Shown here piece after piece: positions 1 through 64,000 of a stretch of 64,000 nucleotides of DNA. The position numbers and the translations under genes are program-made. Source of the stretch: Rhodospirillaceae bacterium (GTDB lineage: Bacteria > Pseudomonadota > Alphaproteobacteria > Azospirillales > Azospirillaceae); NCBI GenBank assembly GCA_029267445.1, contig JAJUIU010000005.1, forward strand, positions 1-64,000. Reading direction: 5' to 3'. Numbering within the stretch: the stretch's first letter is position 1; every line of letters starts with the position of its first letter. The notes under the pieces were generated by a model that ran no database searches, was not told where the DNA came from, and saw nothing but the letters and a program-made list of their open reading frames with translations.

Positions 1-1
1 C

Positions 2-424
2 GACGCGCTGGAGAAGGGGGCGCGCGTCGTCACCGGCGGCAAGCGGCACGCGCTGGGCGGCAGCTTCTTCGAGCCGACGGTGCTGGCCGAGGTGACGCCC
101 GCCATGAAGGTGGCGCGGGAGGAGACGTTCGGCCCGGTGGCCCCGCTGTTCCGCTTCAAGGACGAGGCGGACGCCATCCGGCTGGCCAACGCGACCGAGT
201 TCGGCCTCGCCGCCTATTTCTACGCCCGCGACATCGGCCGGGTCTGGCGGGTGGCGGAGGCGCTGGAGTACGGCATCGTCGGCATCAACGAGGGCATCAT
301 CTCAACCGAGGTGGCGCCGTTCGGCGGCGTGAAGGAGAGCGGTGTCGGCCGCGAAGGAAGCAAGTACGGCATCGAGGATTACCTCGAGGTGAAGTACATG
401 CTGATGGGCGGGCTTTCCCGATAG
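2..424 (+). CDS. gabD: NAD(P)-dependent succinate-semialdehyde dehydrogenase, C-terminal part
   Basis: Only the last 140 residues are in the window; the gene starts upstream. The fragment reads through the end of an aldehyde dehydrogenase catalytic domain, with [13 protein letters not shown], the [16 protein letters not shown] stretch and a terminal [18 protein letters not shown] motif. These are hallmarks of the GabD branch, which oxidises succinate semialdehyde to succinate in GABA degradation. The TAG stop is at 422-424. The catalytic Cys/Glu region lies outside the window, so substrate assignment rests on family resemblance of the C-terminus. Other members of the semialdehyde dehydrogenase family remain possible. 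Confidence 0.85.
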
Positions 425-614
425 AGCGTGGGGGGATTCCAGCGGGCTGGGGCGACGCTCCCGGCGGATACCACCGCCGGGGCGCCGCCCCCATCCCCCA
501 CCCCCTCCGGCGCCCACCCGAATGCACCCATGACGCGAGACGCGGCCACGAATGACACTGCCGCCATGGGGCCGCCCATTCCGGGCCCGGCCCGGCGACG
601 CGTGGGGGAGCCGC

Positions 615-1061
615 ATGACCGACCAACCGCGGGTGCTGATCGTCGAGGATGACGCGCTGACGGCGCTGATGCTGCAGAACCTCATGCGGGAGATGGGCTA
701 CGAGGTCTGCGGGATGGCCTCAACCGCGCCGCGCGGCGTGGCCCTCGCCGATCATTACCGGCCTGACCTCGTGCTGCTGGACCTGCGGCTCGGCAAGGGC
801 ACGGACGGGGTGGCGGCGGCGCGGGAGATGCGCCACGACCTGAAGCTGGAGGTGCTGGTGATCTCCGGCGCCACGCCCGGCGAGGTGAAGGGCGAGCCGG
901 TGGCCGACCTGCCCTGGATCCAGAAGCCCTTCATGCCCGACCAGGTGCGGAGCACGGTCGGCCGCATCCTGTCCACACAGGCCGAACGGCCCGCCCCCAC
1001 CGTCCCGCTGCCGCGCCGCCAGCCCCCGCCGCGCCCGGAACTCTCCCTCGTGGCGCATTGA
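615..1061 (+). CDS. Receiver-only response regulator (CheY-like)
   Basis: Single REC domain of about 120 residues in a 148-residue protein. The acidic pair is in VLIVEDDALTALML, the phospho-acceptor Asp in DLVLLDLRLGKG, the conserved Ser in VLVISGA and the Lys in WIQKPF. The tail of about 25 residues is proline-rich and has no output domain, so it probably acts by phosphotransfer or protein contact. The ATG at 615 is chosen because MTDQPRVLIVEDD is the canonical REC start and a GGGGGAG purine run precedes it; an in-frame ATG at 552 only adds non-conserved residues. No cognate kinase is adjacent. Confidence 0.8.
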   Translation: MTDQPRVLIVEDDALTALMLQNLMREMGYEVCGMASTAPRGVALADHYRPDLVLLDLRLGKGTDGVAAAREMRHDLKLEVLVISGATPGEVKGEPVADLPWIQKPFMPDQVRSTVGRILSTQAERPAPTVPLPRRQPPPRPELSLVAH

Positions 1062-1162
1062 CGGCCGCCATCGGGGCACGGCCTTCGCCCGCAAGGACGG
1101 AGTGACCTGAATCACTGTCGACGCCGACGATGCCGGTGACGATCGTTCTCATCGTGATGTTG

Positions 1163-1186
1163 GGGTCGGACGGAGCCGTCCGACCC
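1163..1186. promoter_or_regulatory. 24-bp perfect inverted repeat upstream of the DUF6491-like gene
   Basis: Arms GGGTCGGACGG (1163-1173) and CCGTCCGACCC (1176-1186) are separated by only AG. The element ends 23 bp before the ATG at 1210 and is followed by a GGAG ribosome site. It could be a dimer-binding operator or a leader hairpin. No matching second copy was noticed in the window. Confidence 0.4.
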
Positions 1187-1209
1187 GGACGAACGACGGA
1201 GACGATCGC

Positions 1210-1635
1210 ATGCGGCAGCTGCTGACGACTTCCATCCTCGCCATCTCCCTGGCGCTGGGGGCGGCCACCGCCCAGGCGGCCGCCGAGGCCGCCACCACGG
1301 CCACCGGCGCCACCGGCGAGTCCCGCACGGTCGCGGGCTATCAGGTGGCGGGGAAGGGCGACGCCTGCATCCCGGTGCGGAACATCGACGGCTGGAGTGC
1401 GGTGGACCGCGAGCATGTGATCCTGGAAGGGCCGGGCAAGACGCGTCACCTCGCCCGCTATTCCGGCACCTGCTTCAACGATCCGAAGTTCGAGCTGCGG
1501 CTCGGCGTCCAGTCCCGCAACCTGCAGCTCTGCGGCGGGGCGGGGGACTATCTGCTGATCGGCGGCGAGCGCTGCATGGTGCTCGACATGTGGGAGCTAC
1601 CGGCCGAGGCGAAACGGACGGCGGTCACGCCCTGA
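1210..1635 (+). CDS. Secreted DUF6491-like protein
   Basis: This 141-residue protein begins with a clear Sec signal peptide (MRQLLTTSILAISLALGAA, cleavage probably after AQA near residue 23). The mature part has a conserved-looking Cys pattern: C in GDACIPVRNIDGW, C in YSGTCFNDPKF, C in LQLCGG and C in GGERCMV, consistent with periplasmic disulfides. The arrangement resembles the DUF6491 family of small exported proteins, whose function is unknown. The start is supported by GGAG eight bases upstream. It stands alone, downstream of an inverted repeat and upstream of gor. Confidence 0.6.
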   Translation: MRQLLTTSILAISLALGAATAQAAAEAATTATGATGESRTVAGYQVAGKGDACIPVRNIDGWSAVDREHVILEGPGKTRHLARYSGTCFNDPKFELRLGVQSRNLQLCGGAGDYLLIGGERCMVLDMWELPAEAKRTAVTP

Positions 1636-1710
1636 CACCCGTGCCGGTTCCACGCGGGCGCCGCTTCGCATAGGCTGGCCCCCGTCTGACGTCCGGCGGA
1701 GCCAGCAAGC

Positions 1711-3078
1711 ATGTCGCGGTACGATTACGATCTCTTCACCATCGGCGCCGGATCGGGCGGCGTGCGCGCCTCCCGCATCGCGGGGCAGCATGGCGCCCGC
1801 GTGGCGATCGCGGAGGAACGCTATTTCGGCGGCACCTGCGTGAATGTCGGCTGCGTGCCGAAGAAGCTGCTGGTCTACGCGGCGCACTACGCCCACGACA
1901 TGGAGGACGCGGCCGGGTTCGGCTGGACCGTGGGCGAGCGCAGCCATGACTGGGGCCGGCTGATCGCCGCGAAGGACAAGGAGATCGCCCGGCTGAACGG
2001 CATCTACCGCCGCCTGCTGGAAGGGGCGGGGGTGACGATCTTCGAAGGGCGCGCCCGGCTGGTCGACCCGCATACGGTGGAGGTGGCGGGCCAGCGCGTG
2101 ACGGCGGAGCGCATCCTGATCGCCACCGGCGGCTGGCCGGAACTGCCGGACCAGCCGGGGGCCAGGGAGTTCGGCATCACCTCCAACGAGGTGTTCTATC
2201 TGGACAGATTCCCGAAGCGGCTGGTGGTGGCGGGCGGCGGCTATATCGCGACCGAATTCGCCTGCGTGTTCAACGGGCTGGGCGCCAAGGTCACGCAGCT
2301 TTACCGGGGCAGCCGCATCCTGCGCGGGTTCGACACGGACATCCGCGAGTTCGTCGGCGAGGAGCTGGTGAAGACGGGGATCGACCTGCGCTTCAACACC
2401 ATCATCGACAGGATCGAAAAGGCGGGCGACTGCTTCATCGCCGACCTGTCGGACGGCAGCAAGATCGAGTGCGACGCGGTGGTCTACGCCATCGGGCGCG
2501 TGCCGCTGACCCGGGGACTGGGGCTGGAGGAGGCCGGGGTGGCGCTGGACGCGCGCGGCGCCGTCGTCGTCAACGAGCGGTACGAGACCAGCGTGCCCCA
2601 CATCCATGCCATCGGCGACGTGACCAACCGGGTCAACCTGACGCCGGTCGCCCTGGCGGAGGGGCACGTGCTGGCCGACCGGCTGTTCGGCGGAACGCAG
2701 CGGGACGTGAACTACCTGAACATCCCGACGGCGGTGTTCAGCATCCCGCCGGTGGCGAGCTGTGGCCTGACCGAGGAGCAGGCGCGCGCGAGCCTGGGCG
2801 CGGTCGATGTCTACCGCACCACCTTCAAGCCTATGCGCCACCAGCTTTCGGGCCGTGACGAACGCACACTGATGAAGCTGGTGGTGGAGCGCGCCACCCA
2901 GCGGGTCGTCGGCTGCCACATGGTGGGGGCCGACACGCCGGAGATGATCCAGGGTGTCGCGGTGGCGCTGAACGCGGGCGCCACCAAGAAGACCTTCGAC
3001 AGCACGATCGGGCTGCACCCGACGGCGGCGGAGGAGTTCGTGACCATGCGCACGAAATCGCCGGACCCGATCGAGTGA
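1711..3078 (+). CDS. gor: Glutathione-disulfide reductase
   Basis: 455-residue FAD/NADPH flavoprotein reducing GSSG to GSH in the cytoplasm. Visible features are the N-terminal FAD dinucleotide fold (IGAGSGGVRASR), the redox-active disulfide GGTCVNVGCVPKK near residue 45, the NADPH-binding GGGYIATEFA near residue 175, the second FAD motif HAIGDVTNRVNLTPVA near residue 300, and the C-terminal interface motif GLHPTAAEEFVTM with the catalytic His-Glu pair. The length is typical for the family. It could support redox homeostasis under photo-oxidative stress, but nothing links it to the PGC operons. Confidence 0.95.
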   Translation: MSRYDYDLFTIGAGSGGVRASRIAGQHGARVAIAEERYFGGTCVNVGCVPKKLLVYAAHYAHDMEDAAGFGWTVGERSHDWGRLIAAKDKEIARLNGIYRRLLEGAGVTIFEGRARLVDPHTVEVAGQRVTAERILIATGGWPELPDQPGAREFGITSNEVFYLDRFPKRLVVAGGGYIATEFACVFNGLGAKVTQLYRGSRILRGFDTDIREFVGEELVKTGIDLRFNTIIDRIEKAGDCFIADLSDGSKIECDAVVYAIGRVPLTRGLGLEEAGVALDARGAVVVNERYETSVPHIHAIGDVTNRVNLTPVALAEGHVLADRLFGGTQRDVNYLNIPTAVFSIPPVASCGLTEEQARASLGAVDVYRTTFKPMRHQLSGRDERTLMKLVVERATQRVVGCHMVGADTPEMIQGVAVALNAGATKKTFDSTIGLHPTAAEEFVTMRTKSPDPIE

Positions 3079-3206
3079 TTTACATGCCGTTCACAACAAA
3101 TCGAACTAATTTCCCCCAATAGAATGGCTGAAATCCGCAGGAATCCAAATATTCGACAGGTGGCTTGAATTCGTGCAACGTCTGGGCGCGTCTTCGGGAT
3201 TAGCCC

Positions 3207-4640
3207 ATGCGGAGCATCTGTCCGACCTTCTGGCGCGGTCTGGCGCGGGATGAGCGCGGCGGGATCGCCATCATCCTGGCGCTCGCCGTCGTGCCGCTCG
3301 TCGCGTTCTCCGGCCTCGCCATCGACACCGGCCGGGGCGAGCTCGTCCGGGCGCGCCTGTCGCAGGCGCTGGACGCGGCGGCGCTGGCGGGCGGCCGGGT
3401 CTTCTTCTCCGCCCAGCGCGACGCCGACATCCGGATGTATTTCGCGGCCAACTTCCCGGAAGGCTACCTGGAGGCCGACGTCTCCCCCCTCGAGATCGTG
3501 GAGGACCGGCTGAACGGGCGGCTCACCGTGACGGCCACCGCGACGGTGCCGACCACCTTCATGTCCGTGCTGGGCTTCCGGCAGATCACCGTGTCGGCCC
3601 GGACGGTGGTGGAACGGGCGGACCGGGGGATGGAGCTTGTGCTGGTGATGGACAACACCGGCTCGATGTACCAGGGCGGGTCCCGCACCAGCCGGATCAA
3701 CCGGATGCGGGCTGCGGCGCACGAGCTGGTGGACATCCTCTATGAGGGGCGCGACACGATCGATGGGCTGTGGGTGGGGCTGGTGCCCTACACGGCGGCG
3801 GTGAATGTCGGGGCGGCGCGCACCGGCTGGCTGATGCCCAACGCCTTCCAGGGCGTGCAGTATCCGCCGGGGTCGGGCTGGAAGGGCTGCGTGGAGGCGC
3901 GGCCGGGCGCCCACGAGCTGTCCGATACGCCGCCCGGCAACGCGCGGTTCCGCCCCTTCGTCTTCCCCGCCCATCCCGACGACAACGCCTGGCCGCCGCT
4001 GGACGAGAGCGAGCGGACGAACACCACCAGCAACGAGGGGCGGGGGCCGAACCTGGGGTGCGGCCCGCCGGTGACGCCGCCGGTGGCGTCGCGCCGGGCG
4101 GTCAAGGACGCCATCGACCGCATGGGTCCCTGGCACCGGGGCGGCACGATCACCAGCGAGGGGCTGGCCTGGGGCTGGCGGATGCTGTCGCCGCGCTGGC
4201 GCGGCCAGTGGGGCGGGGCGACACCGCCGGAGCTGCCGCTGGATTACGACGAGCCGCTGATGCGGAAGGTCGTCATCATCCTGACCGACGGCAAGAACGA
4301 GCTGTACACCTATCACCGGCGGGGCGGGAACGATACGGACTACACCGCCTACGGCCGGGTGCGCGAGGGGCGGCTGGGCACCACGGGCAAGGACAACGCG
4401 CGGCGCGAGATCAACCGGCGCACGGCCCGCCTGTGCGATGACATGAAGCGCCAGGGCATCATCATCTACGCCATCACCTTCGAGGTGGACATGGACTCGG
4501 CGGGGCAGGAGGGCCGGCAGCTGTTCCGGAACTGCGCCACGTCGCCGGCCCATTATTTCGACAACCCCGTCGGAACCGACCTCAGCGTGACCTTCCGCAC
4601 GATCGCCAACCAGCTCGGCAACCTCCGCATCGCCGAATGA
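3207..4640 (+). CDS. TadG-like pilus-assembly protein with von Willebrand A domain
   Basis: 477 residues. The N-terminus has the TadE/TadG-type segment: a short basic stretch, then DERGGIAIILALAVVPLVAFSGLAIDTGRG, a membrane helix at about residues 15-40, followed by ALDAAALAGGR. From about residue 140 a vWA domain begins with the MIDAS motif DNTGSM (LVLVMDNTGSM) and continues to VIILTDGKNE near residue 355. TadG-like proteins are exported minor components of Flp/Tad pili or related envelope structures. Two TadE-like genes follow on the opposite strand, convergent 9 bp away; no tad secretion ATPase or platform gene is in the window. Confidence 0.8.
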   Translation: MRSICPTFWRGLARDERGGIAIILALAVVPLVAFSGLAIDTGRGELVRARLSQALDAAALAGGRVFFSAQRDADIRMYFAANFPEGYLEADVSPLEIVEDRLNGRLTVTATATVPTTFMSVLGFRQITVSARTVVERADRGMELVLVMDNTGSMYQGGSRTSRINRMRAAAHELVDILYEGRDTIDGLWVGLVPYTAAVNVGAARTGWLMPNAFQGVQYPPGSGWKGCVEARPGAHELSDTPPGNARFRPFVFPAHPDDNAWPPLDESERTNTTSNEGRGPNLGCGPPVTPPVASRRAVKDAIDRMGPWHRGGTITSEGLAWGWRMLSPRWRGQWGGATPPELPLDYDEPLMRKVVIILTDGKNELYTYHRRGGNDTDYTAYGRVREGRLGTTGKDNARREINRRTARLCDDMKRQGIIIYAITFEVDMDSAGQEGRQLFRNCATSPAHYFDNPVGTDLSVTFRTIANQLGNLRIAE

Positions 4641-4649
4641 GGGCGGGCG

Positions 4650-5213
4650 TCAGTTGAGGCGCGTCGTGTCCATCAGGCGGGGCCGCTGCATCGCCCGGGC
4701 GTACATGGTGCCGGACGCGATCAGCGGATCGAGGAACAGGGCGTCGTAGCGCAGGAACGCCTCCGCCACGATCGCCGTCTCATCCCGGCGGATGACGAAG
4801 CCGTCTGGAAGAGTGGCCTCGTCGCCGACGAGGCCGACCCGGCTGTCCCCCTGGGCGGTGCCGCCGCCGCGCTCCTGCCACAGCACGGTCGCCCGGCCGG
4901 TGCCGGTGTCGCCGACGCTGGTCACGATCACCAGGCCCGCCTCCCCCATCCGGAAGGGGGCGATCAGGTGGGGGACGGCGTCGAACACCGCCAGCACCTC
5001 CGCCCGGGTCAGCTCCTCGCCCCGGGCGTTCAGGTCGGCCACCGTCATCGCCACCCGCTCCAGCTTCTGCTGCAGCAGGATGTAGCGGGCCAGCTCCACC
5101 GTCCCCAGCAGCAGGACCAGCACGGCGGCGCCGAACGCGAACTCGATGAGGACGGAGCCGTCGCGGCGGCGGGCGAGGCCGGAGAGGGGCCCGAGGGGAA
5201 CGGGGCGGTTCAT
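4650..5213 (-). CDS. TadE-family pseudopilin-like protein
   Basis: 187 residues with the TadE signature near the N-terminus: a basic start (ARRRDG), then SVLIEFAFGAAVLVLLLGTVELARYILL, i.e. the Glu-containing hydrophobic segment that resembles prepilin class III. The remainder is a soluble exported domain. The ATG overlaps the stop of the upstream TadE-like gene by 4 bp (ATGA), which implies translational coupling. It converges on the vWA TadG-like gene. Probably a minor pilus or envelope subunit. Confidence 0.75.
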   Translation of the reverse strand: MNRPVPLGPLSGLARRRDGSVLIEFAFGAAVLVLLLGTVELARYILLQQKLERVAMTVADLNARGEELTRAEVLAVFDAVPHLIAPFRMGEAGLVIVTSVGDTGTGRATVLWQERGGGTAQGDSRVGLVGDEATLPDGFVIRRDETAIVAEAFLRYDALFLDPLIASGTMYARAMQRPRLMDTTRLN

Positions 5214-5800
5214 CGGACGACGAAGGGCTCGTTGCGGACGACCATGCTGGCCCGCAGGTCCAGCCCGTCGCCCACCAGGGGCGTGAACAGGCCGGTCAGC
5301 CAGGTCCAGCGCACCCGTGCCGTGTAGACGACGATCTCGCTGGCGTCGCCGACGCCCGGCGTGCCCATGACCGGGTCCCAGACACCGTTCGCGTTCATGT
5401 CGGTGAAGCGCTCGCCGGGATCGTAGCGGCCGTTGTGCGGATCGTCGTCCACGAAGGGCTCAGGCAGCCCGATATCCTCGAACCGGTCGTAGACGCGGGT
5501 CTCCAGCACCAGATCGGCGGCCCGGAAAAGGCCGAAGCTGTGGCGGTCGACCGTGGCGCGGATGGCGTCCTCGCGCGCGACGGCCGTCTCGCGCCCCGTC
5601 ACGCCGAAGCGCGCGGCCTCCCGCACCCCGGCCTCCAGCGCGATGCCGGCGAACAGAAGGGTGGCCAGCTCCATGGCGGCGACCATCAGCGCGACGCAGG
5701 CCGGCAGGGCGAAGGCGAATTCGATCGCCGCCCCGCCCCCGCGCGCCGCCCAGATCCGCCCGATCCCACCCACAGGAACACCCGCCCGCAGCGGCGCCAC
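5210..5800 (-). CDS. TadE-family protein with putative Ca-binding loop
   Basis: 196 residues, probable GTG start. The TadE-like segment GGGAAIEFAFALPACVALM is followed by a hydrophobic helix. The middle of the protein contains a DMNANGVWD loop inside an Asp/Asn/Gly-rich stretch (FVDDDPHNGRYDPGERFTD), reminiscent of EF-hand or thrombospondin-type calcium loops. First gene of a two-gene TadE unit. The start is uncertain because the region before the membrane segment is short and lacks a strong ribosome site. Confidence 0.7.
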   Translation of the reverse strand: MAPLRAGVPVGGIGRIWAARGGGAAIEFAFALPACVALMVAAMELATLLFAGIALEAGVREAARFGVTGRETAVAREDAIRATVDRHSFGLFRAADLVLETRVYDRFEDIGLPEPFVDDDPHNGRYDPGERFTDMNANGVWDPVMGTPGVGDASEIVVYTARVRWTWLTGLFTPLVGDGLDLRASMVVRNEPFVVR

Positions 5801-5910
5801 GGCGGCGCCCAGGAAAGCTTAGGGTGCCCCCGGCACGGGGTCAGCGCCGTCGGCCGCACGCCATTCCGAGGAGGTACGCCGGAAGGAGAGGCTCAGTGCC
5901 TATCGGGCTC

Positions 5911-5950
5911 ACTGGCCCACAGGTTCACTGGCCCACAGGTTTACTGGCCC
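5911..5950. repeat. 16-bp tandem repeat, 2.5 copies
   Basis: ACTGGCCCACAGGTTC (5911-5926), ACTGGCCCACAGGTTT (5927-5942) and the partial ACTGGCCC (5943-5950) lie head to tail. The array overlaps the TAA stop of ppsR (5941-5943), so the last codons of ppsR are part of the repeat. Confidence 0.85.
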
Positions 5951-7341
5951 TCGGGGTCGATGTCGCCGAGGCCATAGCGGTGGAGCTTGACGTAGAGGCT
6001 CTGCCGGCTGAGGCCGAGGATCTCCGCCGCCGAGGCGCGGTTGTCGCCGGTGAGGTCGAGGGCGGCCTCGATGCAGAGACGCTCCACCACGTCGGTCGTC
6101 TCCCGCACCAGATCCTTCAGCGGGACGCGGCCGACCAGTTCGGTCAGCTGCTCCACCGAGCGCGGCAGTTCCCGCTTGCGGCTGTCGGAGGCGAGGCGGC
6201 GGCCGATGTTGCGGATCGAGAAGCCGAAGGACGGCCGCTCCCCGTTCGGCAGCGCCACCGCCGACACCTCGATCTCCGAGGAGGCGCCGTACTCCCCGCG
6301 CAGGGTGGTGGCGTAGAGGCGGACGGTGCCGTGCTGCTTCAGGTTGGCGAGCAGGACGCTGAGGTCGACGCCGGGCCGGCCGAGCCAGCGCTCCAGCGAC
6401 TCGCCGCGCACCTGCTCCTCCGTCACCAGCTCGGCGAGATCGAGGAAGGCGGTGTTCGCCTCCAGCACCCGGCCCTCGGCGTCGGTCACCACGATGCCGT
6501 CCGGCAGGTTCTCCGCCACCAGCGTGAACTTCGTCGGGGCGGAGACGGCGGCCTCCCCCGTCATCGGCGCGACCCGGACGAGGAACAGGGTCGTGCCCTC
6601 CTGGCGGAAGAGCGAGGCGGCGACCAGCAGGTCGCGGCGCGCGCGGGCGTCCCTGACGGCGAGGCTTTCGGCCCGACCGGTCGCCCGCACGCCCGACAGG
6701 AACTCCTGCAAGGCGCGTCCGGACGCGGAATCGACCAGATCGACCAGGGCTCGGCCCACCAGGTCGGTCGACCCGTCGCCGAGAAGGGCGGCGGCGGCGG
6801 GGTTCGCCTCCGCGATCTTGAAGGTGGAGGCGTTGGCGATGAGGATGGCTTCCGGCGTGGTCTGGAACAGCAGCCGGTACCGCATCTCCATCTGGCGCAG
6901 CCGGGAATAGTCGCGCTCCATGCTCTGCTGCGCCTCGACCAGGCGCTGCTGCAAGGCGGCGGTGGAGCGGAGGTCGCGGCCGATGGCGACGACCCTGCCG
7001 CCCCCGGTCATCCGAGTCGCCGTATACTGGATCGGCACATCCACGCCGCGCGGGGAGGGGTGGTTGACGTGGCGCCAGCGCGAGGCGGCCCCCGTGGCGG
7101 CCTCCTTCAGCAGCGTCTCCACCTTGGCGCGGCTGTCCGACGTGACAGTTTCCGTCCAGTGCCGGCCGATCCAGGGCGATTCCCACTCGCGGGCGAGATC
7201 GTCGCTGCCGAAGGCGACGTCGCGGATGACGCCCTGATCGTCGATGACGAGCGCCACGTCGCCAGCGGAGGCGAGCAGAGCCGCGACGGCCTCCGCCTCC
7301 AGGTTCCCCAGCGACTCCTTTGGCTCGTAGAATCGCTTCAC
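5941..7341 (-). CDS. ppsR: PpsR/CrtJ redox-responsive repressor of photosynthesis genes
   Basis: Aerobic repressor that binds TGT-N12-ACA palindromes before bch, crt and puc genes. The protein has an N-terminal domain starting ESLGNLEAEAV, a Q-linker, two PAS domains (around TTPEAILIANAS and NLPDGIVVTDAEG) and a C-terminal Fis-type HTH (LTGDNRASAAEILGLSRQSL). The GTG at 7341 gives 466 residues and places the only cysteine at 423 inside the HTH, matching the family length and the position of the known regulatory Cys. In-frame starts further upstream (ATG 7449, TTG 7473) would add low-complexity sequence and overlap the operator. Operators upstream suggest autoregulation; aerR lies immediately upstream with its own terminator. 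Confidence 0.9.
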   Translation of the reverse strand: MKRFYEPKESLGNLEAEAVAALLASAGDVALVIDDQGVIRDVAFGSDDLAREWESPWIGRHWTETVTSDSRAKVETLLKEAATGAASRWRHVNHPSPRGVDVPIQYTATRMTGGGRVVAIGRDLRSTAALQQRLVEAQQSMERDYSRLRQMEMRYRLLFQTTPEAILIANASTFKIAEANPAAAALLGDGSTDLVGRALVDLVDSASGRALQEFLSGVRATGRAESLAVRDARARRDLLVAASLFRQEGTTLFLVRVAPMTGEAAVSAPTKFTLVAENLPDGIVVTDAEGRVLEANTAFLDLAELVTEEQVRGESLERWLGRPGVDLSVLLANLKQHGTVRLYATTLRGEYGASSEIEVSAVALPNGERPSFGFSIRNIGRRLASDSRKRELPRSVEQLTELVGRVPLKDLVRETTDVVERLCIEAALDLTGDNRASAAEILGLSRQSLYVKLHRYGLGDIDPEGQ

Positions 7342-7467
7342 CGGCGTCGCGCCTTTTCGGCTCGAAGAAGGACGGCCGGCGGAGGCGGCGGCGTGATCCG
7401 CATCGTCATGCGGCACGGTCCGGGCAGCAGGCGCGTTCGTCAAAACCATCGGCAGTTTCCGGGCTTT

Positions 7468-7501
7468 TGTCAAGCCAACCTTACGTACAACAAGGTTGAC
7501 A
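7468..7501. promoter_or_regulatory. Composite PpsR/CrtJ operator upstream of ppsR
   Basis: Two TGT-N12-ACG sites face each other and share a central ACGT (7483-7486). One reads TGTCAAGCCAACCTTACG on + (7468-7485); the other reads TGTCAACCTTGTTGTACG on - (7501-7484). The outer ends are TGTCAA and TTGACA. On the minus strand the TTGACA at 7473-7468 could serve as a -35 element for ppsR, although no good -10 follows. The same 34-bp layout occurs before bchF. Confidence 0.7.
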
Positions 7502-7561
7502 CTTAGTTAAGAAAACGCTGATCGAGCAGATGGGTTCCACGGTGACGGAATGCAACAGCAA

Positions 7562-7585
7562 AACGGGCGGCAACCGCCGCCCGTT
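7562..7585 (-). terminator. Rho-independent terminator after aerR
   Basis: 10-bp perfect stem (AACGGGCGGC / GCCGCCCGTT) with a 4-nt loop. On the minus strand it is followed by a short T run (CGTTTTGC). It lies 24 bp past the aerR stop and before the ppsR operator, so the two regulators appear to be separate transcription units. Confidence 0.75.
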
Positions 7586-7608
7586 CTGATGTCGAACCAT
7601 TCGGGAAT

Positions 7609-8526
7609 TCAACAGCGCTTCGCTAGCGAAGCAACAAGTTTTTCAGCCTGTATAGGGGCTTGGCGACCATCGGTCGCGGTCGCGTCGGCGCCGATCAGGT
7701 CCGCATAGTCGGGATGGGCCACGAACACGGGCCCGCCGACCATGACGCCCGCACCGCGGTTGCGCGACGCCCTCCGGATGGTCCGGATCGCGGACGCCAT
7801 CGCCTCCAGCTTGTCCTCGCAGCTGGACGAGACGCCGACGACATCGAACCAGTCGTGCCGCACGAGCGAGGCGAGCTCGTCCCGCGTCACCGGCGTGGCC
7901 GTGGAGACGTCCCAGCCGGCCTTTCGGAAGAATTCCGCCACCATGAACAGGCCGAAGGAGTGCTGCTCCCCCGGCACCGTGACCAGGAGCGCCCGGCGGC
8001 GCGGGGCTTCGATCTCCAGCTCCTGCTCGTGCACGAAGGCGACGCTGAGCCCGCGCAGAAGCTGCTGCAGGCGGCACAGGCCGACCGTCACGTCGGCGAA
8101 ATCGCAGAGATCCTCGTCCCACAGCTCGCCCAGGCGGCGCGCGGAGGGGGCCAGCAGTTCGAGGTAGAGATTGTCCAGCGGAACGCCGTGCGCGCGCTTC
8201 TCGTCGATGAAGTCGGCGGCCGCGTCCATGTCACCCTTGATCAGCAGGCCACTGAAGAGGTCGATGTCGGCGAGGCTGAGCGGGCGGATGGTCACCGCGC
8301 TCTGGCATGTGCAGGACGGCTGTTCGCTCCGCACCAGCTTCAGGCGCGGTACGGACTCAACCGCGACCTGGGAGTGGACGACCTGGGAAGTCAGGTCGTG
8401 CGCGTGTCGGTTGCAGAGTTCCGTCGGCATGGCGTTCCCGTTGGCGAACCGCTCCCGGTTCACCTGGCCGTCTCCGCCACGCTTTTGGGCACTCCCTGCA
8501 CCGACCCGTTCGAGCGAGTCGGTCAT
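7609..8526 (-). CDS. aerR: AerR/PpaA cobalamin-binding antirepressor
   Basis: 305 residues. AerR/PpaA proteins bind B12 cofactors and modulate the DNA binding of CrtJ/PpsR. The N-terminal 80 residues are variable. A helical cap domain follows (ADIDLFSGLLIKGDMDAA through LLAPSARRLGELWDED), then a Rossmann B12-binding domain with the ligand-type motif PGEQHSFGLF (His189), VVGVSSSCEDK and GVMVGGPVF. The ATG at 8526 is chosen for the adjacent purine-rich GAGGCGATGG. It is divergent from bchF, with the bchF operator between them, and directly upstream of ppsR as in Rhodobacter. Confidence 0.9.
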   Translation of the reverse strand: MTDSLERVGAGSAQKRGGDGQVNRERFANGNAMPTELCNRHAHDLTSQVVHSQVAVESVPRLKLVRSEQPSCTCQSAVTIRPLSLADIDLFSGLLIKGDMDAAADFIDEKRAHGVPLDNLYLELLAPSARRLGELWDEDLCDFADVTVGLCRLQQLLRGLSVAFVHEQELEIEAPRRRALLVTVPGEQHSFGLFMVAEFFRKAGWDVSTATPVTRDELASLVRHDWFDVVGVSSSCEDKLEAMASAIRTIRRASRNRGAGVMVGGPVFVAHPDYADLIGADATATDGRQAPIQAEKLVASLAKRC

Positions 8527-8657
8527 TGTCCATCGCCTCTTTGGGGCTTTCGTGACGCTACACCCCGTGTCGGATCGTCGCAAGCAAGTTCGAGTGGCAA
8601 CCGGATCGATTCGCGAAATAACTTAGTAACCATGATCCCAGCAGGGGTATGGTCGAC

Positions 8658-8691
8658 TGTCAACCTAAATTTACGTCGCGGCGGATTGACA
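8658..8691. promoter_or_regulatory. Composite PpsR/CrtJ operator between aerR and bchF
   Basis: TGTCAACCTAAATTTACG on + (8658-8675) and TGTCAATCCGCCGCGACG on - (8691-8674) form two inverted TGT-N12-ACG sites overlapping at ACGT (8673-8676). This is the same 34-bp geometry as the ppsR operator. The right arm, TTGACA (8686-8691), is also the -35 hexamer of the bchF promoter, so bound PpsR would occlude RNA polymerase. Confidence 0.75.
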
Positions 8692-8714
8692 CTCACCGGG
8701 AAGGGGATTAGCTT
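8686..8714 (+). promoter_or_regulatory. Sigma70-type promoter of the bchF operon
   Basis: TTGACA (8686-8691), a 17-bp spacer and TAGCTT (8709-8714). Transcription would begin near 8721, giving a leader of about 85 nt before bchF. The -35 coincides with the right half of the composite PpsR operator. Confidence 0.6.
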
Positions 8715-8806
8715 TTCCTGACAGGTGCCGGGAGAGGGGGCGGAAGCCCTCGACCGAAATCCCCCCAGACAGGGGCGGAATCCAGGGCATCCGAGGGAGA
8801 AGCGCG

Positions 8807-10632
<1,826 letters not shown>

Positions 10633-10635
10633 CCC

Positions 10636-12241
10636 ATGCAGCTCACCGTGTGGACATACGAGGCGCCGCCCCATGTGGGGGCCATGCGGATCGCCACCGG
10701 CATGAAGGGGCTGCACTACGTGCTGCACGCCCCGCAGGGCGACACCTACGCCGACCTGCTGTTCACCATGATCGAGCGGCGCAGCGCCCGGCCGCCGGTG
10801 ACCTACACCACCTTCCAGGCCCGCGACCTGGGCGGCGACACGGCCGTGATGTTCAAGACGGCGGTGCAGGACGCCTACGAGCGGTTCAAGCCGCAGGCCA
10901 TGATCGTCGGCGCCTCCTGCACGGCGGAGCTGATCCAGGACGATCCGGGCGGGCTGGCCAAGGCGCTGGACCTGCCGATCCCGGTGGTGCCGCTGGAGCT
11001 GCCCAGCTACTCCAAGAAGGAGAACTGGGGGGCGGCTGAGACCTTCTTCCAGATCGTCCGCGCGCTCGCCGGCCCCTACGCCCCGCCGCCCGGCACGGTG
11101 CGCCCGGCCCGGCCCGAGGGCGTGCGCCCGAGCTGCAACCTGCTGGGCCCGACGGCGCTGGGCTTCCGGCACCGGGACGACATCGTCGAGATCACGCGCC
11201 TGCTGGACCGGATGGGCATCGACGTGAAGGTCGTGGCCCCGATGGGGTCCAGCCCGTCCGACATCGCCCGGCTGGGCGAGGCGGACTTCAACGTGGTGCT
11301 GTACCCGGAGGTGGCGCATTCGGCCGCAGCCTGGCTGCAGCGCACCTTCCGCCAGCCCTTCACCCGCACCGTTCCCATCGGCGTGGGTGCTACCCGCGAC
11401 TTCATCGCCGAGGTGGCCGAGATGGCCGGGGTGGACGCGACGGCCATCCTGGAGGCGCCGAACTCCCGGCTGCCCTGGTACTCCGCGTCGGTGGACTCGA
11501 CCTACCTGACGGGCAAGCGGGTCTTCATCTTCGGGGACGCCACCCACGCCATCGCCGCCGCCCGTGTGGCGTCGGAGGAGATGGGGTTCACGGTGGTGGG
11601 CCTGGGCACCTACGGGCGCGAGTTCGCCCGCGACGTGCGGGAGGCGGCGAAACTCTACGGCGTCGAGGCGCTGATCACAGACGATTACCTGGAGGTGGAG
11701 GCGAAGGTCGCCGAGCTGCAGCCCGAGCTGGTGCTGGGCACGCAGATGGAGCGGCACATCGCCAAGCGGTTGGGCATCGCCTGCGCCGTCATCTCCGCCC
11801 CCGTGCATGTGCAGGACTTCCCGGCCCGCTACTCCCCCGTGATGGGGTTCGAGGGGGCGAACGTCCTGTTCGACACCTGGGTGCATCCCCTGGTCATGGG
11901 GCTGGAGGAGCATCTGCTCGCCATGTTCCGCGACGACTTCGAGTTCCAGGACGCGGCGGGTCCGTCGCACCTGGGCCATGGCGCCGCGCCGACCGCGGCG
12001 AAGGCCGCGCCGATCGCGGTCACGGTGCCGGAGCAGGTCCCTGCGGCGACCGCCAAGGCGGTCGACACGCGCCCGACCGCGTCGGCCACGCCGCCGCAGC
12101 CGGAGGGCACGACCTGGACGCCCGAGGCCGAGAAGGAACTCCAGAAGATCCCGTTCTTCGTGCGCGGCAAGGCCCGCCGCAACACCGAACGCTTCGCCGC
12201 CGAACACGGTGTCGCGCTCATCACCGTCGAGACGTTGTACG

Positions 12242-12267
<26 letters not shown>
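10636..12267 (+). CDS. bchB: Light-independent protochlorophyllide reductase subunit B
   Basis: 543 residues, partner of BchN. The N-terminus [20 protein letters not shown] and motifs [16 protein letters not shown] (cluster Cys), [17 protein letters not shown] and [24 protein letters not shown] are typical. An Ala/Pro/Thr-rich linker of about 45 residues ([18 protein letters not shown] onward) joins the core to a small C-terminal domain, [20 protein letters not shown], which in the family contributes to substrate binding. Its last 26 bp overlap the start of bchH, so translation is probably coupled. Confidence 0.96.
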
Positions 12268-16904
<4,637 letters not shown>

Positions 16905-16905
<1 letters not shown>

Positions 16906-17606
16906 TGGAAACCGCAACCTACATCCGCCGCCGCGGGCAGCTGGAGACGTATTTCGACCGGACGGCGGTCGAGGCGTGGTCCCGGCTGACCTCCGACGCG
17001 CCGGTGAGCAGGATCCGCGCGACGGTGCGCGCCGGCCGCGACCGCATGCGGGCGACCCTGCTGTCCTGGCTGCCGGCCGACCTGACCGGCAGGCGCCTGC
17101 TGGACGCGGGCTGCGGCACCGGCATGCTGTCGGTGGAGGCGGCGCGCCGTGGCGCGCAGGTGACCGCCATCGACATCTCCCCCACGCTGGTCGGGCTGGC
17201 CGGCGAGCGGCTGCCGCACGACATCGGCGCCGGGCACATCGACTTCCGCGTCGGCGACATGCTGTCCCCCGACCTGGGGCGCTTCGACCACGTGGTCAGC
17301 ATGGACAGCCTGATCCACTACAAGGCGGAGGACATCGTCGCCGCCCTGTCCGGCCTCGCCAAGCGCACCGGCGGATCGATCGTCTTCACCTTCGCCCCGC
17401 GCACGCCGGCCCTGACCGTCATGCACGCCGTGGGCAAGCTGTTCCCGCGCGGCGACCGCGCCCCGGCGATCGAGCCGGTGGGCGAGGCCACCCTGCGCCG
17501 GCTGTTCGCCGCCGATCCGGTGCTGCGCCGCTGGCGCGTCGGCCGGACGGAGCGGATCGTCAGCGGCTTCTACACCTCCCAGGCCATGGAGCTGGTGCCG
17601 GCATGA
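16905..17606 (+). CDS. bchM: Magnesium-protoporphyrin IX O-methyltransferase
   Basis: 233-residue SAM-dependent enzyme that methylates the C13 propionate of Mg-protoporphyrin IX, the step after chelation and before ring-E cyclisation by AcsF. The SAM-binding motif is LLDAGCGTGMLSVEAARRGAQV near residue 60, followed by VTAIDIS and FDHVVSMDSLIHY. The N-terminus YIRRRGQLETYFDRTAVEAWSRL is characteristic of BchM. The ATG shares a base with the bchL stop (TGATG) and the stop overlaps lhaA. Confidence 0.96.
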
Positions 17607-19039
17607 CGCAGCGGCCGAAATCAGTCGCCGAGGCCTGGGGCCGGGTCAGCCCGCGCTTCCTGCCGTTCGCCGACGCGGCGACGCCGGAGCTGCCGCTGGG
17701 GCGGCTGCTGCGGCTGGCGCTGTTCCAGGTTTCGGTCGGCATGGCGATGGTGCTGCTGAGCGGCACGCTGAACCGCGTGATGATCGTGGAGCTGGGTGTG
17801 GCCACCTGGCTGGTGGCGCTGATGGTGTCGCTGCCGCTGGTCTTCGCGCCGTTCCGGGCGCTGGTCGGCTTCAAGTCGGACATGCACAAGTCGGTCCTGG
17901 GCTGGAAGCGGGTGCCCTACATCTGGTTCGGGACGCTGCTGCAGTTCGGCGGCTTCGCCATCATGCCCTTCGCCCTGCTGATCCTGTCGGGCGACACGAC
18001 GGGCCCGCACTGGGTCGGCCATGTCAGCGCCGCCCTGGCCTTCCTGCTGGTCGGCGCCGGGCTGCACACGACGCAGACGGCGGGTCTGGCGCTGGCCAGC
18101 GATCTGGCGCCGGAGGCGGCGCGGCCGCGCGTGGTGGCGCTGCTCTACGTCATGCTGCTGGTCGGCATGGTGGCGAGCTCGCTGTTCTTCGGCTGGCTGC
18201 TGGACAATTTCAGCCAGCTCCGCCTGATCCAAGTGGTGCAGGGGGCGGCCGTCATCACCCTGGTCCTGAACGTGATCGCGCTCTGGAAGCAGGAGGCGCG
18301 CAACCCGGCCGCGACCCGGCCCGACCGCGAGCGCCCCGCCTTCCGCGAGACGTGGCGCCAGTTCAAGGAGCAGGGCCGCACCATCCGCGTGCTCGTCGTG
18401 GTCGGCCTGGGCACTGCGGCCTTCAGCATGCAGGACATCCTGCTGGAACCCTATGGCGGGCAGATCCTGAAGCTCAGCGTGTCGCAGACGACGCTGCTGA
18501 CGGCGATGCTGGCGGGCGGGACCCTGGCGGGCTTCGCGCTGGCCGCCCGGCAGCTCGCGCGCGGGACCGACCCCTACCGGCTGGCCGCCCTCGGCGCCGT
18601 GGTGGGGCTGCCGGCCTTCTCCGCTGTGATCTTCGCCGACCCCCTGGGCTCGGCCATCCTGTTCCGCATCGGCACGACGCTGATCGGCTTCGGCGGCGGG
18701 CTGTTCGCCGTCGGCATGCTGACGGCCGTCATGGCGCTCGCCCGGTCCGGGCAGGGCGGGCTGGCGCTGGGCGCCTGGGGTGCCGTGCAGGCCACCTCGG
18801 CCGGTGTCGCCATCGCGCTCGGCGGCGCCCTCAGGGACTTCTTCTCAGGGCTCGCCGAGGCGGGCGCGCTCGGGCCGGCGCTGACCGGCCCGTCCGTCGG
18901 CTACGGCATCGTCTACCACCTCGAAATCGCTCTTCTGTTCGCAACCCTGGTCGCGATCGGACCTCTGGTACGCCCATCCGTGGGCGAGGGCCGCTCGCAA
19001 TCATCGTCCCGGTTCGGTCTGGCCGAATTCCCCGGCTGA
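17603..19039 (+). CDS. lhaA: LhaA/PucC-family LH1 assembly transporter-like protein
   Basis: 478-residue integral membrane protein of the BCD/PucC branch of the major facilitator superfamily, with about 12 predicted helices. Diagnostic segments are SGTLNRVMIVELGVATWLVA, FKSDMHKSVLGWKRVPYIWFG, HTTQTAGLALASDLAPEAARP and FSMQDILLEPYGGQILKLS. In Rhodobacter the homologue (ORF G115) is needed for efficient LH1 assembly, probably by delivering bacteriochlorophyll. It sits directly before puhA as usual. A paralogue (orf428) lies at 51988-53346. Confidence 0.93.
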   Translation: MTQRPKSVAEAWGRVSPRFLPFADAATPELPLGRLLRLALFQVSVGMAMVLLSGTLNRVMIVELGVATWLVALMVSLPLVFAPFRALVGFKSDMHKSVLGWKRVPYIWFGTLLQFGGFAIMPFALLILSGDTTGPHWVGHVSAALAFLLVGAGLHTTQTAGLALASDLAPEAARPRVVALLYVMLLVGMVASSLFFGWLLDNFSQLRLIQVVQGAAVITLVLNVIALWKQEARNPAATRPDRERPAFRETWRQFKEQGRTIRVLVVVGLGTAAFSMQDILLEPYGGQILKLSVSQTTLLTAMLAGGTLAGFALAARQLARGTDPYRLAALGAVVGLPAFSAVIFADPLGSAILFRIGTTLIGFGGGLFAVGMLTAVMALARSGQGGLALGAWGAVQATSAGVAIALGGALRDFFSGLAEAGALGPALTGPSVGYGIVYHLEIALLFATLVAIGPLVRPSVGEGRSQSSSRFGLAEFPG

Positions 19040-19063
19040 ACCGGCTTTCCTGCGGAGGTCATC

Positions 19064-19843
19064 ATGGGTACCGGCGCCATCACTGAGTACATCGACGTCG
19101 CCCAAGTCGCCCTGTACATCTTCTGGCTCTTCTTCGCGGCGCTGATCATCTACCTGCTGCGCGAGAACAAGCGCGAGGGCTATCCCCTGGTGTCGGAGGA
19201 CCGCAAGGACGGCCGCGTCGTCGTCCAGGGCTTCCCCGAGATGCCGGCGCCCAAGGTGTTCCTGAACCGGGACAACACCACCTACCAGGCGCCGCCGGGC
19301 AACATCGACAACCGGCCGATCGCCGCCGTGCCCGCCGCCAAGTTCCCCGGAGCGCCACTAGTGCCGACCGGCAATCCGATGATCGACGGCATCGGCACCG
19401 CCTCCTACGCCATGCGCCAGGACGTGCCGGACCTGACGGCCGAGGACCAGCCGCGCATCGTCCCGATCCGGGTGGCGTCCGACCACCATGTCGATCCCCG
19501 CGATCCGAACCCGATCGGCATGCCGGTCTACGGGGCGGACAAGAAGCTGGCGGGCACCGTGACGGACCTCTGGATCGACCGTTCCGAGCCGGGCGTGCGC
19601 TATCTGGAGGTGGCGCTCGAAGGCGGCGGCGGCAAGACGGTGCTGCTGCCCATCGGCTTCGCCGTGGTCAGCCGCGACAAGCGCATGGTGCGCACCGGCG
19701 CCGTCCTGGCCAGCCAGTTCGCGACCGTCCCGGCGCTGAAGAACCCGGACCTCGTGACCAAGCTGGAGGAGGATATGATCACCGGCTACTTCGCCGGCGG
19801 CTACCTCTACGCCACGCCCGACCGTTCGGAGCCGCTGCTATGA
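19064..19843 (+). CDS. puhA: Photosynthetic reaction centre H subunit
   Basis: 259 residues. One N-terminal transmembrane helix (IDVAQVALYIFWLFFAALIIYLLREN, about residues 8-32) anchors a cytoplasmic beta-rich PRC-barrel domain that caps the L-M core and influences proton uptake to QB. Family segments seen include REGYPLVSED, KVFLNRDNTTYQAPPG, RIVPIRVASDHHVDPRDPNPIGMPV and GKTVLLPIGFAVV. The length is normal. It lies 24 bp after lhaA with a GGAGG ribosome site. The stop overlaps puhB. Confidence 0.97.
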   Translation: MGTGAITEYIDVAQVALYIFWLFFAALIIYLLRENKREGYPLVSEDRKDGRVVVQGFPEMPAPKVFLNRDNTTYQAPPGNIDNRPIAAVPAAKFPGAPLVPTGNPMIDGIGTASYAMRQDVPDLTAEDQPRIVPIRVASDHHVDPRDPNPIGMPVYGADKKLAGTVTDLWIDRSEPGVRYLEVALEGGGGKTVLLPIGFAVVSRDKRMVRTGAVLASQFATVPALKNPDLVTKLEEDMITGYFAGGYLYATPDRSEPLL

Positions 19844-20529
19844 TGGAGCACGAGTTCGAGCCCGTCCTCGGGCTGCCCGAACCCCTGCCGAAGGGCGAGC
19901 GGATCCTCTGGCAGGGCCGGCCCGACTGGAAGGCGCTGGCGCTGCGCGCCTACCATGTGCGCGCCGTCGCCATCTACTTCGCCCTGCTGATGGTCTGGCG
20001 GCTGTGGGTCGCGGTGGAGGAGGGCGCAACGCTCGCCGAGACCGGCGCGGCCCTGATGCCCCTCGCGATCCTGGGCATCGGCGCGCTGACGATCCTGACG
20101 CTGCTGGCGTGGCTGTGCGCCCGCGCGGCCATGTTCACGGTCACCAGCAAGCGCGTGGTGATCCGCTGCGGCGTGGCACTGCCGATGGCGATCAACGTGC
20201 CGTTCGGCAAGATCGGGTCCGCCGGCATGAAGGTGCACAGGGACGGCACGGGCGACCTGCCCGTCGCGGTCCAGCCGGACCACCGGGTCTCCTACATCCT
20301 GCTGTGGCCGTTCGTGCGGCCCTGGCGGCTGGGCAACCCGGAGCCGATGCTGCGGGCCGTGCCGGACGCCGCCCGGGTGGGTGAGATCCTGGGTGCCGCA
20401 CTGAAGGCGGCCAACGGACAGGCCGAGGCGATGCCGGTCGCGGCCATGGCCGAGCCGGTCGCCGCCAAGCCGTCCGCCCCGGCCCGCGCCCCGCAACTGG
20501 CGCCAGCGATGGGGAGTGCGCGGGCATGA
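19840..20529 (+). CDS. puhB: Photosynthetic complex assembly protein PuhB
   Basis: 229-residue membrane protein required for normal reaction-centre assembly in Rhodobacter. It starts with the diagnostic FEPVLGLPEPLPKGERILWQGRPDW, has three hydrophobic helices (AVAIYFALLMVWRLWVAV, LMPLAILGIGALTILTLLAWLCARAAMF, VSYILLWPFVRPWRLG) and a PH-like region TSKRVVIRCGVALPMAINVPF. The start may be ATG 19840 or the adjacent ATG 19843. The Ala-rich tail is longer than in Rhodobacter. Coupled to puhA and puhC by overlapping codons. Confidence 0.94.
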   Translation: MMEHEFEPVLGLPEPLPKGERILWQGRPDWKALALRAYHVRAVAIYFALLMVWRLWVAVEEGATLAETGAALMPLAILGIGALTILTLLAWLCARAAMFTVTSKRVVIRCGVALPMAINVPFGKIGSAGMKVHRDGTGDLPVAVQPDHRVSYILLWPFVRPWRLGNPEPMLRAVPDAARVGEILGAALKAANGQAEAMPVAAMAEPVAAKPSAPARAPQLAPAMGSARA

Positions 20530-20978
20530 CGACGTCCACCGTGGACCGGTCGATCCCAAAGGGCGCCGCGATCGGCGCGGTGGCCCTCGTCCTGTTCGCC
20601 ATCGCGGGGTTCAGCACCCTGTCGGTGGAGCGCTACGCCGAACTTCCGCCGACGGAGGTCCTGGATCGGCAGGTCCTCCGCTTCGCGGACAGGCCGGACG
20701 GCTCCGTGGCCGTGATGCGGGCCGGGGACGGCGCGCTGATCCACACCGTCCCGCCGGGCGGCGACGGCTTCATCCGGGGCACCATGCGTGGCCTCAACCG
20801 CGATCGCATGATGCGGGAGATCGCGCCGGAGACGCCGTTCGAGCTGACCCGGTTCGCGGACGGCCGCTTCGAGCTGCACGATCCGGCCACCGGCCGGAAG
20901 ATCGACCTCCGCGCCTTCGGCGCCACCAACACCGCCGCCTTCGAACGGCTGCTCAACCCCGGGGAGACGCGTCAATGA
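20526..20978 (+). CDS. puhC: Photosynthetic complex assembly protein PuhC
   Basis: 150 residues with one N-terminal membrane helix (GAAIGAVALVLFAIAGFSTLSV, about 12-34) and a soluble domain containing RQVLRFADRPDGSVAVM and GEGFIRG-like GDGFIRGTMRGLNRDRM. In Rhodobacter capsulatus PuhC (orf162b) is needed for reorganisation and assembly of the core complex. Position between puhB and acsF and the fold agree. ATGA overlaps on both sides. Confidence 0.92.
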   Translation: MTTSTVDRSIPKGAAIGAVALVLFAIAGFSTLSVERYAELPPTEVLDRQVLRFADRPDGSVAVMRAGDGALIHTVPPGGDGFIRGTMRGLNRDRMMREIAPETPFELTRFADGRFELHDPATGRKIDLRAFGATNTAAFERLLNPGETRQ

Positions 20979-21310
20979 TCGGGCAACTCGCCAGATCCTC
21001 GCTCGGTCCGGCCACCGAGGGCATCGTGGCCGCCCCGCCGGGCGCCACCGTGCCCTGCACGGTGGAGATCGAGAACACTTCCGACAGCCTGCACGCCCAT
21101 GTCGACCTCGAGGGTGTCGAGGTGGGGCCGGGCGACACCGTCATCGTGTACGGCGCCCCGACCCATGTGCCCTTCGGCCACAAGGGCGTCTACCACTGCC
21201 GCGCCGCAGTCGGCCGCGCCGGGCCCGTCGGCCGCGCCTGGACGCGGATGACGGCCTATCTCGGCCTGACCGAACTCTATGAAGTCAGCTTTTCTGGTGG
21301 GAGGATCTGA
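20975..21310 (+). CDS. Uncharacterised PGC protein between puhC and acsF
   Basis: 111 residues, ATG overlapping the puhC stop and TGA sharing a base with the acsF ATG, so it is almost certainly translated within the operon. No signal peptide or membrane helix is seen. The middle is beta-rich ([33 protein letters not shown]) and resembles a small Ig/cupredoxin-like or hydrogenase-accessory-type sandwich; there are two Cys and several His (residues about 28, 40-42, 64, 70-74). I do not recognise a named family. Its position suggests a role with AcsF or core assembly. Confidence 0.75.
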
Positions 21311-22374
21311 TGATCGCGATGGAAGGGGGTGCCGCCCCCAACATGACCACGCGGAAGGCGCAGACGGACACGCTGCTCAGCCCCCGCTTCTACACGACCG
21401 ACTACGACGCGCTGGACCGGCTGGACGTCAGCGCCGTGCGCGCCGAGTGGGACGCGATCATGAACGAGCTGCGGCGGGACGATAACCGGCAGCACTTCAA
21501 GCGGACGGAGGACTTCGAGAACACCCTCGACAGACTGCCGGCCGACCTGAAGAAGGAGTTCATCGACTTCCTGGTGAGCTCGCTCACGGCCGAGTTCTCC
21601 GGCTGCGTGCTCTACGCCGAGGCCAAGAAGCGGGTGAAGAACCCGGACATCCGCGACCTGTTCGCCTTCATGGCCCGCGACGAGTCCCGCCATGCCGGCT
21701 TCATCAACGAGACGCTGAAGGATTTCGACATCGGCGTCGACATGGGCTTCCTGACGAAGGCGAAGAAGTACACCTACTTCAAGCCCAAGTTCATCTTCTA
21801 CGCCACGTACCTGTCGGAGAAGATCGGCTACGCCCGCTACATCACCATCTACCGGCACCTGGAGCGGAATCCGGACAAGCGGTTCCACCCGATCTTCAAG
21901 TGGTTCGAGCAGTGGTGCAACGACGAGTTCCGCCACGGCGAGGCCTTCGCCCTGCTGATGCGGGCCGATCCGAAGCTGCTGAGCGGCTTCAACAAGGTGT
22001 GGATCAAGTTCTTCCAGCTGGCCGTGTTCGCCACGATGTTCGTGCGCGACCACCAGCGGCCGGCCTTCCACGCCGCCCTGGGCGTCGATCCGACCGATTA
22101 CGACATGACGGTGTTCCGGATCACGACCGAGATCGTGAAGCAGGTCTTCCCGGTCACGCTCGACATCGAGAACCCGGCCTTCCTGGAGGGGCTGAACCGC
22201 ATGTCCCGGATCGCCGACGACATGGCGGCGGCGAAGGCCCGCGGCGGCATCGGCGGCCGGATCAGCCAGGCGCTGCTGTCGGTCTCGGCCGCGACGAACT
22301 TCATCAAGCTGATGGTGATGCCGTCGAAGCCGAACGAGCTGCCCCGCCAGATCCGGCTGTCCCCGGCCTGGTAG
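21310..22374 (+). CDS. acsF: Aerobic Mg-protoporphyrin IX monomethyl ester (oxidative) cyclase
   Basis: 354-residue non-haem diiron enzyme that uses O2 to form isocyclic ring E. Diiron ligands are visible as two ExxH motifs: [12 protein letters not shown] near residue 120 and [20 protein letters not shown] near residue 210, with upstream Glu in [18 protein letters not shown]. The C-terminus ([21 protein letters not shown]) is also typical. Its presence, with no bchE in the window, means bacteriochlorophyll can be made with oxygen. The ATG shares a base with the preceding stop. Confidence 0.96.
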
Positions 22375-22404
22375 GCGAAACGACGCGAGAGGGAGGAGCC
22401 GCCT

Positions 22405-23235
22405 GTGGCCGAGATCGCCCTTCCAGTGCTGTTCGCGCTGTTCGTCTGGTGGTTCAGCACCGGCGCGATCGCATGGCTGGACGGCCTGCCCCGCGCCACC
22501 TTCGGCTGGAGCCTTCTCGGCATCACCGTGGTCGGGATCGCGGCGCTGTACGGCATCGCCGCGACCGCCGGCGACACCTCGGTCGCCGGCGCCTACTGCG
22601 CCTTCACCTGCGCCCTGCTGGTCTGGGGCTGGCACGAGGCCAGCTTCCTGTTCGGCATCGTGACGGGGCCCCGGCGCGGTCCGCTGCCGGCGGGCGTGCG
22701 CGGCTTCAAGCGCTTCGGCATGGCCGTCGAGGTCATCGCCTGGCATGAGCTGGCGATCGCCGCCACGGCCGTGATCATCGCGGCGCTGACCTGGGGCGGG
22801 GAGAACCAGATCGCGCTCTGGACCTTCCTGCTGCTCTGGGCGATGCGCGTCAGCGCCAAGCTGAACGTGTTCCTGGGTGTCAGGAACCTGAGCGAGGAGT
22901 TCCTGCCCGAACACCTGCGCTACCTCGTGACATATCTCCGGCGCCGGCCGATCAACCTGCTGTTCCCCGTCTCCGTGACGGGCTGCACGATCACGGCCGC
23001 GCTGTTCGTGGCGGCGGCCCTGGACCCGGCGACGCCGCCGGGACTGGTCGCCGGCCACATGCTGCTCGGCGCCATGACGGCGCTCGCCCTGTTGGAGCAC
23101 TGGCTGATGGTGCTGCCCATCTCGCCGTCGGCCCTCTGGGGCTGGGCGCTGGGCGGCCGCACCGCACCGCCGGCGACGACGAAACCGGACGCCCCCCGGC
23201 CGGGGCCGGACGCGTCCGTACGGGAGGCCGCATGA
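22405..23235 (+). CDS. puhE: PuhE, putative photosynthetic complex assembly protein 2 (DUF3623)
   Basis: 276 residues with about seven membrane helices, GTG start preceded by GGGAGGAG. Family segments include [57 protein letters not shown] and [24 protein letters not shown]. In Rhodobacter capsulatus PuhE acts as a negative modulator of bacteriochlorophyll synthesis. It lies between acsF and hemA as expected. The C-terminal 25 residues are Pro/Ala-rich. Confidence 0.92.
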
Positions 23236-23360
23236 CCAAGGAAAGGCGCCGCCCGTCGGAACACAGCATCTTGAATCCGGTCGGGGATGGTAGCCGGCCG
23301 GCATCCGCAACGGGGGGCGAGACCCCCCGGCATCGAACACACCACCCTCTGGAGGCGACC

Positions 23361-24584
23361 ATGAATTACGAGGCCTTCTTCCGCCAGCAGCTCGACGGGC
23401 TGCGCAATGAAGGCCGGTACCGCGTCTTCGCCGATCTCGAACGGCAGCGGGGTCGCTTCCCAAGAGCGACCTGGCACCGCGACGGGCGGACCCAGGAGGT
23501 GACGGTCTGGTGTTCCAACGACTATCTCGGCATGGGGCAGAACCCGGTGGTCCTGAAGGCCATGCATGAGGCCCTGGACAAGTGCGGCGCCGGTGCCGGC
23601 GGCACGCGCAACATCTCCGGCACCAACCACTATCACGTCCTGCTCGAGGACGAGCTGGCCGACCTCCACGGCAAGGAGGCCGCGCTGCTGTTCACCTCGG
23701 GCTACGTCTCGAACTGGGCGGCGCTGGGCACGCTGGCGAGCCGCATCCCCGGCTGCGTGGTGCTGTCGGACGAGGGCAACCACGCCTCCATGATCGAAGG
23801 CATCCGGCACAGCCGCGCCGAACGCCACATCTTCCGGCACAACGATCCGGAGGACCTGAACCGGAAGCTGTCCAGCCTGCCGCCGGGCACGCCGAAGCTG
23901 GTGGCCTTCGAGAGCGTGTATTCGATGGACGGCGACATCGCCCCCATCGCCGAGATCCTGGACGTGGCCGAGGCGCACGGGGCGATGACCTACCTCGACG
24001 AGGTGCACGCCGTCGGCCTTTATGGCGCGCGCGGCGGCGGCATCGCGGAGCGGGAGGGGGTGGCCCACCGGCTGACGGTGATCGAGGGCACGCTGGGCAA
24101 GGCGTTCGGCGTCGTCGGCGGCTATATCGCCGGCACGGCCGCGCTGTGCGACTTCGTCCGCAGCTTCGCCTCCGGCTTCATCTTCACCACGTCCCTGCCG
24201 CCGCATGTGGCCGCCGGTGCGGCCGCCAGCATCCGCTACCTGAAGGAAAGCCCGATGGAGCGGCAACGGCACCAGGAGCGGGTGGCCACGCTGCGCCGCA
24301 AGCTGGACATGGCCGGCATCCCGCACATGCGGAACCCCAGCCACATCGTGCCGGTGATGGTGGGCAACCCGGTGTGCTGCAAGCTGATCAGCGACCGGCT
24401 GCTGGAGCAGTACGGGATCTACGTCCAGCCGATCAACTACCCGACCGTTCCACGCAAGACGGAGCGTCTGCGCATCACCCCGTCGCCGCTGCACACGGAC
24501 GCGGACATCGACGGTCTGGTCGGCGCCCTGTCGGACATCTGGGGCGAGGTGGGGCTGCTGCGGACCTCCGCCGCCGTCGCCTGA
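23361..24584 (+). CDS. hemA: 5-aminolevulinate synthase
   Basis: 407-residue PLP enzyme condensing glycine and succinyl-CoA, the first step of tetrapyrrole synthesis by the C4 pathway. Motifs: [21 protein letters not shown] near residue 80, [28 protein letters not shown], and the PLP lysine in [17 protein letters not shown] near residue 250. The ATG at 23361 has GGAGG eight bases upstream. It is the last gene of the bchF-puh operon and is followed by a strong terminator. Whether a second hemA copy exists elsewhere cannot be seen. Confidence 0.95.
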
Positions 24585-24624
24585 GCTGGTTCCAGCACGG
24601 GCCGGCGACACCGCCCTTCATGCA

Positions 24625-24655
24625 AAAGGCCCGCCGGAGCGACCGGCGGGCCTTT
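24625..24655. terminator. Bidirectional terminator between hemA and the cytochrome c2 gene
   Basis: 13-bp perfect stem AAAGGCCCGCCGG / CCGGCGGGCCTTT with a 5-nt loop AGCGA. It has A-rich sequence on one side and T on the other and lies between the convergent hemA and cycA genes. Confidence 0.85.
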
Positions 24656-24678
24656 GGCGTTCCGGCGCGACGGCCGAC

Positions 24679-25101
24679 TTACTTCTGCGTCGCCAGGTAG
24701 GCCACGACGTCCTTGCGCTCCTGCTCGTTCGGCAGCTTGAAGACCATCTTCGTGCTGCCCTTCGCCTCCTTGCCCTGGTCGGCCAGGTACTTCTTCAGGA
24801 AGGCGTTCGGGTCCGGCAGATAGGCGATGATGTTCTCCGGCGTCCAGGTCAGCCCGGCCTCACCGGCGGCCTTGTTGATGTCGGAGTACCGGTAGCCCTC
24901 GACGGTGCCGGCCTGACGGCCGACGACACCGTTGAGGATCGGTCCGACGAGGTTCCGGGCGTCGGGGCCGACGCGATGGCAGGCCATGCACTTCTTGAAC
25001 ACGGCCTCGCCCTTCGCCGGATCGCCGTCCTGGGCGAGGGCGGGGGCGGCCGTCACCAGCGCGGTGCCGGCGACCAGAAGTGCCGCAAACACAGTCCTCA
25101 T
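24679..25101 (-). CDS. cycA: Cytochrome c2 / class I c-type cytochrome
   Basis: 140 residues with a Sec signal peptide (MRTVFAALLVAGTALVTAAP, cleavage after ALA at about 23). The haem motif CMACH is at 38-42, in KGEAVFKKCMACHRVG. The C-terminal ligand Met is in KGSTKMVFKLPNEQERKDVVAYL. These features match the soluble periplasmic cytochrome c2 that shuttles electrons from cytochrome bc1 to the reaction centre. The ATG at 25101 has GGAGG nine bases upstream. A PGC location between hemA and pufC fits donation to PufC or the reaction centre. Confidence 0.88.
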   Translation of the reverse strand: MRTVFAALLVAGTALVTAAPALAQDGDPAKGEAVFKKCMACHRVGPDARNLVGPILNGVVGRQAGTVEGYRYSDINKAAGEAGLTWTPENIIAYLPDPNAFLKKYLADQGKEAKGSTKMVFKLPNEQERKDVVAYLATQK

Positions 25102-25315
25102 TCTGAACATCCTCCCTATTGCGGACGCCGGCGTCGCGGAATGCGGGCCAGACGACAGAACCCATCGGGGCGCGACCACCGGCCAAAGTGACATCGTCTT
25201 GCATCGGCCTCGGTCAAGGCGACGGGACTACAACGCGCCTGATCCCGATTTAGCTCCGGACCTTGGCGACTTCATGGCGCCGGCGCTTGCTCGTCCGTGC
25301 CGAACGAGAAACGAA

Positions 25316-25349
25316 AAACCCGTGGAAGGCAAGGGCCTTCCACGGGTTT
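25316..25349 (-). terminator. Terminator of the crt-bch-puf superoperon
   Basis: 14-bp stem AAACCCGTGGAAGG / CCTTCCACGGGTTT with a 6-nt loop. Read on the minus strand it is followed by GGGTTTTTCGT. It lies about 100 bp beyond the pufC stop. A second hairpin precedes it at 25406-25436. Confidence 0.85.
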
Positions 25350-25405
25350 GACGTCGCCTTCGGGCTGAACCGATACCTCAGGACAGGTCCGTCGTCCTGT
25401 CGGGA

Positions 25406-25436
25406 CCGCGGCCGCCGGGGGGAAGGGCGGCCGCGG
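25406..25436 (-). other. GC-rich hairpin just after pufC
   Basis: 11-bp perfect stem CCGCGGCCGCC / GGCGGCCGCGG with a 9-nt loop, starting 11 bp after the pufC stop. It has no T-tract and may protect the 3' end of puf mRNA before the true terminator. Confidence 0.6.
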
Positions 25437-25446
25437 GCCGTGCGTG

Positions 25447-26517
25447 CTACTTCGCGACCACCGCCGAGGCGTCGACGGGGGCGGCGGAGGCGCTGCCCGG
25501 TGCGGCCTTGCGGTCCAGCTCCGGATAGGTCTCCAGCATGCCCTGGCCGTACAGGGGCTTGAAGATGCCCTGGTGGCAGGTGGCGCAGTTGGCCTTCGGC
25601 GCGTCGCCCAGCGGGCCCAGACGGAAGTCCGGGTAGGTGGGCTGCAGCGGCACCAGGTAGTCGGCGTTGAGCTGCCGGACCATCTGGATGCCGTGCCAGG
25701 CCGTGACCCGCTGCGGGGGGCTCTGCTCCCACGAGGCGAAGGCGCGGCTGTTGTGGCAGAAGGTGCAGTTGACCCCCAGGGATTCCGACATGTGGGCCAT
25801 CAGACTGTAGGTGTATTCGGTCTGCTGGATCGACGTCGTGTTCCCGGTCGGCAGCGCCGTGTTGCCGATCACGCGGATGGAGTTGTCCGCGTTCAGGAAG
25901 TAGGCGGAGTAGGGGTCCACCGGCAGGGACGACAGGTTCGCCGCCTCCGCCGGCTGGTTCTGGCCGTTGTGCCAGCCCGCCATGCCGCTGGCCGTGCGCT
26001 GGCCCGGATTGGCGAACCAGATCTCGGCCGGGACCGGCTGGCCGCGATGGCAGGTGTAGCAAGTCACGCCGACCTGGCCGACATGGGCCTCCCAGTCGAC
26101 GTTGATGGTCCGCGTCATCTGCAGCATGCGGCGGGAGACGATCTTCGTGTAGAGGCTGTCGGACGAGAAGTCCTCACCCTCCGCATGGCAATAGGCGCAG
26201 CCCTGCTCGGGCGACACCCATTCCGTGATGGCCGTCATCAGGCGCAGGAACTGCGTCTCCGGCAGATCGCCCAGGACCTGGACGTTCTGATAGACCTCGG
26301 CGGCGGTCGGGCCGCTCTGGTCCACCGGCTCCAGGACCGGCGGAAGCTGGTTCCGGTCCACCTGGGCCGCGACGGTGCGCGGGTTGTAGACCTGCTCCAT
26401 CGCCACGCCGCGATAGCCCGACTGGACGACATCCACCGGCGGACGCTCGAACGTGAAGAGGAGCCCGATGCCCGCGATCGCGACGATCACGAGCAGGATT
26501 CTGATGGTCATGCTCAT
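25447..26517 (-). CDS. pufC: Photosynthetic reaction centre tetraheme cytochrome c subunit
   Basis: 356 residues. Four haem motifs are present: CAYCH (107-111), CYTCH (153-157), CTFCH (251-255) and CATCH (311-315). Axial Met residues are in the helices before them, for example [11 protein letters not shown]. PufC docks on the periplasmic side of L-M and re-reduces the special pair. The N-terminus is a single hydrophobic helix ([21 protein letters not shown]) with no lipobox cysteine, so it is probably anchored by the uncleaved helix, not by lipid. The ATG overlaps the pufM stop; a longer frame upstream is inside pufM. Confidence 0.96.
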
Positions 26518-27488
26518 TGCGGACCTCCCAGCAGGGTCGGGTCGGTCACCGGGGCGTAGACGGCCGGGTAGGCCGGCGCCACGCCGTGCTTGACGGCCCA
26601 GAGGTACCAGTTGTCGACCACCGTGCCGGTCAGAAGGATCCCGATGCCGCCCGCCAGCGGGCAGAGCACCGCGAACCACCAGGCCCAGCGATGGATCGAT
26701 TCAGCCGTGGCGTTGAAGCCCATGGTCCAGCGCCAGAACAGGCCGCCGCGTTCGAACGCCGTGCCGCGGTCGATGATCTGCTCCACCTCGCGTTCGGCGC
26801 CGAACTTGGCCGTGGCCAGCACGGTGGCGCCGTGCATGGCGAAAAGCAGGGTCGAGCCGTAGAGGAAGACGATCGAGAGCGCGTGGAACGGGTTGTAGAA
26901 CAGGTTGCCGTACCGGATGGAGAAGGCCGCCGTCCAGTCGAGGTGGGGGAAGATGCCGAAGGGCACGGCCTCCGCCCAGCTGCCCATCAGGATCGGGCGG
27001 ATGAAGCCCAGCACCAGATAGAGCCAGATGGCGGCGGCGAAGGCCCAGGCGACATGCGTGCCCATGCCGAGCATGCGGGCCCGACGGTAGGTGCGCACCC
27101 ACCATAGCAGGATGGAAAGCGTCAGGAAGAAGCCCGCCATCAGCCACCATCCGCCCTCGTTGAGCGGTGGGATCTCCAGCCCGTACTGGGGCGGCGGCGG
27201 CTCCAGCGCCAGCCAGGGAAGCTGGCGGATGAACTCGATCGGATCCCAGTTCACCGAGGCCCACATGTTCAGCCCGATGATCTCGATGGCGATGATGCCG
27301 CAGAGGATCGAGGCCCAGCCGAACCAGCCGATGTAGACCGGGCCGACCTGGGCGTCGCCGAACTTGCCGAGCAGGTAGACGAAGCGCGGCTTCAGCTGCC
27401 GCACCCAGGGGCCGGCTTCCAGCGGCACGCCCTCATAGGCCGGGCCGTGGATCTGGACCTGGTTGAAAATGTTCTGATATTCGGCCAT
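26514..27488 (-). CDS. pufM: Photosynthetic reaction centre M subunit
   Basis: 324 residues, five transmembrane helices. Recognisable segments: [19 protein letters not shown] at the N-terminus, the special-pair region [43 protein letters not shown] with BChl and Fe-ligand histidines, and [21 protein letters not shown] with the second Fe-ligand His. The C-terminal extension after [10 protein letters not shown] is typical of species with PufC. A GGAGG ribosome site precedes the ATG. Appears intact, unlike the adjacent pufL. Confidence 0.97.
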
Positions 27489-27498
27489 CGCAGCCTCC

Positions 27499-27561
27499 TC
27501 AGTTCGGCCAGATCGGCAGGTTCAGCCACCAGCCCCACCACTCGGGCCAGCCGCGCGTCTA
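27499..27561 (-). pseudogene. pufL: Conserved C-terminal tail of pufL downstream of the premature TAG
   Basis: Reading past the TAG in frame gives [19 protein letters not shown] and then TGA at 27501-27499, next to the pufM ribosome site. This is the expected L-subunit C-terminus, with the TAG standing exactly where Trp is expected (SGPF-W-TRGW). The tail has no frameshift and keeps its Trp-rich pattern, so the lesion is recent, is suppressed, or is a sequence error. Full-length L would be 280 residues, the normal size. Confidence 0.9.
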
Positions 27562-28341
27562 GAACGGGCCGCTGATCACGATGCAGACAGCGCTCCAGAA
27601 CCCGGCGCTGAGCGCCAGGAAGAGGCCCAGCCGGTGGATGCCCAGCGTGCCGATCGAGTAGCCGATCGTGTCGCGGAAGAACGTGTTCTCGTGCTCCGCC
27701 GTCTTCACCACGTCCTGCTTCCCGTTGTCCGTCTTGCCGGGGTTGACCGCCGACAGGACCAGCGCGCCGTGCAGCGACAGCGCGAAGGTGGTCAGGAAGA
27801 AGAAGGACACGGCGATCATGTGCGCCGGGTTGTAGTGGAAGTGCAGGTACTGGTAGCCGACGTTCGACACCCAATCGAGGTGGCTCCAGATCCCGTACGG
27901 GAACCCGTGCCCCCAGGCGCCCATCAGCACCGGGCGGATGACGACCAGGGTGAAGTAGGCGAAGACCGCGACGCCGTAGGCCACGGGCACGTGATAGCCC
28001 ATGCCGAGCTTGCGGGAGATCTCGGCCTGTCGCAGGGCCCACGATACGAAGGCCCCCAAGGCGCAGATCGTGATCAGCTGCCAGAGCCCGCCCTCCTTCA
28101 GGGGAGCGAGCGCCAGACCGTAACTGATGTCCGGCGGTGCGATGTTGATCTGCCAGATGTTCCAGGTGGGCCCGAGGGCCGCCCCGTAGATGATCAGCGC
28201 CGTGCCGAGGAACGTGAAGAAGATCGTCGTGACCCCGAAGAAGCCGACATAGAACGGCCCCACCCAGAAGTCGAAGAGATCTCCCCCGATCAACGTCCCT
28301 CCGCGGACGCGGTACTTTTTCTCAAAGTTGAGCATGGCCAT
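27559..28341 (-). CDS. pufL: Photosynthetic reaction centre L subunit, ending early at an in-frame TAG
   Basis: 260 residues up to a TAG at 27561-27559. All five membrane helices are present: the start [21 protein letters not shown], the helix ending [14 protein letters not shown] with the BChl and Fe-ligand His residues, and [25 protein letters not shown]. It stops after CIVISGPF. Family members continue with a Trp and a Trp-rich periplasmic tail, and here that tail follows in the same frame (next feature). A single G-to-A change in TGG explains the stop. The start has a GGGGGG ribosome site; a strong hairpin separates it from pufA. Confidence 0.93.
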
Positions 28342-28395
28342 GTTCGGTTCCCCCCGTCAGGCAGCCCGGGATGAAGGGCGAGATGCGTACCGAGC

Positions 28396-28445
28396 CGCCG
28401 GCGGCGCCGGGTGCGGGAAGACCCGCACCCAACGCGCCGCCGGCG
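28396..28445 (-). other. pufA-pufL intercistronic mRNA hairpin
   Basis: Very strong stem: a 12-bp outer arm (CGCCGGCGGCGC, 28396-28407, with its complement 28434-28445) and a 9-bp inner arm (GGGTGCGGG / CCCGCACCC) closing a 4-nt loop AAGA. The interior has one unpaired base on one side and three on the other. In Rhodobacter, a hairpin here blocks 3'-5' decay and keeps pufBA mRNA more abundant than pufLM. Confidence 0.85.
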
Positions 28446-28466
28446 TAGACCCGATGTCCGCGGCAG

Positions 28467-28652
28467 TTACTTGCCGGCGGGCAGCGTGGAGAACTGGACG
28501 GCACTCGTGCGCGCGGCACTCGGGCCTTCGATCCAGTTGAAGCGATCCGTGCTCAGCAGGATGAAGTGGATCAGGATCGCCAGACCGAACAGGAAGGTGG
28601 CGAGCGCCACCAGGGCCCTGCGCGGATCGAAAAGCAGCCAAATACGCCACAT
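28467..28652 (-). CDS. pufA: LH1 antenna alpha polypeptide
   Basis: 61 residues. [20 protein letters not shown] is the classical LH1-alpha N-terminus, followed by the single membrane helix with the BChl-ligand His in [19 protein letters not shown] and a periplasmic tail. It pairs with PufB to form the ring around the reaction centre. Appears complete. Lies 10 bp after pufB. Confidence 0.97.
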
Positions 28653-28662
28653 GGTCGCCTCC

Positions 28663-28884
28663 TTACGCGATGAAGCTGGTGACGACGGTCATGGCCGTCT
28701 GGATGCTGTCCTGCAGGGACGCATACCCCTGCACGCCAGGGAACCACGGCCGCCACGACCACACGAGGAAGTGCGCGACGATCGCGATTACCGTGAAGAT
28801 GATGAAGCTCGTCATGAAGAGTTGGTGGAACTCCCGAGCCTCAGCCCCTGTCAGACCCGACAGGGAGGAGCTTGAGTCACTCAT
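28663..28884 (-). CDS. pufB: LH1 antenna beta polypeptide
   Basis: 73 residues. [20 protein letters not shown] is the canonical beta N-terminus with the first conserved His. The helix contains the BChl-ligand His in [19 protein letters not shown]. The C-terminal extension of about 20 residues ([20 protein letters not shown]) ends in a second mildly hydrophobic stretch. A GGAGG ribosome site lies 6 bp before the ATG. Confidence 0.97.
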
Positions 28885-28917
28885 TGCTACCTCCTCAACT
28901 AAGGCCTTACGGCCGTT

Positions 28918-28941
28918 ACGTGCCTGCTTTCACAGGCACGT
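28918..28941 (-). other. Hairpin 1 between bchZ and pufB
   Basis: 9-bp perfect stem ACGTGCCTG / CAGGCACGT with a 6-nt loop, about 35 bp upstream of pufB. It could stabilise the 5' end of processed pufBA mRNA. Confidence 0.6.
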
Positions 28942-28973
28942 AGCCCTGGCGAACGTCGCCACGACTAGGGTGA

Positions 28974-28992
28974 CGCCCGGGATTCCCGGGCG
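28974..28992 (-). other. Hairpin 2 between bchZ and pufB
   Basis: 8-bp perfect stem CGCCCGGG / CCCGGGCG with a 3-nt loop, 34 bp after the bchZ stop. There is no T-tract, so it is more likely an RNA-processing or attenuation element than a full terminator. Rhodobacter has pufQ in this interval; here no pufQ-like ORF is present in the 141 bp. Confidence 0.6.
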
Positions 28993-29025
28993 AATTCTTG
29001 TGAAATCGCGTGGCGGCGGTGCCTG

Positions 29026-30483
29026 TCATGCGGCACGTCCTTCCGCCAGGGCGGTGCTCGCGTTGGCGACGCGATCCGCCGTGACCCGTTCCTCGCCGTT
29101 CTTCCGCGCCAGCCGCTCGGCCGCGTCGCGCAGACGCTTGGCGGCGGAGATGCGGATCAGAACGGGATGGCTCTCGACGATCTCGTCGAGAGCCAGCTTG
29201 GCGGCGTCGTCCCAGGGCAGCTCGGCATGCAGGCGGGAGGGGGTGGCCTCCACCTTGTCCATGTCGGTCGCCAGCGGGAGGATGTGGAAAAGCGCGTCGA
29301 ACAGGGCGTTGCAGACTTCCTGGACGACGTAGGTGGCACCGGAATAGCCCATGAAGGGCGTGCCCGTGTGCCGCCGGATGATGGCGCCCGGGAAGGAGGC
29401 GGGGATGAAGATCGCCCGGCCGCCGACCTCGGCGAGGTACATGCGCTCGTTGTAGCTGCCGAACAGCACCAGCGGCGTCTTCGTCCGCACCAGCTCGCGC
29501 GCCTCGTCGTTGTCCGGCTTGACGCCGGGACGGCGGCTGATCGCGAAGTTGCAGGGCAGGCCCATCTCCTCCTCGAGGAAATGGCGCAGGCCGCGCGCGT
29601 GCGTTTCGTTGGCGACGATGCCGAAGCTGGCCGTGCCGAAGAAGTCCTGGGTCACCGACCGCCAGAGGTCCCACAGCGGCTTGATGGTCGTGTGCTTCTC
29701 CCGCTCGATGAACGGCTCCGGGTCCAGGCCCAGCAGCTCGCCCAGCGCGCGCAGGAACTTCGTGGTGGAATGCAGGCCGATGGGGGCCTGCAGATAGGGC
29801 TTGTCCAGTGCCTCGCAGAGCAGGCGGCCGAACTCCCGGTACATGCAGATGTTCACGTCGGCGTCGACGAGGCGCGGCACGTCCATGAGGTGGCTGCCGA
29901 GCGGGAAGGTCATGTTGACCTCGGCCCCGATGCCCTCCACCAGACGGCGGATCTCCGCCAGGTCGGACCAGGTGTTGAAGTAGCCGTAGATGGGGCCGAT
30001 GATGTTGACGCGCGGCTTGTCGCCCTCCTTGCGGGGCTTCGCCTTCGGCATCACGCCCTTGCGGGCGCCGAACTCGTTCCAGAGCCAGAACATGGCCCGG
30101 TTGGCGCTCTGCCACTGGTCCTCGTCGATGGTGCGCGGCAGGAAGCGCATGATGTTGGTGCCTTCCGGCGTCACACCGCCGCCGATCATCTCCGCGATCG
30201 AGCCGGTGACGACGACGCTGGGCAGGCCGGGGTCGAGCGTCTCATGCGCCCGCTTCATCGCCTTCTCGGTCCCGTGCTGGCCGAGCTCCTCCTCGGCCAA
30301 GCCGGTGACGACGATCGGCAGCTCGTGCGGGGGCAGGGCGTCGGTGTAGTGCAGCACCGAGGTGACCGGCAGGTTCTCGCAGCCCACCGGGCCGTCGATG
30401 ATGCATTGCAGGCCCTTGATCGCCGTGAAGACGTAGACAGAGCCCCAGTAGCCGCCGGCGCGGTCCAGATCCTGGATCAGCAT
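29026..30483 (-). CDS. bchZ: Chlorophyllide a reductase subunit Z
   Basis: 485 residues, NifK-like subunit of the chlorophyllide oxidoreductase (BchXYZ) that reduces ring B to give the bacteriochlorin. Conserved: [45 protein letters not shown] with cluster-binding Cys, [20 protein letters not shown] and [18 protein letters not shown]. The ATG at 30483 overlaps the bchY stop by 7 bp; longer in-frame sequence upstream is inside bchY. The C-terminus includes a PCP-reductase-like domain ([18 protein letters not shown]). Confidence 0.96.
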
Positions 30484-32105
30484 GGCGCGTCCTCCGCCAC
30501 CGACGTCTTCTCCTTCGCGGCTTTGGCGGCGAGTGCGGCGTTCTTCTTGCGGAATTCCGGCCGGTCCTTCGGCACGTCCTCCCACACGCCGGCCGCGTGG
30601 CCGGTGCCGACACCCTCGAAGAACTCCCGCATCGTGTCGAAGCGGTGCTTGTTGCCCAGGGCGGCGTTGACCACCTGCGCCAGCGAACCCGCACCGGCCG
30701 GACCCATCAGGGGGCGCGCGGAGATCAGGTTGGTGAAGTAGAGGCCGGGGATCGCCAGCTCCTTCGCCTTCTGCACCACGGGCGTGGTGCCGATGGCGAG
30801 GTCGGGCTTGACCTCCTTCATCGCGGCGACGTCCTGCTCCAGCGAGGCGCGGTACTGCACGTGGACGCCGCGCGCCTCCAGCCACTCGCGATCGGGGTCC
30901 GACCAGCGGGTGCGGGGGCAGGCGGTGCCGACATAGGGCACCTCGGCCCCGCTCTCGATCAGCAGCCGGGCGACCAGCAGCTCCGAACCTTCGTAGCCGG
31001 AGAGCGTGATCCGCCCCTTGATCGGCTTGGCCGACAAGGCACCCCGGATGGCCGGCAGGAAGCGGGCCTTGGCCGCGTCCACCAGCTTGTCGGCCACGTT
31101 GCAGGCCTTGCCGATGGCCTCCAGCCACGCGGCCGTGCCGTCATGCCCGACGGGGGCGGAGCCGACCATGGTGCGGCCGGCCGCTTGGAACTCCCGGTAG
31201 ACGGCCGTGTAGAAGGGATGGATGGCGGCCACAGCCGCGCAGTCCAGCGCCGCGTAAAGCTCGCGCCATTCGCGCGTCGGGACGACCGGCCCGGCGGCGA
31301 GGCCGAGCGGCTCCAGCATCATGCCGATGCCGACCGGGTCGGCGGGGAACATCTCCCCCACAAGGGTGACCGTCGGCTTGTCGCTCACGCCTTGGCGGGG
31401 TGCCGCGACCGGCCCCTGCTCGGCCTCCAGCCGGGCATAGTTCAGCATGGCGCCGGCGAGCACGTCCTTGGCCTCCGCATGGGTCGGAACGCCGAAGCCC
31501 GGCACGTCGATCCCGATGATCCGGACGCCGTTGATCTCCTTGGGCAGGAGGCGCAGCGGCACGCCGGACGCCGTCGGGACGCAGAGGTTGGTGATGACCA
31601 CCGCGTCGTACTTCTCAGGATCCGCCAGCTTGAAGACGGCCTCGCGGATGTCCTCGAACAGCTTGCCGGTGACCAGCGTCTCCGAGTTGAAGGGGACGTA
31701 GCCGACGGACCGGCGGGCGCCGTAGAAGTGGCTGGTGAAGGTCAGGCCGTAGACGCAGCAGGCGGACCCCGAGAGCACGGTGGCCGTGCGGCGCATGCGC
31801 AGGCCCACCCGCAAGGACCCGAAAGCCGGGCACATGCTCTGCGGCTGGTCGTGCGGGCCCTGCGGATAATCCTCCGCGTAGCGCTGCATCACGTCGCCGA
31901 GGCCGGCCTTCGCGGCCGCTTCGCGCATGCCCGCCTTGTTGTGGCAGCCCATCCCGTCGCCGGACGTGTCCAGCTTCGGCGCGCAGCCGCCCACGGACGA
32001 GCCCTCCGGTACCGGATCGGCCTTCGCCGCGGCGCCCACGGCGTCGTAGACGATCTCCGCCGATGTCTCGGCCCCCTTCGTCGCGTGCCTGTCGTGGATG
32101 TCCAT
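30477..32105 (-). CDS. bchY: Chlorophyllide a reductase subunit Y
   Basis: 542 residues, NifD-like partner of BchZ. The N-terminal half has cluster-ligand segments [35 protein letters not shown] and [11 protein letters not shown]. Later motifs are [33 protein letters not shown] and [19 protein letters not shown]. It is somewhat longer than Rhodobacter BchY because of an N-terminal extension and a Lys/Ala-rich tail. The start has a GGGAG ribosome site; bchX ends 24 bp upstream. Confidence 0.95.
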
Positions 32106-32129
32106 GGCCGTCTCCCGCGTTCCCCGGCC

Positions 32130-33161
32130 TCAGACCGTGTCGTAGATGACTTCGAGGGACGGCTTGGACACGGCGGCCTTGCCGCACATGTCCTCCATGG
32201 TCGCCGGCGTCAGCACCACGTCGCGGCCGACACTCTCCCCGCTGAACAGGCCCAGTAGGCCATCCTGGGAGAGGGGAGTCGGACGCTGCGGCGGTGCTTC
32301 GGCGACGTTGCGGGCCAGCTCCTCGAACAGGGCGCCCCACTGGCCGCCGGGCTTACCGATGATCTCGTAGTTGGCCGACTTGCGGCGGATGTCCTCATGC
32401 GCCGGGATCGAGGCCAGGACGGGGATGCCGACCGACTCCGCGAAGGCCGCGGCCTCGCCGGTGCCGTCATCCTTGTTCACGACCATGCCGGCGACGCCGA
32501 CATTGCCGCCCAGCTTGCGGAAATACTCCACCGCCGAGCAGACGTTGTTGGCGACGTAGAGCGACTGGAGGTCGTTGGAGCCGACGACGATGACCTTCTG
32601 GCACATGTCGCGGGCGATCGGCAGGCCGAAGCCGCCGCACACCACGTCGCCCAGGAAGTCCAGCAGGACGAAGTCGAAGCCCCAGTCGTGGAAGCCCAGC
32701 TTCTCCAGCGTCTCGAAGCCGTGGATGATGCCGCGCCCGCCGCAGCCGCGACCGACCTCCGGCCCGCCCAGCTCCATGGCGAAGACGCCGTCGCGGATGA
32801 AGCAGACGTCGCCGATCTCGACCTGCTCTCCCGCCAGCTTCTTGCGGGTGGAGGTCTCGATGATCGTCGGGCAGGCCTTGCCGCCGAACAGGAGGGAGGT
32901 GGTGTCGCTCTTGGGATCGCAGCCGATCAGCAGGACCTTCTTGCCCTGCTGGGCCATCATGTAGCTGAGGTTGGCGAGCGTGAAGCTCTTGCCGATGCCG
33001 CCCTTGCCGTAGATCGCGATGATCTGCGTTTCCTTCTTCACCGGTCCCGTATGGACCGGGTCAGGCTCCTGGGACGCCTCGTGCCGCAGGTTCTCCCGCA
33101 GGGTCGACTGCGGATCGGGCTTGGCTCGGTCGGCATCGGGCACGCGCAGGACCACGTTCAT
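32130..33161 (-). CDS. bchX: Chlorophyllide a reductase iron protein X
   Basis: 343-residue NifH-like ATPase donating electrons to BchYZ. P-loop [20 protein letters not shown], cluster motif [19 protein letters not shown] and [19 protein letters not shown] provide the nucleotide site and the two cluster Cys. The ATG at 33161 overlaps the bchC stop (ATGA) and has GGAGG nine bases upstream; an ATG two codons earlier abuts the ribosome site and is less likely. Confidence 0.96.
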
Positions 33162-34093
33162 GAGCATCCCCTCCAATCCAAGATCATTTTCAGGCACGCG
33201 GGGTCGCCGAAGGCCGTGCGGTACGCCGCGTCGGCCTGGGCCGCCTCGTGCCGGTGCGTGATGAGCCCGTCGAGCGACAGGCGGCCGGATTCCATGAGGC
33301 TCTTCACGGCCACCAGGTCCGGTTCCTTCCATTCCGCCGCGATCCTCAGGCGCGCCTCGCGCATGAAGGCCGGCGGAAAGGAGAAGCTGAGCGGCTCGCT
33401 GTAGAAGCCGGCGAGGACGATCTCCCCGCCCCGGCGCAGCCGCGCGATGAGCGTGTCCAGCAGCTTGGAGTCGCCGCTGACATCGTAGATGGAACTGTAG
33501 TCGCGGCGCGGGTCGGCGTCGGGCGCCAACACGGGATATCCCTCGGCGCCGGACTGGCGGACGGGGTTCGTCTCCCACACGGTGGGTGCCTCGCCGCCCA
33601 TGGCGAGCGCGATACGCGCCAGCAGCCGGCCCAGCACGCCGTGGCCGACGATCAGGTCGGGCAGGGCGCCTTCGGCCACCGCGTGGTAGGCGGTGGCGGC
33701 CAAGGCCAGAAGCACCGCCTGCTCCCCATACTTGGCGTCCACCGGGGTCACCCGGGCGCCGGGAACGATCACGCGCTTGGCGGCACCGCCGAACAGGCCG
33801 CGCACGTCGCCATAGCACTTGGCACCGGGGACGAAGACCATGTCACCGACCCGGCCGCCGGACCTGGATCCGGCCTCCACCACCGTGCCGACGGACTCGT
33901 AGCCGGGCACCAGCGGATAGCCCATGCCGGGGAAGGGCGGCATCCGGCCCTGCCAGAGCAGACGCTCCGTGCCGGTGCTGATCCCGCTCCAGGCGATATC
34001 GACCACCACGTCCTCGTCCCCCTGGGGGACGAGATCGACCCGCCTGAGCGCGATGCGCTCCGGTTCTTCGAGGACGATTGCGAGGGTGTTCAT
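33158..34093 (-). CDS. bchC: Bacteriochlorophyllide a dehydrogenase
   Basis: 311-residue medium-chain dehydrogenase-like enzyme that oxidises the 3-hydroxyethyl group to the acetyl group of bacteriochlorophyllide a. N-terminus [20 protein letters not shown], substrate domain [20 protein letters not shown], then the Rossmann part ([26 protein letters not shown]-like [14 protein letters not shown]). First gene of the bchCXYZ-puf segment, with its own PpsR-controlled promoter. The start at 34093 avoids 15 unconserved residues. Confidence 0.94.
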
Positions 34094-34138
34094 GGGGACA
34101 CCAGGACTGACATGCCTATTCCAGCCTATGAGGCTCAA

Positions 34139-34182
34139 TGTCAGTCTAGCTTGACATAATGGAATGTCAAGTCAGGCTTACG
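34139..34182. promoter_or_regulatory. bchC promoter with two PpsR/CrtJ sites 8 bp apart
   Basis: TGTCAGTCTAGCTTGACA (34139-34156) is a perfect TGT-N12-ACA site. After exactly 8 bp comes TGTCAAGTCAGGCTTACG (34165-34182), TGT-N12-ACG. On the minus strand TTGACA (34170-34165), a 16-bp spacer and TAGACT (34148-34143) form a promoter embedded in both sites. This matches the cooperative two-palindrome layout known at Rhodobacter bchC. Confidence 0.8.
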
Positions 34183-34245
34183 TCAATTCGACAAAGATTA
34201 TGGACATCGCCCGCGACGCGCGTGGCGGGCGGCGGCGCGCCTGGA

Positions 34246-35424
34246 TCAGGGCCGCGCCGTGATGAGGGAGGCGATCAGCGGTGTGTGGGTCGGGATCGTC
34301 CGGATGCGGGCGAATCCGGCCTCCTGGAGGAGGCGGGACAGCTCCGGCGCCGTGCGTGGGCGGCCGCTGCCCATGGCCAGCAGATAAAGGCCGAAATAGG
34401 CGTCGCCCACCGGCTCGGCCCCGCGCGTTCCCGACAGGGGCTCGGCGATCAGCAGCGTCCCGTCGGGCGGCAGCGCGCGGCGGATGGCGCGCAGCAACGT
34501 CAGAACCGAGCCATCGTCGTGGTCGTGCACGATGCGGACGAGGGTGACGAGATCGGCACCCGTGGGCAGCGGGTCGGCGAGGAAGCTGCCGCCATGGAAG
34601 CTGGCGCGGTCGGACAGACCCAAGGTGGCGAAACGCTCCCGCGCCCGTTCGGCCACCGCCGGCAGGTCGAACAGCATCAGCCGGAGATGGGGCGCCTTGG
34701 CGGCGACGGCCGACAGGAAGGCGCCGTTGCCCCCGCCCACATCCAGGACGCAGCGGTGCGCGCCGAGCGGATATGCCGCCAGGACCTCCGCCGACACCAT
34801 GGGCTGGGATGCCGCCATCAGGGCGGTGTAGGGGCCCACACTGTCCGCATCCAGGGCCTTCGGGTCGGCCTCCACCGCATAGGGCCAGAAGCCGCCAAGC
34901 GCCGTCTTGGCACCGCCGCGGCCGCCGCCCTGGCGCAGCAGCGCCACCGGATCGGCGAGGTCGGCGTAGAGCATGGCGTGATGCTCGACCATGGCGGCGA
35001 TGCCGGGGTTCCCGAGCATGGCGGCGCCGAGCTGCCCCAGGGCGAAGCGCCCGCCGGAGCGTTCGGCGAACAGGCCGAGGGCCGCACCGGCCCTGAGCAG
35101 GCGGATGGCCGAGTCGGGCGGCAGGTCGAGGCGGGCGGCCAGGCCGGCCGCCGTCTGCGGCCCCTCCGCCAGGATCGCGAACAGGTTCAGCCGCACGCAG
35201 GCGAACAGGACCTGCGAGTAGACGAAGCCGGCGCAGATGTCGAACAGGTCGCGCGCACTTTTCCGCGCCAGGGGCCGGGTCAGGGGAAAGGCCGCCGCCC
35301 ACTGGCGGAACCGGTCGCTGGCGACGAGGCGGTCGCGCAGGGCGAACAGCCGGTCGATCCAGGTCGACCCGCCGGCGGGCGAAGGGCCCATCGGATTCTC
35401 CACGGCTTCCCCGGCACCGCTCAT
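34246..35424 (-). CDS. crtF: Hydroxyneurosporene/rhodopin O-methyltransferase
   Basis: 392-residue SAM methyltransferase that methylates the 1-hydroxy group of acyclic carotenoids. A dimerisation/helical N-domain (LFDICAGFVYSQVLFACVRL) is followed by the SAM motif VLDVGGGNGAFLSAVAAKAP near residue 225 and VRIVHDHDDGSVLTLLRAIR, typical of the CrtF/O-methyltransferase family 2. AGGAG lies seven bases before the ATG. It is downstream of crtE and upstream of the bchC promoter. Confidence 0.93.
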   Translation of the reverse strand: MSGAGEAVENPMGPSPAGGSTWIDRLFALRDRLVASDRFRQWAAAFPLTRPLARKSARDLFDICAGFVYSQVLFACVRLNLFAILAEGPQTAAGLAARLDLPPDSAIRLLRAGAALGLFAERSGGRFALGQLGAAMLGNPGIAAMVEHHAMLYADLADPVALLRQGGGRGGAKTALGGFWPYAVEADPKALDADSVGPYTALMAASQPMVSAEVLAAYPLGAHRCVLDVGGGNGAFLSAVAAKAPHLRLMLFDLPAVAERARERFATLGLSDRASFHGGSFLADPLPTGADLVTLVRIVHDHDDGSVLTLLRAIRRALPPDGTLLIAEPLSGTRGAEPVGDAYFGLYLLAMGSGRPRTAPELSRLLQEAGFARIRTIPTHTPLIASLITARP

Positions 35425-35458
35425 GGCGGATCTCCTGGACGGCAGGGCCGGAGCCCGG

Positions 35459-36328
35459 TCAGGCGGCGACCTGGGCCAGTTCCTTGGGCAGCACCCTCCG
35501 GCCTTCGAGCCGGATCAGGGTGCGCAGCTCCTCCTGGCCGGGGCAGGCGGGGACGGAGGCCATGGCCGCGTCCACCAGCTCGTCCAGACGCCGCAGCGCG
35601 CCGGCGATGCCGAGCTCCCGCGCCGCACTGCTGCGGCCGAGGGCGGCGTCGCGGCCGACCGGCTTGCCGATCTCCTCCGCACTGGAGGCGACGTCGCGCA
35701 GGTCGTCGGCGACCTGATAGGCCTCGCCCAACTTCTCGCCCAGCGTGCCCCAGGCCGACGGATCGGCCCCGGCGGCGGCGGCACCGGCCATGGTGGCCCC
35801 GGCGAACAGGGCGCCCGTCTTGGCGCGGTGATACTCCCGCAGGTCGGCCGCAGGCTCGCATTCCCAGGCCTGGCCTGCGATGATGCCCATGGGCATGCCG
35901 ACAGCCCGGCTGACGATGCGGACGAGGCTACCCAGACGCTCCGGCCGGAGGATGGCCGCGCGGGCCAGCGTTTCGAAGGCGAGGACGATCAGACCGTCAC
36001 CGGCCAGCACGGCCAGCGGCTCTCCATACGCCTTGTGGACGGAGGGCTTGGCCCGCCGGGTCGCGGCATCGTCGAAGCAGGGAAGGTCGTCATGGACCAG
36101 GGAGGCGCAGTGCAGCAGTTCGATCGACGCCGCCGCCGCGTCGGCCAGACCGGGCGCGTCGTCGCCCAGCGCCTTGGCCACGGCGATGGTCAGGCGGGGC
36201 CGGACACGGGCGCCGCCGGGAAACACGGCGTAGCGCATGGCCGCCGCCAGCCGGGGCGGCGCGCCCATCCCCTCAGCCTCAAGGATGGCCGCGTCCAGGG
36301 CCAGTTCGATGCGCGATGCGACGTCCAT
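35459..36328 (-). CDS. crtE: Geranylgeranyl diphosphate synthase
   Basis: 289-residue trans-prenyltransferase making GGPP for carotenoids and the bacteriochlorophyll tail. First aspartate-rich motif LVHDDLPCFDDAATRR near residue 83, second motif AYQVADDLRDVA near residue 215, and the N-terminal FPGGARVRPRLTIAV. The ATG at 36328 has GGGAGG seven bases upstream; a TTG two codons earlier is not needed. First gene of the crtEF-bchCXYZ-puf superoperon and divergent from crtD. Confidence 0.94.
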   Translation of the reverse strand: MDVASRIELALDAAILEAEGMGAPPRLAAAMRYAVFPGGARVRPRLTIAVAKALGDDAPGLADAAAASIELLHCASLVHDDLPCFDDAATRRAKPSVHKAYGEPLAVLAGDGLIVLAFETLARAAILRPERLGSLVRIVSRAVGMPMGIIAGQAWECEPAADLREYHRAKTGALFAGATMAGAAAAGADPSAWGTLGEKLGEAYQVADDLRDVASSAEEIGKPVGRDAALGRSSAARELGIAGALRRLDELVDAAMASVPACPGQEELRTLIRLEGRRVLPKELAQVAA

Positions 36329-36368
36329 GCCCAAGCCTCCCGATCAATCCACGCCTCTGGAGACAGAG

Positions 36369-36411
36369 TGTAAACGTGGATTGTCACGCAGTTTGTCAAA
36401 TGATATTGACA
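36369..36411. promoter_or_regulatory. PpsR/CrtJ sites between crtE and crtD
   Basis: TGTCAAATGATATTGACA (36394-36411) is a perfect 18-bp palindrome of TGT-N12-ACA type. A degenerate partner, TGTAAACGTGGATTGTCA (36369-36386), lies 7 bp away. The pair can control both the crtE (minus) and crtD (plus) promoters. Confidence 0.75.
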
Positions 36412-36461
36412 GTGCGTCGGGCTTTTCGCAACGACATTCATGCGGGGGAGGCCGCCGCGCC

Positions 36462-38030
36462 GTGGGCAGGGACGTGGGCAGGGACCGCGTTGTCGTGATC
36501 GGGGCGGGCGTCGGCGGGCTGGTGGCGGCGACGCTGCTGGCGGCGCAGGGCCTGGACGTCACGGTCGTGGAGAAGGAGCCCGCACCCGGCGGCAAGATGC
36601 GCGAGGTCGCGATCGGCGACACGCGACAGGATGCCGGTCCCACCGTATTCACCATGCGGCCCATCCTGGAGGACATCTTCGCCAGGGCGGGGACGTCGCT
36701 TGCCAGCCATCTGACGCTGCGGCCCTGCGCGACGCTGGCCCGGCACGCCTGGAGCGACACCGAACGGCTGGACCTGTTCGCCGACATCGAGCGCTCCGCC
36801 GACGCCATCGGCGATTTCGCCGGGGCCGACGCGGCGGCGGGCTACAGGCGTTTCTGCGCGGACGCGGGCCGCATCTTCCGGACGCTGGACGCGCCCTTCA
36901 TGCAGGCGGCGAGTCCCGGCTTCGGCACGATGATCTCCATCGCCGGCGTGGGCGGGATGCTGGACCTGCTGCGCACGCGGCCCTTCATCACGCTGTGGTC
37001 GGCGCTGGGGGGCTATTTCCGCGATCCGCGCCTGCGCCAGCTGTTCGGGCGCTATTCCACCTACTGCGGCTCCGACCCGTTCCGCGCCACGGCGACGCTG
37101 ATGCTGGTGGCGCATGTGGAGCAGGAGGGCGTTTGGCTGGTGGAGGGCGGCATGCACCGGGTGGCCCGCGCGCTGGAGGCGGTGGCGACCGGGCATGGCG
37201 CGCGGTTCAGGTATGGCGTGGCGGCGGATGGCATCCGCCTGGAGCGCGGACGCGTGGCCGGGGTCGGCCTCGCCGACGGGGATGTGCTGCCGGCCGACCA
37301 TGTGGTGGTGAACGCCGATGTCGGCGCGCTGGCGGCGGGGCGGTTCGGTGCGGCCGTGGCGCGCGCGGTGCCGGCGGTGCCGCCGGCCGCCCGGTCCCTG
37401 TCGGCCCTGACCTGGAGCGTGCTTGCCGAAACGGAGGGGTTCCCCCTGCTGCGCCACACGGTCTTCTTCTCCGACGACTACGCGGCCGAGTTCCGCGATA
37501 TCTTCCAGGGCGGCCGCCTGCCGGCGAACCCCACCGTCTATGTCTGCGCCCATGACCGGGGCGACACGGAACCGGCGGGGCCGATCGGGGCCGAACGCAT
37601 GCTGGTCCTGGTCAACGCGCCGGCCACCGGCGATGGCCACGACTTTCCGGCCGAGGAGATCGAGCGATGCGCGACGCGGACATTCGGGCTGCTGGAGCGC
37701 TGCGGCCTGCGGGCGACCCTGGCGGCGGAGCGGACGGTGGTGACCACGCCGAAGGACTTCGACCGGATGTTCCCGACGACGGGCGGGGCGCTGTACGGCC
37801 GGGCGAGCCACGGCTGGCGGGCGAGCTTCCAGCGGCCGCCGGGGCGGACTCGGATCCCGGGGCTGTATCTGGCGGGGGGCAGCGCCCATCCGGGACCGGG
37901 GGTGCCGATGGCGGCGCTGTCGGGACGGCTGGCGGTGGAATGCCTGCTGGCCGATCTGGGGGGCCGGTCCTGGGCTTCGACCGTCCCGTCCCGCGCGACG
38001 GCTATTCCTGGTGGTATGTCGACGCCCTGA
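36462..38030 (+). CDS. crtD: Methoxyneurosporene (hydroxyneurosporene) dehydrogenase
   Basis: 522-residue CrtI-family flavoprotein that introduces the 3,4 double bond into acyclic 1-hydroxy/methoxy carotenoids. FAD motif VVVIGAGVGGLVAATLLAAQG, then PGGKMREVAIGDTRQDAGPTVF, and the C-terminal GLYLAGGSAHPGPGVPMAALSG. Probable GTG start at 36462 with GGGGGAGG upstream (a second GTG at 36474 is possible); frames extended further upstream run into the operator and crtE. Overlaps the proposed crtC start by 91 bp. Confidence 0.92.
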   Translation: MGRDVGRDRVVVIGAGVGGLVAATLLAAQGLDVTVVEKEPAPGGKMREVAIGDTRQDAGPTVFTMRPILEDIFARAGTSLASHLTLRPCATLARHAWSDTERLDLFADIERSADAIGDFAGADAAAGYRRFCADAGRIFRTLDAPFMQAASPGFGTMISIAGVGGMLDLLRTRPFITLWSALGGYFRDPRLRQLFGRYSTYCGSDPFRATATLMLVAHVEQEGVWLVEGGMHRVARALEAVATGHGARFRYGVAADGIRLERGRVAGVGLADGDVLPADHVVVNADVGALAAGRFGAAVARAVPAVPPAARSLSALTWSVLAETEGFPLLRHTVFFSDDYAAEFRDIFQGGRLPANPTVYVCAHDRGDTEPAGPIGAERMLVLVNAPATGDGHDFPAEEIERCATRTFGLLERCGLRATLAAERTVVTTPKDFDRMFPTTGGALYGRASHGWRASFQRPPGRTRIPGLYLAGGSAHPGPGVPMAALSGRLAVECLLADLGGRSWASTVPSRATAIPGGMSTP

Positions 38031-38911
38031 GCGATGATGGCCGGTACGGCCTGACCATCATCGCCTTCATCGGCAGCGTCTTCTCCCCCTACTACGCCTG
38101 GGCGCGGAAGCGGGGGCGGGGGGAGCCGACGGAGTTCTGCTCGCTCAACGTCGTGCTGCACGGGCCGGGGGCCGAGCGCTGGACCATGACCGAGCGCGGG
38201 TCGGCGGCGATCCGGCGCAGCGCCGACAGCTTCGCCATCGGCCCCAGTGCCGTGAGCTGGGACGGAACCTCCCTCAGGATCGACATCGACGAGGTGACGG
38301 TGCCGATTCCCGGCCGGGTGCGGGGAACCGTGCGCGTCCATCCCATCATGGTCACCGACCATGTGGAGCGGCTGGACGCGGCCGGTCGGCACCGCTGGTG
38401 GCCGGTCGCGCCCGCGTCGCGGGTGGCGGTCGAGCTATCCAGCCCGTCCCTGTGCTGGTCCGGCCCCGGCTACTTCGACAGCAACTGGGGCGACGCGCCG
38501 CTGGAGTCCGACTTTCCGGACTGGGACTGGTGTCGGACCGCGCTCGGCCCCGGTGGACGGGAGGGGGCGGCGATCCTTTACGACGTGCGCCGGCGGGACG
38601 GGACCGGAAAGACCGTACCGATCCACATCCGCCCGGATGGCAGCGTCGAACCTTTCGCCGCACCGCCGCGCGTTACACTGCCGCGCACCAGCATCTGGCG
38701 CGTGCCCAGGGAGACCGGGTGCGAGCCGGGCGGGGAGGCGCGGGTGAGCGCCACCTTCCTCGACGCGCCGTTCTATGCGCGCTCCGTCGTGGAAACGCGG
38801 CTGCTCGGGCGGCCGGTCACCGCCATGCACGAGAGTCTGGCGCTGGACCGCTTCGCCAGCGGCTGGGTGCAGATGCTGCTGCCGTTCCGGATGCCGCGCG
38901 TGGCGCGCTGA
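37940..38911 (+). CDS. crtC: Carotenoid 1,2-hydratase (hydroxyneurosporene synthase)
   Basis: Probable 323-residue enzyme adding water to the 1,2 double bond of neurosporene/lycopene. The CrtC core is clear: FDRPVPRDGYSWWYVDALSDDGRYGLTIIAFIGSVFSPYYAWARK, then WSGPGYFDSNWGDAPLE and FAPPRVTLPRTSIWRVPRET-like sequence. The ATG at 37940 is the closest ATG before the conserved domain but lies inside crtD; the true start may be a nearby alternative codon. With CrtD, CrtF and CrtI this supports spirilloxanthin-type carotenoids. Confidence 0.9.
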   Translation: MPAGRSGGPVLGFDRPVPRDGYSWWYVDALSDDGRYGLTIIAFIGSVFSPYYAWARKRGRGEPTEFCSLNVVLHGPGAERWTMTERGSAAIRRSADSFAIGPSAVSWDGTSLRIDIDEVTVPIPGRVRGTVRVHPIMVTDHVERLDAAGRHRWWPVAPASRVAVELSSPSLCWSGPGYFDSNWGDAPLESDFPDWDWCRTALGPGGREGAAILYDVRRRDGTGKTVPIHIRPDGSVEPFAAPPRVTLPRTSIWRVPRETGCEPGGEARVSATFLDAPFYARSVVETRLLGRPVTAMHESLALDRFASGWVQMLLPFRMPRVAR

Positions 38912-38921
38912 ACCGCCAGTC

Positions 38922-39146
38922 TCAGCGGCGGACGCCGTCCCGGTCGACCGCCCTGTCATGGGCCGCCAGCGCCTCGTCCCGCTCGACCACCACCTGCCGG
39001 GTGCCCGCACCCATGCCCTCGTCCTCGTGCCGCCGGTGCCGGCTGGACCGGATGCGGAAGAACTGCACGACCGCGACCAGAAGCACGATCAGGATGGTGA
39101 CGAAGGCGAGCGTGAAGACGAGCTCGCTTGTGAAGAAATCGGGCAT
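38922..39146 (-). CDS. Small one-helix membrane protein downstream of crtB (74 aa)
   Basis: 74 residues. A membrane helix at about 8-30 (LVFTLAFVTILIVLLVAVVQFF) is followed by a strongly basic stretch RIRSSRHRRHEDEG and a charged tail. GGAGG lies about 8 bp before the ATG. It is convergent with crtC (10 bp gap) and follows orf67, so it looks like the end of a crtI-crtB-orf67-orf74 unit. No family recognised. Rhodobacter has tspO near this position, but this protein is far too short to be TspO. Confidence 0.6.
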   Translation of the reverse strand: MPDFFTSELVFTLAFVTILIVLLVAVVQFFRIRSSRHRRHEDEGMGAGTRQVVVERDEALAAHDRAVDRDGVRR

Positions 39147-39277
39147 GCCCCTGACCTCCGCGCCGGGATGGATCGGGGCGACAGGCCGTTCGAAAGCATG
39201 TTCAAACGGCGGCCCGCCCCCATTCGCAGCCCAACAGGCGGGGGGACGGGGGGTTCCCGGTCAGGGAAGGCCGACGC

Positions 39278-39481
39278 TCAGGGAGTACCGGGATCGGGGG
39301 TGGCGGACGCAGAGGCGGTGGCGGGGGCGGTGGCCTGTTCCCGCGCCTTGCGGGCGGCCTCCTCCGCTTCCCGCTTCCGGTACCGCTTCAGCGACCAGAG
39401 CTCGTAGAAGCAGAAGACCAGGATGCCGCCGAAGACCAGGACAAGCTCGAACAGCTTGAACGCGGTGGGGTCGCCCTGCAT
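39278..39481 (-). CDS. Small one-helix membrane protein downstream of crtB (67 aa)
   Basis: 67 residues: short N-terminus, a membrane helix at about 9-28 (LFELVLVFGGILVFCFYELW), then SLKRYRKREAEEAARKAREQ, which looks like a short charged alpha-helix, and an Ala/Thr/Pro tail. It begins 18 bp after the crtB stop with a GGGAG-type ribosome site. The topology (one helix, basic cytoplasmic arm) suggests an assembly or scaffolding peptide; function unknown. Confidence 0.65.
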   Translation of the reverse strand: MQGDPTAFKLFELVLVFGGILVFCFYELWSLKRYRKREAEEAARKAREQATAPATASASATPDPGTP

Positions 39482-39499
39482 CGGCCTTTCTCCCTCGTA

Positions 39500-40633
39500 T
39501 CAGGCGTTGGACAGGTTCGCCTGGGGCCCGCCATCAGAGGTATGGCGGCGATGGCGCGTTTCCATGCGCTCGGCCCGCTGAAGCCGCTCCAGCCGCTCGA
39601 ACAGGGTCAGCAGCCAGATCAGCCGCTCCTCCGCCGCGCGCAGGCGCGACCGTCCCGGTGTGGGAATGCGCCAGGCGGGGACCTGGGCGCCGACGGCCTC
39701 CACCAGATAGGCGGTCTCCGGCAGCGGCGGTTCCGCCAGCAGGTGCAGCGCCGGGTTGGCCGCGAGCGCGGATTTCAGCAGCAGCGCCAGCTTGCGCCGG
39801 CCGGGCACGACGGCCCGCCTGGACAGCATGTCCGCGCCAAGCTTCTCCACCTCCCGCCCGATCTCGCAGTAGAGGAAGCGGGCGGCGTAGATGCCGGGCC
39901 GGCAAGTCGACGGCAGCATCGCGATGCCGGCCTCCGACCGCGTGTAGAGCCCGTCGGCGACGGCGAGGAGGCGGCGGACCACGGACGCCAGGGCCGGGCT
40001 GTCGACCGGGTTCCGCATCCAGGCGTCCGGGTCGATCCCGGCCTCCCGCATCCAGGCGCGCGGCAGGTAGAGACGGCCGTTGCGCGCGTCCTCCCCCACA
40101 TCGCGGGCGATGTTGGAAAGCTGCATCGCCACCCCGAGGTCGGTCGCGCGGGCGACGGCCGCCGGATCGCGCACGCCCATCAGCAACGCCATCATGGCCC
40201 CGACCGTGCCGGCGACCCGGGCGCCGTAAGCCCGGACCTCATCGATCGTCTCGTAGCGGCGACCCTCCGCGTCCCAGGCGAAGCCTTCGATCAGCGCCTC
40301 CGGCAGGGCGCGGGGGATGGCGTAGCGGGCGGCGACGGCGGCGAAGGCGCGGTCCACCGGGCTGGGGTAGGGACGGTCGCCATAGGCGAGGTCGAGCCGA
40401 TGGCGGAGATCCTCCAGCACCTCCGGCCCCCCGCCGCCCAGGTCCACCGCGTCGTCCGCCATGCGGCAGAAGGCGTAGAGGGCGGTGGCGGCGTCCCGCA
40501 TCTGGGCCGGCAGGAACAGGGAGGCGGCATGGAAGGTGCGCGACCCCGTCCGCAGCATGGCCCGGCAGACGGCCACGTCGCTCGGGTTCGGCGGCGGCGG
40601 GACGGGCACCGTGTCAGACACGGACGGCGGCAT
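39500..40633 (-). CDS. crtB: Phytoene synthase
   Basis: 377 residues; condenses two GGPP to phytoene. Motifs FHAASLFLPAQMRDAATALYAFCRMADDAVD (first Asp motif) and MQLSNIARDVGEDARNGRLYLP (second) are diagnostic of squalene/phytoene synthases. The ATG at 40633 overlaps the crtI stop by 20 bp; longer in-frame sequence upstream is antisense-like crtI sequence without conservation. The C-terminal tail is Arg-rich. Confidence 0.95.
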   Translation of the reverse strand: MPPSVSDTVPVPPPPNPSDVAVCRAMLRTGSRTFHAASLFLPAQMRDAATALYAFCRMADDAVDLGGGGPEVLEDLRHRLDLAYGDRPYPSPVDRAFAAVAARYAIPRALPEALIEGFAWDAEGRRYETIDEVRAYGARVAGTVGAMMALLMGVRDPAAVARATDLGVAMQLSNIARDVGEDARNGRLYLPRAWMREAGIDPDAWMRNPVDSPALASVVRRLLAVADGLYTRSEAGIAMLPSTCRPGIYAARFLYCEIGREVEKLGADMLSRRAVVPGRRKLALLLKSALAANPALHLLAEPPLPETAYLVEAVGAQVPAWRIPTPGRSRLRAAEERLIWLLTLFERLERLQRAERMETRHRRHTSDGGPQANLSNA

Positions 40634-42140
40634 GCGGCACCAGCTTGTCCACGACCTTGGCGGAGGAGAGCACGCCCGGCATGCCCGCACCCGGATGCGT
40701 GCCGGCGCCGACGAGATACAGGCCCCCGACTTCCTCGCTGATGTTGTGCGGGCGGAACCACGCGCTCTGGAACAGACGGGGCTCCAGCGAGAAGGCTGCA
40801 CCGTTGAAGGACAGGAGCCGGTCGCGGAAATCCTGCGGCGTCAGCATGCGCGACGTGACGATCGCCTGCCCCAGACCGGGGAGCACCGTCTCCTCCAGCC
40901 GCTTCTGGATGGCCGCCCGGTAGGGCTCGGCCTTCGCGGCCCAGTCGGTGCCGCTGCCGAGGTGCGGCACGGGCGACAGGACGTAGAAGCTGTCGCAGCC
41001 CGGCGGGGCGAGGGACGGGTCGTTGGCCGTGGGCCGGTGCAGGTAGAGGCTGAAATCCTCGGCCAGCACCTTGTTGGTGAAGATGTCGTCCAGCAGCTCG
41101 CGGTAGCGCGGGCCCAGCACCATGGTGTGGTGGTAGACGTCGTCGAACCGCCGGTTGGTGCCGAAGTACCAGACGAACAGGCTCATCGAGTAGTTGGCGT
41201 TCTCCAGCTTCCGGTCGGTCCAGCGCTTGCGCGGGTGGTGGCCGAGAAGCTTGGAATAGGTCCAGGCCACATCGGCGTTGGACACCACGACCTCGGCGGG
41301 CAGCACCTCCCCGTCGGCGAGCCGCACGCCGGCGACCTTGCCGTTCTCCACCAGGATGCGGTCCACCTCCGCCGAGTAGCGGACGGTGTTGCCCTGGCCC
41401 TCGATCAAGGCCACCAGCCCGCGCGCGAGCGCGCCGGTGCCACCGATGGCGTAATGCACGCCATAGCGCCGCTCCAGATAGGAGATCAGGCAGTAGTAGG
41501 AGGTGGTGGTGAAGGGGTTCCCACCGATCAGCAGCGGATGGAAGCTGAAGGCGAGCCGCAGCTTGGGATGGCTGAAGAACTTGGCGACCTTGGTGTGGAC
41601 CGACTGGAAGCCGCCAAGACGAATAAGGTCGGGGGCCGACTTCAGCAGGGTGCCAAGCTCATGGAAGGGCGCGTCCGCCAGCTCGGCGAAGGCGATGCGG
41701 AAGATCTCCTCGCTCTCCATCATGAAGCGGTCGAAGCCGGCCACATCGCGCGGCTCGATCCGCGCCACCTCGGCCCGAGTCTTCTCGATATCGGAACCGC
41801 AGGAGAACTCGTCCCCGTCGTCGAACCTGATCTTGTAGAAAGGGTCGATCGGGCGGAGGTCGACATGGTCCGTCATGCGCTGGCCGCACAGGGTCCACAG
41901 CTCCTCGAACAGGTAGGGGGCGGTGACGATGGTCGGCCCGGCGTCGAAGGTGAAGCCGTCGTCCCGGTAGACGTAGCCGCGCCCGCCGGGGCCATCCAGC
42001 TTCTCGACCAGGGTGACCCGGTATCCCTTCGCACCCAGGCGGACGGCGGCGGCCAAGCCGCCGAATCCGGCGCCGATGACGATGGCGCGGGGGGCGTCGG
42101 GCGGGGCGACCGCGTTCTGGCGAGGTGTAACGTCGTGCAT
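40614..42140 (-). CDS. crtI: Phytoene desaturase
   Basis: 508-residue FAD enzyme performing three or four desaturations of phytoene. FAD-binding AIVIGAGFGGLAAAVRLGAKGY, PGGRGYVYRDDGFTFDAGPTIVTAP, and the bacterial CrtI C-terminal signature GLYLVGAGTHPGAGMPGVLSSAK are all present. The ATG at 42140 lies directly downstream of a TGT-N12-ACA operator; a more upstream ATG (42176) would place the operator inside the gene. Confidence 0.96.
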   Translation of the reverse strand: MHDVTPRQNAVAPPDAPRAIVIGAGFGGLAAAVRLGAKGYRVTLVEKLDGPGGRGYVYRDDGFTFDAGPTIVTAPYLFEELWTLCGQRMTDHVDLRPIDPFYKIRFDDGDEFSCGSDIEKTRAEVARIEPRDVAGFDRFMMESEEIFRIAFAELADAPFHELGTLLKSAPDLIRLGGFQSVHTKVAKFFSHPKLRLAFSFHPLLIGGNPFTTTSYYCLISYLERRYGVHYAIGGTGALARGLVALIEGQGNTVRYSAEVDRILVENGKVAGVRLADGEVLPAEVVVSNADVAWTYSKLLGHHPRKRWTDRKLENANYSMSLFVWYFGTNRRFDDVYHHTMVLGPRYRELLDDIFTNKVLAEDFSLYLHRPTANDPSLAPPGCDSFYVLSPVPHLGSGTDWAAKAEPYRAAIQKRLEETVLPGLGQAIVTSRMLTPQDFRDRLLSFNGAAFSLEPRLFQSAWFRPHNISEEVGGLYLVGAGTHPGAGMPGVLSSAKVVDKLVPHAAVRV

Positions 42141-42150
42141 CGCCGCGAAG

Positions 42151-42168
42151 TGTAACAGCAGGTGGACA
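42151..42168. promoter_or_regulatory. PpsR/CrtJ site upstream of crtI
   Basis: TGTAACAGCAGGTGGACA is a TGT-N12-ACA match 10 bp upstream of the crtI start codon. A second TGTAAC half-site lies at 42126-42131. Close placement to the start codon suggests a short leader. Confidence 0.55.
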
Positions 42169-42284
42169 GTTTCCACCAGCGCCGATCAGCCTTTCGCGCC
42201 GGATTACGAACACGGAACGGTGTCGCTGGTGGTACCTCCCGTCGCGGGATAAGCTTGCGCCCATCCGGTTCGCCAGCGGTGCCG

Positions 42285-43442
42285 ATGCGCAAGTCCATCC
42301 TCATCACCCTCGGGCGTCTGCCCAAATGCCTCGATCTGGCGCGCGCGTTCCATGGGGCCGGCTGGCGGGTGGTGGTGGCGGAGCCGTTCAACTGGCACCT
42401 GACCCGCGTCTCCAACGCGGTCGCGCGGGCCCACAGGGTGACCGCACCCCGCGTAAGCAAGCAGGGCTATCTGGACGACCTCGCCCGCATCGTGGCGGAC
42501 GAACGCATAGACCTTGTCGTGCCGGTTTCGGAGGAGACGATGCACGTCTCCCGCCTGAAGGACCGGCCGGGGTTCGCCACCCCCGTCTACTGCATGCCGC
42601 ACGAGACGGTGGTGCGGCTGCACGACAAACGGCGGTTCATCGAACTGGCCGCCGGACTGGGGCTCGACGTGCCGGAGACGGCTGCGGCCGACGCGCCGGA
42701 GGCGGCGGGCATCGCAGCGTCCGGCGACTTCATCGTCAAGCCGGTCTTCTCCTGCTCCGGCCGGGGGGTGCGGTTCCTGACGCAGGGCGAGCCGGTCCCG
42801 GACGAGACGTTCCAAGAGCCCAGCATCGTGCAGCGCCGCGTGCATGGTGACGTGCGCAGCACCTTCACCATCGCGCACCAGGGGCGGGTGATTGTGACCT
42901 CCGTCTACAGGGGCGTGGTGATGTCCGGCACCGTGGCGGTGGCGTTCGAGCGGGTGGCGGACATGGCCGCCATCGAGGCCTGGGTGGCGCGGTTCGTCGA
43001 AGGCACCGGGTACAGCGGCTTCATATCCTTCGACTTCGTGGTGGACGGGGAGGGGCGGCCCTTCGCCATCGAATGCAACCCGCGCGTCACCAGCGGCATC
43101 CATTTCCTGCGTCCCGGGGCGGTGGTGCAGGCGATGCTGGAGCCGGAAAAGCCGCTGGCGGACCCGTTCCGGGAGGAGCGGCTGTTCCAGCAGTTCTTCC
43201 CCTGCCTGACCGAGACGCAGGGGGCCATGTTCCGCCGGGGCCGCGACTTCGGCCGCAAGCTGGACGTGCTGCGGCGGGCGAAGGATGTGACCTGGAGCCC
43301 GAGCGACCCGCTGCCGCTGCTCACCATGACGCCGACCTCGTACGAGATCCTGGCGCTGTCGATCTTCAAGGGAATGACCCTGGGCGACGCGGCCACCCAG
43401 GACATCGTCTGGTATCCGGATCAGGCGGCGGCGGGCGCGTAG
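42285..43442 (+). CDS. ATP-grasp domain protein, carboxylate-amine ligase-like
   Basis: 385 residues. The N-terminal pre-ATP-grasp Rossmann region (SILITLGRLPKCLDLARAFHGAG) is followed by VVPVSEETMHVSRL, the ATP-binding stretch FIVKPVFSCSGRGVRFL near residue 150, and the metal/phosphate region FISFDFVVDGEGRPFAIECNPRVTSGIHF near residue 250 (Glu and Asn of the Mg site). This is the pattern of carbamoyl-phosphate-synthase-like ATP-grasp ligases of unknown substrate. The ATG at 42285 is chosen over upstream starts inside the crtI promoter. Its 3' end overlaps the convergent P450 gene by 22 bp. Not a normal PGC gene. Confidence 0.8.
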   Translation: MRKSILITLGRLPKCLDLARAFHGAGWRVVVAEPFNWHLTRVSNAVARAHRVTAPRVSKQGYLDDLARIVADERIDLVVPVSEETMHVSRLKDRPGFATPVYCMPHETVVRLHDKRRFIELAAGLGLDVPETAAADAPEAAGIAASGDFIVKPVFSCSGRGVRFLTQGEPVPDETFQEPSIVQRRVHGDVRSTFTIAHQGRVIVTSVYRGVVMSGTVAVAFERVADMAAIEAWVARFVEGTGYSGFISFDFVVDGEGRPFAIECNPRVTSGIHFLRPGAVVQAMLEPEKPLADPFREERLFQQFFPCLTETQGAMFRRGRDFGRKLDVLRRAKDVTWSPSDPLPLLTMTPTSYEILALSIFKGMTLGDAATQDIVWYPDQAAAGA

Positions 43443-44806
43443 GCGGCCATCCGGTCGCGCACCCGCATGATGATCTGGTCCCGGGGCCGGGTGGTGAGAC
43501 GCGCCGCGGGGAAGACCGTCTCCGGCGCGATCGTCTCGAAGTCGAAGCGTCGGACCAGCCGCGCCATGATCAGGGCGCTTTCCACCGTGGCGAAGTTGGC
43601 GCCGACGCAGACGCGCGGGCCCTGGCCGAAGGGCAGGTAGGTACCGGGCAGGATGTCCTTCTCCCGCTCCGGGCTGAAGCGGTCGGGGTCGAACACGGCA
43701 GGGTCCTTCCAGTAGTCCCGGTGCCGGTGGATGGTCCAGGGGGCCACCATGATCATGGCGCCGCGCTTCACCCGGAACGGCCCGATGGTCACCGGCTCCA
43801 GCGCCACGCGGGGCAGGAAGGTGATCGGCGGGTAGAGGCGCAGCGTCTCCTTGAAGACGTTGCGGGTGTAGACGAGGCGCCGGACATTCTCGAAGTCCAC
43901 CGGCCCGTCGCCCACCACAGCGTCGATCTCCGCCCTGACCCTGGCCAGCACGTCCCGCTGCGTGGACAGGATGAAGAAGACCCAGGTCAGCGCGCTGGCC
44001 GTGGTTTCGTGCCCCGCCAGGAAGAAGACGCCCAACTGGTCGATCAGCTCCTCCCGGCTGAAGGTCCGTCCGCTCTCCCCGTCCGTGGCCCCGACGAGGG
44101 CGCTGGCGATGTCGTTGTGGTCGGTGGTGCCCGGTGGCAGGTGCGTGTCCACCAGCGCGCCCAGGTGGCTGCGGATGCGGGCGCAGGCCTCCAGCACATG
44201 GGGGTGCTGCGGGATGTCGGCGAACGGCCGGTCGAAGATCAGCCGCTTCAGCTCCACGTTCGCCACGCTCCGCTCGAACAGGCTGAAGGCCTCGTACACG
44301 TCCTTCGCGGTCTGGGACTGGAGGGGGGAGGAGAAGACGGTGCGGGTGATGACGTCCGCCGTCAGGTGGCTCATCGTCAGGTCGAGGGAGATGGTGCCGC
44401 CACGTGCCGCGACCTCCGCCAGGTGCGCCTCGTGGTCGTCGACGGCGGCGACCATGCTGGTGAAGGCGCGGTTCAGCCGCATGTGGGAGAAGGCGGGATC
44501 GATCATCCGCCGCTGCCGGCGCCAGAGGTCGCCGCTGGAGACGAAGATGGAGTCGCCGACCAGCGGCTCGAGCGCGCCGGTCATCAGGTCGTTCTTGGGA
44601 TAGATGTCCGTCGGGTCGTTCAGGATGGGCCGCGTCAGCTCCGGCGCGTTGACGATCAGGATGGAGCGGCGGGAGTATCCCAGATAGCCCGCCGGCACCC
44701 GGTAGGCGTCGCGCGGCAGCAGGCTCAGCAGGTCCCCGCCCCGGAGCATGGCGCGGATCAGGCCGCCGAGCGGCGACAGCGGTTGCGGCCGTGGCGGCTG
44801 GTACAC
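43421..44806 (-). CDS. Cytochrome P450
   Basis: About 461 residues from a GTG at 44806 that follows an AGAGG ribosome site; a longer frame to 44938 would overlap the divergent gene. Class motifs: I-helix oxygen-activation FFLAGHETTASALTW, ExxR in FKETLRLYPP, and the haem-thiolate loop FGQGPRVCVGANFA with Cys near residue 400. It resembles soluble bacterial P450s related to fatty-acid/terpenoid hydroxylases. No ferredoxin or reductase gene is adjacent. Location between crtI and bchO suggests a carotenoid or other PGC-linked lipid substrate, which is inference only. Confidence 0.9.
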   Translation of the reverse strand: MYQPPRPQPLSPLGGLIRAMLRGGDLLSLLPRDAYRVPAGYLGYSRRSILIVNAPELTRPILNDPTDIYPKNDLMTGALEPLVGDSIFVSSGDLWRRQRRMIDPAFSHMRLNRAFTSMVAAVDDHEAHLAEVAARGGTISLDLTMSHLTADVITRTVFSSPLQSQTAKDVYEAFSLFERSVANVELKRLIFDRPFADIPQHPHVLEACARIRSHLGALVDTHLPPGTTDHNDIASALVGATDGESGRTFSREELIDQLGVFFLAGHETTASALTWVFFILSTQRDVLARVRAEIDAVVGDGPVDFENVRRLVYTRNVFKETLRLYPPITFLPRVALEPVTIGPFRVKRGAMIMVAPWTIHRHRDYWKDPAVFDPDRFSPEREKDILPGTYLPFGQGPRVCVGANFATVESALIMARLVRRFDFETIAPETVFPAARLTTRPRDQIIMRVRDRMAAYAPAAA

Positions 44807-44898
44807 GTTGACCTCTAACCCCGAATTGACCCCTAATATTCGGAGCGTACCACCCTTCCCGCAAATGGGAACGCCGTCAGTCGGCTGTCCGGGGAAAG

Positions 44899-45675
44899 GT
44901 GGGTCCTCTGGGGGCCGGCATGTTCTGGTGGTGGGCATTCCACATCTTCGTCGCCGGCCATATCGCGACCGGGGCCACCGGCCTCGTCAGCTTCTGGGGC
45001 CCGATCGTCACGAAGAAGGGCGGGAAGAAGCACCGGAGCTGGGGCCGCGTCTTCACCCGCTGCATGCTGGCGACCGGCGGCCTCGCCGTCCTGATCAGCG
45101 CCTGCACCCTGATCGCACCGGTGGAGACCCACCCGCACATCCCGGACGTGGACATGGTGCGCGGCATCTTCGGCTGGATGATGCAGTACCTCGCCATCCT
45201 GACCGTGAACCTCGCCTGGTACGGCTGGATGTGCATCGAGAACAAACGCGACCATGCCCGCAACCGCGACTGGCGGAACGTGGTCCTGCAATGGCTGGTG
45301 CTGATGACGTCGCTGAACACGGCCGTGCAGGGCTGGCTGATCGACCAGCCGCTGATGATCGGCATGGCGGTGGTGGGGATCGCCACCTTCGCCACCAACA
45401 TGCGCTTCATCTACAACCCGAAACCAGGCCCCAGCGACTGGCTGCGGGAGCACATCAAGGGGCTGGTCGGGGCCGGCATCTCCGTCTACACGGCCTTCTT
45501 CGCCTTCGGCGCCGTGCGGATCATGCCGGAACTGGCGCTGCATCCCGGCCTGTGGGCCGTGCCGCTGGTCACCGGCATCGCGCTGATCCTGTACCACTGG
45601 CGCGCGGTGGCCATCCAGTACCGGGCCCGCCTGCGCGCGGCCGAGGCGCGTACGCCGGACGCCACCGCCGCCTGA
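44899..45675 (+). CDS. Multi-helix membrane protein of unknown function
   Basis: 258 residues from a GTG at 44899 (an ATG at 44920 with GGGGG upstream is equally plausible). About seven membrane helices: FWWWAFHIFVAGHIATGATGLVSFWGPIV, MLATGGLAVLISACTLIAPVE, MMQYLAILTVNLAWYGWMCIE, LQWLVLMTSLNTAVQGWLID, MIGMAVVGIATFATNMRFIYN and two more. Several His lie in or near helices (HIFVAGHIATG, KKHRSWGR), reminiscent of DUF2306-like or haem/copper-associated membrane proteins. It is divergent from the P450 gene (under 100 bp apart) and convergent with the hydrolase gene (3 bp gap). Confidence 0.7.
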   Translation: MGPLGAGMFWWWAFHIFVAGHIATGATGLVSFWGPIVTKKGGKKHRSWGRVFTRCMLATGGLAVLISACTLIAPVETHPHIPDVDMVRGIFGWMMQYLAILTVNLAWYGWMCIENKRDHARNRDWRNVVLQWLVLMTSLNTAVQGWLIDQPLMIGMAVVGIATFATNMRFIYNPKPGPSDWLREHIKGLVGAGISVYTAFFAFGAVRIMPELALHPGLWAVPLVTGIALILYHWRAVAIQYRARLRAAEARTPDATAA

Positions 45676-45678
45676 GCC

Positions 45679-46623
45679 TCAGGCCGCGGCCGTGCGGGCC
45701 TCCGCCGCCTGCAGGAAGGCGTGGTAGTCGGCCAGGAACTCGCCCGGCACCTCGAAATGGACCAGCGCCCCGGTCGGGTAGGCCTTCACGGTCCAGTTCG
45801 GCCGGTCCTTCAGCCAGCCGGTGCCGCCGAAATTCTTGAAGTCGCCCTTGGTCGCGTGGGACAGCCAGACGGGCATGCGCAGCGTCTCGTAGACGGTGCG
45901 GATGTCCATGCTGAACAGGCGGCCCGACAGGAAGGCCAGTGGCGCGTAGCGCGCACCCGGCTGGTGGGAGGAGATGTCGTCGTAGTCGGCGAGGCCCCGG
46001 TCCCAGTTGTCCGACCCCCAGGTGCGCTTCAGGAAGTAGCGGATGCTCTTCGGGCTCGCCAGCGTGTCGAACAGCCACTGGCTCCAGGGCTTCCAGCTCA
46101 GCGCCTTGTGGATGCCGGGGATCTCCCGCGTGCTGCCGGGCGGCTTGCGCTTGGCGGCACCCAGGCGGGTGAAGCCGGTGGGTGTGACGAGCGCCAGGGA
46201 GCGGAACCGCTCCGGACGCTCCATCGCGGCGCGGGCCAGGAACTCCGACGACAGCGACAGGGCGCAGGCGTCCACGGGCTCGCTGCCATACTCCTCGGCG
46301 ATCACGTCCAGCATGTCGTGGACGCTGTCGGTGTAGAGGCGCGGGTCGTAGTGGCGGTCCGAGCGTTCGGAGATGCCGAAGCCCGGCAGGTCGGGCGCGT
46401 AGACGCGGCGGGTGCCGGTCATGCCCTCGAAGATCGGCTTCACCTCGTAGGCGTTGGCGGCGGCGTTGATGCTGTGGATCAGCAGAAGCGGCCGGCCCTC
46501 CCCGGCGAGGTAGTAGCCGATGCGGCCGGCGCGGCCATGGGTCTGCAGGCGCTCCCCCGGCAGGGCGGGCGGCATGGTGGAGAAGGCGTCGCGGTCGAGG
46601 CTGGTGCGGCTGGCGGCGTCCAT
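45679..46623 (-). CDS. Alpha/beta hydrolase with atypical nucleophile elbow
   Basis: 314 residues. The fold is seen from IGYYLAGEGRPLLLIHSINAAANAYE (oxyanion region) and VYAPDLPGFGISERSDRHYDP. The nucleophile elbow reads ALSLSSEF; the usual G-x-S-x-G glycines are replaced by Ala and Ser but the catalytic Ser (about 124) stays. A candidate His is in LVHFEVPGEFL. GGAG lies before the ATG. It is 104 bp downstream of bchO, another alpha/beta hydrolase, with which it shares HGxG-type topology but little else. Substrate unknown. Confidence 0.75.
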   Translation of the reverse strand: MDAASRTSLDRDAFSTMPPALPGERLQTHGRAGRIGYYLAGEGRPLLLIHSINAAANAYEVKPIFEGMTGTRRVYAPDLPGFGISERSDRHYDPRLYTDSVHDMLDVIAEEYGSEPVDACALSLSSEFLARAAMERPERFRSLALVTPTGFTRLGAAKRKPPGSTREIPGIHKALSWKPWSQWLFDTLASPKSIRYFLKRTWGSDNWDRGLADYDDISSHQPGARYAPLAFLSGRLFSMDIRTVYETLRMPVWLSHATKGDFKNFGGTGWLKDRPNWTVKAYPTGALVHFEVPGEFLADYHAFLQAAEARTAAA

Positions 46624-46727
46624 GGGGCAGGCTCCTTCGACCGGGTCGGTGTCCGGAGGGGAACAACCCGAAGCGGCAAAGGTGCCCCTGAAACGCGCCG
46701 GTTCAAGGGGCGCCGTATCGGAACGAG

Positions 46728-47678
46728 CTAGATGAGGCCTGTTTCGCGCGCCACGGACAGCGCGAGTTCGGCGGCGGTCTCCGGCGCCTCCTCATGCGCC
46801 AGGTGCCCCAGCCCCGGCAGCGGCACGATCCGGGCGGCGGGCAGGCGGGCGCGGACGCGGTCGGCCTGTGCCGGGGGAATGGCGGTGTCCGCCCCGGCCG
46901 CGACGAGCACGAGCTGCGGGGCGAGCCCCTGCAGGTCGTGCAGCAGCGGGACGAGGTCCCAGTTCGCCATCATGCCCAGGGCCGCCTGCACGTGGCGCGG
47001 ATTGCGCAGCAGGCGCGCGTAGAGTTCCACGCCACGCCGGTCCAGGCGGGAGCCCGTGTTCCGGATCAGCCGCTCCACCGAATGCCGGTCGCCGGCCTGC
47101 CACGCGAACAGGCGCGGCACCAGCGGATTCACGAACAGCAGCTTGGCGAGGCCGCTGAAGATGTGGCTGTGCCCGTCGCGGAAGGGCAGGAAGGCGCCGT
47201 TCAACGAGACGATCGCCCGGGGGCGGATGGCGCCATCCAGCGCCATGCGGGTCAGGATCGCCGCACCGGCGGAATGGCCGACGGCGAGCTCCGGGTCCAG
47301 CCCCAGTGTGCGCAGCAGCCCGTCTAGCAGGCGGGCCATGCCGGGCAGGGACATGCGGTGGGCGGGGGCGGCGTCGGTGAAGCCGTGTCCCGGCAGGTCG
47401 GGTGCCACGACCGTGAAATGCCGCGCCAGCCAGGGGGCGAGATCGCGCCAGGAATGGGTGGCGGCCCCGGTGCCGTGGACCAGCAGCAGGACCGGCCCCT
47501 TGCCCATGACCTGCACGTGCCAGCGCAGGCCCATGGCGGGGACGAAGCGGCTCGCCTCCCGGTTCGGCCAGTCGCGCCCGTCGCGCGCCCAGTCCTCCCC
47601 GCCCTCCATGCTCATGGAAGCGCCTGCGCGCGGACGGTCGGGGCCGAGCGCCCCGGGGATGCTGGCCGCCCGGCTCAT
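46728..47678 (-). CDS. bchO: BchO, putative magnesium chelatase accessory alpha/beta hydrolase
   Basis: 316 residues. HGTGAATHSWRDLAPWLARHF (oxyanion loop), PDLPGHGFTDAAPAHRMSLP and the nucleophile elbow AVGHSAGAAILTRMAL near residue 140 are the standard BchO pattern; the catalytic His is in LPGLGHLAHEE. In other purple bacteria bchO follows bchI-bchD and is thought to assist Mg chelation. The ATG overlaps the bchD stop. Confidence 0.92.
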   Translation of the reverse strand: MSRAASIPGALGPDRPRAGASMSMEGGEDWARDGRDWPNREASRFVPAMGLRWHVQVMGKGPVLLLVHGTGAATHSWRDLAPWLARHFTVVAPDLPGHGFTDAAPAHRMSLPGMARLLDGLLRTLGLDPELAVGHSAGAAILTRMALDGAIRPRAIVSLNGAFLPFRDGHSHIFSGLAKLLFVNPLVPRLFAWQAGDRHSVERLIRNTGSRLDRRGVELYARLLRNPRHVQAALGMMANWDLVPLLHDLQGLAPQLVLVAAGADTAIPPAQADRVRARLPAARIVPLPGLGHLAHEEAPETAAELALSVARETGLI

Positions 47679-49519
47679 CGCGTGGCGCTCTCGCCCTTCG
47701 CGGTGGCGGCCCGCACGACGTTGGACAGGCGGTTGGCGTCCGCATAGGGCAGGGGGATGTAGAGGGCGCCCATGTCGCCGGCGATCCGGCGCGCTGAGTC
47801 GGTCGGCTGGGCGGAGGTGTCGACAAGCAGGGCGCGGGTACCTTGGGCGCGCAGCGTCTTCGCGGCGTCGGCCGCGTCATCGTCCGCCTTGCCGCCGCGC
47901 CCCTTCGTGCCGTCGCGGGAGACGTTGGCGCGGCCGTCCGTCAGTAGGACGACGGTGGGCGTGACCCCCTTGCGCGACAGGCTGTCGGCGAGGGCGGCCG
48001 CCGCGTCCAGCCCCGCCGCCAGCGGCGTGCCGCCGCCGCCCGGAAGCTCCGACAGGCTGCGCTTGGCCCGGACAAGGGAGCGGGTGGGGGGCAGCAGCAG
48101 TTCCGCCTCCTGCCGGCGGAAGGCGATCAGGGCCACCTGGTCGCGCCGCACATAGCAGTCGGCCAGCAGCAGCTCCACCGCACCCTTGGCCTCCGCCAGC
48201 CGCTGGAACGCGGCGGAGCCGGAGGCGTCGACGACGAAGATCGTGGCGGTCTGGGATCGGCGCTTGATCCGGTTCACCCGCATGTCGTCCTTGCGGACCT
48301 CGACCCGCGTGTCCGAGGCGGCGCCGCCAAGTCGCGCCTGCCGCCGCAGGGGCTGCCAGGGGGCGGCGGCGCGCAGCGTCTCGATCACGTTCAGCCGGGC
48401 GCCCGCCTTCGGCTCTCCCCGGCGGACCCCGGCGGGACGGCCGCGCGTGCCGCCGGTCTGCATGGCACCCGCACGGCCCTGGGCTGCGGCGCGGGACCGG
48501 TTGCCCAGCCCCTCCATCAGCTTCGCCAGCAGCCCCTCCGGAATGGCGGCCTTCGCCGCCTCCAGCACCACGTCGTCCAGCGGCCGGTCGGAGCCCGTGT
48601 CCTCGTCGGGCTGTTCGGGCGGCGGTTCCGGCTGGGGCTGGTCCTCCTCCGACGCCTGCTGGTCGGGCTGGTCCGGCTCTTCGGGCGGGGCGTCCTCGGT
48701 CTCGTCCTCGCTGGCCGGAACCTGGGTGGCGCGGGGGGCCAGCACGAGCCGGGCGGCGAGGCTCGCATCCTCCTCCGACACGGTGGTGCGCCCGTCCAGC
48801 GCCGCGGATGCCCGCGCCACGCGCAGCGCCAGCAGGGGTGCGCGTGCGGAATGGACGCCCAGCGCCATGGCGGTGGTGCAGATGGCCGTCAGCACCTCGT
48901 CCGGCAGGTCGACCGTGGGCAGCAGCGCGCGGGCGGCGGCGATCTCCCGCGCGTCGATGGGCAGGTCCTCCGCGTCCCGCGCGGCGATGCCCGTCAGGTC
49001 CAGCAGGAAGGAGAGGCGGTCCAGCAGCGCTTCGGGCGGGCGCTCGTCCTCCTCGATCCCCTCGTCCAGGGCGACGACGCCCAGGCTGGCTTCGGATCGG
49101 GAGGCGAAGCCGTCGCGCTCCACCCGCACCTCGCCATGGTCCAGCACGGCGGCGAGGCGGGCGGCAGTGCCGCCGGGCAGGCGTTCCGCCATTGCGAGCA
49201 GGACGGCCCCGCCATGGGCCTCCGCCAGCACGCCGCGTCCGGCGACGGGTCGCCCGGCCTGGAGCGTGGCGGCGAGGTCGAGCCCGCCCAGCAGGTTCCC
49301 GTCGGTGATGTGCAACGGCACACGGCGCAGCGGCGCCTCGGCGGGCATCAGGCGGCGCAGCAGCTCCAGCCAGCGGTCGCGCACGGGGCCGGCCAGGGCG
49401 CGCAGGCTGACGCCCTGGGTTCCGCCGGGGTCGATGGCGAACAGGGCGGCGACGGTGGCAGCCTCCGCCCAGCGGGGGTCGTGGCCCCGCTGGGAAGACG
49501 ATGCCGCCGCCGGTTTCAT
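47675..49519 (-). CDS. bchD: Magnesium chelatase subunit D
   Basis: 614 residues. An inactive AAA+ domain at the N-terminus is followed by a long acidic/Pro/Gln linker (EDETEDAPPEEPDQPDQ region near residue 270), and then an integrin-I/vWA domain with the MIDAS motif FVVDASGSAAFQR, RRDQVALIAFR and VVLLTDGRANVSRDG. It forms the two-tiered ring with BchI that drives Mg insertion by BchH. Start and stop overlap bchI and bchO by 4 bp each. Confidence 0.95.
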   Translation of the reverse strand: MKPAAASSSQRGHDPRWAEAATVAALFAIDPGGTQGVSLRALAGPVRDRWLELLRRLMPAEAPLRRVPLHITDGNLLGGLDLAATLQAGRPVAGRGVLAEAHGGAVLLAMAERLPGGTAARLAAVLDHGEVRVERDGFASRSEASLGVVALDEGIEEDERPPEALLDRLSFLLDLTGIAARDAEDLPIDAREIAAARALLPTVDLPDEVLTAICTTAMALGVHSARAPLLALRVARASAALDGRTTVSEEDASLAARLVLAPRATQVPASEDETEDAPPEEPDQPDQQASEEDQPQPEPPPEQPDEDTGSDRPLDDVVLEAAKAAIPEGLLAKLMEGLGNRSRAAAQGRAGAMQTGGTRGRPAGVRRGEPKAGARLNVIETLRAAAPWQPLRRQARLGGAASDTRVEVRKDDMRVNRIKRRSQTATIFVVDASGSAAFQRLAEAKGAVELLLADCYVRRDQVALIAFRRQEAELLLPPTRSLVRAKRSLSELPGGGGTPLAAGLDAAAALADSLSRKGVTPTVVLLTDGRANVSRDGTKGRGGKADDDAADAAKTLRAQGTRALLVDTSAQPTDSARRIAGDMGALYIPLPYADANRLSNVVRAATAKGESATR

Positions 49520-50772
49520 GGGCCGAACTGCTCCGCCAGCGCCCGCTCGATCCGGACGGTCGAGCCCGCCTCGTCCAGCACGTTGCGGCGCAGGCGATGG
49601 CGCAGCGACGGCGGGGCGACCGCGCGCAGATGCGCGTCGGTGACCACCTTGTCGCCTTCGAGCCCGGCCAGGGCGCGGGCCGCGCGCATCAGCGTCAGCT
49701 CCCCGCGCAGGCCGTCGGCACCCAGCGTCATGCAGAGCCGGGCCGCACTCTCCAGCACCGTGTCGGGGACGACAATGTCCGGCAGGCGGGCCTTGGCCTT
49801 CTCGATCTTGCGGCGGATCTTCGCCTCCTCCTTCTCCCAGTGGGCGGCGAAGGCGGCGGGGTCGCGCTCGAAGGAGTCGCGGCGGCGGATGACCTCGATC
49901 CGGTCGTGCAGGACGGTGGGTGTCTTGACCTCGACCGACAGCCCGAAGCGGTCCAGCAGCTGGGGCCGCAGCTCCCCCTCCTCGGGGTTGCCGCTGCCGA
50001 TCAGGACGAACTTGGCCGGGTGGCGGATGCTCAGGCCTTCGCGCTCGACCACGTTCTCGCCCGAGGCGGCCACGTCCAGCAGCAGGTCGACGAGATGGTC
50101 CTCCAGCAGGTTCACCTCGTCGATATAGAGGAAGCCGCGATGGGCGCGGGCCAGCAGGCCGGGCTCGAACCCCTTCTCGCCCTTGGTCAGCGCGCGCTCC
50201 AGGTCGAGCGCGCCGACGACGCGATCCTCCGTGGCACCCAGCGGCAGGTCGACGACCGGCACCGGGACCTTGACGGCCCGCAGCGCCTCATGGCCTTGCC
50301 GCGCGCGGCATTCGGCGCACAGCCGGTCCGCCTGGGCGGGGTCGCAGCCGTAGCGGCAGCCCTCCACCGCCTTCATCGGTGGCAGCAATGCGGCCAGCGC
50401 GCGGACGGCCGTCGACTTGCCGGTGCCCCGGTCGCCGAACACCATGACGCCGCCAACACTCTGGTCCACGGCGGCGATCAGCAGCGCCAGCTTCATCTCC
50501 TCCTGGCCGACGATGGCCGTGAAGGGGAAGGGGATGCGCTTGGCCGCACCCGATGCGGGTGCGGGTGACGGGACAGGCGGCGAGGCGGCCTTGGCCGCCT
50601 TGTCGGGCTTGCGCTTCTTGCCGCCGTCAGGCTTGGCGGCATGGCGCACCGGCAGCGGCACGACCGTGCCCGGCGCGCTGGATGGAAAAGCGGGAGCGAG
50701 TTCCATGCTGGTGCCCGGGGAGGTGGCATCCAGGGGAAGTCCCGCCCCCGCGTCGAGGTTCGTGTCCGGCAT
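49516..50772 (-). CDS. bchI: Magnesium chelatase subunit I
   Basis: About 418-residue AAA+ ATPase. Walker A is GVMVFGDRGTGKSTAVRAL, Walker B GFLYIDEVNLLEDHLVDLLLD, sensor segment KFVLIGSGNPEEGELRPQLLDRFGL. The Cys-bearing insert YGCDPAQADRLCAECRAR is typical. An N-terminal extension of about 75 Pro/Ala/Lys-rich residues precedes the conserved FPFTAIVGQEEMKLAL; it is longer than in Rhodobacter and may be unstructured. Start ATG 50772 (GTG 50781 also possible). Confidence 0.95.
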   Translation of the reverse strand: MPDTNLDAGAGLPLDATSPGTSMELAPAFPSSAPGTVVPLPVRHAAKPDGGKKRKPDKAAKAASPPVPSPAPASGAAKRIPFPFTAIVGQEEMKLALLIAAVDQSVGGVMVFGDRGTGKSTAVRALAALLPPMKAVEGCRYGCDPAQADRLCAECRARQGHEALRAVKVPVPVVDLPLGATEDRVVGALDLERALTKGEKGFEPGLLARAHRGFLYIDEVNLLEDHLVDLLLDVAASGENVVEREGLSIRHPAKFVLIGSGNPEEGELRPQLLDRFGLSVEVKTPTVLHDRIEVIRRRDSFERDPAAFAAHWEKEEAKIRRKIEKAKARLPDIVVPDTVLESAARLCMTLGADGLRGELTLMRAARALAGLEGDKVVTDAHLRAVAPPSLRHRLRRNVLDEAGSTVRIERALAEQFGP

Positions 50773-50785
50773 CGCTGTCACCGGT

Positions 50786-51982
50786 TCATGAGGGGGAGGC
50801 CAGGCCGAACAGATGGGCCAGGTCCTTGAAGAAGATGCGCACGTGCGCCATCGGTTTGCGGCGCACGAGCTCCTTGTTCATGTAGGCGTCCCAGGTGAGC
50901 TGCTGGACGTCCTTGTCGCGGCAGATCTTGACGAAGCGCTCGCGCCGCCGGTCGTTGACGTACCAGAACTTCTGCATGATCCCGAGGATCCAGAAGACCT
51001 TGCCGTGGGCCTTCATGAAGCGCTTGCGGGCCATCGAGAGTTCGCGCGCGTCGCCGGTGGCGAGGCAGGCCACGGCCGCCTCCGCCGCGAGGCGTCCGCC
51101 CACCATGGCGTAGTAGATGCCCTCGCCCGAGGCCGGCGCCACCACACCGGCCGCGTCGCCGGCGAGGATGACGTCGCGCCCGTTGTCCCACCGCTTCAGC
51201 GGCTTCAGCGGGATGGGCGCCCCCTCCTTGCGGATGGTCTCGGCTTCCGCCAGCCCGCTGGAACGGCGCAGGTCGGCGATGGATTTGCGGAGCGAAAAGC
51301 CCTTGTGCGCGCTGCCGGTGCCGACGCTGATCGTCTCCCCATGCGGGAAGATCCAGGCGTAGAAGTCGGGCGACAGCTTGCCCTGGTAGAAGACGTCGCA
51401 GCGCTTGCCGTCGACATCCGCACCCGCACCTTCCGGCGTCTTCACGATCTCATGGTAGGCGAAGACGAAGGGTACCTCCCATTCCGGCAGGGACTGCTTC
51501 GCCACGGCGGAGTTGGCGCCGTCCGCGCCGACGACGATGCGGGCGCGGACGGTCTCCATCGCGCCCTCTTCCCCGCCCTTGGGGTGGAAGTGGATGACGG
51601 CGACACCGTCGGGATCGTGGTCCAGACGCTCGAACGTGCCGGAGCGGCGCTCGGCCCCGGCCAGGGCGGCGCGCTTGCGCAGCCACTCGTCGAACACGTC
51701 GCGGTCGACCATGCCGACGAAGCCTTCGCCGACCGGCATGTCCACCTTCTGGTCCGAGGGGGAGATCATCCGGGCCGACTTGATCTTGGCGACCAGCAGC
51801 GCGTCCGGGATGTCGAAATCCCGGATCAGCCGGGGCGGGATGGCCCCGCCGCAGGGCTTGATGCGGCCCGCCTTGTCGAGGAGCAGGACGCTGCGCCCCG
51901 CCTTGGCGAGGTCCCACGCCGCCGTGGCGCCCGCCGGACCACCACCCACCACCACCGCGTCGTATGTCCTGGTGTCAGTCAT
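50786..51982 (-). CDS. bchP: Geranylgeranyl diphosphate/bacteriochlorophyll reductase
   Basis: 398-residue FAD enzyme that reduces the geranylgeranyl tail to phytyl. N-terminal FAD motif YDAVVVGGGPAGATAAWDLAKAG, then CGGAIPPRLIRDFDIP, RIVVGADGANSAVAKQ, and VILAGDAAGVVAPASGEGIYYAMVGG. Five bp downstream of orf428 and just upstream of bchI. Confidence 0.95.
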   Translation of the reverse strand: MTDTRTYDAVVVGGGPAGATAAWDLAKAGRSVLLLDKAGRIKPCGGAIPPRLIRDFDIPDALLVAKIKSARMISPSDQKVDMPVGEGFVGMVDRDVFDEWLRKRAALAGAERRSGTFERLDHDPDGVAVIHFHPKGGEEGAMETVRARIVVGADGANSAVAKQSLPEWEVPFVFAYHEIVKTPEGAGADVDGKRCDVFYQGKLSPDFYAWIFPHGETISVGTGSAHKGFSLRKSIADLRRSSGLAEAETIRKEGAPIPLKPLKRWDNGRDVILAGDAAGVVAPASGEGIYYAMVGGRLAAEAAVACLATGDARELSMARKRFMKAHGKVFWILGIMQKFWYVNDRRRERFVKICRDKDVQQLTWDAYMNKELVRRKPMAHVRIFFKDLAHLFGLASPS

Positions 51983-51987
51983 GATCG

Positions 51988-53346
51988 TCAGGCTCCCATG
52001 GCCTTGGCGCCCAAGGCTTCCGGCGCGTCGGCGCGGAAGGCGGGGGCTGTCGCGGCCCGCCCGGTGGCGAGCCTTGCCGCCAGCACGGCGGCGAAGAGGA
52101 AGAGCGCGCCTTCCGCCAGGAAGACGATGGCGTAGGCCGAAGCCGGATCGGCGATGAGGGCGCGGGCGATGTCGACGGCGACGGTGCCGAGGAAGCCGCC
52201 GAGCCCGAAGGCGACGGCCTGTGCCGCACCCCAGAGGCCCATGCGGACCCCCTCGCGGCTTTCGCGTCCGGCACCGACCCGGTCCATCATCGAGCCGATG
52301 GCGGCCACGGCGAAGGCGCCGTTCGCCACACCCAGGGCGAAGACGGTGGGCACCAGCGGCCAGGCGGGACCGACCAGCCCGGCGAAGGCGAGGCCGGCGA
52401 GCACCAGGGCGGAAGCGAGGCAGCCGCCGATCGACCAGGCGCGCAGCGCGTCCCTGGAGCGTCCGCGCGTCACCGTGCCAATGATGCCGACCAGGATCAT
52501 GCCGAGCAGCACGCCGCCATGCTGCATGCCTGCGAGCTGGGTCGACTGACCGGGCGTCATGCCGAAGACGGTGCCGGCGAAGGGCTCCAGGATCAGGTCC
52601 TGGGCGCTGTAGGCCAGCATGGACACGAAGACGAACAGGGCGAAGCCGCGCGACGCGGGCTCCTCCCAGACCTGCCGGAACGCCTCGCGGAAGGGCGGGG
52701 CCTCCTCCTTGGCCTCGTGCAACTGCGGCAGGACCGGCACGTGCCGCCGCTCCACGCCCCAGACGGCGACGCAGGTGACCAGGAAGGCGATGGCCGAGAC
52801 GGTGCCGGTGACGGCGACCAGACGGGCCGGGCTGAACGGGTCCAGATTGGCACCGGCAACACCCGCCGTGACGATGAAGCCGGCGATCATCATCACCCAG
52901 CAGATCGTCGCGGCGGCCGGCCGGCGGTGCGGCGCGGTCGCCTTGGCGAGCAGCACCAGCAGCGAGGTGCCGGACGCGCCCACGCCGACGCCGATCATCA
53001 GGAAGGCGACGACGGCCAGCGCCGTCCCCGCCGGAACGCTGGTTCCCATCCAGGCCGTCGCCAAGGCGGCGCCGAAGCCGCCCAGCGCCAGCAGGGCCAT
53101 GCCGCCCAGGATCCAGGGCGTGCGGCGGCGGCCCACATCGGAGCCGTAGCCGAGGCGCGGGCGGGAGATCTGGATGGCGTAATGCAACCCCACCAGGAAG
53201 CCCGGCAGCATGGCGGGCAGGGCGAGTTCAACCACCATCACCCGGTTCATGGTCGAGGTCGTGAGGACCACGATGGCGCCCAGCGCCGTCTGCACGAGAC
53301 CGAGGCGGACGATGCCGAACCAGCCGAGGGTGGGTGCGGGCGTCAT
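51988..53346 (-). CDS. PucC/LhaA-family membrane protein between bchG and bchP (orf428-type)
   Basis: 452 residues and about 12 membrane helices, BCD/PucC family. Signature segments: TSTMNRVMVVELALPAMLPGFLVGLHYAIQISRPRLGYGSD, GTSLLVLLAKATAPHRRPAAA, YSAQDLILEPFAGTVFGMTPGQST. It matches the ORF428 of Rhodobacter in the same bchG-orf428-bchP position, sometimes called bch2, and is thought to move or hand over bacteriochlorophyll. ATGA overlap with bchG. An Ala-rich C-terminal tail of about 25 residues is present. Confidence 0.92.
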   Translation of the reverse strand: MTPAPTLGWFGIVRLGLVQTALGAIVVLTTSTMNRVMVVELALPAMLPGFLVGLHYAIQISRPRLGYGSDVGRRRTPWILGGMALLALGGFGAALATAWMGTSVPAGTALAVVAFLMIGVGVGASGTSLLVLLAKATAPHRRPAAATICWVMMIAGFIVTAGVAGANLDPFSPARLVAVTGTVSAIAFLVTCVAVWGVERRHVPVLPQLHEAKEEAPPFREAFRQVWEEPASRGFALFVFVSMLAYSAQDLILEPFAGTVFGMTPGQSTQLAGMQHGGVLLGMILVGIIGTVTRGRSRDALRAWSIGGCLASALVLAGLAFAGLVGPAWPLVPTVFALGVANGAFAVAAIGSMMDRVGAGRESREGVRMGLWGAAQAVAFGLGGFLGTVAVDIARALIADPASAYAIVFLAEGALFLFAAVLAARLATGRAATAPAFRADAPEALGAKAMGA

Positions 53347-54272
53347 GGGATCACCGTCGGCAGTTCCGGCGCGTAGCGCAGCGCGAAGGCGCTGACCATC
53401 ATGCCGGAGACGTAAAGGGGGACGCCGAAGCCGCTGTACCAGACGTCGCGGCCCTTCGGATCGGCGAGGAAGCGGACCATCATCAGGAGCTGCGCCGCCA
53501 GCAGGCCCGCCACCGCCAGCGCGTGCCAGGGCTGGCCCCACTGGATCAGCAGCGCGATCACGATGACCTGGGGGGCCGCCATGAAGACGCAGGCGATCAG
53601 GGCCGCGTTGTCGGCCCCGAGCTGAACCGGAAGGCTGCGCACGCCGACCTTGGTGTCGCCCTCGATCGACTTGAAATCGTTCAACGTCATGATGCCGTGG
53701 GCGCCGAAGCTGTAAAGCCCGGCCAGGGCGAAGATGCGCCAGTCGGGCTGGGCCATCAGCATGACGGCGGCCCCGGTCAGCCAGGGCAGACCCTCGTAGC
53801 AGGCGCCGACGGCGGCGTTGCCCCACCAGCCGTTCAGCTTCAGACGTATGGGCGGCGCACTGTAGGCCCAGGCGAGGACGAGGCCGATGACGGCGGCGGT
53901 GAAGACCCAGGTGCCAAGTGCGGCCGCCACCAGCAGGGACAGCAGCGTCCAGGCGATCGCGACGTAAAGGCCCCACTGGCCCGGCATGCGACCGGAGGGA
54001 ATCGGGCGGTTCGGCTCGTTGATGGCGTCGACGTGCCGGTCGAACCAGTCGTTCACCGCCTGGCTGGTCGCACAGACAAGCGGGCCGGCCAGGATGATGC
54101 CCGCGATGATGAACGCCCAGTGCCCGCCGGTCTCGACACCCGACGAGATCACGCCGCAGGCGAAGGCCCACATCGGCGGGAACCAGGTGATCGGCTTCAG
54201 CAGCTCCAGGACCGCGGACGGCTTCGGCAGCTGCATCGGCTCGAGGACGGCGGAGGGCTTGCTCGTTTGCAT
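53343..54272 (-). CDS. bchG: Bacteriochlorophyll synthase (geranylgeranyltransferase)
   Basis: 309-residue UbiA-type prenyltransferase that esterifies bacteriochlorophyllide a. Substrate-binding Asp motif CATSQAVNDWFDRHVDAINEPNRPIPSG and the second motif TLNDFKSIEGDTKVGVRSLP are clear, with about eight membrane helices. The ATG at 54272 follows the operator closely; a GTG at 54293 would add seven residues. An N-terminal near-repeat (KPSAVLEPMQ / KPSAVLELLK) is notable. First gene of the bchG-orf428-P-I-D-O operon. Confidence 0.94.
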   Translation of the reverse strand: MQTSKPSAVLEPMQLPKPSAVLELLKPITWFPPMWAFACGVISSGVETGGHWAFIIAGIILAGPLVCATSQAVNDWFDRHVDAINEPNRPIPSGRMPGQWGLYVAIAWTLLSLLVAAALGTWVFTAAVIGLVLAWAYSAPPIRLKLNGWWGNAAVGACYEGLPWLTGAAVMLMAQPDWRIFALAGLYSFGAHGIMTLNDFKSIEGDTKVGVRSLPVQLGADNAALIACVFMAAPQVIVIALLIQWGQPWHALAVAGLLAAQLLMMVRFLADPKGRDVWYSGFGVPLYVSGMMVSAFALRYAPELPTVIP

Positions 54273-54274
54273 GT

Positions 54275-54318
54275 CGACATTTTCGTCTGACACATGATAG
54301 TGTCAACTACAATTTACA
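54275..54318. promoter_or_regulatory. PpsR/CrtJ operator between bchG and idi
   Basis: TGTCAACTACAATTTACA (54301-54318) is a full TGT-N12-ACA site. Eight bp away a weaker 18-mer, CGACATTTTCGTCTGACA (54275-54292), keeps only one good half. Between and across them lies a perfect 18-bp inverted repeat TGACACATGATAGTGTCA (54289-54306). TTGACA on the minus strand (54306-54301) could be the bchG -35, which would imply a very short leader. Confidence 0.65.
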
Positions 54319-54471
54319 GTTCGGACGTCAATTCCGCCTGTCACGCCGGATGGGGTGGCGCCCCCTCCGAATGGGGGTGTCCGGCTCCATTGACCGGCGA
54401 AATCGCGACCGATAGCGTGAAAGAAGATTGCGCATGCTCCGCACCCCCGATCCGCCACCGGGAGTTCGCCG

Positions 54472-55035
54472 ATGAGCCCATACGACCCGTCCGAGCCCCG
54501 GATCGCTGAGAGCGCCGAACAGGTGATCCTCGTCGATGCCGACGACCGGCCCGTGGGAACGGCGCCGAAGCTGGAGGCGCATCGGCGCGCCCTGATGCAC
54601 CGCGCCTTCTCCGTGATCGTGCGTGACGGAGCCGGACGGCTGTTGCTGCAGCGCCGGGCGCGGGGCAAGTACCATTCACCCGGCCTTTGGTCGAACAGCT
54701 GCTGCGGGCACCCCCGGCCGGGCGAGGATCTGGCCGCCGGCGCCGGCCGAAGGCTGCATGAGGAGCTGGGCTTCAGCTGTCCTCTGACACGGGTGGGGCG
54801 GCTGCATTACGCCGTCGATTTCCAGAACGGACTGTCCGAGAACGAGGTCGTCACCCTGTTCGTCGGCCGCCACGAGGGCGCCATCCCGTTCGACCCGGCC
54901 GAGGTGGAGGAGGTGGCCTGGGTCGCGCTGCCGGACCTGCAGGCCGGCATCGCCGAACGGCCGAACGACTACACATACTGGTTCCGCCTTTACGTGACGG
55001 AGCATCTGGAGATGATGCGCGCCGGCCTCGGCTGA
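54472..55035 (+). CDS. idi: Isopentenyl-diphosphate delta-isomerase, type 1
   Basis: 187-residue Nudix-fold enzyme interconverting IPP and DMAPP, the precursors of GGPP. HRAFSVIVRDGAGRLLLQRRA, LWSNSCCGHPRPGEDLAAGAGRRLHEELGFSC (catalytic Cys and metal His/Glu) and the second catalytic Glu region SENEVVTLFVGRHEG are present. GGGAG precedes the ATG. PGC location divergent from bchG parallels Rhodobacter, where an idi gene lies near bchP. Confidence 0.94.
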   Translation: MSPYDPSEPRIAESAEQVILVDADDRPVGTAPKLEAHRRALMHRAFSVIVRDGAGRLLLQRRARGKYHSPGLWSNSCCGHPRPGEDLAAGAGRRLHEELGFSCPLTRVGRLHYAVDFQNGLSENEVVTLFVGRHEGAIPFDPAEVEEVAWVALPDLQAGIAERPNDYTYWFRLYVTEHLEMMRAGLG

Positions 55036-55172
55036 GGCGGTTCCGGGGCCGGTTGGACAAGGCCCCCTGCCGACGCTTCCGGTGGGCCGCCTGTCTTGCA
55101 GAGGACGCCCGGCGCGTCGCGGATCACGTCCAGCGGCGAGAGTGGCCTGCGCGCGTCGCCAGCCGAGACGCC

Positions 55173-55658
55173 TCAGATCCGATGCACACCCGTGGGGGAC
55201 GGCAGATGCGACCTGGACAGCGCGACCTGCACGCCGAACAGCATGTCGATCCGCCATCCATCCTTGGACAGGGGGCACAGCAGCCGGGCATAGCTCACAT
55301 AGCGGCCATCGTCGCGGCAGAAACTCTCGGTGAAGAGTTCGGGTTTGCGCCTGTCCACGGTGAGCCTGTACTCGGCGAAGATGGCCTCGTACTGGCCGTC
55401 GACATCGATCTCGCTCAGGCGGTGCCCGGTCAGTTCCTGGCCGTAACGGTCCACAACGTCGGTGCCCGCAAGCCGGAAGCGGAAATCCAGCGGGTCCTCC
55501 AGCACGTCCACAAGCAGCACGAAGGGAAGGATCGGGGTGATCGCCTCAGGATCGATGTCGGTCCGCATGGGCATCTCGCGGCCGTCCCGCAGCGAATCCC
55601 AGTATTGAAACGCCCTCCGAACCCGGTCGTCCGAGATCTGGTCAGGATCGAAGTTCAC
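55173..55658 (-). CDS. PAS-domain protein (PAS_5-like)
   Basis: About 161 residues from a GTG at 55658 preceded by a GGGGGG run (an in-frame GTG at 55682 is possible). The single domain has the pattern AFQYWDSLRDGREMPMRTDIDPEAITPILPFVLLVDVLE, DFRFRLAGTDVVDRYGQELTGHRLSEID and YARLLCPLSKDGWRIDMLFG, characteristic of stand-alone PAS_5 proteins common in Rhodospirillales. No output domain. Possibly a small sensor or signalling partner; ligand unknown. Confidence 0.8.
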   Translation of the reverse strand: MNFDPDQISDDRVRRAFQYWDSLRDGREMPMRTDIDPEAITPILPFVLLVDVLEDPLDFRFRLAGTDVVDRYGQELTGHRLSEIDVDGQYEAIFAEYRLTVDRRKPELFTESFCRDDGRYVSYARLLCPLSKDGWRIDMLFGVQVALSRSHLPSPTGVHRI

Positions 55659-55767
55659 ACCGCCCCCCACGCATGTCCTCACGATGCTCTATCACGCGGC
55701 GTGCCGGCGCAACAGGGGCGGTGAACACCGACGGGCGGCGGAAACATCGGCTGGACTGGGACGGGGT

Positions 55768-55841
55768 TGGCTGGGGGACTAGGATTCGAACCTAGACTGG
55801 CGGAGTCAGAGTCCGCTGTCCTACCGTTAGACGATCCCCCA
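55768..55841 (-). tRNA. tRNA-Gln (CTG)
   Basis: On the minus strand the acceptor TGGGGGA pairs with TCCCCCA, followed by discriminator G and an encoded CCA (55770-55768). The anticodon stem GCGGA/TCCGC encloses the 7-nt loop CTCTGAC with anticodon CTG. The T-arm contains GGTTCGAATCC. Total length 74 nt including CCA. Confidence 0.93.
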
Positions 55842-56098
55842 GCAGGACACGCCGGAACAGGCCGGCCGTCGAATGAGGCGGGTGTCTAGCATAGGGATTC
55901 CGGCTTGTGAACCCCCTCCTTCGCGACGTGCGCCATGGGGGTGCCGTGGGGATGCCATGGCGGTTCCGCACATGGCTTCGGGCCGATGGCCAAGCGGGGA
56001 AGCCGCTGCGCCTTGCCCTCCCGCCCATTTACGTTACCATATCGTGAAACAGGGCATCGGCCGTCGCGCTTGGCGGGGACGGCCCGCAGGAGGTTGAG

Positions 56099-57121
56099 GT
56101 GGAGGCCGAGGTCGCCGTCCGCACGGGACCGGTGGATGGAGAGCAGCGCGCGCCGTCGCGCCAGCCCGTCTATGCCGCCCTCGATCTCGGCACCAACAAC
56201 TGCCGCCTCCTGATCGCCAAGCCCTTCCACAATGGCTTCCGCGTGATCGACGCCTTCTCCCGGATCGTCAGGCTGGGCGAGGGGCTGAGCCGGAGCGACA
56301 CCCTGTCCGTGGAGGCGATGGACCGCACCGTCTCGGCGCTGCGCGTATGCCGGAGCAAGATGCGGCGACGCGGCGTCACGGACATGCGGGCGGTCGCGAC
56401 CGAGGCCTGTCGCCGGGCGGAGAACTGTGCCGTGTTCCTGGACCGCGCCGAACGGGAGACGGGTATCAGGATCGAGATCATCACCGCGTCCGAGGAGGCG
56501 CGGCTGGCGCTCGCGGGCTGCGCCCCACTGCTGGACCGGAGCCTGCCGCGCGCCATCGTGTTCGACATCGGCGGCGGGTCCACGGAGCTGATGTGGATCG
56601 CGCTGGAGAATGGCCGGTCCCGGCTGCTGGATCAGATTTCGGTGCCGTTCGGCGTCGTCCATCTTACGGAACGGTTCGGCAGCGACCGGGTCACGTGGCC
56701 GGATTACGAAGCCATGATCGAGGGCGTGCGCGACGCGCTCGCCGGCTTCGAGGTCCGCAACCGCATCGGCGCCGAGGTGGCCGAGGGCCGGGTGCAGATG
56801 CTGGGCACGTCCGGAACGGTGACGACCCTGGCCGGCATCCGCATGGGCCTGCCGAGATACGACCGGTCCCGGGTGGACGGCACATGGCTCGACCGCGCCG
56901 TCGCGCTGGAGATCGGGCGCAGTCTGGTCGATTGCGATTTCGCCGCGAGGGCGGCGCATCCCTGCATCGGGCCGGACCGGGCCGATCTCGTCGTCGCCGG
57001 CTGCGCCGTGCTGGAGGCGATCTGGGCGCTGTGGCCGACGCCCCGCTTGCGCATCGCCGATCGCGGCGTGCGGGAGGGTATCCTGTCGGAGTTCGTGTCC
57101 GGCCGCGGTTCGCATGGCTGA
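56099..57121 (+). CDS. ppx: Exopolyphosphatase / guanosine pentaphosphatase family
   Basis: 340 residues of the Ppx/GppA ASKHA fold: AALDLGTNNCRLLIAKP (phosphate-1 loop), VATEACRRAENC, IVFDIGGGSTELMWIAL (phosphate-2) and GTSGTVTTLAGIRMGL (adenosine-type loop). It lacks the extra C-terminal domain of E. coli Ppx, as is usual in alphaproteobacteria. Probable GTG start with GGAGG upstream. Followed by rlmE after about 57 bp; the two are often neighbours. Confidence 0.9.
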   Translation: MEAEVAVRTGPVDGEQRAPSRQPVYAALDLGTNNCRLLIAKPFHNGFRVIDAFSRIVRLGEGLSRSDTLSVEAMDRTVSALRVCRSKMRRRGVTDMRAVATEACRRAENCAVFLDRAERETGIRIEIITASEEARLALAGCAPLLDRSLPRAIVFDIGGGSTELMWIALENGRSRLLDQISVPFGVVHLTERFGSDRVTWPDYEAMIEGVRDALAGFEVRNRIGAEVAEGRVQMLGTSGTVTTLAGIRMGLPRYDRSRVDGTWLDRAVALEIGRSLVDCDFAARAAHPCIGPDRADLVVAGCAVLEAIWALWPTPRLRIADRGVREGILSEFVSGRGSHG

Positions 57122-57178
57122 CCCGGCCGCGTCACGGGACGCTTGCCTTCCGGGTCCGACCGGCCGATATGGGCGGCC

Positions 57179-57901
57179 ATGAGCAAGGGAAGCACAGGCA
57201 AGGGCGGCGGCACGCGGCCGACCGGACGTCAGGCGGCGGTGCGGGTGAAGACCGCAAAGCGGCGCTCGACCTCGTCCACCCGCTGGCTGGAGCGGCAGCT
57301 GAACGACCCATACGTGGCCGAGGCCCGCAAGCGCGGCTTCCGCAGCCGCGCGGCGTTCAAACTGCTGCAGCTGGACGAGAAGTTCCACATTCTGAAGCGG
57401 GGCCAGCGGGTCGTGGACCTTGGTGCGGCCCCCGGCGGCTGGACCCAGATCGCCGTGCAGAAGGGAGCGGGCAAGGTCGTCGGTATCGACCTGCTGGAGG
57501 TGGAGCCGGTGCCCGGCGCCACGATCATCCAGCTGGACTTCCTGGACCCGTCGGCACCCGACAGGCTGAAGACCCTGCTGAAAGGGCCGGCGGACGTGGT
57601 GCTGTCGGACATGGCGGCGAACACCACCGGCCACACCCAGACCGACCATCTGCGCATCATGGGGCTGGCCGAGGCCGCCTACGCCTTCGCGGCCGAGGTG
57701 CTGGCGCCGGGCGGCGCCTTCGTCTGCAAGCTGTTCAAGGGCGGGGCGGAGAAGGGGCTGTCCGACGCGCTGAAGCGCGACTTCGCCGTGGTGCGCAACG
57801 CCAAGCCGGCCGCCAGCCGGGCGGACAGTGCCGAGAGCTACATCGTCGCCACCGGGTTCCGGGGCGGGGCGAAGCCGGCCGATCCCGCCGACGGCGCATA
57901 G
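57179..57901 (+). CDS. rlmE: 23S rRNA (uridine-2'-O) methyltransferase
   Basis: 240-residue FtsJ/RlmE protein that methylates U2552 of 23S rRNA. After a basic N-terminus come SRAAFKLLQLDEKFHILKRG (catalytic Lys), VVDLGAAPGGWTQIAVQKG (SAM loop), VVLSDMAANTTGHTQTDHLR (catalytic Asp) and GAFVCKLFKGG (third tetrad Lys), then SAESYIVATGF with the Glu. The ATG at 57179 begins MSKGSTGKGGGTRPTG; the earlier in-frame codons are unlikely. Confidence 0.93.
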   Translation: MSKGSTGKGGGTRPTGRQAAVRVKTAKRRSTSSTRWLERQLNDPYVAEARKRGFRSRAAFKLLQLDEKFHILKRGQRVVDLGAAPGGWTQIAVQKGAGKVVGIDLLEVEPVPGATIIQLDFLDPSAPDRLKTLLKGPADVVLSDMAANTTGHTQTDHLRIMGLAEAAYAFAAEVLAPGGAFVCKLFKGGAEKGLSDALKRDFAVVRNAKPAASRADSAESYIVATGFRGGAKPADPADGA

Positions 57902-57931
57902 CCGGTCTTCAACATCTGGTGCCTTCCCTAA

Positions 57932-59578
<1,647 letters not shown>

Positions 59579-59610
59579 TCGATGGTGCTTTCCCCCAGGA
59601 GCCCCGCCCC

Positions 59611-60978
59611 ATGACACCCGCCGCGCGCATCCAGGCGGCCATCGAGCTCCTGTCCGAGATCGAGGCGACGCCGCGTCCCGCCGACGCGGTGGCCAGCCTC
59701 TATTTCAAGAACCGCCGCTTCATCGGGTCCAAGGACCGGCAGGGGGTGGCGGGGCTGGTGTATTCGGTGCTGCGGCACTGGGCCCGGCTGCACTGGTGGC
59801 TGGACAAGGCGGGGCACGAGAAGCAGGACGCCCGCGCCCTGCTGATTGCGGAGACGATGCTGGCCGGCGGCCGGCGGGCGGAGGCCACCATGGCCCTGTT
59901 CGACGGGGCGAAGTTCGGCCCGGCCCCCCTGAGCGAGCCGGAGCGCAAGCTGATCCGGGCGCTGGACAGCCACACGCTGGACACGCCCCAGCAGGGGGAG
60001 GCGGTGCGCGGCGAGGTGCCGGACTGGGCGGCCCCGGCCCTGCGCGCCACGCTGGGCGACCGCTTCCAGGCCGAGATGGCGGCCATGCTGGAGGAGGCAC
60101 CCCTGGATCTGCGGGTGAACCCGCTGAAGGGCGGCCGCGAGGCGGCGCGCAAGGCCCTGGCCGAGGCGGGGGTGGAGGCGGTGCCCACGCCGCTGTCGCC
60201 CTTCGGCCTGCGGGTGAGGGGACGCGCACCCGTGTCCACCCTGCAGGCCTTCCGCGACGGGCTGTTCGAGATCCAGGACGAGGGATCGCAGCTGGTGGCC
60301 CTGCTGACGGACGCCAGGCCCGGCATGCAGGTGGTGGATTTCTGCGCGGGTGCCGGGGGCAAGACCCTGGCCATCGCGGCCATGATGGCGAACAAGGGCA
60401 GGGTGGTGGCGGCCGACGTGCTGGAGAAGCGGCTGGACCGCGCCAAGCTGCGCTTCCGCCGCGCCGGCCTGCACAACATCGAGACGCGGGGCCTGTCCAC
60501 CGCCCGGGACCCCTGGGTGAAGCGGCACAAGGGCAAGTTCGACCGGGTGTTGGTGGACGCGCCCTGCACCGGTACGGGCACCTGGCGCCGCAACCCGGAT
60601 AGCCGCTGGCGCCCGCTGGGCCCCGGCTTGGCCGAGCTGCTGCCGCTGCAGGTGGAGATCCTGGACAGTGCGGCGCGGCTGGTGAAGCCGGGTGGGCGCC
60701 TCGTATACGCCACATGCTCCATGCTGCGGGACGAGAACGAGGCGCAGGTGGAGCGCTTCCTGGTGAACCGGCCCGGCTGGCGGCTGGTGCCCGTGCCGGA
60801 GGCGTGGCCCGAGGGGCTTGGCAACCCGCCTGTGCTGGACGCCATGCTGCGCCTGACCCCGGCCCGCAACGACACCGATGGATTCTTCGCCGCCGTGCTG
60901 GAGCGGGACGCCGCCGCCGCCGCGACGGCGGATGAGGCGCCGGCCGAGGCGGAACCAACCGAGGAGACGGCACCGTGA
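59611..60978 (+). CDS. rsmB: RsmB/NOP-family rRNA (cytosine-5) methyltransferase
   Basis: 455 residues. An NusB-like N-terminal part (YSVLRHWARLHWWLDKAG) precedes the SAM methyltransferase core: VVDFCAGAGGKTLAIAAMMANKGRV, VLVDAPCTGTGTWRRNPDSRW (motif IV Cys) and LVYATCSMLRDENEAQVERFL (motif VI catalytic Cys). The acidic Ala/Glu tail is species-specific. The stop overlaps the next gene by 4 bp. Assigned to RsmB by domain order; another RsmB-like paralogue is possible. Confidence 0.88.
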   Translation: MTPAARIQAAIELLSEIEATPRPADAVASLYFKNRRFIGSKDRQGVAGLVYSVLRHWARLHWWLDKAGHEKQDARALLIAETMLAGGRRAEATMALFDGAKFGPAPLSEPERKLIRALDSHTLDTPQQGEAVRGEVPDWAAPALRATLGDRFQAEMAAMLEEAPLDLRVNPLKGGREAARKALAEAGVEAVPTPLSPFGLRVRGRAPVSTLQAFRDGLFEIQDEGSQLVALLTDARPGMQVVDFCAGAGGKTLAIAAMMANKGRVVAADVLEKRLDRAKLRFRRAGLHNIETRGLSTARDPWVKRHKGKFDRVLVDAPCTGTGTWRRNPDSRWRPLGPGLAELLPLQVEILDSAARLVKPGGRLVYATCSMLRDENEAQVERFLVNRPGWRLVPVPEAWPEGLGNPPVLDAMLRLTPARNDTDGFFAAVLERDAAAAATADEAPAEAEPTEETAP

Positions 60979-61802
60979 GCGACACGCCCCCCAGCCCCAC
61001 CCTGACCGAGACGATGGACGGCCTGCGCCAGGATGGCGGGGTGTGGAAGGCGCATGTGGCGCCGGGCTGGAGCCAGGGTCGCGCCGGCTTTGGCGGCATC
61101 GTCACGGCGCTGGCCCTGGCGGCGGTGCGGCGGGAGACGGGGATCGCGCATCCGCTGCGCAGCTTCACCATGGCCTTCGTCGGCCCCGCCAACGGCGAGG
61201 TCACCATCGCGGTCACCCCGCTGCGCGCCGGGCGCAGCGCAAGCTTCATGCAGGCCATGCTGGTCGGGCCGGACGGCGGTGTGGCCGGCAGCTTCACCGC
61301 CTGCTTCGGACCCGACCGGGAAAGCCGCCTGTCCCGCCCGGCCCCGGCCGACACGGCCCTGCCGGACCGTGAGGGCGCCATGGTCCTGCCCTTCGTGGAG
61401 GGGGTGGTCCCGGTGTTCCTGCGCCATTTCGACGTGCGCGTGGCCACGGGCCTGCCCTTCATGGGCAGACAGGAGCCGGAGGTGCGCTGGTGGGTGCGCC
61501 ACCGCGACCCGGCGGCGCGGGGCACGGAGCTGGGCCTCGTCTCCCTGCTGGACGTGCTGCCGCCGGCGGCGACGCCGATGATCCAGGGGCCGGTGCCGGT
61601 GGCGAGCCTGACCTGGTTCGTGGATTTCCCCGACGGGGTGGATGCGGGCGACCTCAAGGCCCCCGCACCCGACGGCTGGTACCTCCAGCGCAGTGCGGCC
61701 GACCATGTGGGCCACGGCTTCAGCGGCCAAGCCATGACCACCCACGCCGCCGACGGCCGCCTGATCGCCATCCACCGGCAGAGCGTGGGCATCTTCGGCT
61801 GA
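60975..61802 (+). CDS. Acyl-CoA thioesterase-like double hotdog protein
   Basis: 275 residues with two hotdog-type halves: WSQGRAGFGGIVTALALAAVRRE and RSFTMAFVGPANGEVTIAVTPLRAGRSASFMQAML in the first, SLTWFVDFPDGVDAGD and GHGFSGQAMTTHAADGRLIAIHRQ in the second. This matches TesB-like/4HBT_3 thioesterases that hydrolyse acyl-CoAs; the substrate cannot be read from sequence. Start overlaps rsmB. Last clear housekeeping gene before the repeat region. Confidence 0.82.
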   Translation: MSDTPPSPTLTETMDGLRQDGGVWKAHVAPGWSQGRAGFGGIVTALALAAVRRETGIAHPLRSFTMAFVGPANGEVTIAVTPLRAGRSASFMQAMLVGPDGGVAGSFTACFGPDRESRLSRPAPADTALPDREGAMVLPFVEGVVPVFLRHFDVRVATGLPFMGRQEPEVRWWVRHRDPAARGTELGLVSLLDVLPPAATPMIQGPVPVASLTWFVDFPDGVDAGDLKAPAPDGWYLQRSAADHVGHGFSGQAMTTHAADGRLIAIHRQSVGIFG

Positions 61803-61902
61803 CGTGCGTGCCGGCCGGCGTCCTGGCCGTTCAACACGGAGGCACGGCGGCACGGAGGTTTCGGAGGTGTCGTTGCAGCCACGCTCTATCGGCCCGGTGC
61901 GG

Positions 61903-61963
61903 TCCCCTCGCCCTGGTCGCCTCCGGCGTCCGCTGAAGCGACGACAAGCTCAGGGTGAGGGGA
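61903..61963. repeat. REP-like imperfect inverted repeat
   Basis: TCCCCTCGCCCTG (61903-61915) and CAGGGTGAGGGGA (61951-61963) are complementary at 12 of 13 positions. The interior carries GACAAGCTCAGGG, a common core of proteobacterial REP sequences. Confidence 0.6.
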
Positions 61964-62009
61964 CAGGGGAGGGCGGTGCCCGCCTTGGGCAGGCCGACAG
62001 GACCAGTCG

Positions 62010-62040
62010 GCCTCGCCCTGAGCCCGTCGAAGGGCGAGGC
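62010..62040. repeat. REP-like palindrome
   Basis: Perfect 10-bp stem GCCTCGCCCT / AGGGCGAGGC around the loop GAGCCCGTCGA, giving the widespread CCTGAGCCCGTCGAAGGG-type REP core. With the preceding inverted repeat it forms a pair about 50 bp apart, as in BIME elements. Confidence 0.7.
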
Positions 62041-62070
62041 CGCAGCACAGGCCATCGGGCCGCGTGGCCT

Positions 62071-62200
62071 CTAAGGTGACATCAAAGGTGACAAAGGTGA
62101 CATCTAAGGTGTCAAAGGTGACATCTAAGGTGACATCAAAGGTGACATGGGAATTGTGGGATATCAGGGACTTTGCGCCTCTAAGGTGACAAAGGTGACC
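62071..62200. repeat. AAGGTGACA tandem repeat region
   Basis: Between 62071 and 62150 the 9-mer AAGGTGACA (one copy AAGGTGTCA) recurs seven times with spacings of 9-12 bp (linkers TCA, TCT or none). After a 30-bp gap the phrase CTCTAAGGTGACAAAGGTGACC returns at 62179-62200. Units are too short and too closely spaced for CRISPR. Resembles a slipped-strand or protein-binding iteron-like array. Confidence 0.8.
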
Positions 62201-62563
62201 AATTCGAATGAAGGCCCGTTCCCGACCCGCGTTCCCCCGCATCCCCGCCTCGCGCCCCCGCGCCCTCCGTTCCGGTCAAAACCGGGGCGGAGTGTGGCAG
62301 AAGATAGGACAAAAATCCAGGGAGGGGGGCCTCCGCGCAAACGTTTGCGTAAGCTGCGGATCTGTGGCGGACTTGGTCGAGATGGCGGTGAAGGCACCGC
62401 TTGGTGGCTTTAGGTGGCCCTAACTCGATTGATAGTGGTGGACAAACGATCAGTCGGGTGCGACATATCTAGGAAGTGTTCGGGGAAATGCCCGAACCGC
62501 CGATTGTCCGCCCGCATCCCGCCTACTAGCGCGAATGCGGGCGCAGAAGCAGGAATAACGGCC

Positions 62564-62743
62564 ATGCTCGCAAAGTCCGCGGTCGCCACAGTGAAGCAAG
62601 GGTTGGCAGCGAAGCAGGCAGGCGATACCACACCCGCTTGGAACGCCGACGTCCAGGCCCATTTCGGGCCGATGTACGATCGCCTCAACTCGCCCGAGAA
62701 GGTCGGTGGCTGGCAGACTTATCGCCCCAAGACCGATAAGTGA
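62564..62743 (+). CDS. Possible small hypothetical protein (59 aa)
   Basis: ATG preceded by AGGA nine bases upstream. The product begins MLAKSAVATVKQGLAAKQAG and ends GGWQTYRPKTDK; it is hydrophilic with no membrane helix. No family recognised. It could equally be the remnant of a decayed gene in this repeat-rich region. Confidence 0.3.
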   Translation: MLAKSAVATVKQGLAAKQAGDTTPAWNADVQAHFGPMYDRLNSPEKVGGWQTYRPKTDK

Positions 62744-62830
62744 TCCCCACCCTGATCGTGGGCTCCCCCGGCGTTGATTGACCCACACCGCCGTCCTGAC
62801 GGCTGACCCCCATTCCACCGGATTGCCCGC

Positions 62831-63241
62831 GTGTACGAGCTGCAACTGCACCCGGACGGAGATTACCTTGCCGTCCTGGGGATAATTGAAAAAGATCACG
62901 CGAAGACAATCAAGCGGATTGAGCGGGCGATCGCGGTCCATGGCCAGTTGCACACGGGCGACTCGCACATGATCCGCATCCTGCGCACCGGGCTGCATGG
63001 GCCTGTCGGCCTGCACTATCGGTTCGGACAGCGGATCGGCATCTTCTATACGGCCCACCATGGCAAGTACTGCCGCCTGTACGGGTTCGGCCATCATTAC
63101 AGCTTCGGGAGCGGCGCGATCAATCCCGCCACGATCAGCCCCCTGACGCTGGCGGCGCTGCGGGCGAACCCCGACCTGGTCCGGCCCACACCCCGTTCTG
63201 GAAGGGCCGCCCAGTTCCTGCGACCCCGCCCGCCGAAGTGA
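62831..63241 (+). CDS. Hypothetical protein, weakly RelE/HigB-like
   Basis: 136 residues from a GTG. The first 90 residues (VYELQLHPDGDYLAVLGIIE, KRIERAIAVHG, LHYRFGQRIGIFYTAHHGKY, RLYGFGHHYSFG) show the alternating beta/alpha pattern and late YRxxxxIxIFY strand of RelE/ParE-type toxins or phage Gp49-like proteins. The tail is Pro/Arg-rich. No antitoxin-like gene is evident next to it. GC content is near the chromosomal average. Function unassigned. Confidence 0.45.
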   Translation: MYELQLHPDGDYLAVLGIIEKDHAKTIKRIERAIAVHGQLHTGDSHMIRILRTGLHGPVGLHYRFGQRIGIFYTAHHGKYCRLYGFGHHYSFGSGAINPATISPLTLAALRANPDLVRPTPRSGRAAQFLRPRPPK

Positions 63242-63586
63242 GGGCAGAGGCCGGCGGGACGGTGATCCCCGCCGAGTCCACCAAAGCAGCAGCCAGCCGG
63301 TCGCGGTGAGGACGATGCTGGCAGAGGGCAGCGGGCATCGTAGGAAGCCGCACAGAATCCAGTCTGGAGGCGGTGGTTATCTCCAGACAGACGACCGATG
63401 AACGCAGGTTTCCCCCTGCATAAATGTTCGTTGTTGTCATCGGAATAAACAGATATATAACGCCATAGAATTTACCCTGTAAGTGGTTGCTTGTTGGGCT
63501 TGTTGGGCTTGTAGGCCGTTAGGCACGAGCCGCGAATTCATTTTGCCGCCGATCAATTCGAATGCTAACTAAATTGGAGTTAAGAT
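63242..63586. other. Transition to low-GC DNA, no gene seen
   Basis: About 345 bp. GC content drops sharply near 63420. Around 63487-63512 there is a short direct repeat GCTTGTTGGGCTTGTTGGGCTTG-like tract (units GGGCTTGTT). No terminator, tRNA or integrase motif was found. Confidence 0.5.
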
Positions 63587-64000
63587 ATGGCAGCTGATGA
63601 GAAAGAGGAGTTTCCACCGCTACTGCCGCCTGGATTCCATAAAGTTGAGTTGGCGGCAGTTGGACGCCTTTGCGTCTCAGCGTTTCCGCACTCGATCACC
63701 CGTCCTCGACTGATGGAGAACCTTCGTCAAATCATTGCTCTTCTGATGGCAAATGGAATGAAGGGGGAAGTGTGGATTAACGGGAGCTTCGTTACGAACA
63801 AACTGAACCCTGACGATGTAGATTTGATCTTAATTGTTGATAAAGCGGTTCTTGCAGCAATGGATGATTCGGAAAGGCGCTTTTTAGATTGGTTTTCATC
63901 TGAATCATTGTACGAGCGGTGGCGATGTGATAACTATGTGATGCTGAGAGACCCAGGCCGACCGGAGTCCGAGTATATGTACGCCTACTGGTTGCGCCAA
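63587..64000 (+). CDS. Nucleotidyltransferase-fold protein, partial (low-GC, probably acquired)
   Basis: 138 codons are open to the window end. ATG at 63587 with GGAG upstream. The motif NGSFVTNKLNPDDVDLILIV (residues about 65-84) fits the GS...D-x-D signature of nucleotidyltransferases, as in MNT/AbiE-like and DUF6932-type proteins. The following region (DWFSSESLYERWRCDNYVML) is compatible with that group. GC content near 47% and relaxed codon use contrast with about 70% elsewhere, so transfer is likely. Whether it belongs to a toxin-antitoxin or defence locus depends on sequence beyond 64000. Confidence 0.65.
   Translation, partial: MAADEKEEFPPLLPPGFHKVELAAVGRLCVSAFPHSITRPRLMENLRQIIALLMANGMKGEVWINGSFVTNKLNPDDVDLILIVDKAVLAAMDDSERRFLDWFSSESLYERWRCDNYVMLRDPGRPESEYMYAYWLRQ

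Follow-up and report, generated by a model that had tools for sequence, protein, structure and literature searches.

Spheroidene monooxygenase, CrtA (NCBIfam NF045923), oxidises acyclic carotenoid end groups in an O2-dependent reaction and is encoded within photosynthesis gene clusters (PGCs), two traits that it would share with the genes described here. Gemmatoxanthin, from Gemmatimonas phototrophica, offers a second point of comparison: this phototroph with a PGC of proteobacterial type makes an acyclic C40 carotenoid bearing a terminal carboxyl and an aldehyde, the oxidases for which are unidentified (PMC8342508). PGCs are among the best-catalogued bacterial gene sets, yet we find in them, across two phyla, a module of three genes that is apparently unnamed in the open literature; the open-licence literature searched, on PGC, P450, ATP-grasp, crt gene and carotenoic acid topics, contained no description of the set as a unit.

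Four intact genes between crtI and bchO

The module lies in a 64,000-nucleotide stretch (the window) of a genome from Rhodospirillaceae bacterium, in the following arrangement:

40614..42140, minus strand: crtI, context (NCBIfam crtI_fam, E 3.3e-189)
42151..42168, no strand assigned: candidate PpsR/CrtJ-type site (TGT-N12-ACA) in the gap from crtI to the ATP-grasp gene (pattern scan)
42285..43442, plus strand: predicted ATP-grasp ligase gene, 385 aa, third module member (Pfam ATP-grasp_3, E 7.5e-9)
43421..44806, minus strand: predicted cytochrome P450 gene (Pfam p450, PF00067, E 1.3e-74, 252 bits)
44920..45675, plus strand: gene for a 251-aa membrane protein with seven helices (AlphaFold2 model), distant to DUF2306
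45679..46623, minus strand: alpha/beta hydrolase-like gene, optional accessory (Abhydrolase_1, E 5.3e-11)
46728..47678, minus strand: bchO, context (NCBIfam bchO, E 9.3e-93, 310 bits, above cut-off)

All four open reading frames between crtI and bchO are intact and lie where the preliminary description had placed them, with a convergent overlap of exactly 22 bp between the ATP-grasp and P450 genes and a 3-bp gap between the membrane protein and hydrolase genes. The divergent starts, which had been put less than 100 bp apart, are somewhat wider: 113 bp separate the P450 GTG at 44806 from the membrane protein ATG at 44920, and 144 bp the crtI ATG at 42140 from the ATP-grasp ATG at 42285. An AGAGG-like site precedes GTG 44806, the likeliest P450 start; a longer frame is possible from an in-frame ATG at 44938, further upstream. 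Base composition is indeed local, the cassette having the same GC (0.68-0.71) and GC3 (0.92-0.97) as its neighbours. Orthologues of the cassette genes are conserved as a set at 40-69% identity, so the four reading frames are not products of chance.

A conserved three-gene module in phototroph genomes

A search of about 85,000 species genomes for relatives of the membrane protein gave 281, and we analysed the best 80 of these 281 loci, many of them on broken contigs. Within these best 80, the P450 gene adjoins the membrane protein gene at 79 loci, an ATP-grasp gene is near it at 68 and PGC genes are within reach at 72; the P450, seven-helix protein and ATP-grasp genes form a conserved three-gene module. 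A hydrolase homologue occurs at only four of the 80 (L020, L023, L025 and L079; 34-52% identical), so the unit comprises three genes and not the four of the cassette originally proposed, and we reject the hydrolase as a core member. What other PGCs retain of the cassette is the P450, the membrane protein and, usually, the ATP-grasp gene.

The module spans Alphaproteobacteria, Gammaproteobacteria and Myxococcota (two phyla), and its strands alternate and its gene order varies between lineages. One clade lacks the ATP-grasp gene while retaining the P450 and membrane protein, and a genome-wide search of G208 did not find this ATP-grasp there; clustering the reading frames of the 80 loci revealed no further universal partner. 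A type II reaction centre (PF00124) is encoded in 50 of the 51 module genomes searched, against a background of 26 of 385 sampled Alphaproteobacteria. Four Halieaceae loci (L040, L052, L062 and L078) and L054 showed no PGC gene within reach. Orthologues situated mainly outside PGCs, which would have refuted the original proposal, are not what the 72 loci show, and the long residence in photosynthesis clusters suggested earlier agrees with that count. Distances of the module genes track those of crtI, crtB and bchO (r 0.83-0.94), as distances of PGC genes do among themselves.

The immediate neighbours are almost all carotenoid genes. Within 1.5 kb of the 80 loci we counted crtD 45 times, crtB 17, crtI 14, crtC 14, bchI four and bchO twice; crt genes make up roughly nine-tenths of the immediate neighbours, and in 45 of 80 loci crtD lies directly 3' of the membrane protein gene on the same strand. 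This neighbourhood supports the carotenoid role that had been suggested for the cassette. The PpsR-type site in the window is weak evidence when taken alone because the window holds nine matches to TGT-N12-ACA versus 4.3 expected; across the other loci, such sites occur in the gap between P450 and membrane protein genes in 17 of 73 cases versus 2.5 in shuffles (maximum 8).

Properties of the module proteins

By its sequence, the window P450 is a member of the cytochrome P450 superfamily, the putative heme-ligand cysteine (C411) and ExxR pair (E331/R334) being invariant in 58 orthologues; no redox partner is encoded beside it. The carotene hydroxylase CYP97A3 (LUT5) is the closest solved P450, whether the query is the window protein (188 bits) or the 58-orthologue profile (242 bits). 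In a control, CYP97A3 was also the second-best match of a P450 paralogue from the same genome and of a crtA-linked P450; since the paralogue matches as well, the likeness is not specific, and we rejected it as proof of a carotenoid substrate. CYP97 carotene hydroxylases are, moreover, plant enzymes acting on rings, whereas the module substrate would be acyclic.

An AlphaFold2 model of the membrane protein has seven long helices (pLDDT 94), bearing out the rough count made initially, and H14, H38, H71 and H178 are invariant in 69 orthologues. The window copy has no Pfam or NCBIfam match at 1e-3; DUF2306 (PF10067) matches weakly over the first helices in 51 of 70 module members (best E 3.7e-5), but the window copy, at 11.8 bits, falls below the Pfam gathering cut-off of 31.6. 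Foldseek yielded no convincing PDB fold match for the model (best E 0.14), and the best VIA-align hit (Z 8.4) is inside the noise for helical bundles; Dcytb, of the cytochrome b561 type, stood among that noise at Z 6.6 and was set aside.

The product of 42285..43442 scores above cut-off for ATP-grasp_3 and matches NCBIfam PRK06849, a 'hypothetical protein' family, below cut-off (E 1.3e-76). Its model (pLDDT 95) has PylC (E 1e-16), L-amino acid ligase and PurK as nearest solved folds, and E263/N265/R267, K152 and K115 are invariant in 55 orthologues; judged from the model, the protein carries an ATP-grasp fold with its catalytic motif. PylC and the L-amino acid ligases resemble it in fold and in the conserved IECNPR motif, but are only 14-19% identical to it, with a TM of about 0.55.

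The module and CrtA

The reported lack of crtA extends from the window to the entire genome, which has no match to the NF045923 model; querying with a CrtA protein found none in the 49 module genomes searched, the window genome included. Of 28 genomes in a phototroph set, four have CrtA. Six genomes without the module encode a close P450, and in each of the six crtA lies directly upstream of the P450 gene; in a P450 tree the module P450s form one group (100/99), nearest to these crtA-linked P450s and far from other P450s.

The same P450 family thus coexists with CrtA. The proposal that the P450 supplies carotenoid oxygenation in place of crtA stands as far as an oxygenating P450 is present and crtA is gone; its reading as a simple CrtA replacement is weakened, the two genes being neighbours in six genomes. 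It is the membrane protein and the ligase, not the P450, that alternate with CrtA. None of the three proteins is a CrtA homologue. This alternation makes the question of the module's role directly testable.

Proposed function and alternatives

We consider it probable that the module is an O2-dependent tailoring system for the acyclic carotenoid (spirilloxanthin series) that serves the photosynthetic apparatus, in PGCs of mostly aerobic phototrophs. The predicted P450 would oxidise the psi end group, in the C-1 to C-4 region or at the methyls, which is the part of the molecule handled by the neighbours CrtD and CrtC and by the alternative partner CrtA. With its four invariant histidines, the seven-helix protein may be the membrane partner of the P450, as electron donor or as an oxidase substituting for CrtA, while the ATP-grasp enzyme would activate a carboxylate as acyl phosphate for attachment to an amine or hydroxyl, so that the end group becomes a polar conjugate. 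If such tailoring occurs, pigment lists are incomplete for many aerobic phototrophs, among them Roseomonadaceae, Halieaceae and Stappiaceae, and O2-dependent carotenoid chemistry could mark the transition from purple bacteria living anaerobically to aerobic phototrophs.

A more specific form of this proposal, which we hold only tentatively, is an undescribed but widespread spirilloxanthin branch in which P450 and seven-helix protein make an end-group acid that the ATP-grasp enzyme conjugates, for example to an amino acid; gemmatoxanthin differs here in that a free acid would need no ligase. Such a polar light-harvesting carotenoid would have escaped notice because it absorbs light just as spirilloxanthin does. 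Two reports weigh against carotenoid tailoring in general. From NOR5/OM60 cultures only BChl a and spirilloxanthin are reported (PMC3679898, PMC2654016), and the module is present in the NOR5-3 genome (L045); the spectra exclude a large conjugated change there but leave room for a polar end-group change. Elioraea, a member of the Acetobacteraceae, is a spirilloxanthin producer (PMC8781829).

The plain spirilloxanthin spectra of the NOR5 clade (PMC3679898) also speak against a rather unlikely alternative, that the P450, the membrane protein or both act as a spirilloxanthin C-2 ketolase or hydroxylase in place of CrtA, with the ATP-grasp enzyme working separately. Three points fit this alternative: none of the 49 searched module genomes has CrtA, the membrane protein sits next to the P450 in the position that CrtA takes in six other genomes, and it adjoins crtD. 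Besides the spectra, which a 2-keto group in conjugation with the 3,4 double bond would shift, the coexistence of the P450 family with CrtA argues that the P450 itself is no replacement, and a ketolase would make the ligase superfluous. We think it improbable that the module acts on a photosynthetic-membrane isoprenoid other than a carotenoid (a quinone, a hopanoid, a polar lipid or the bacteriochlorophyll tail). In favour of this, both enzyme families, P450 and ATP-grasp, are versatile, confinement to phototrophs suits bacteriochlorophyll too and some loci adjoin bchI or bchO, but the predominance of adjacent crt genes, and an alternative partner, CrtA, that is a carotenoid enzyme, speak against it.

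Carriers are exposed to oxygen and light, and the predicted ATP-grasp fold and the hydrolase would suit conjugation and deconjugation of an acid, as expected if the P450 attacked photo-oxidised carotenoids or apocarotenoids and the ligase conjugated the acid for disposal or signalling; this is very improbable, since it does not require a place inside the crt block, and inspection by eye of the clustered recurring neighbours revealed no carotenoid-cleavage gene. That these are unrelated genes merely carried in the cluster, as alternating strands and changing gene order might suggest, can practically be dismissed: that the genes have stayed linked in two phyla although their order was rearranged, that pairing is near-universal (79 of 80) and that their divergence is correlated all tell strongly against this reading.

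The accessory hydrolase

Alongside the tailoring system that we favour, the alpha/beta hydrolase would be an optional trimming enzyme of a few lineages, including that of the window. It cannot be taken for BchO (18.5 bits versus a cut-off of 172.55), the true bchO being the next gene. The protein scores above cut-off for Abhydrolase_1, its elbow reads ALSLS instead of GxSxG, and S123 and H289 are conserved in five homologues.

Conservation of the gene set across photosynthesis gene clusters

The four genes reported in the preliminary description are present, with crtI and bchO as outer flanks:

42285-43442, + strand, ATP-grasp ligase gene
43421 (stop) to 44806 (GTG start), - strand, cytochrome P450 gene
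44920-45675, + strand (ATG at 44920), seven-helix membrane protein gene
45679-46623, - strand, hydrolase gene

The overlap measures exactly 22 bp and the gap exactly 3 bp, and base composition is the same as in the neighbouring genes; the divergent gaps are indeed small, yet at 113 bp (P450/membrane protein) and 144 bp (crtI/ATP-grasp) slightly wider than first described. The surrounding photosynthesis gene cluster (PGC) in this 4.23-Mb genome is genuine, with pufL, pufM, bchF, bchH, bchY, bchP, crtB, crtC and crtD recognised; it also holds an isopentenyl-diphosphate isomerase gene (54472-55035).

Using an alignment of the membrane protein, we scanned 84,980 species, each represented by a single genome, and retained the best 80 of 281 relatives. 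In these best 80 loci the P450 gene adjoins the membrane protein gene in 79 and the ATP-grasp gene does so in 68, many contigs being short, while PGC genes lie within reach in 72; the proposed four-gene cassette therefore largely holds for these three genes, hereafter the module, but not for the hydrolase, common to only 4 of the 80. Besides the window's own genome, one member of its GTDB family, from a different genus (G053), encodes the membrane protein, in the contig order ATP-grasp, P450, membrane protein, crtI, crtB, crtC, crtD. G208, from a second order, retains the P450 and membrane protein beside bchI; as the ATP-grasp enzyme was found neither anywhere in that genome nor in any genome with a crtA-P450 pair, the inner core is the P450 and membrane protein. 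A clade of three loci (L038, L039, L058) likewise has these two genes beside bchI, bchD, bchO and crtI, with ATP-grasp not in reach.

Among the best 80 are carriers from Roseomonadaceae, Hyphomicrobium, Stappiaceae, Hyphomonadaceae, Halieaceae (strain NOR5-3) and other Gammaproteobacteria, as well as two MAGs of Myxococcota. Of 51 carrier genomes searched for a type II reaction centre gene, 50 have one, versus 26 of 385 sampled Alphaproteobacteria; within that sample the membrane protein occurs at E < 1e-40 in three genomes (the window's, G208 and G225), all phototrophs. The relative in G225, which shares its family with two other sampled phototrophs, is 35% identical (L010:9759-10472) and lies ~170 kb from the puf genes, off its PGC and without the P450. 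For the three module proteins, pairwise distances correlated with those of crtI, crtB, crtC and bchO (r 0.83-0.94) to the same degree as the latter do with one another (0.80-0.94), which fits inheritance of the module along with the photosynthesis cluster.

Carotenoid neighbours and kinship to crtA-linked P450s

Immediate flanks of the module in the best 80 of 281 were crtD (45), crtB (17), crtI (14) and crtC (14), with bch or puf genes in only ~7; in 45 of these 80 loci crtD comes after the membrane protein gene, same strand, at a distance of no more than 500 bp. The spheroidene monooxygenase CrtA, described as missing, is indeed missing from both window and window genome; it was found in none of the 49 module genomes searched, nor by an NCBIfam model in the window genome, G053 or G208. 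This is suggestive rather than proof, because CrtA was found in only 4 of 28 genomes of the phototroph set, and it carries no p-value because related genomes are not independent.

G176 and G185, both alphaproteobacterial genomes that lack the membrane protein, encode close relatives of the P450, in each case with crtA directly upstream, and all four further P450s from a search of G185's family come after crtA. These two-gene units, each with crtA directly before a P450 akin to the window's, are:

L103:8895-11110, crtA-P450 unit
L104:8254-10366, crtA-P450 unit, inside a PGC between bchI and crtI
L114-L117, crtA-P450 units

In a P450 tree those of the module cluster into a single group, with full support, beside the crtA-linked P450s, whose exact branching is uncertain owing to long branches, and other P450s are distant.

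Proposed role in carotenoid tailoring

Linkage, restriction to phototrophs, crt adjacency, the lack of CrtA in those module genomes that were searched and the kinship of the P450s are what was observed; the module's probable role is PGC-encoded carotenoid tailoring, an already known kind of system. The P450, whose heme cysteine and ExxR residues are kept in 58 orthologues, would use O2 to oxidise an end group of an acyclic carotenoid. Among solved structures its nearest relative is LUT5/CYP97A3, a carotene hydroxylase (profile 242 bits), a likeness that lends weak support because LUT5 is the second-best match also of another P450 in the same genome and of a crtA-linked P450. The membrane protein, confidently modelled with seven helices and with H14, H38, H71 and H178 invariant, might serve as electron donor to the P450 or take the place of CrtA as a second oxidase; it weakly resembles DUF2306, and structural comparison of its model returned no convincing solved fold. 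The ATP-grasp enzyme carries an IECNPR motif, and its model is confident (pLDDT 95), with PylC, an L-amino acid ligase and PurK as the closest folds among solved structures; these features suggest that the enzyme couples a carboxylate to a nucleophile via an acyl-phosphate, and it could conjugate the acid formed by end-group oxidation.

What argues most strongly against a simple ketolase is the plain spirilloxanthin spectra of NOR5/OM60 strains (PMC3679898, PMC2654016), given that NOR5-3 and one more genome of its genus encode the membrane protein. Absorption spectra of this kind would not reveal an end-group modification that lies outside the polyene. Some phototrophs do make acyclic carotenoids with a carboxyl group, for example gemmatoxanthin, whose oxidases are unidentified (PMC8342508). 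The module set is unnamed in the open papers found on PGC composition and purple-bacterial carotenoid genes (PMC3176799, PMC10604819, PMC10576062, PMC12654162, PMC10715153); subscription literature may mention it.

Putative regulatory sites and other observations

In 17 of 73 loci the divergent P450/membrane protein gap contains a putative PpsR/CrtJ-type site (TGT-N12-ACA); dinucleotide shuffles of the gaps gave 2.5 on average and 8 at most. Of these sites several are canonical, for example TGTCAATTTAAACTGACA, and the site-bearing loci come from a handful of lineages. The window's sole such pattern near the module lies between crtI and the ATP-grasp gene (42151-42168). Canonical-looking patterns also occur elsewhere in its cluster (34139-34156, 36394-36411 and 54301-54318).

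A conserved gene of ~430 aa, presumably DUF3422-like, recurs in 14 module loci, including L060:12226-13506, where it lies between crtI and bchO. Public MAG records that bear the name Klebsiella pneumoniae or Asaia bogorensis in their titles (L033, L053, L058, L080, L082, L087) hold proteobacterial PGC or module genes, and these organism names look wrong.
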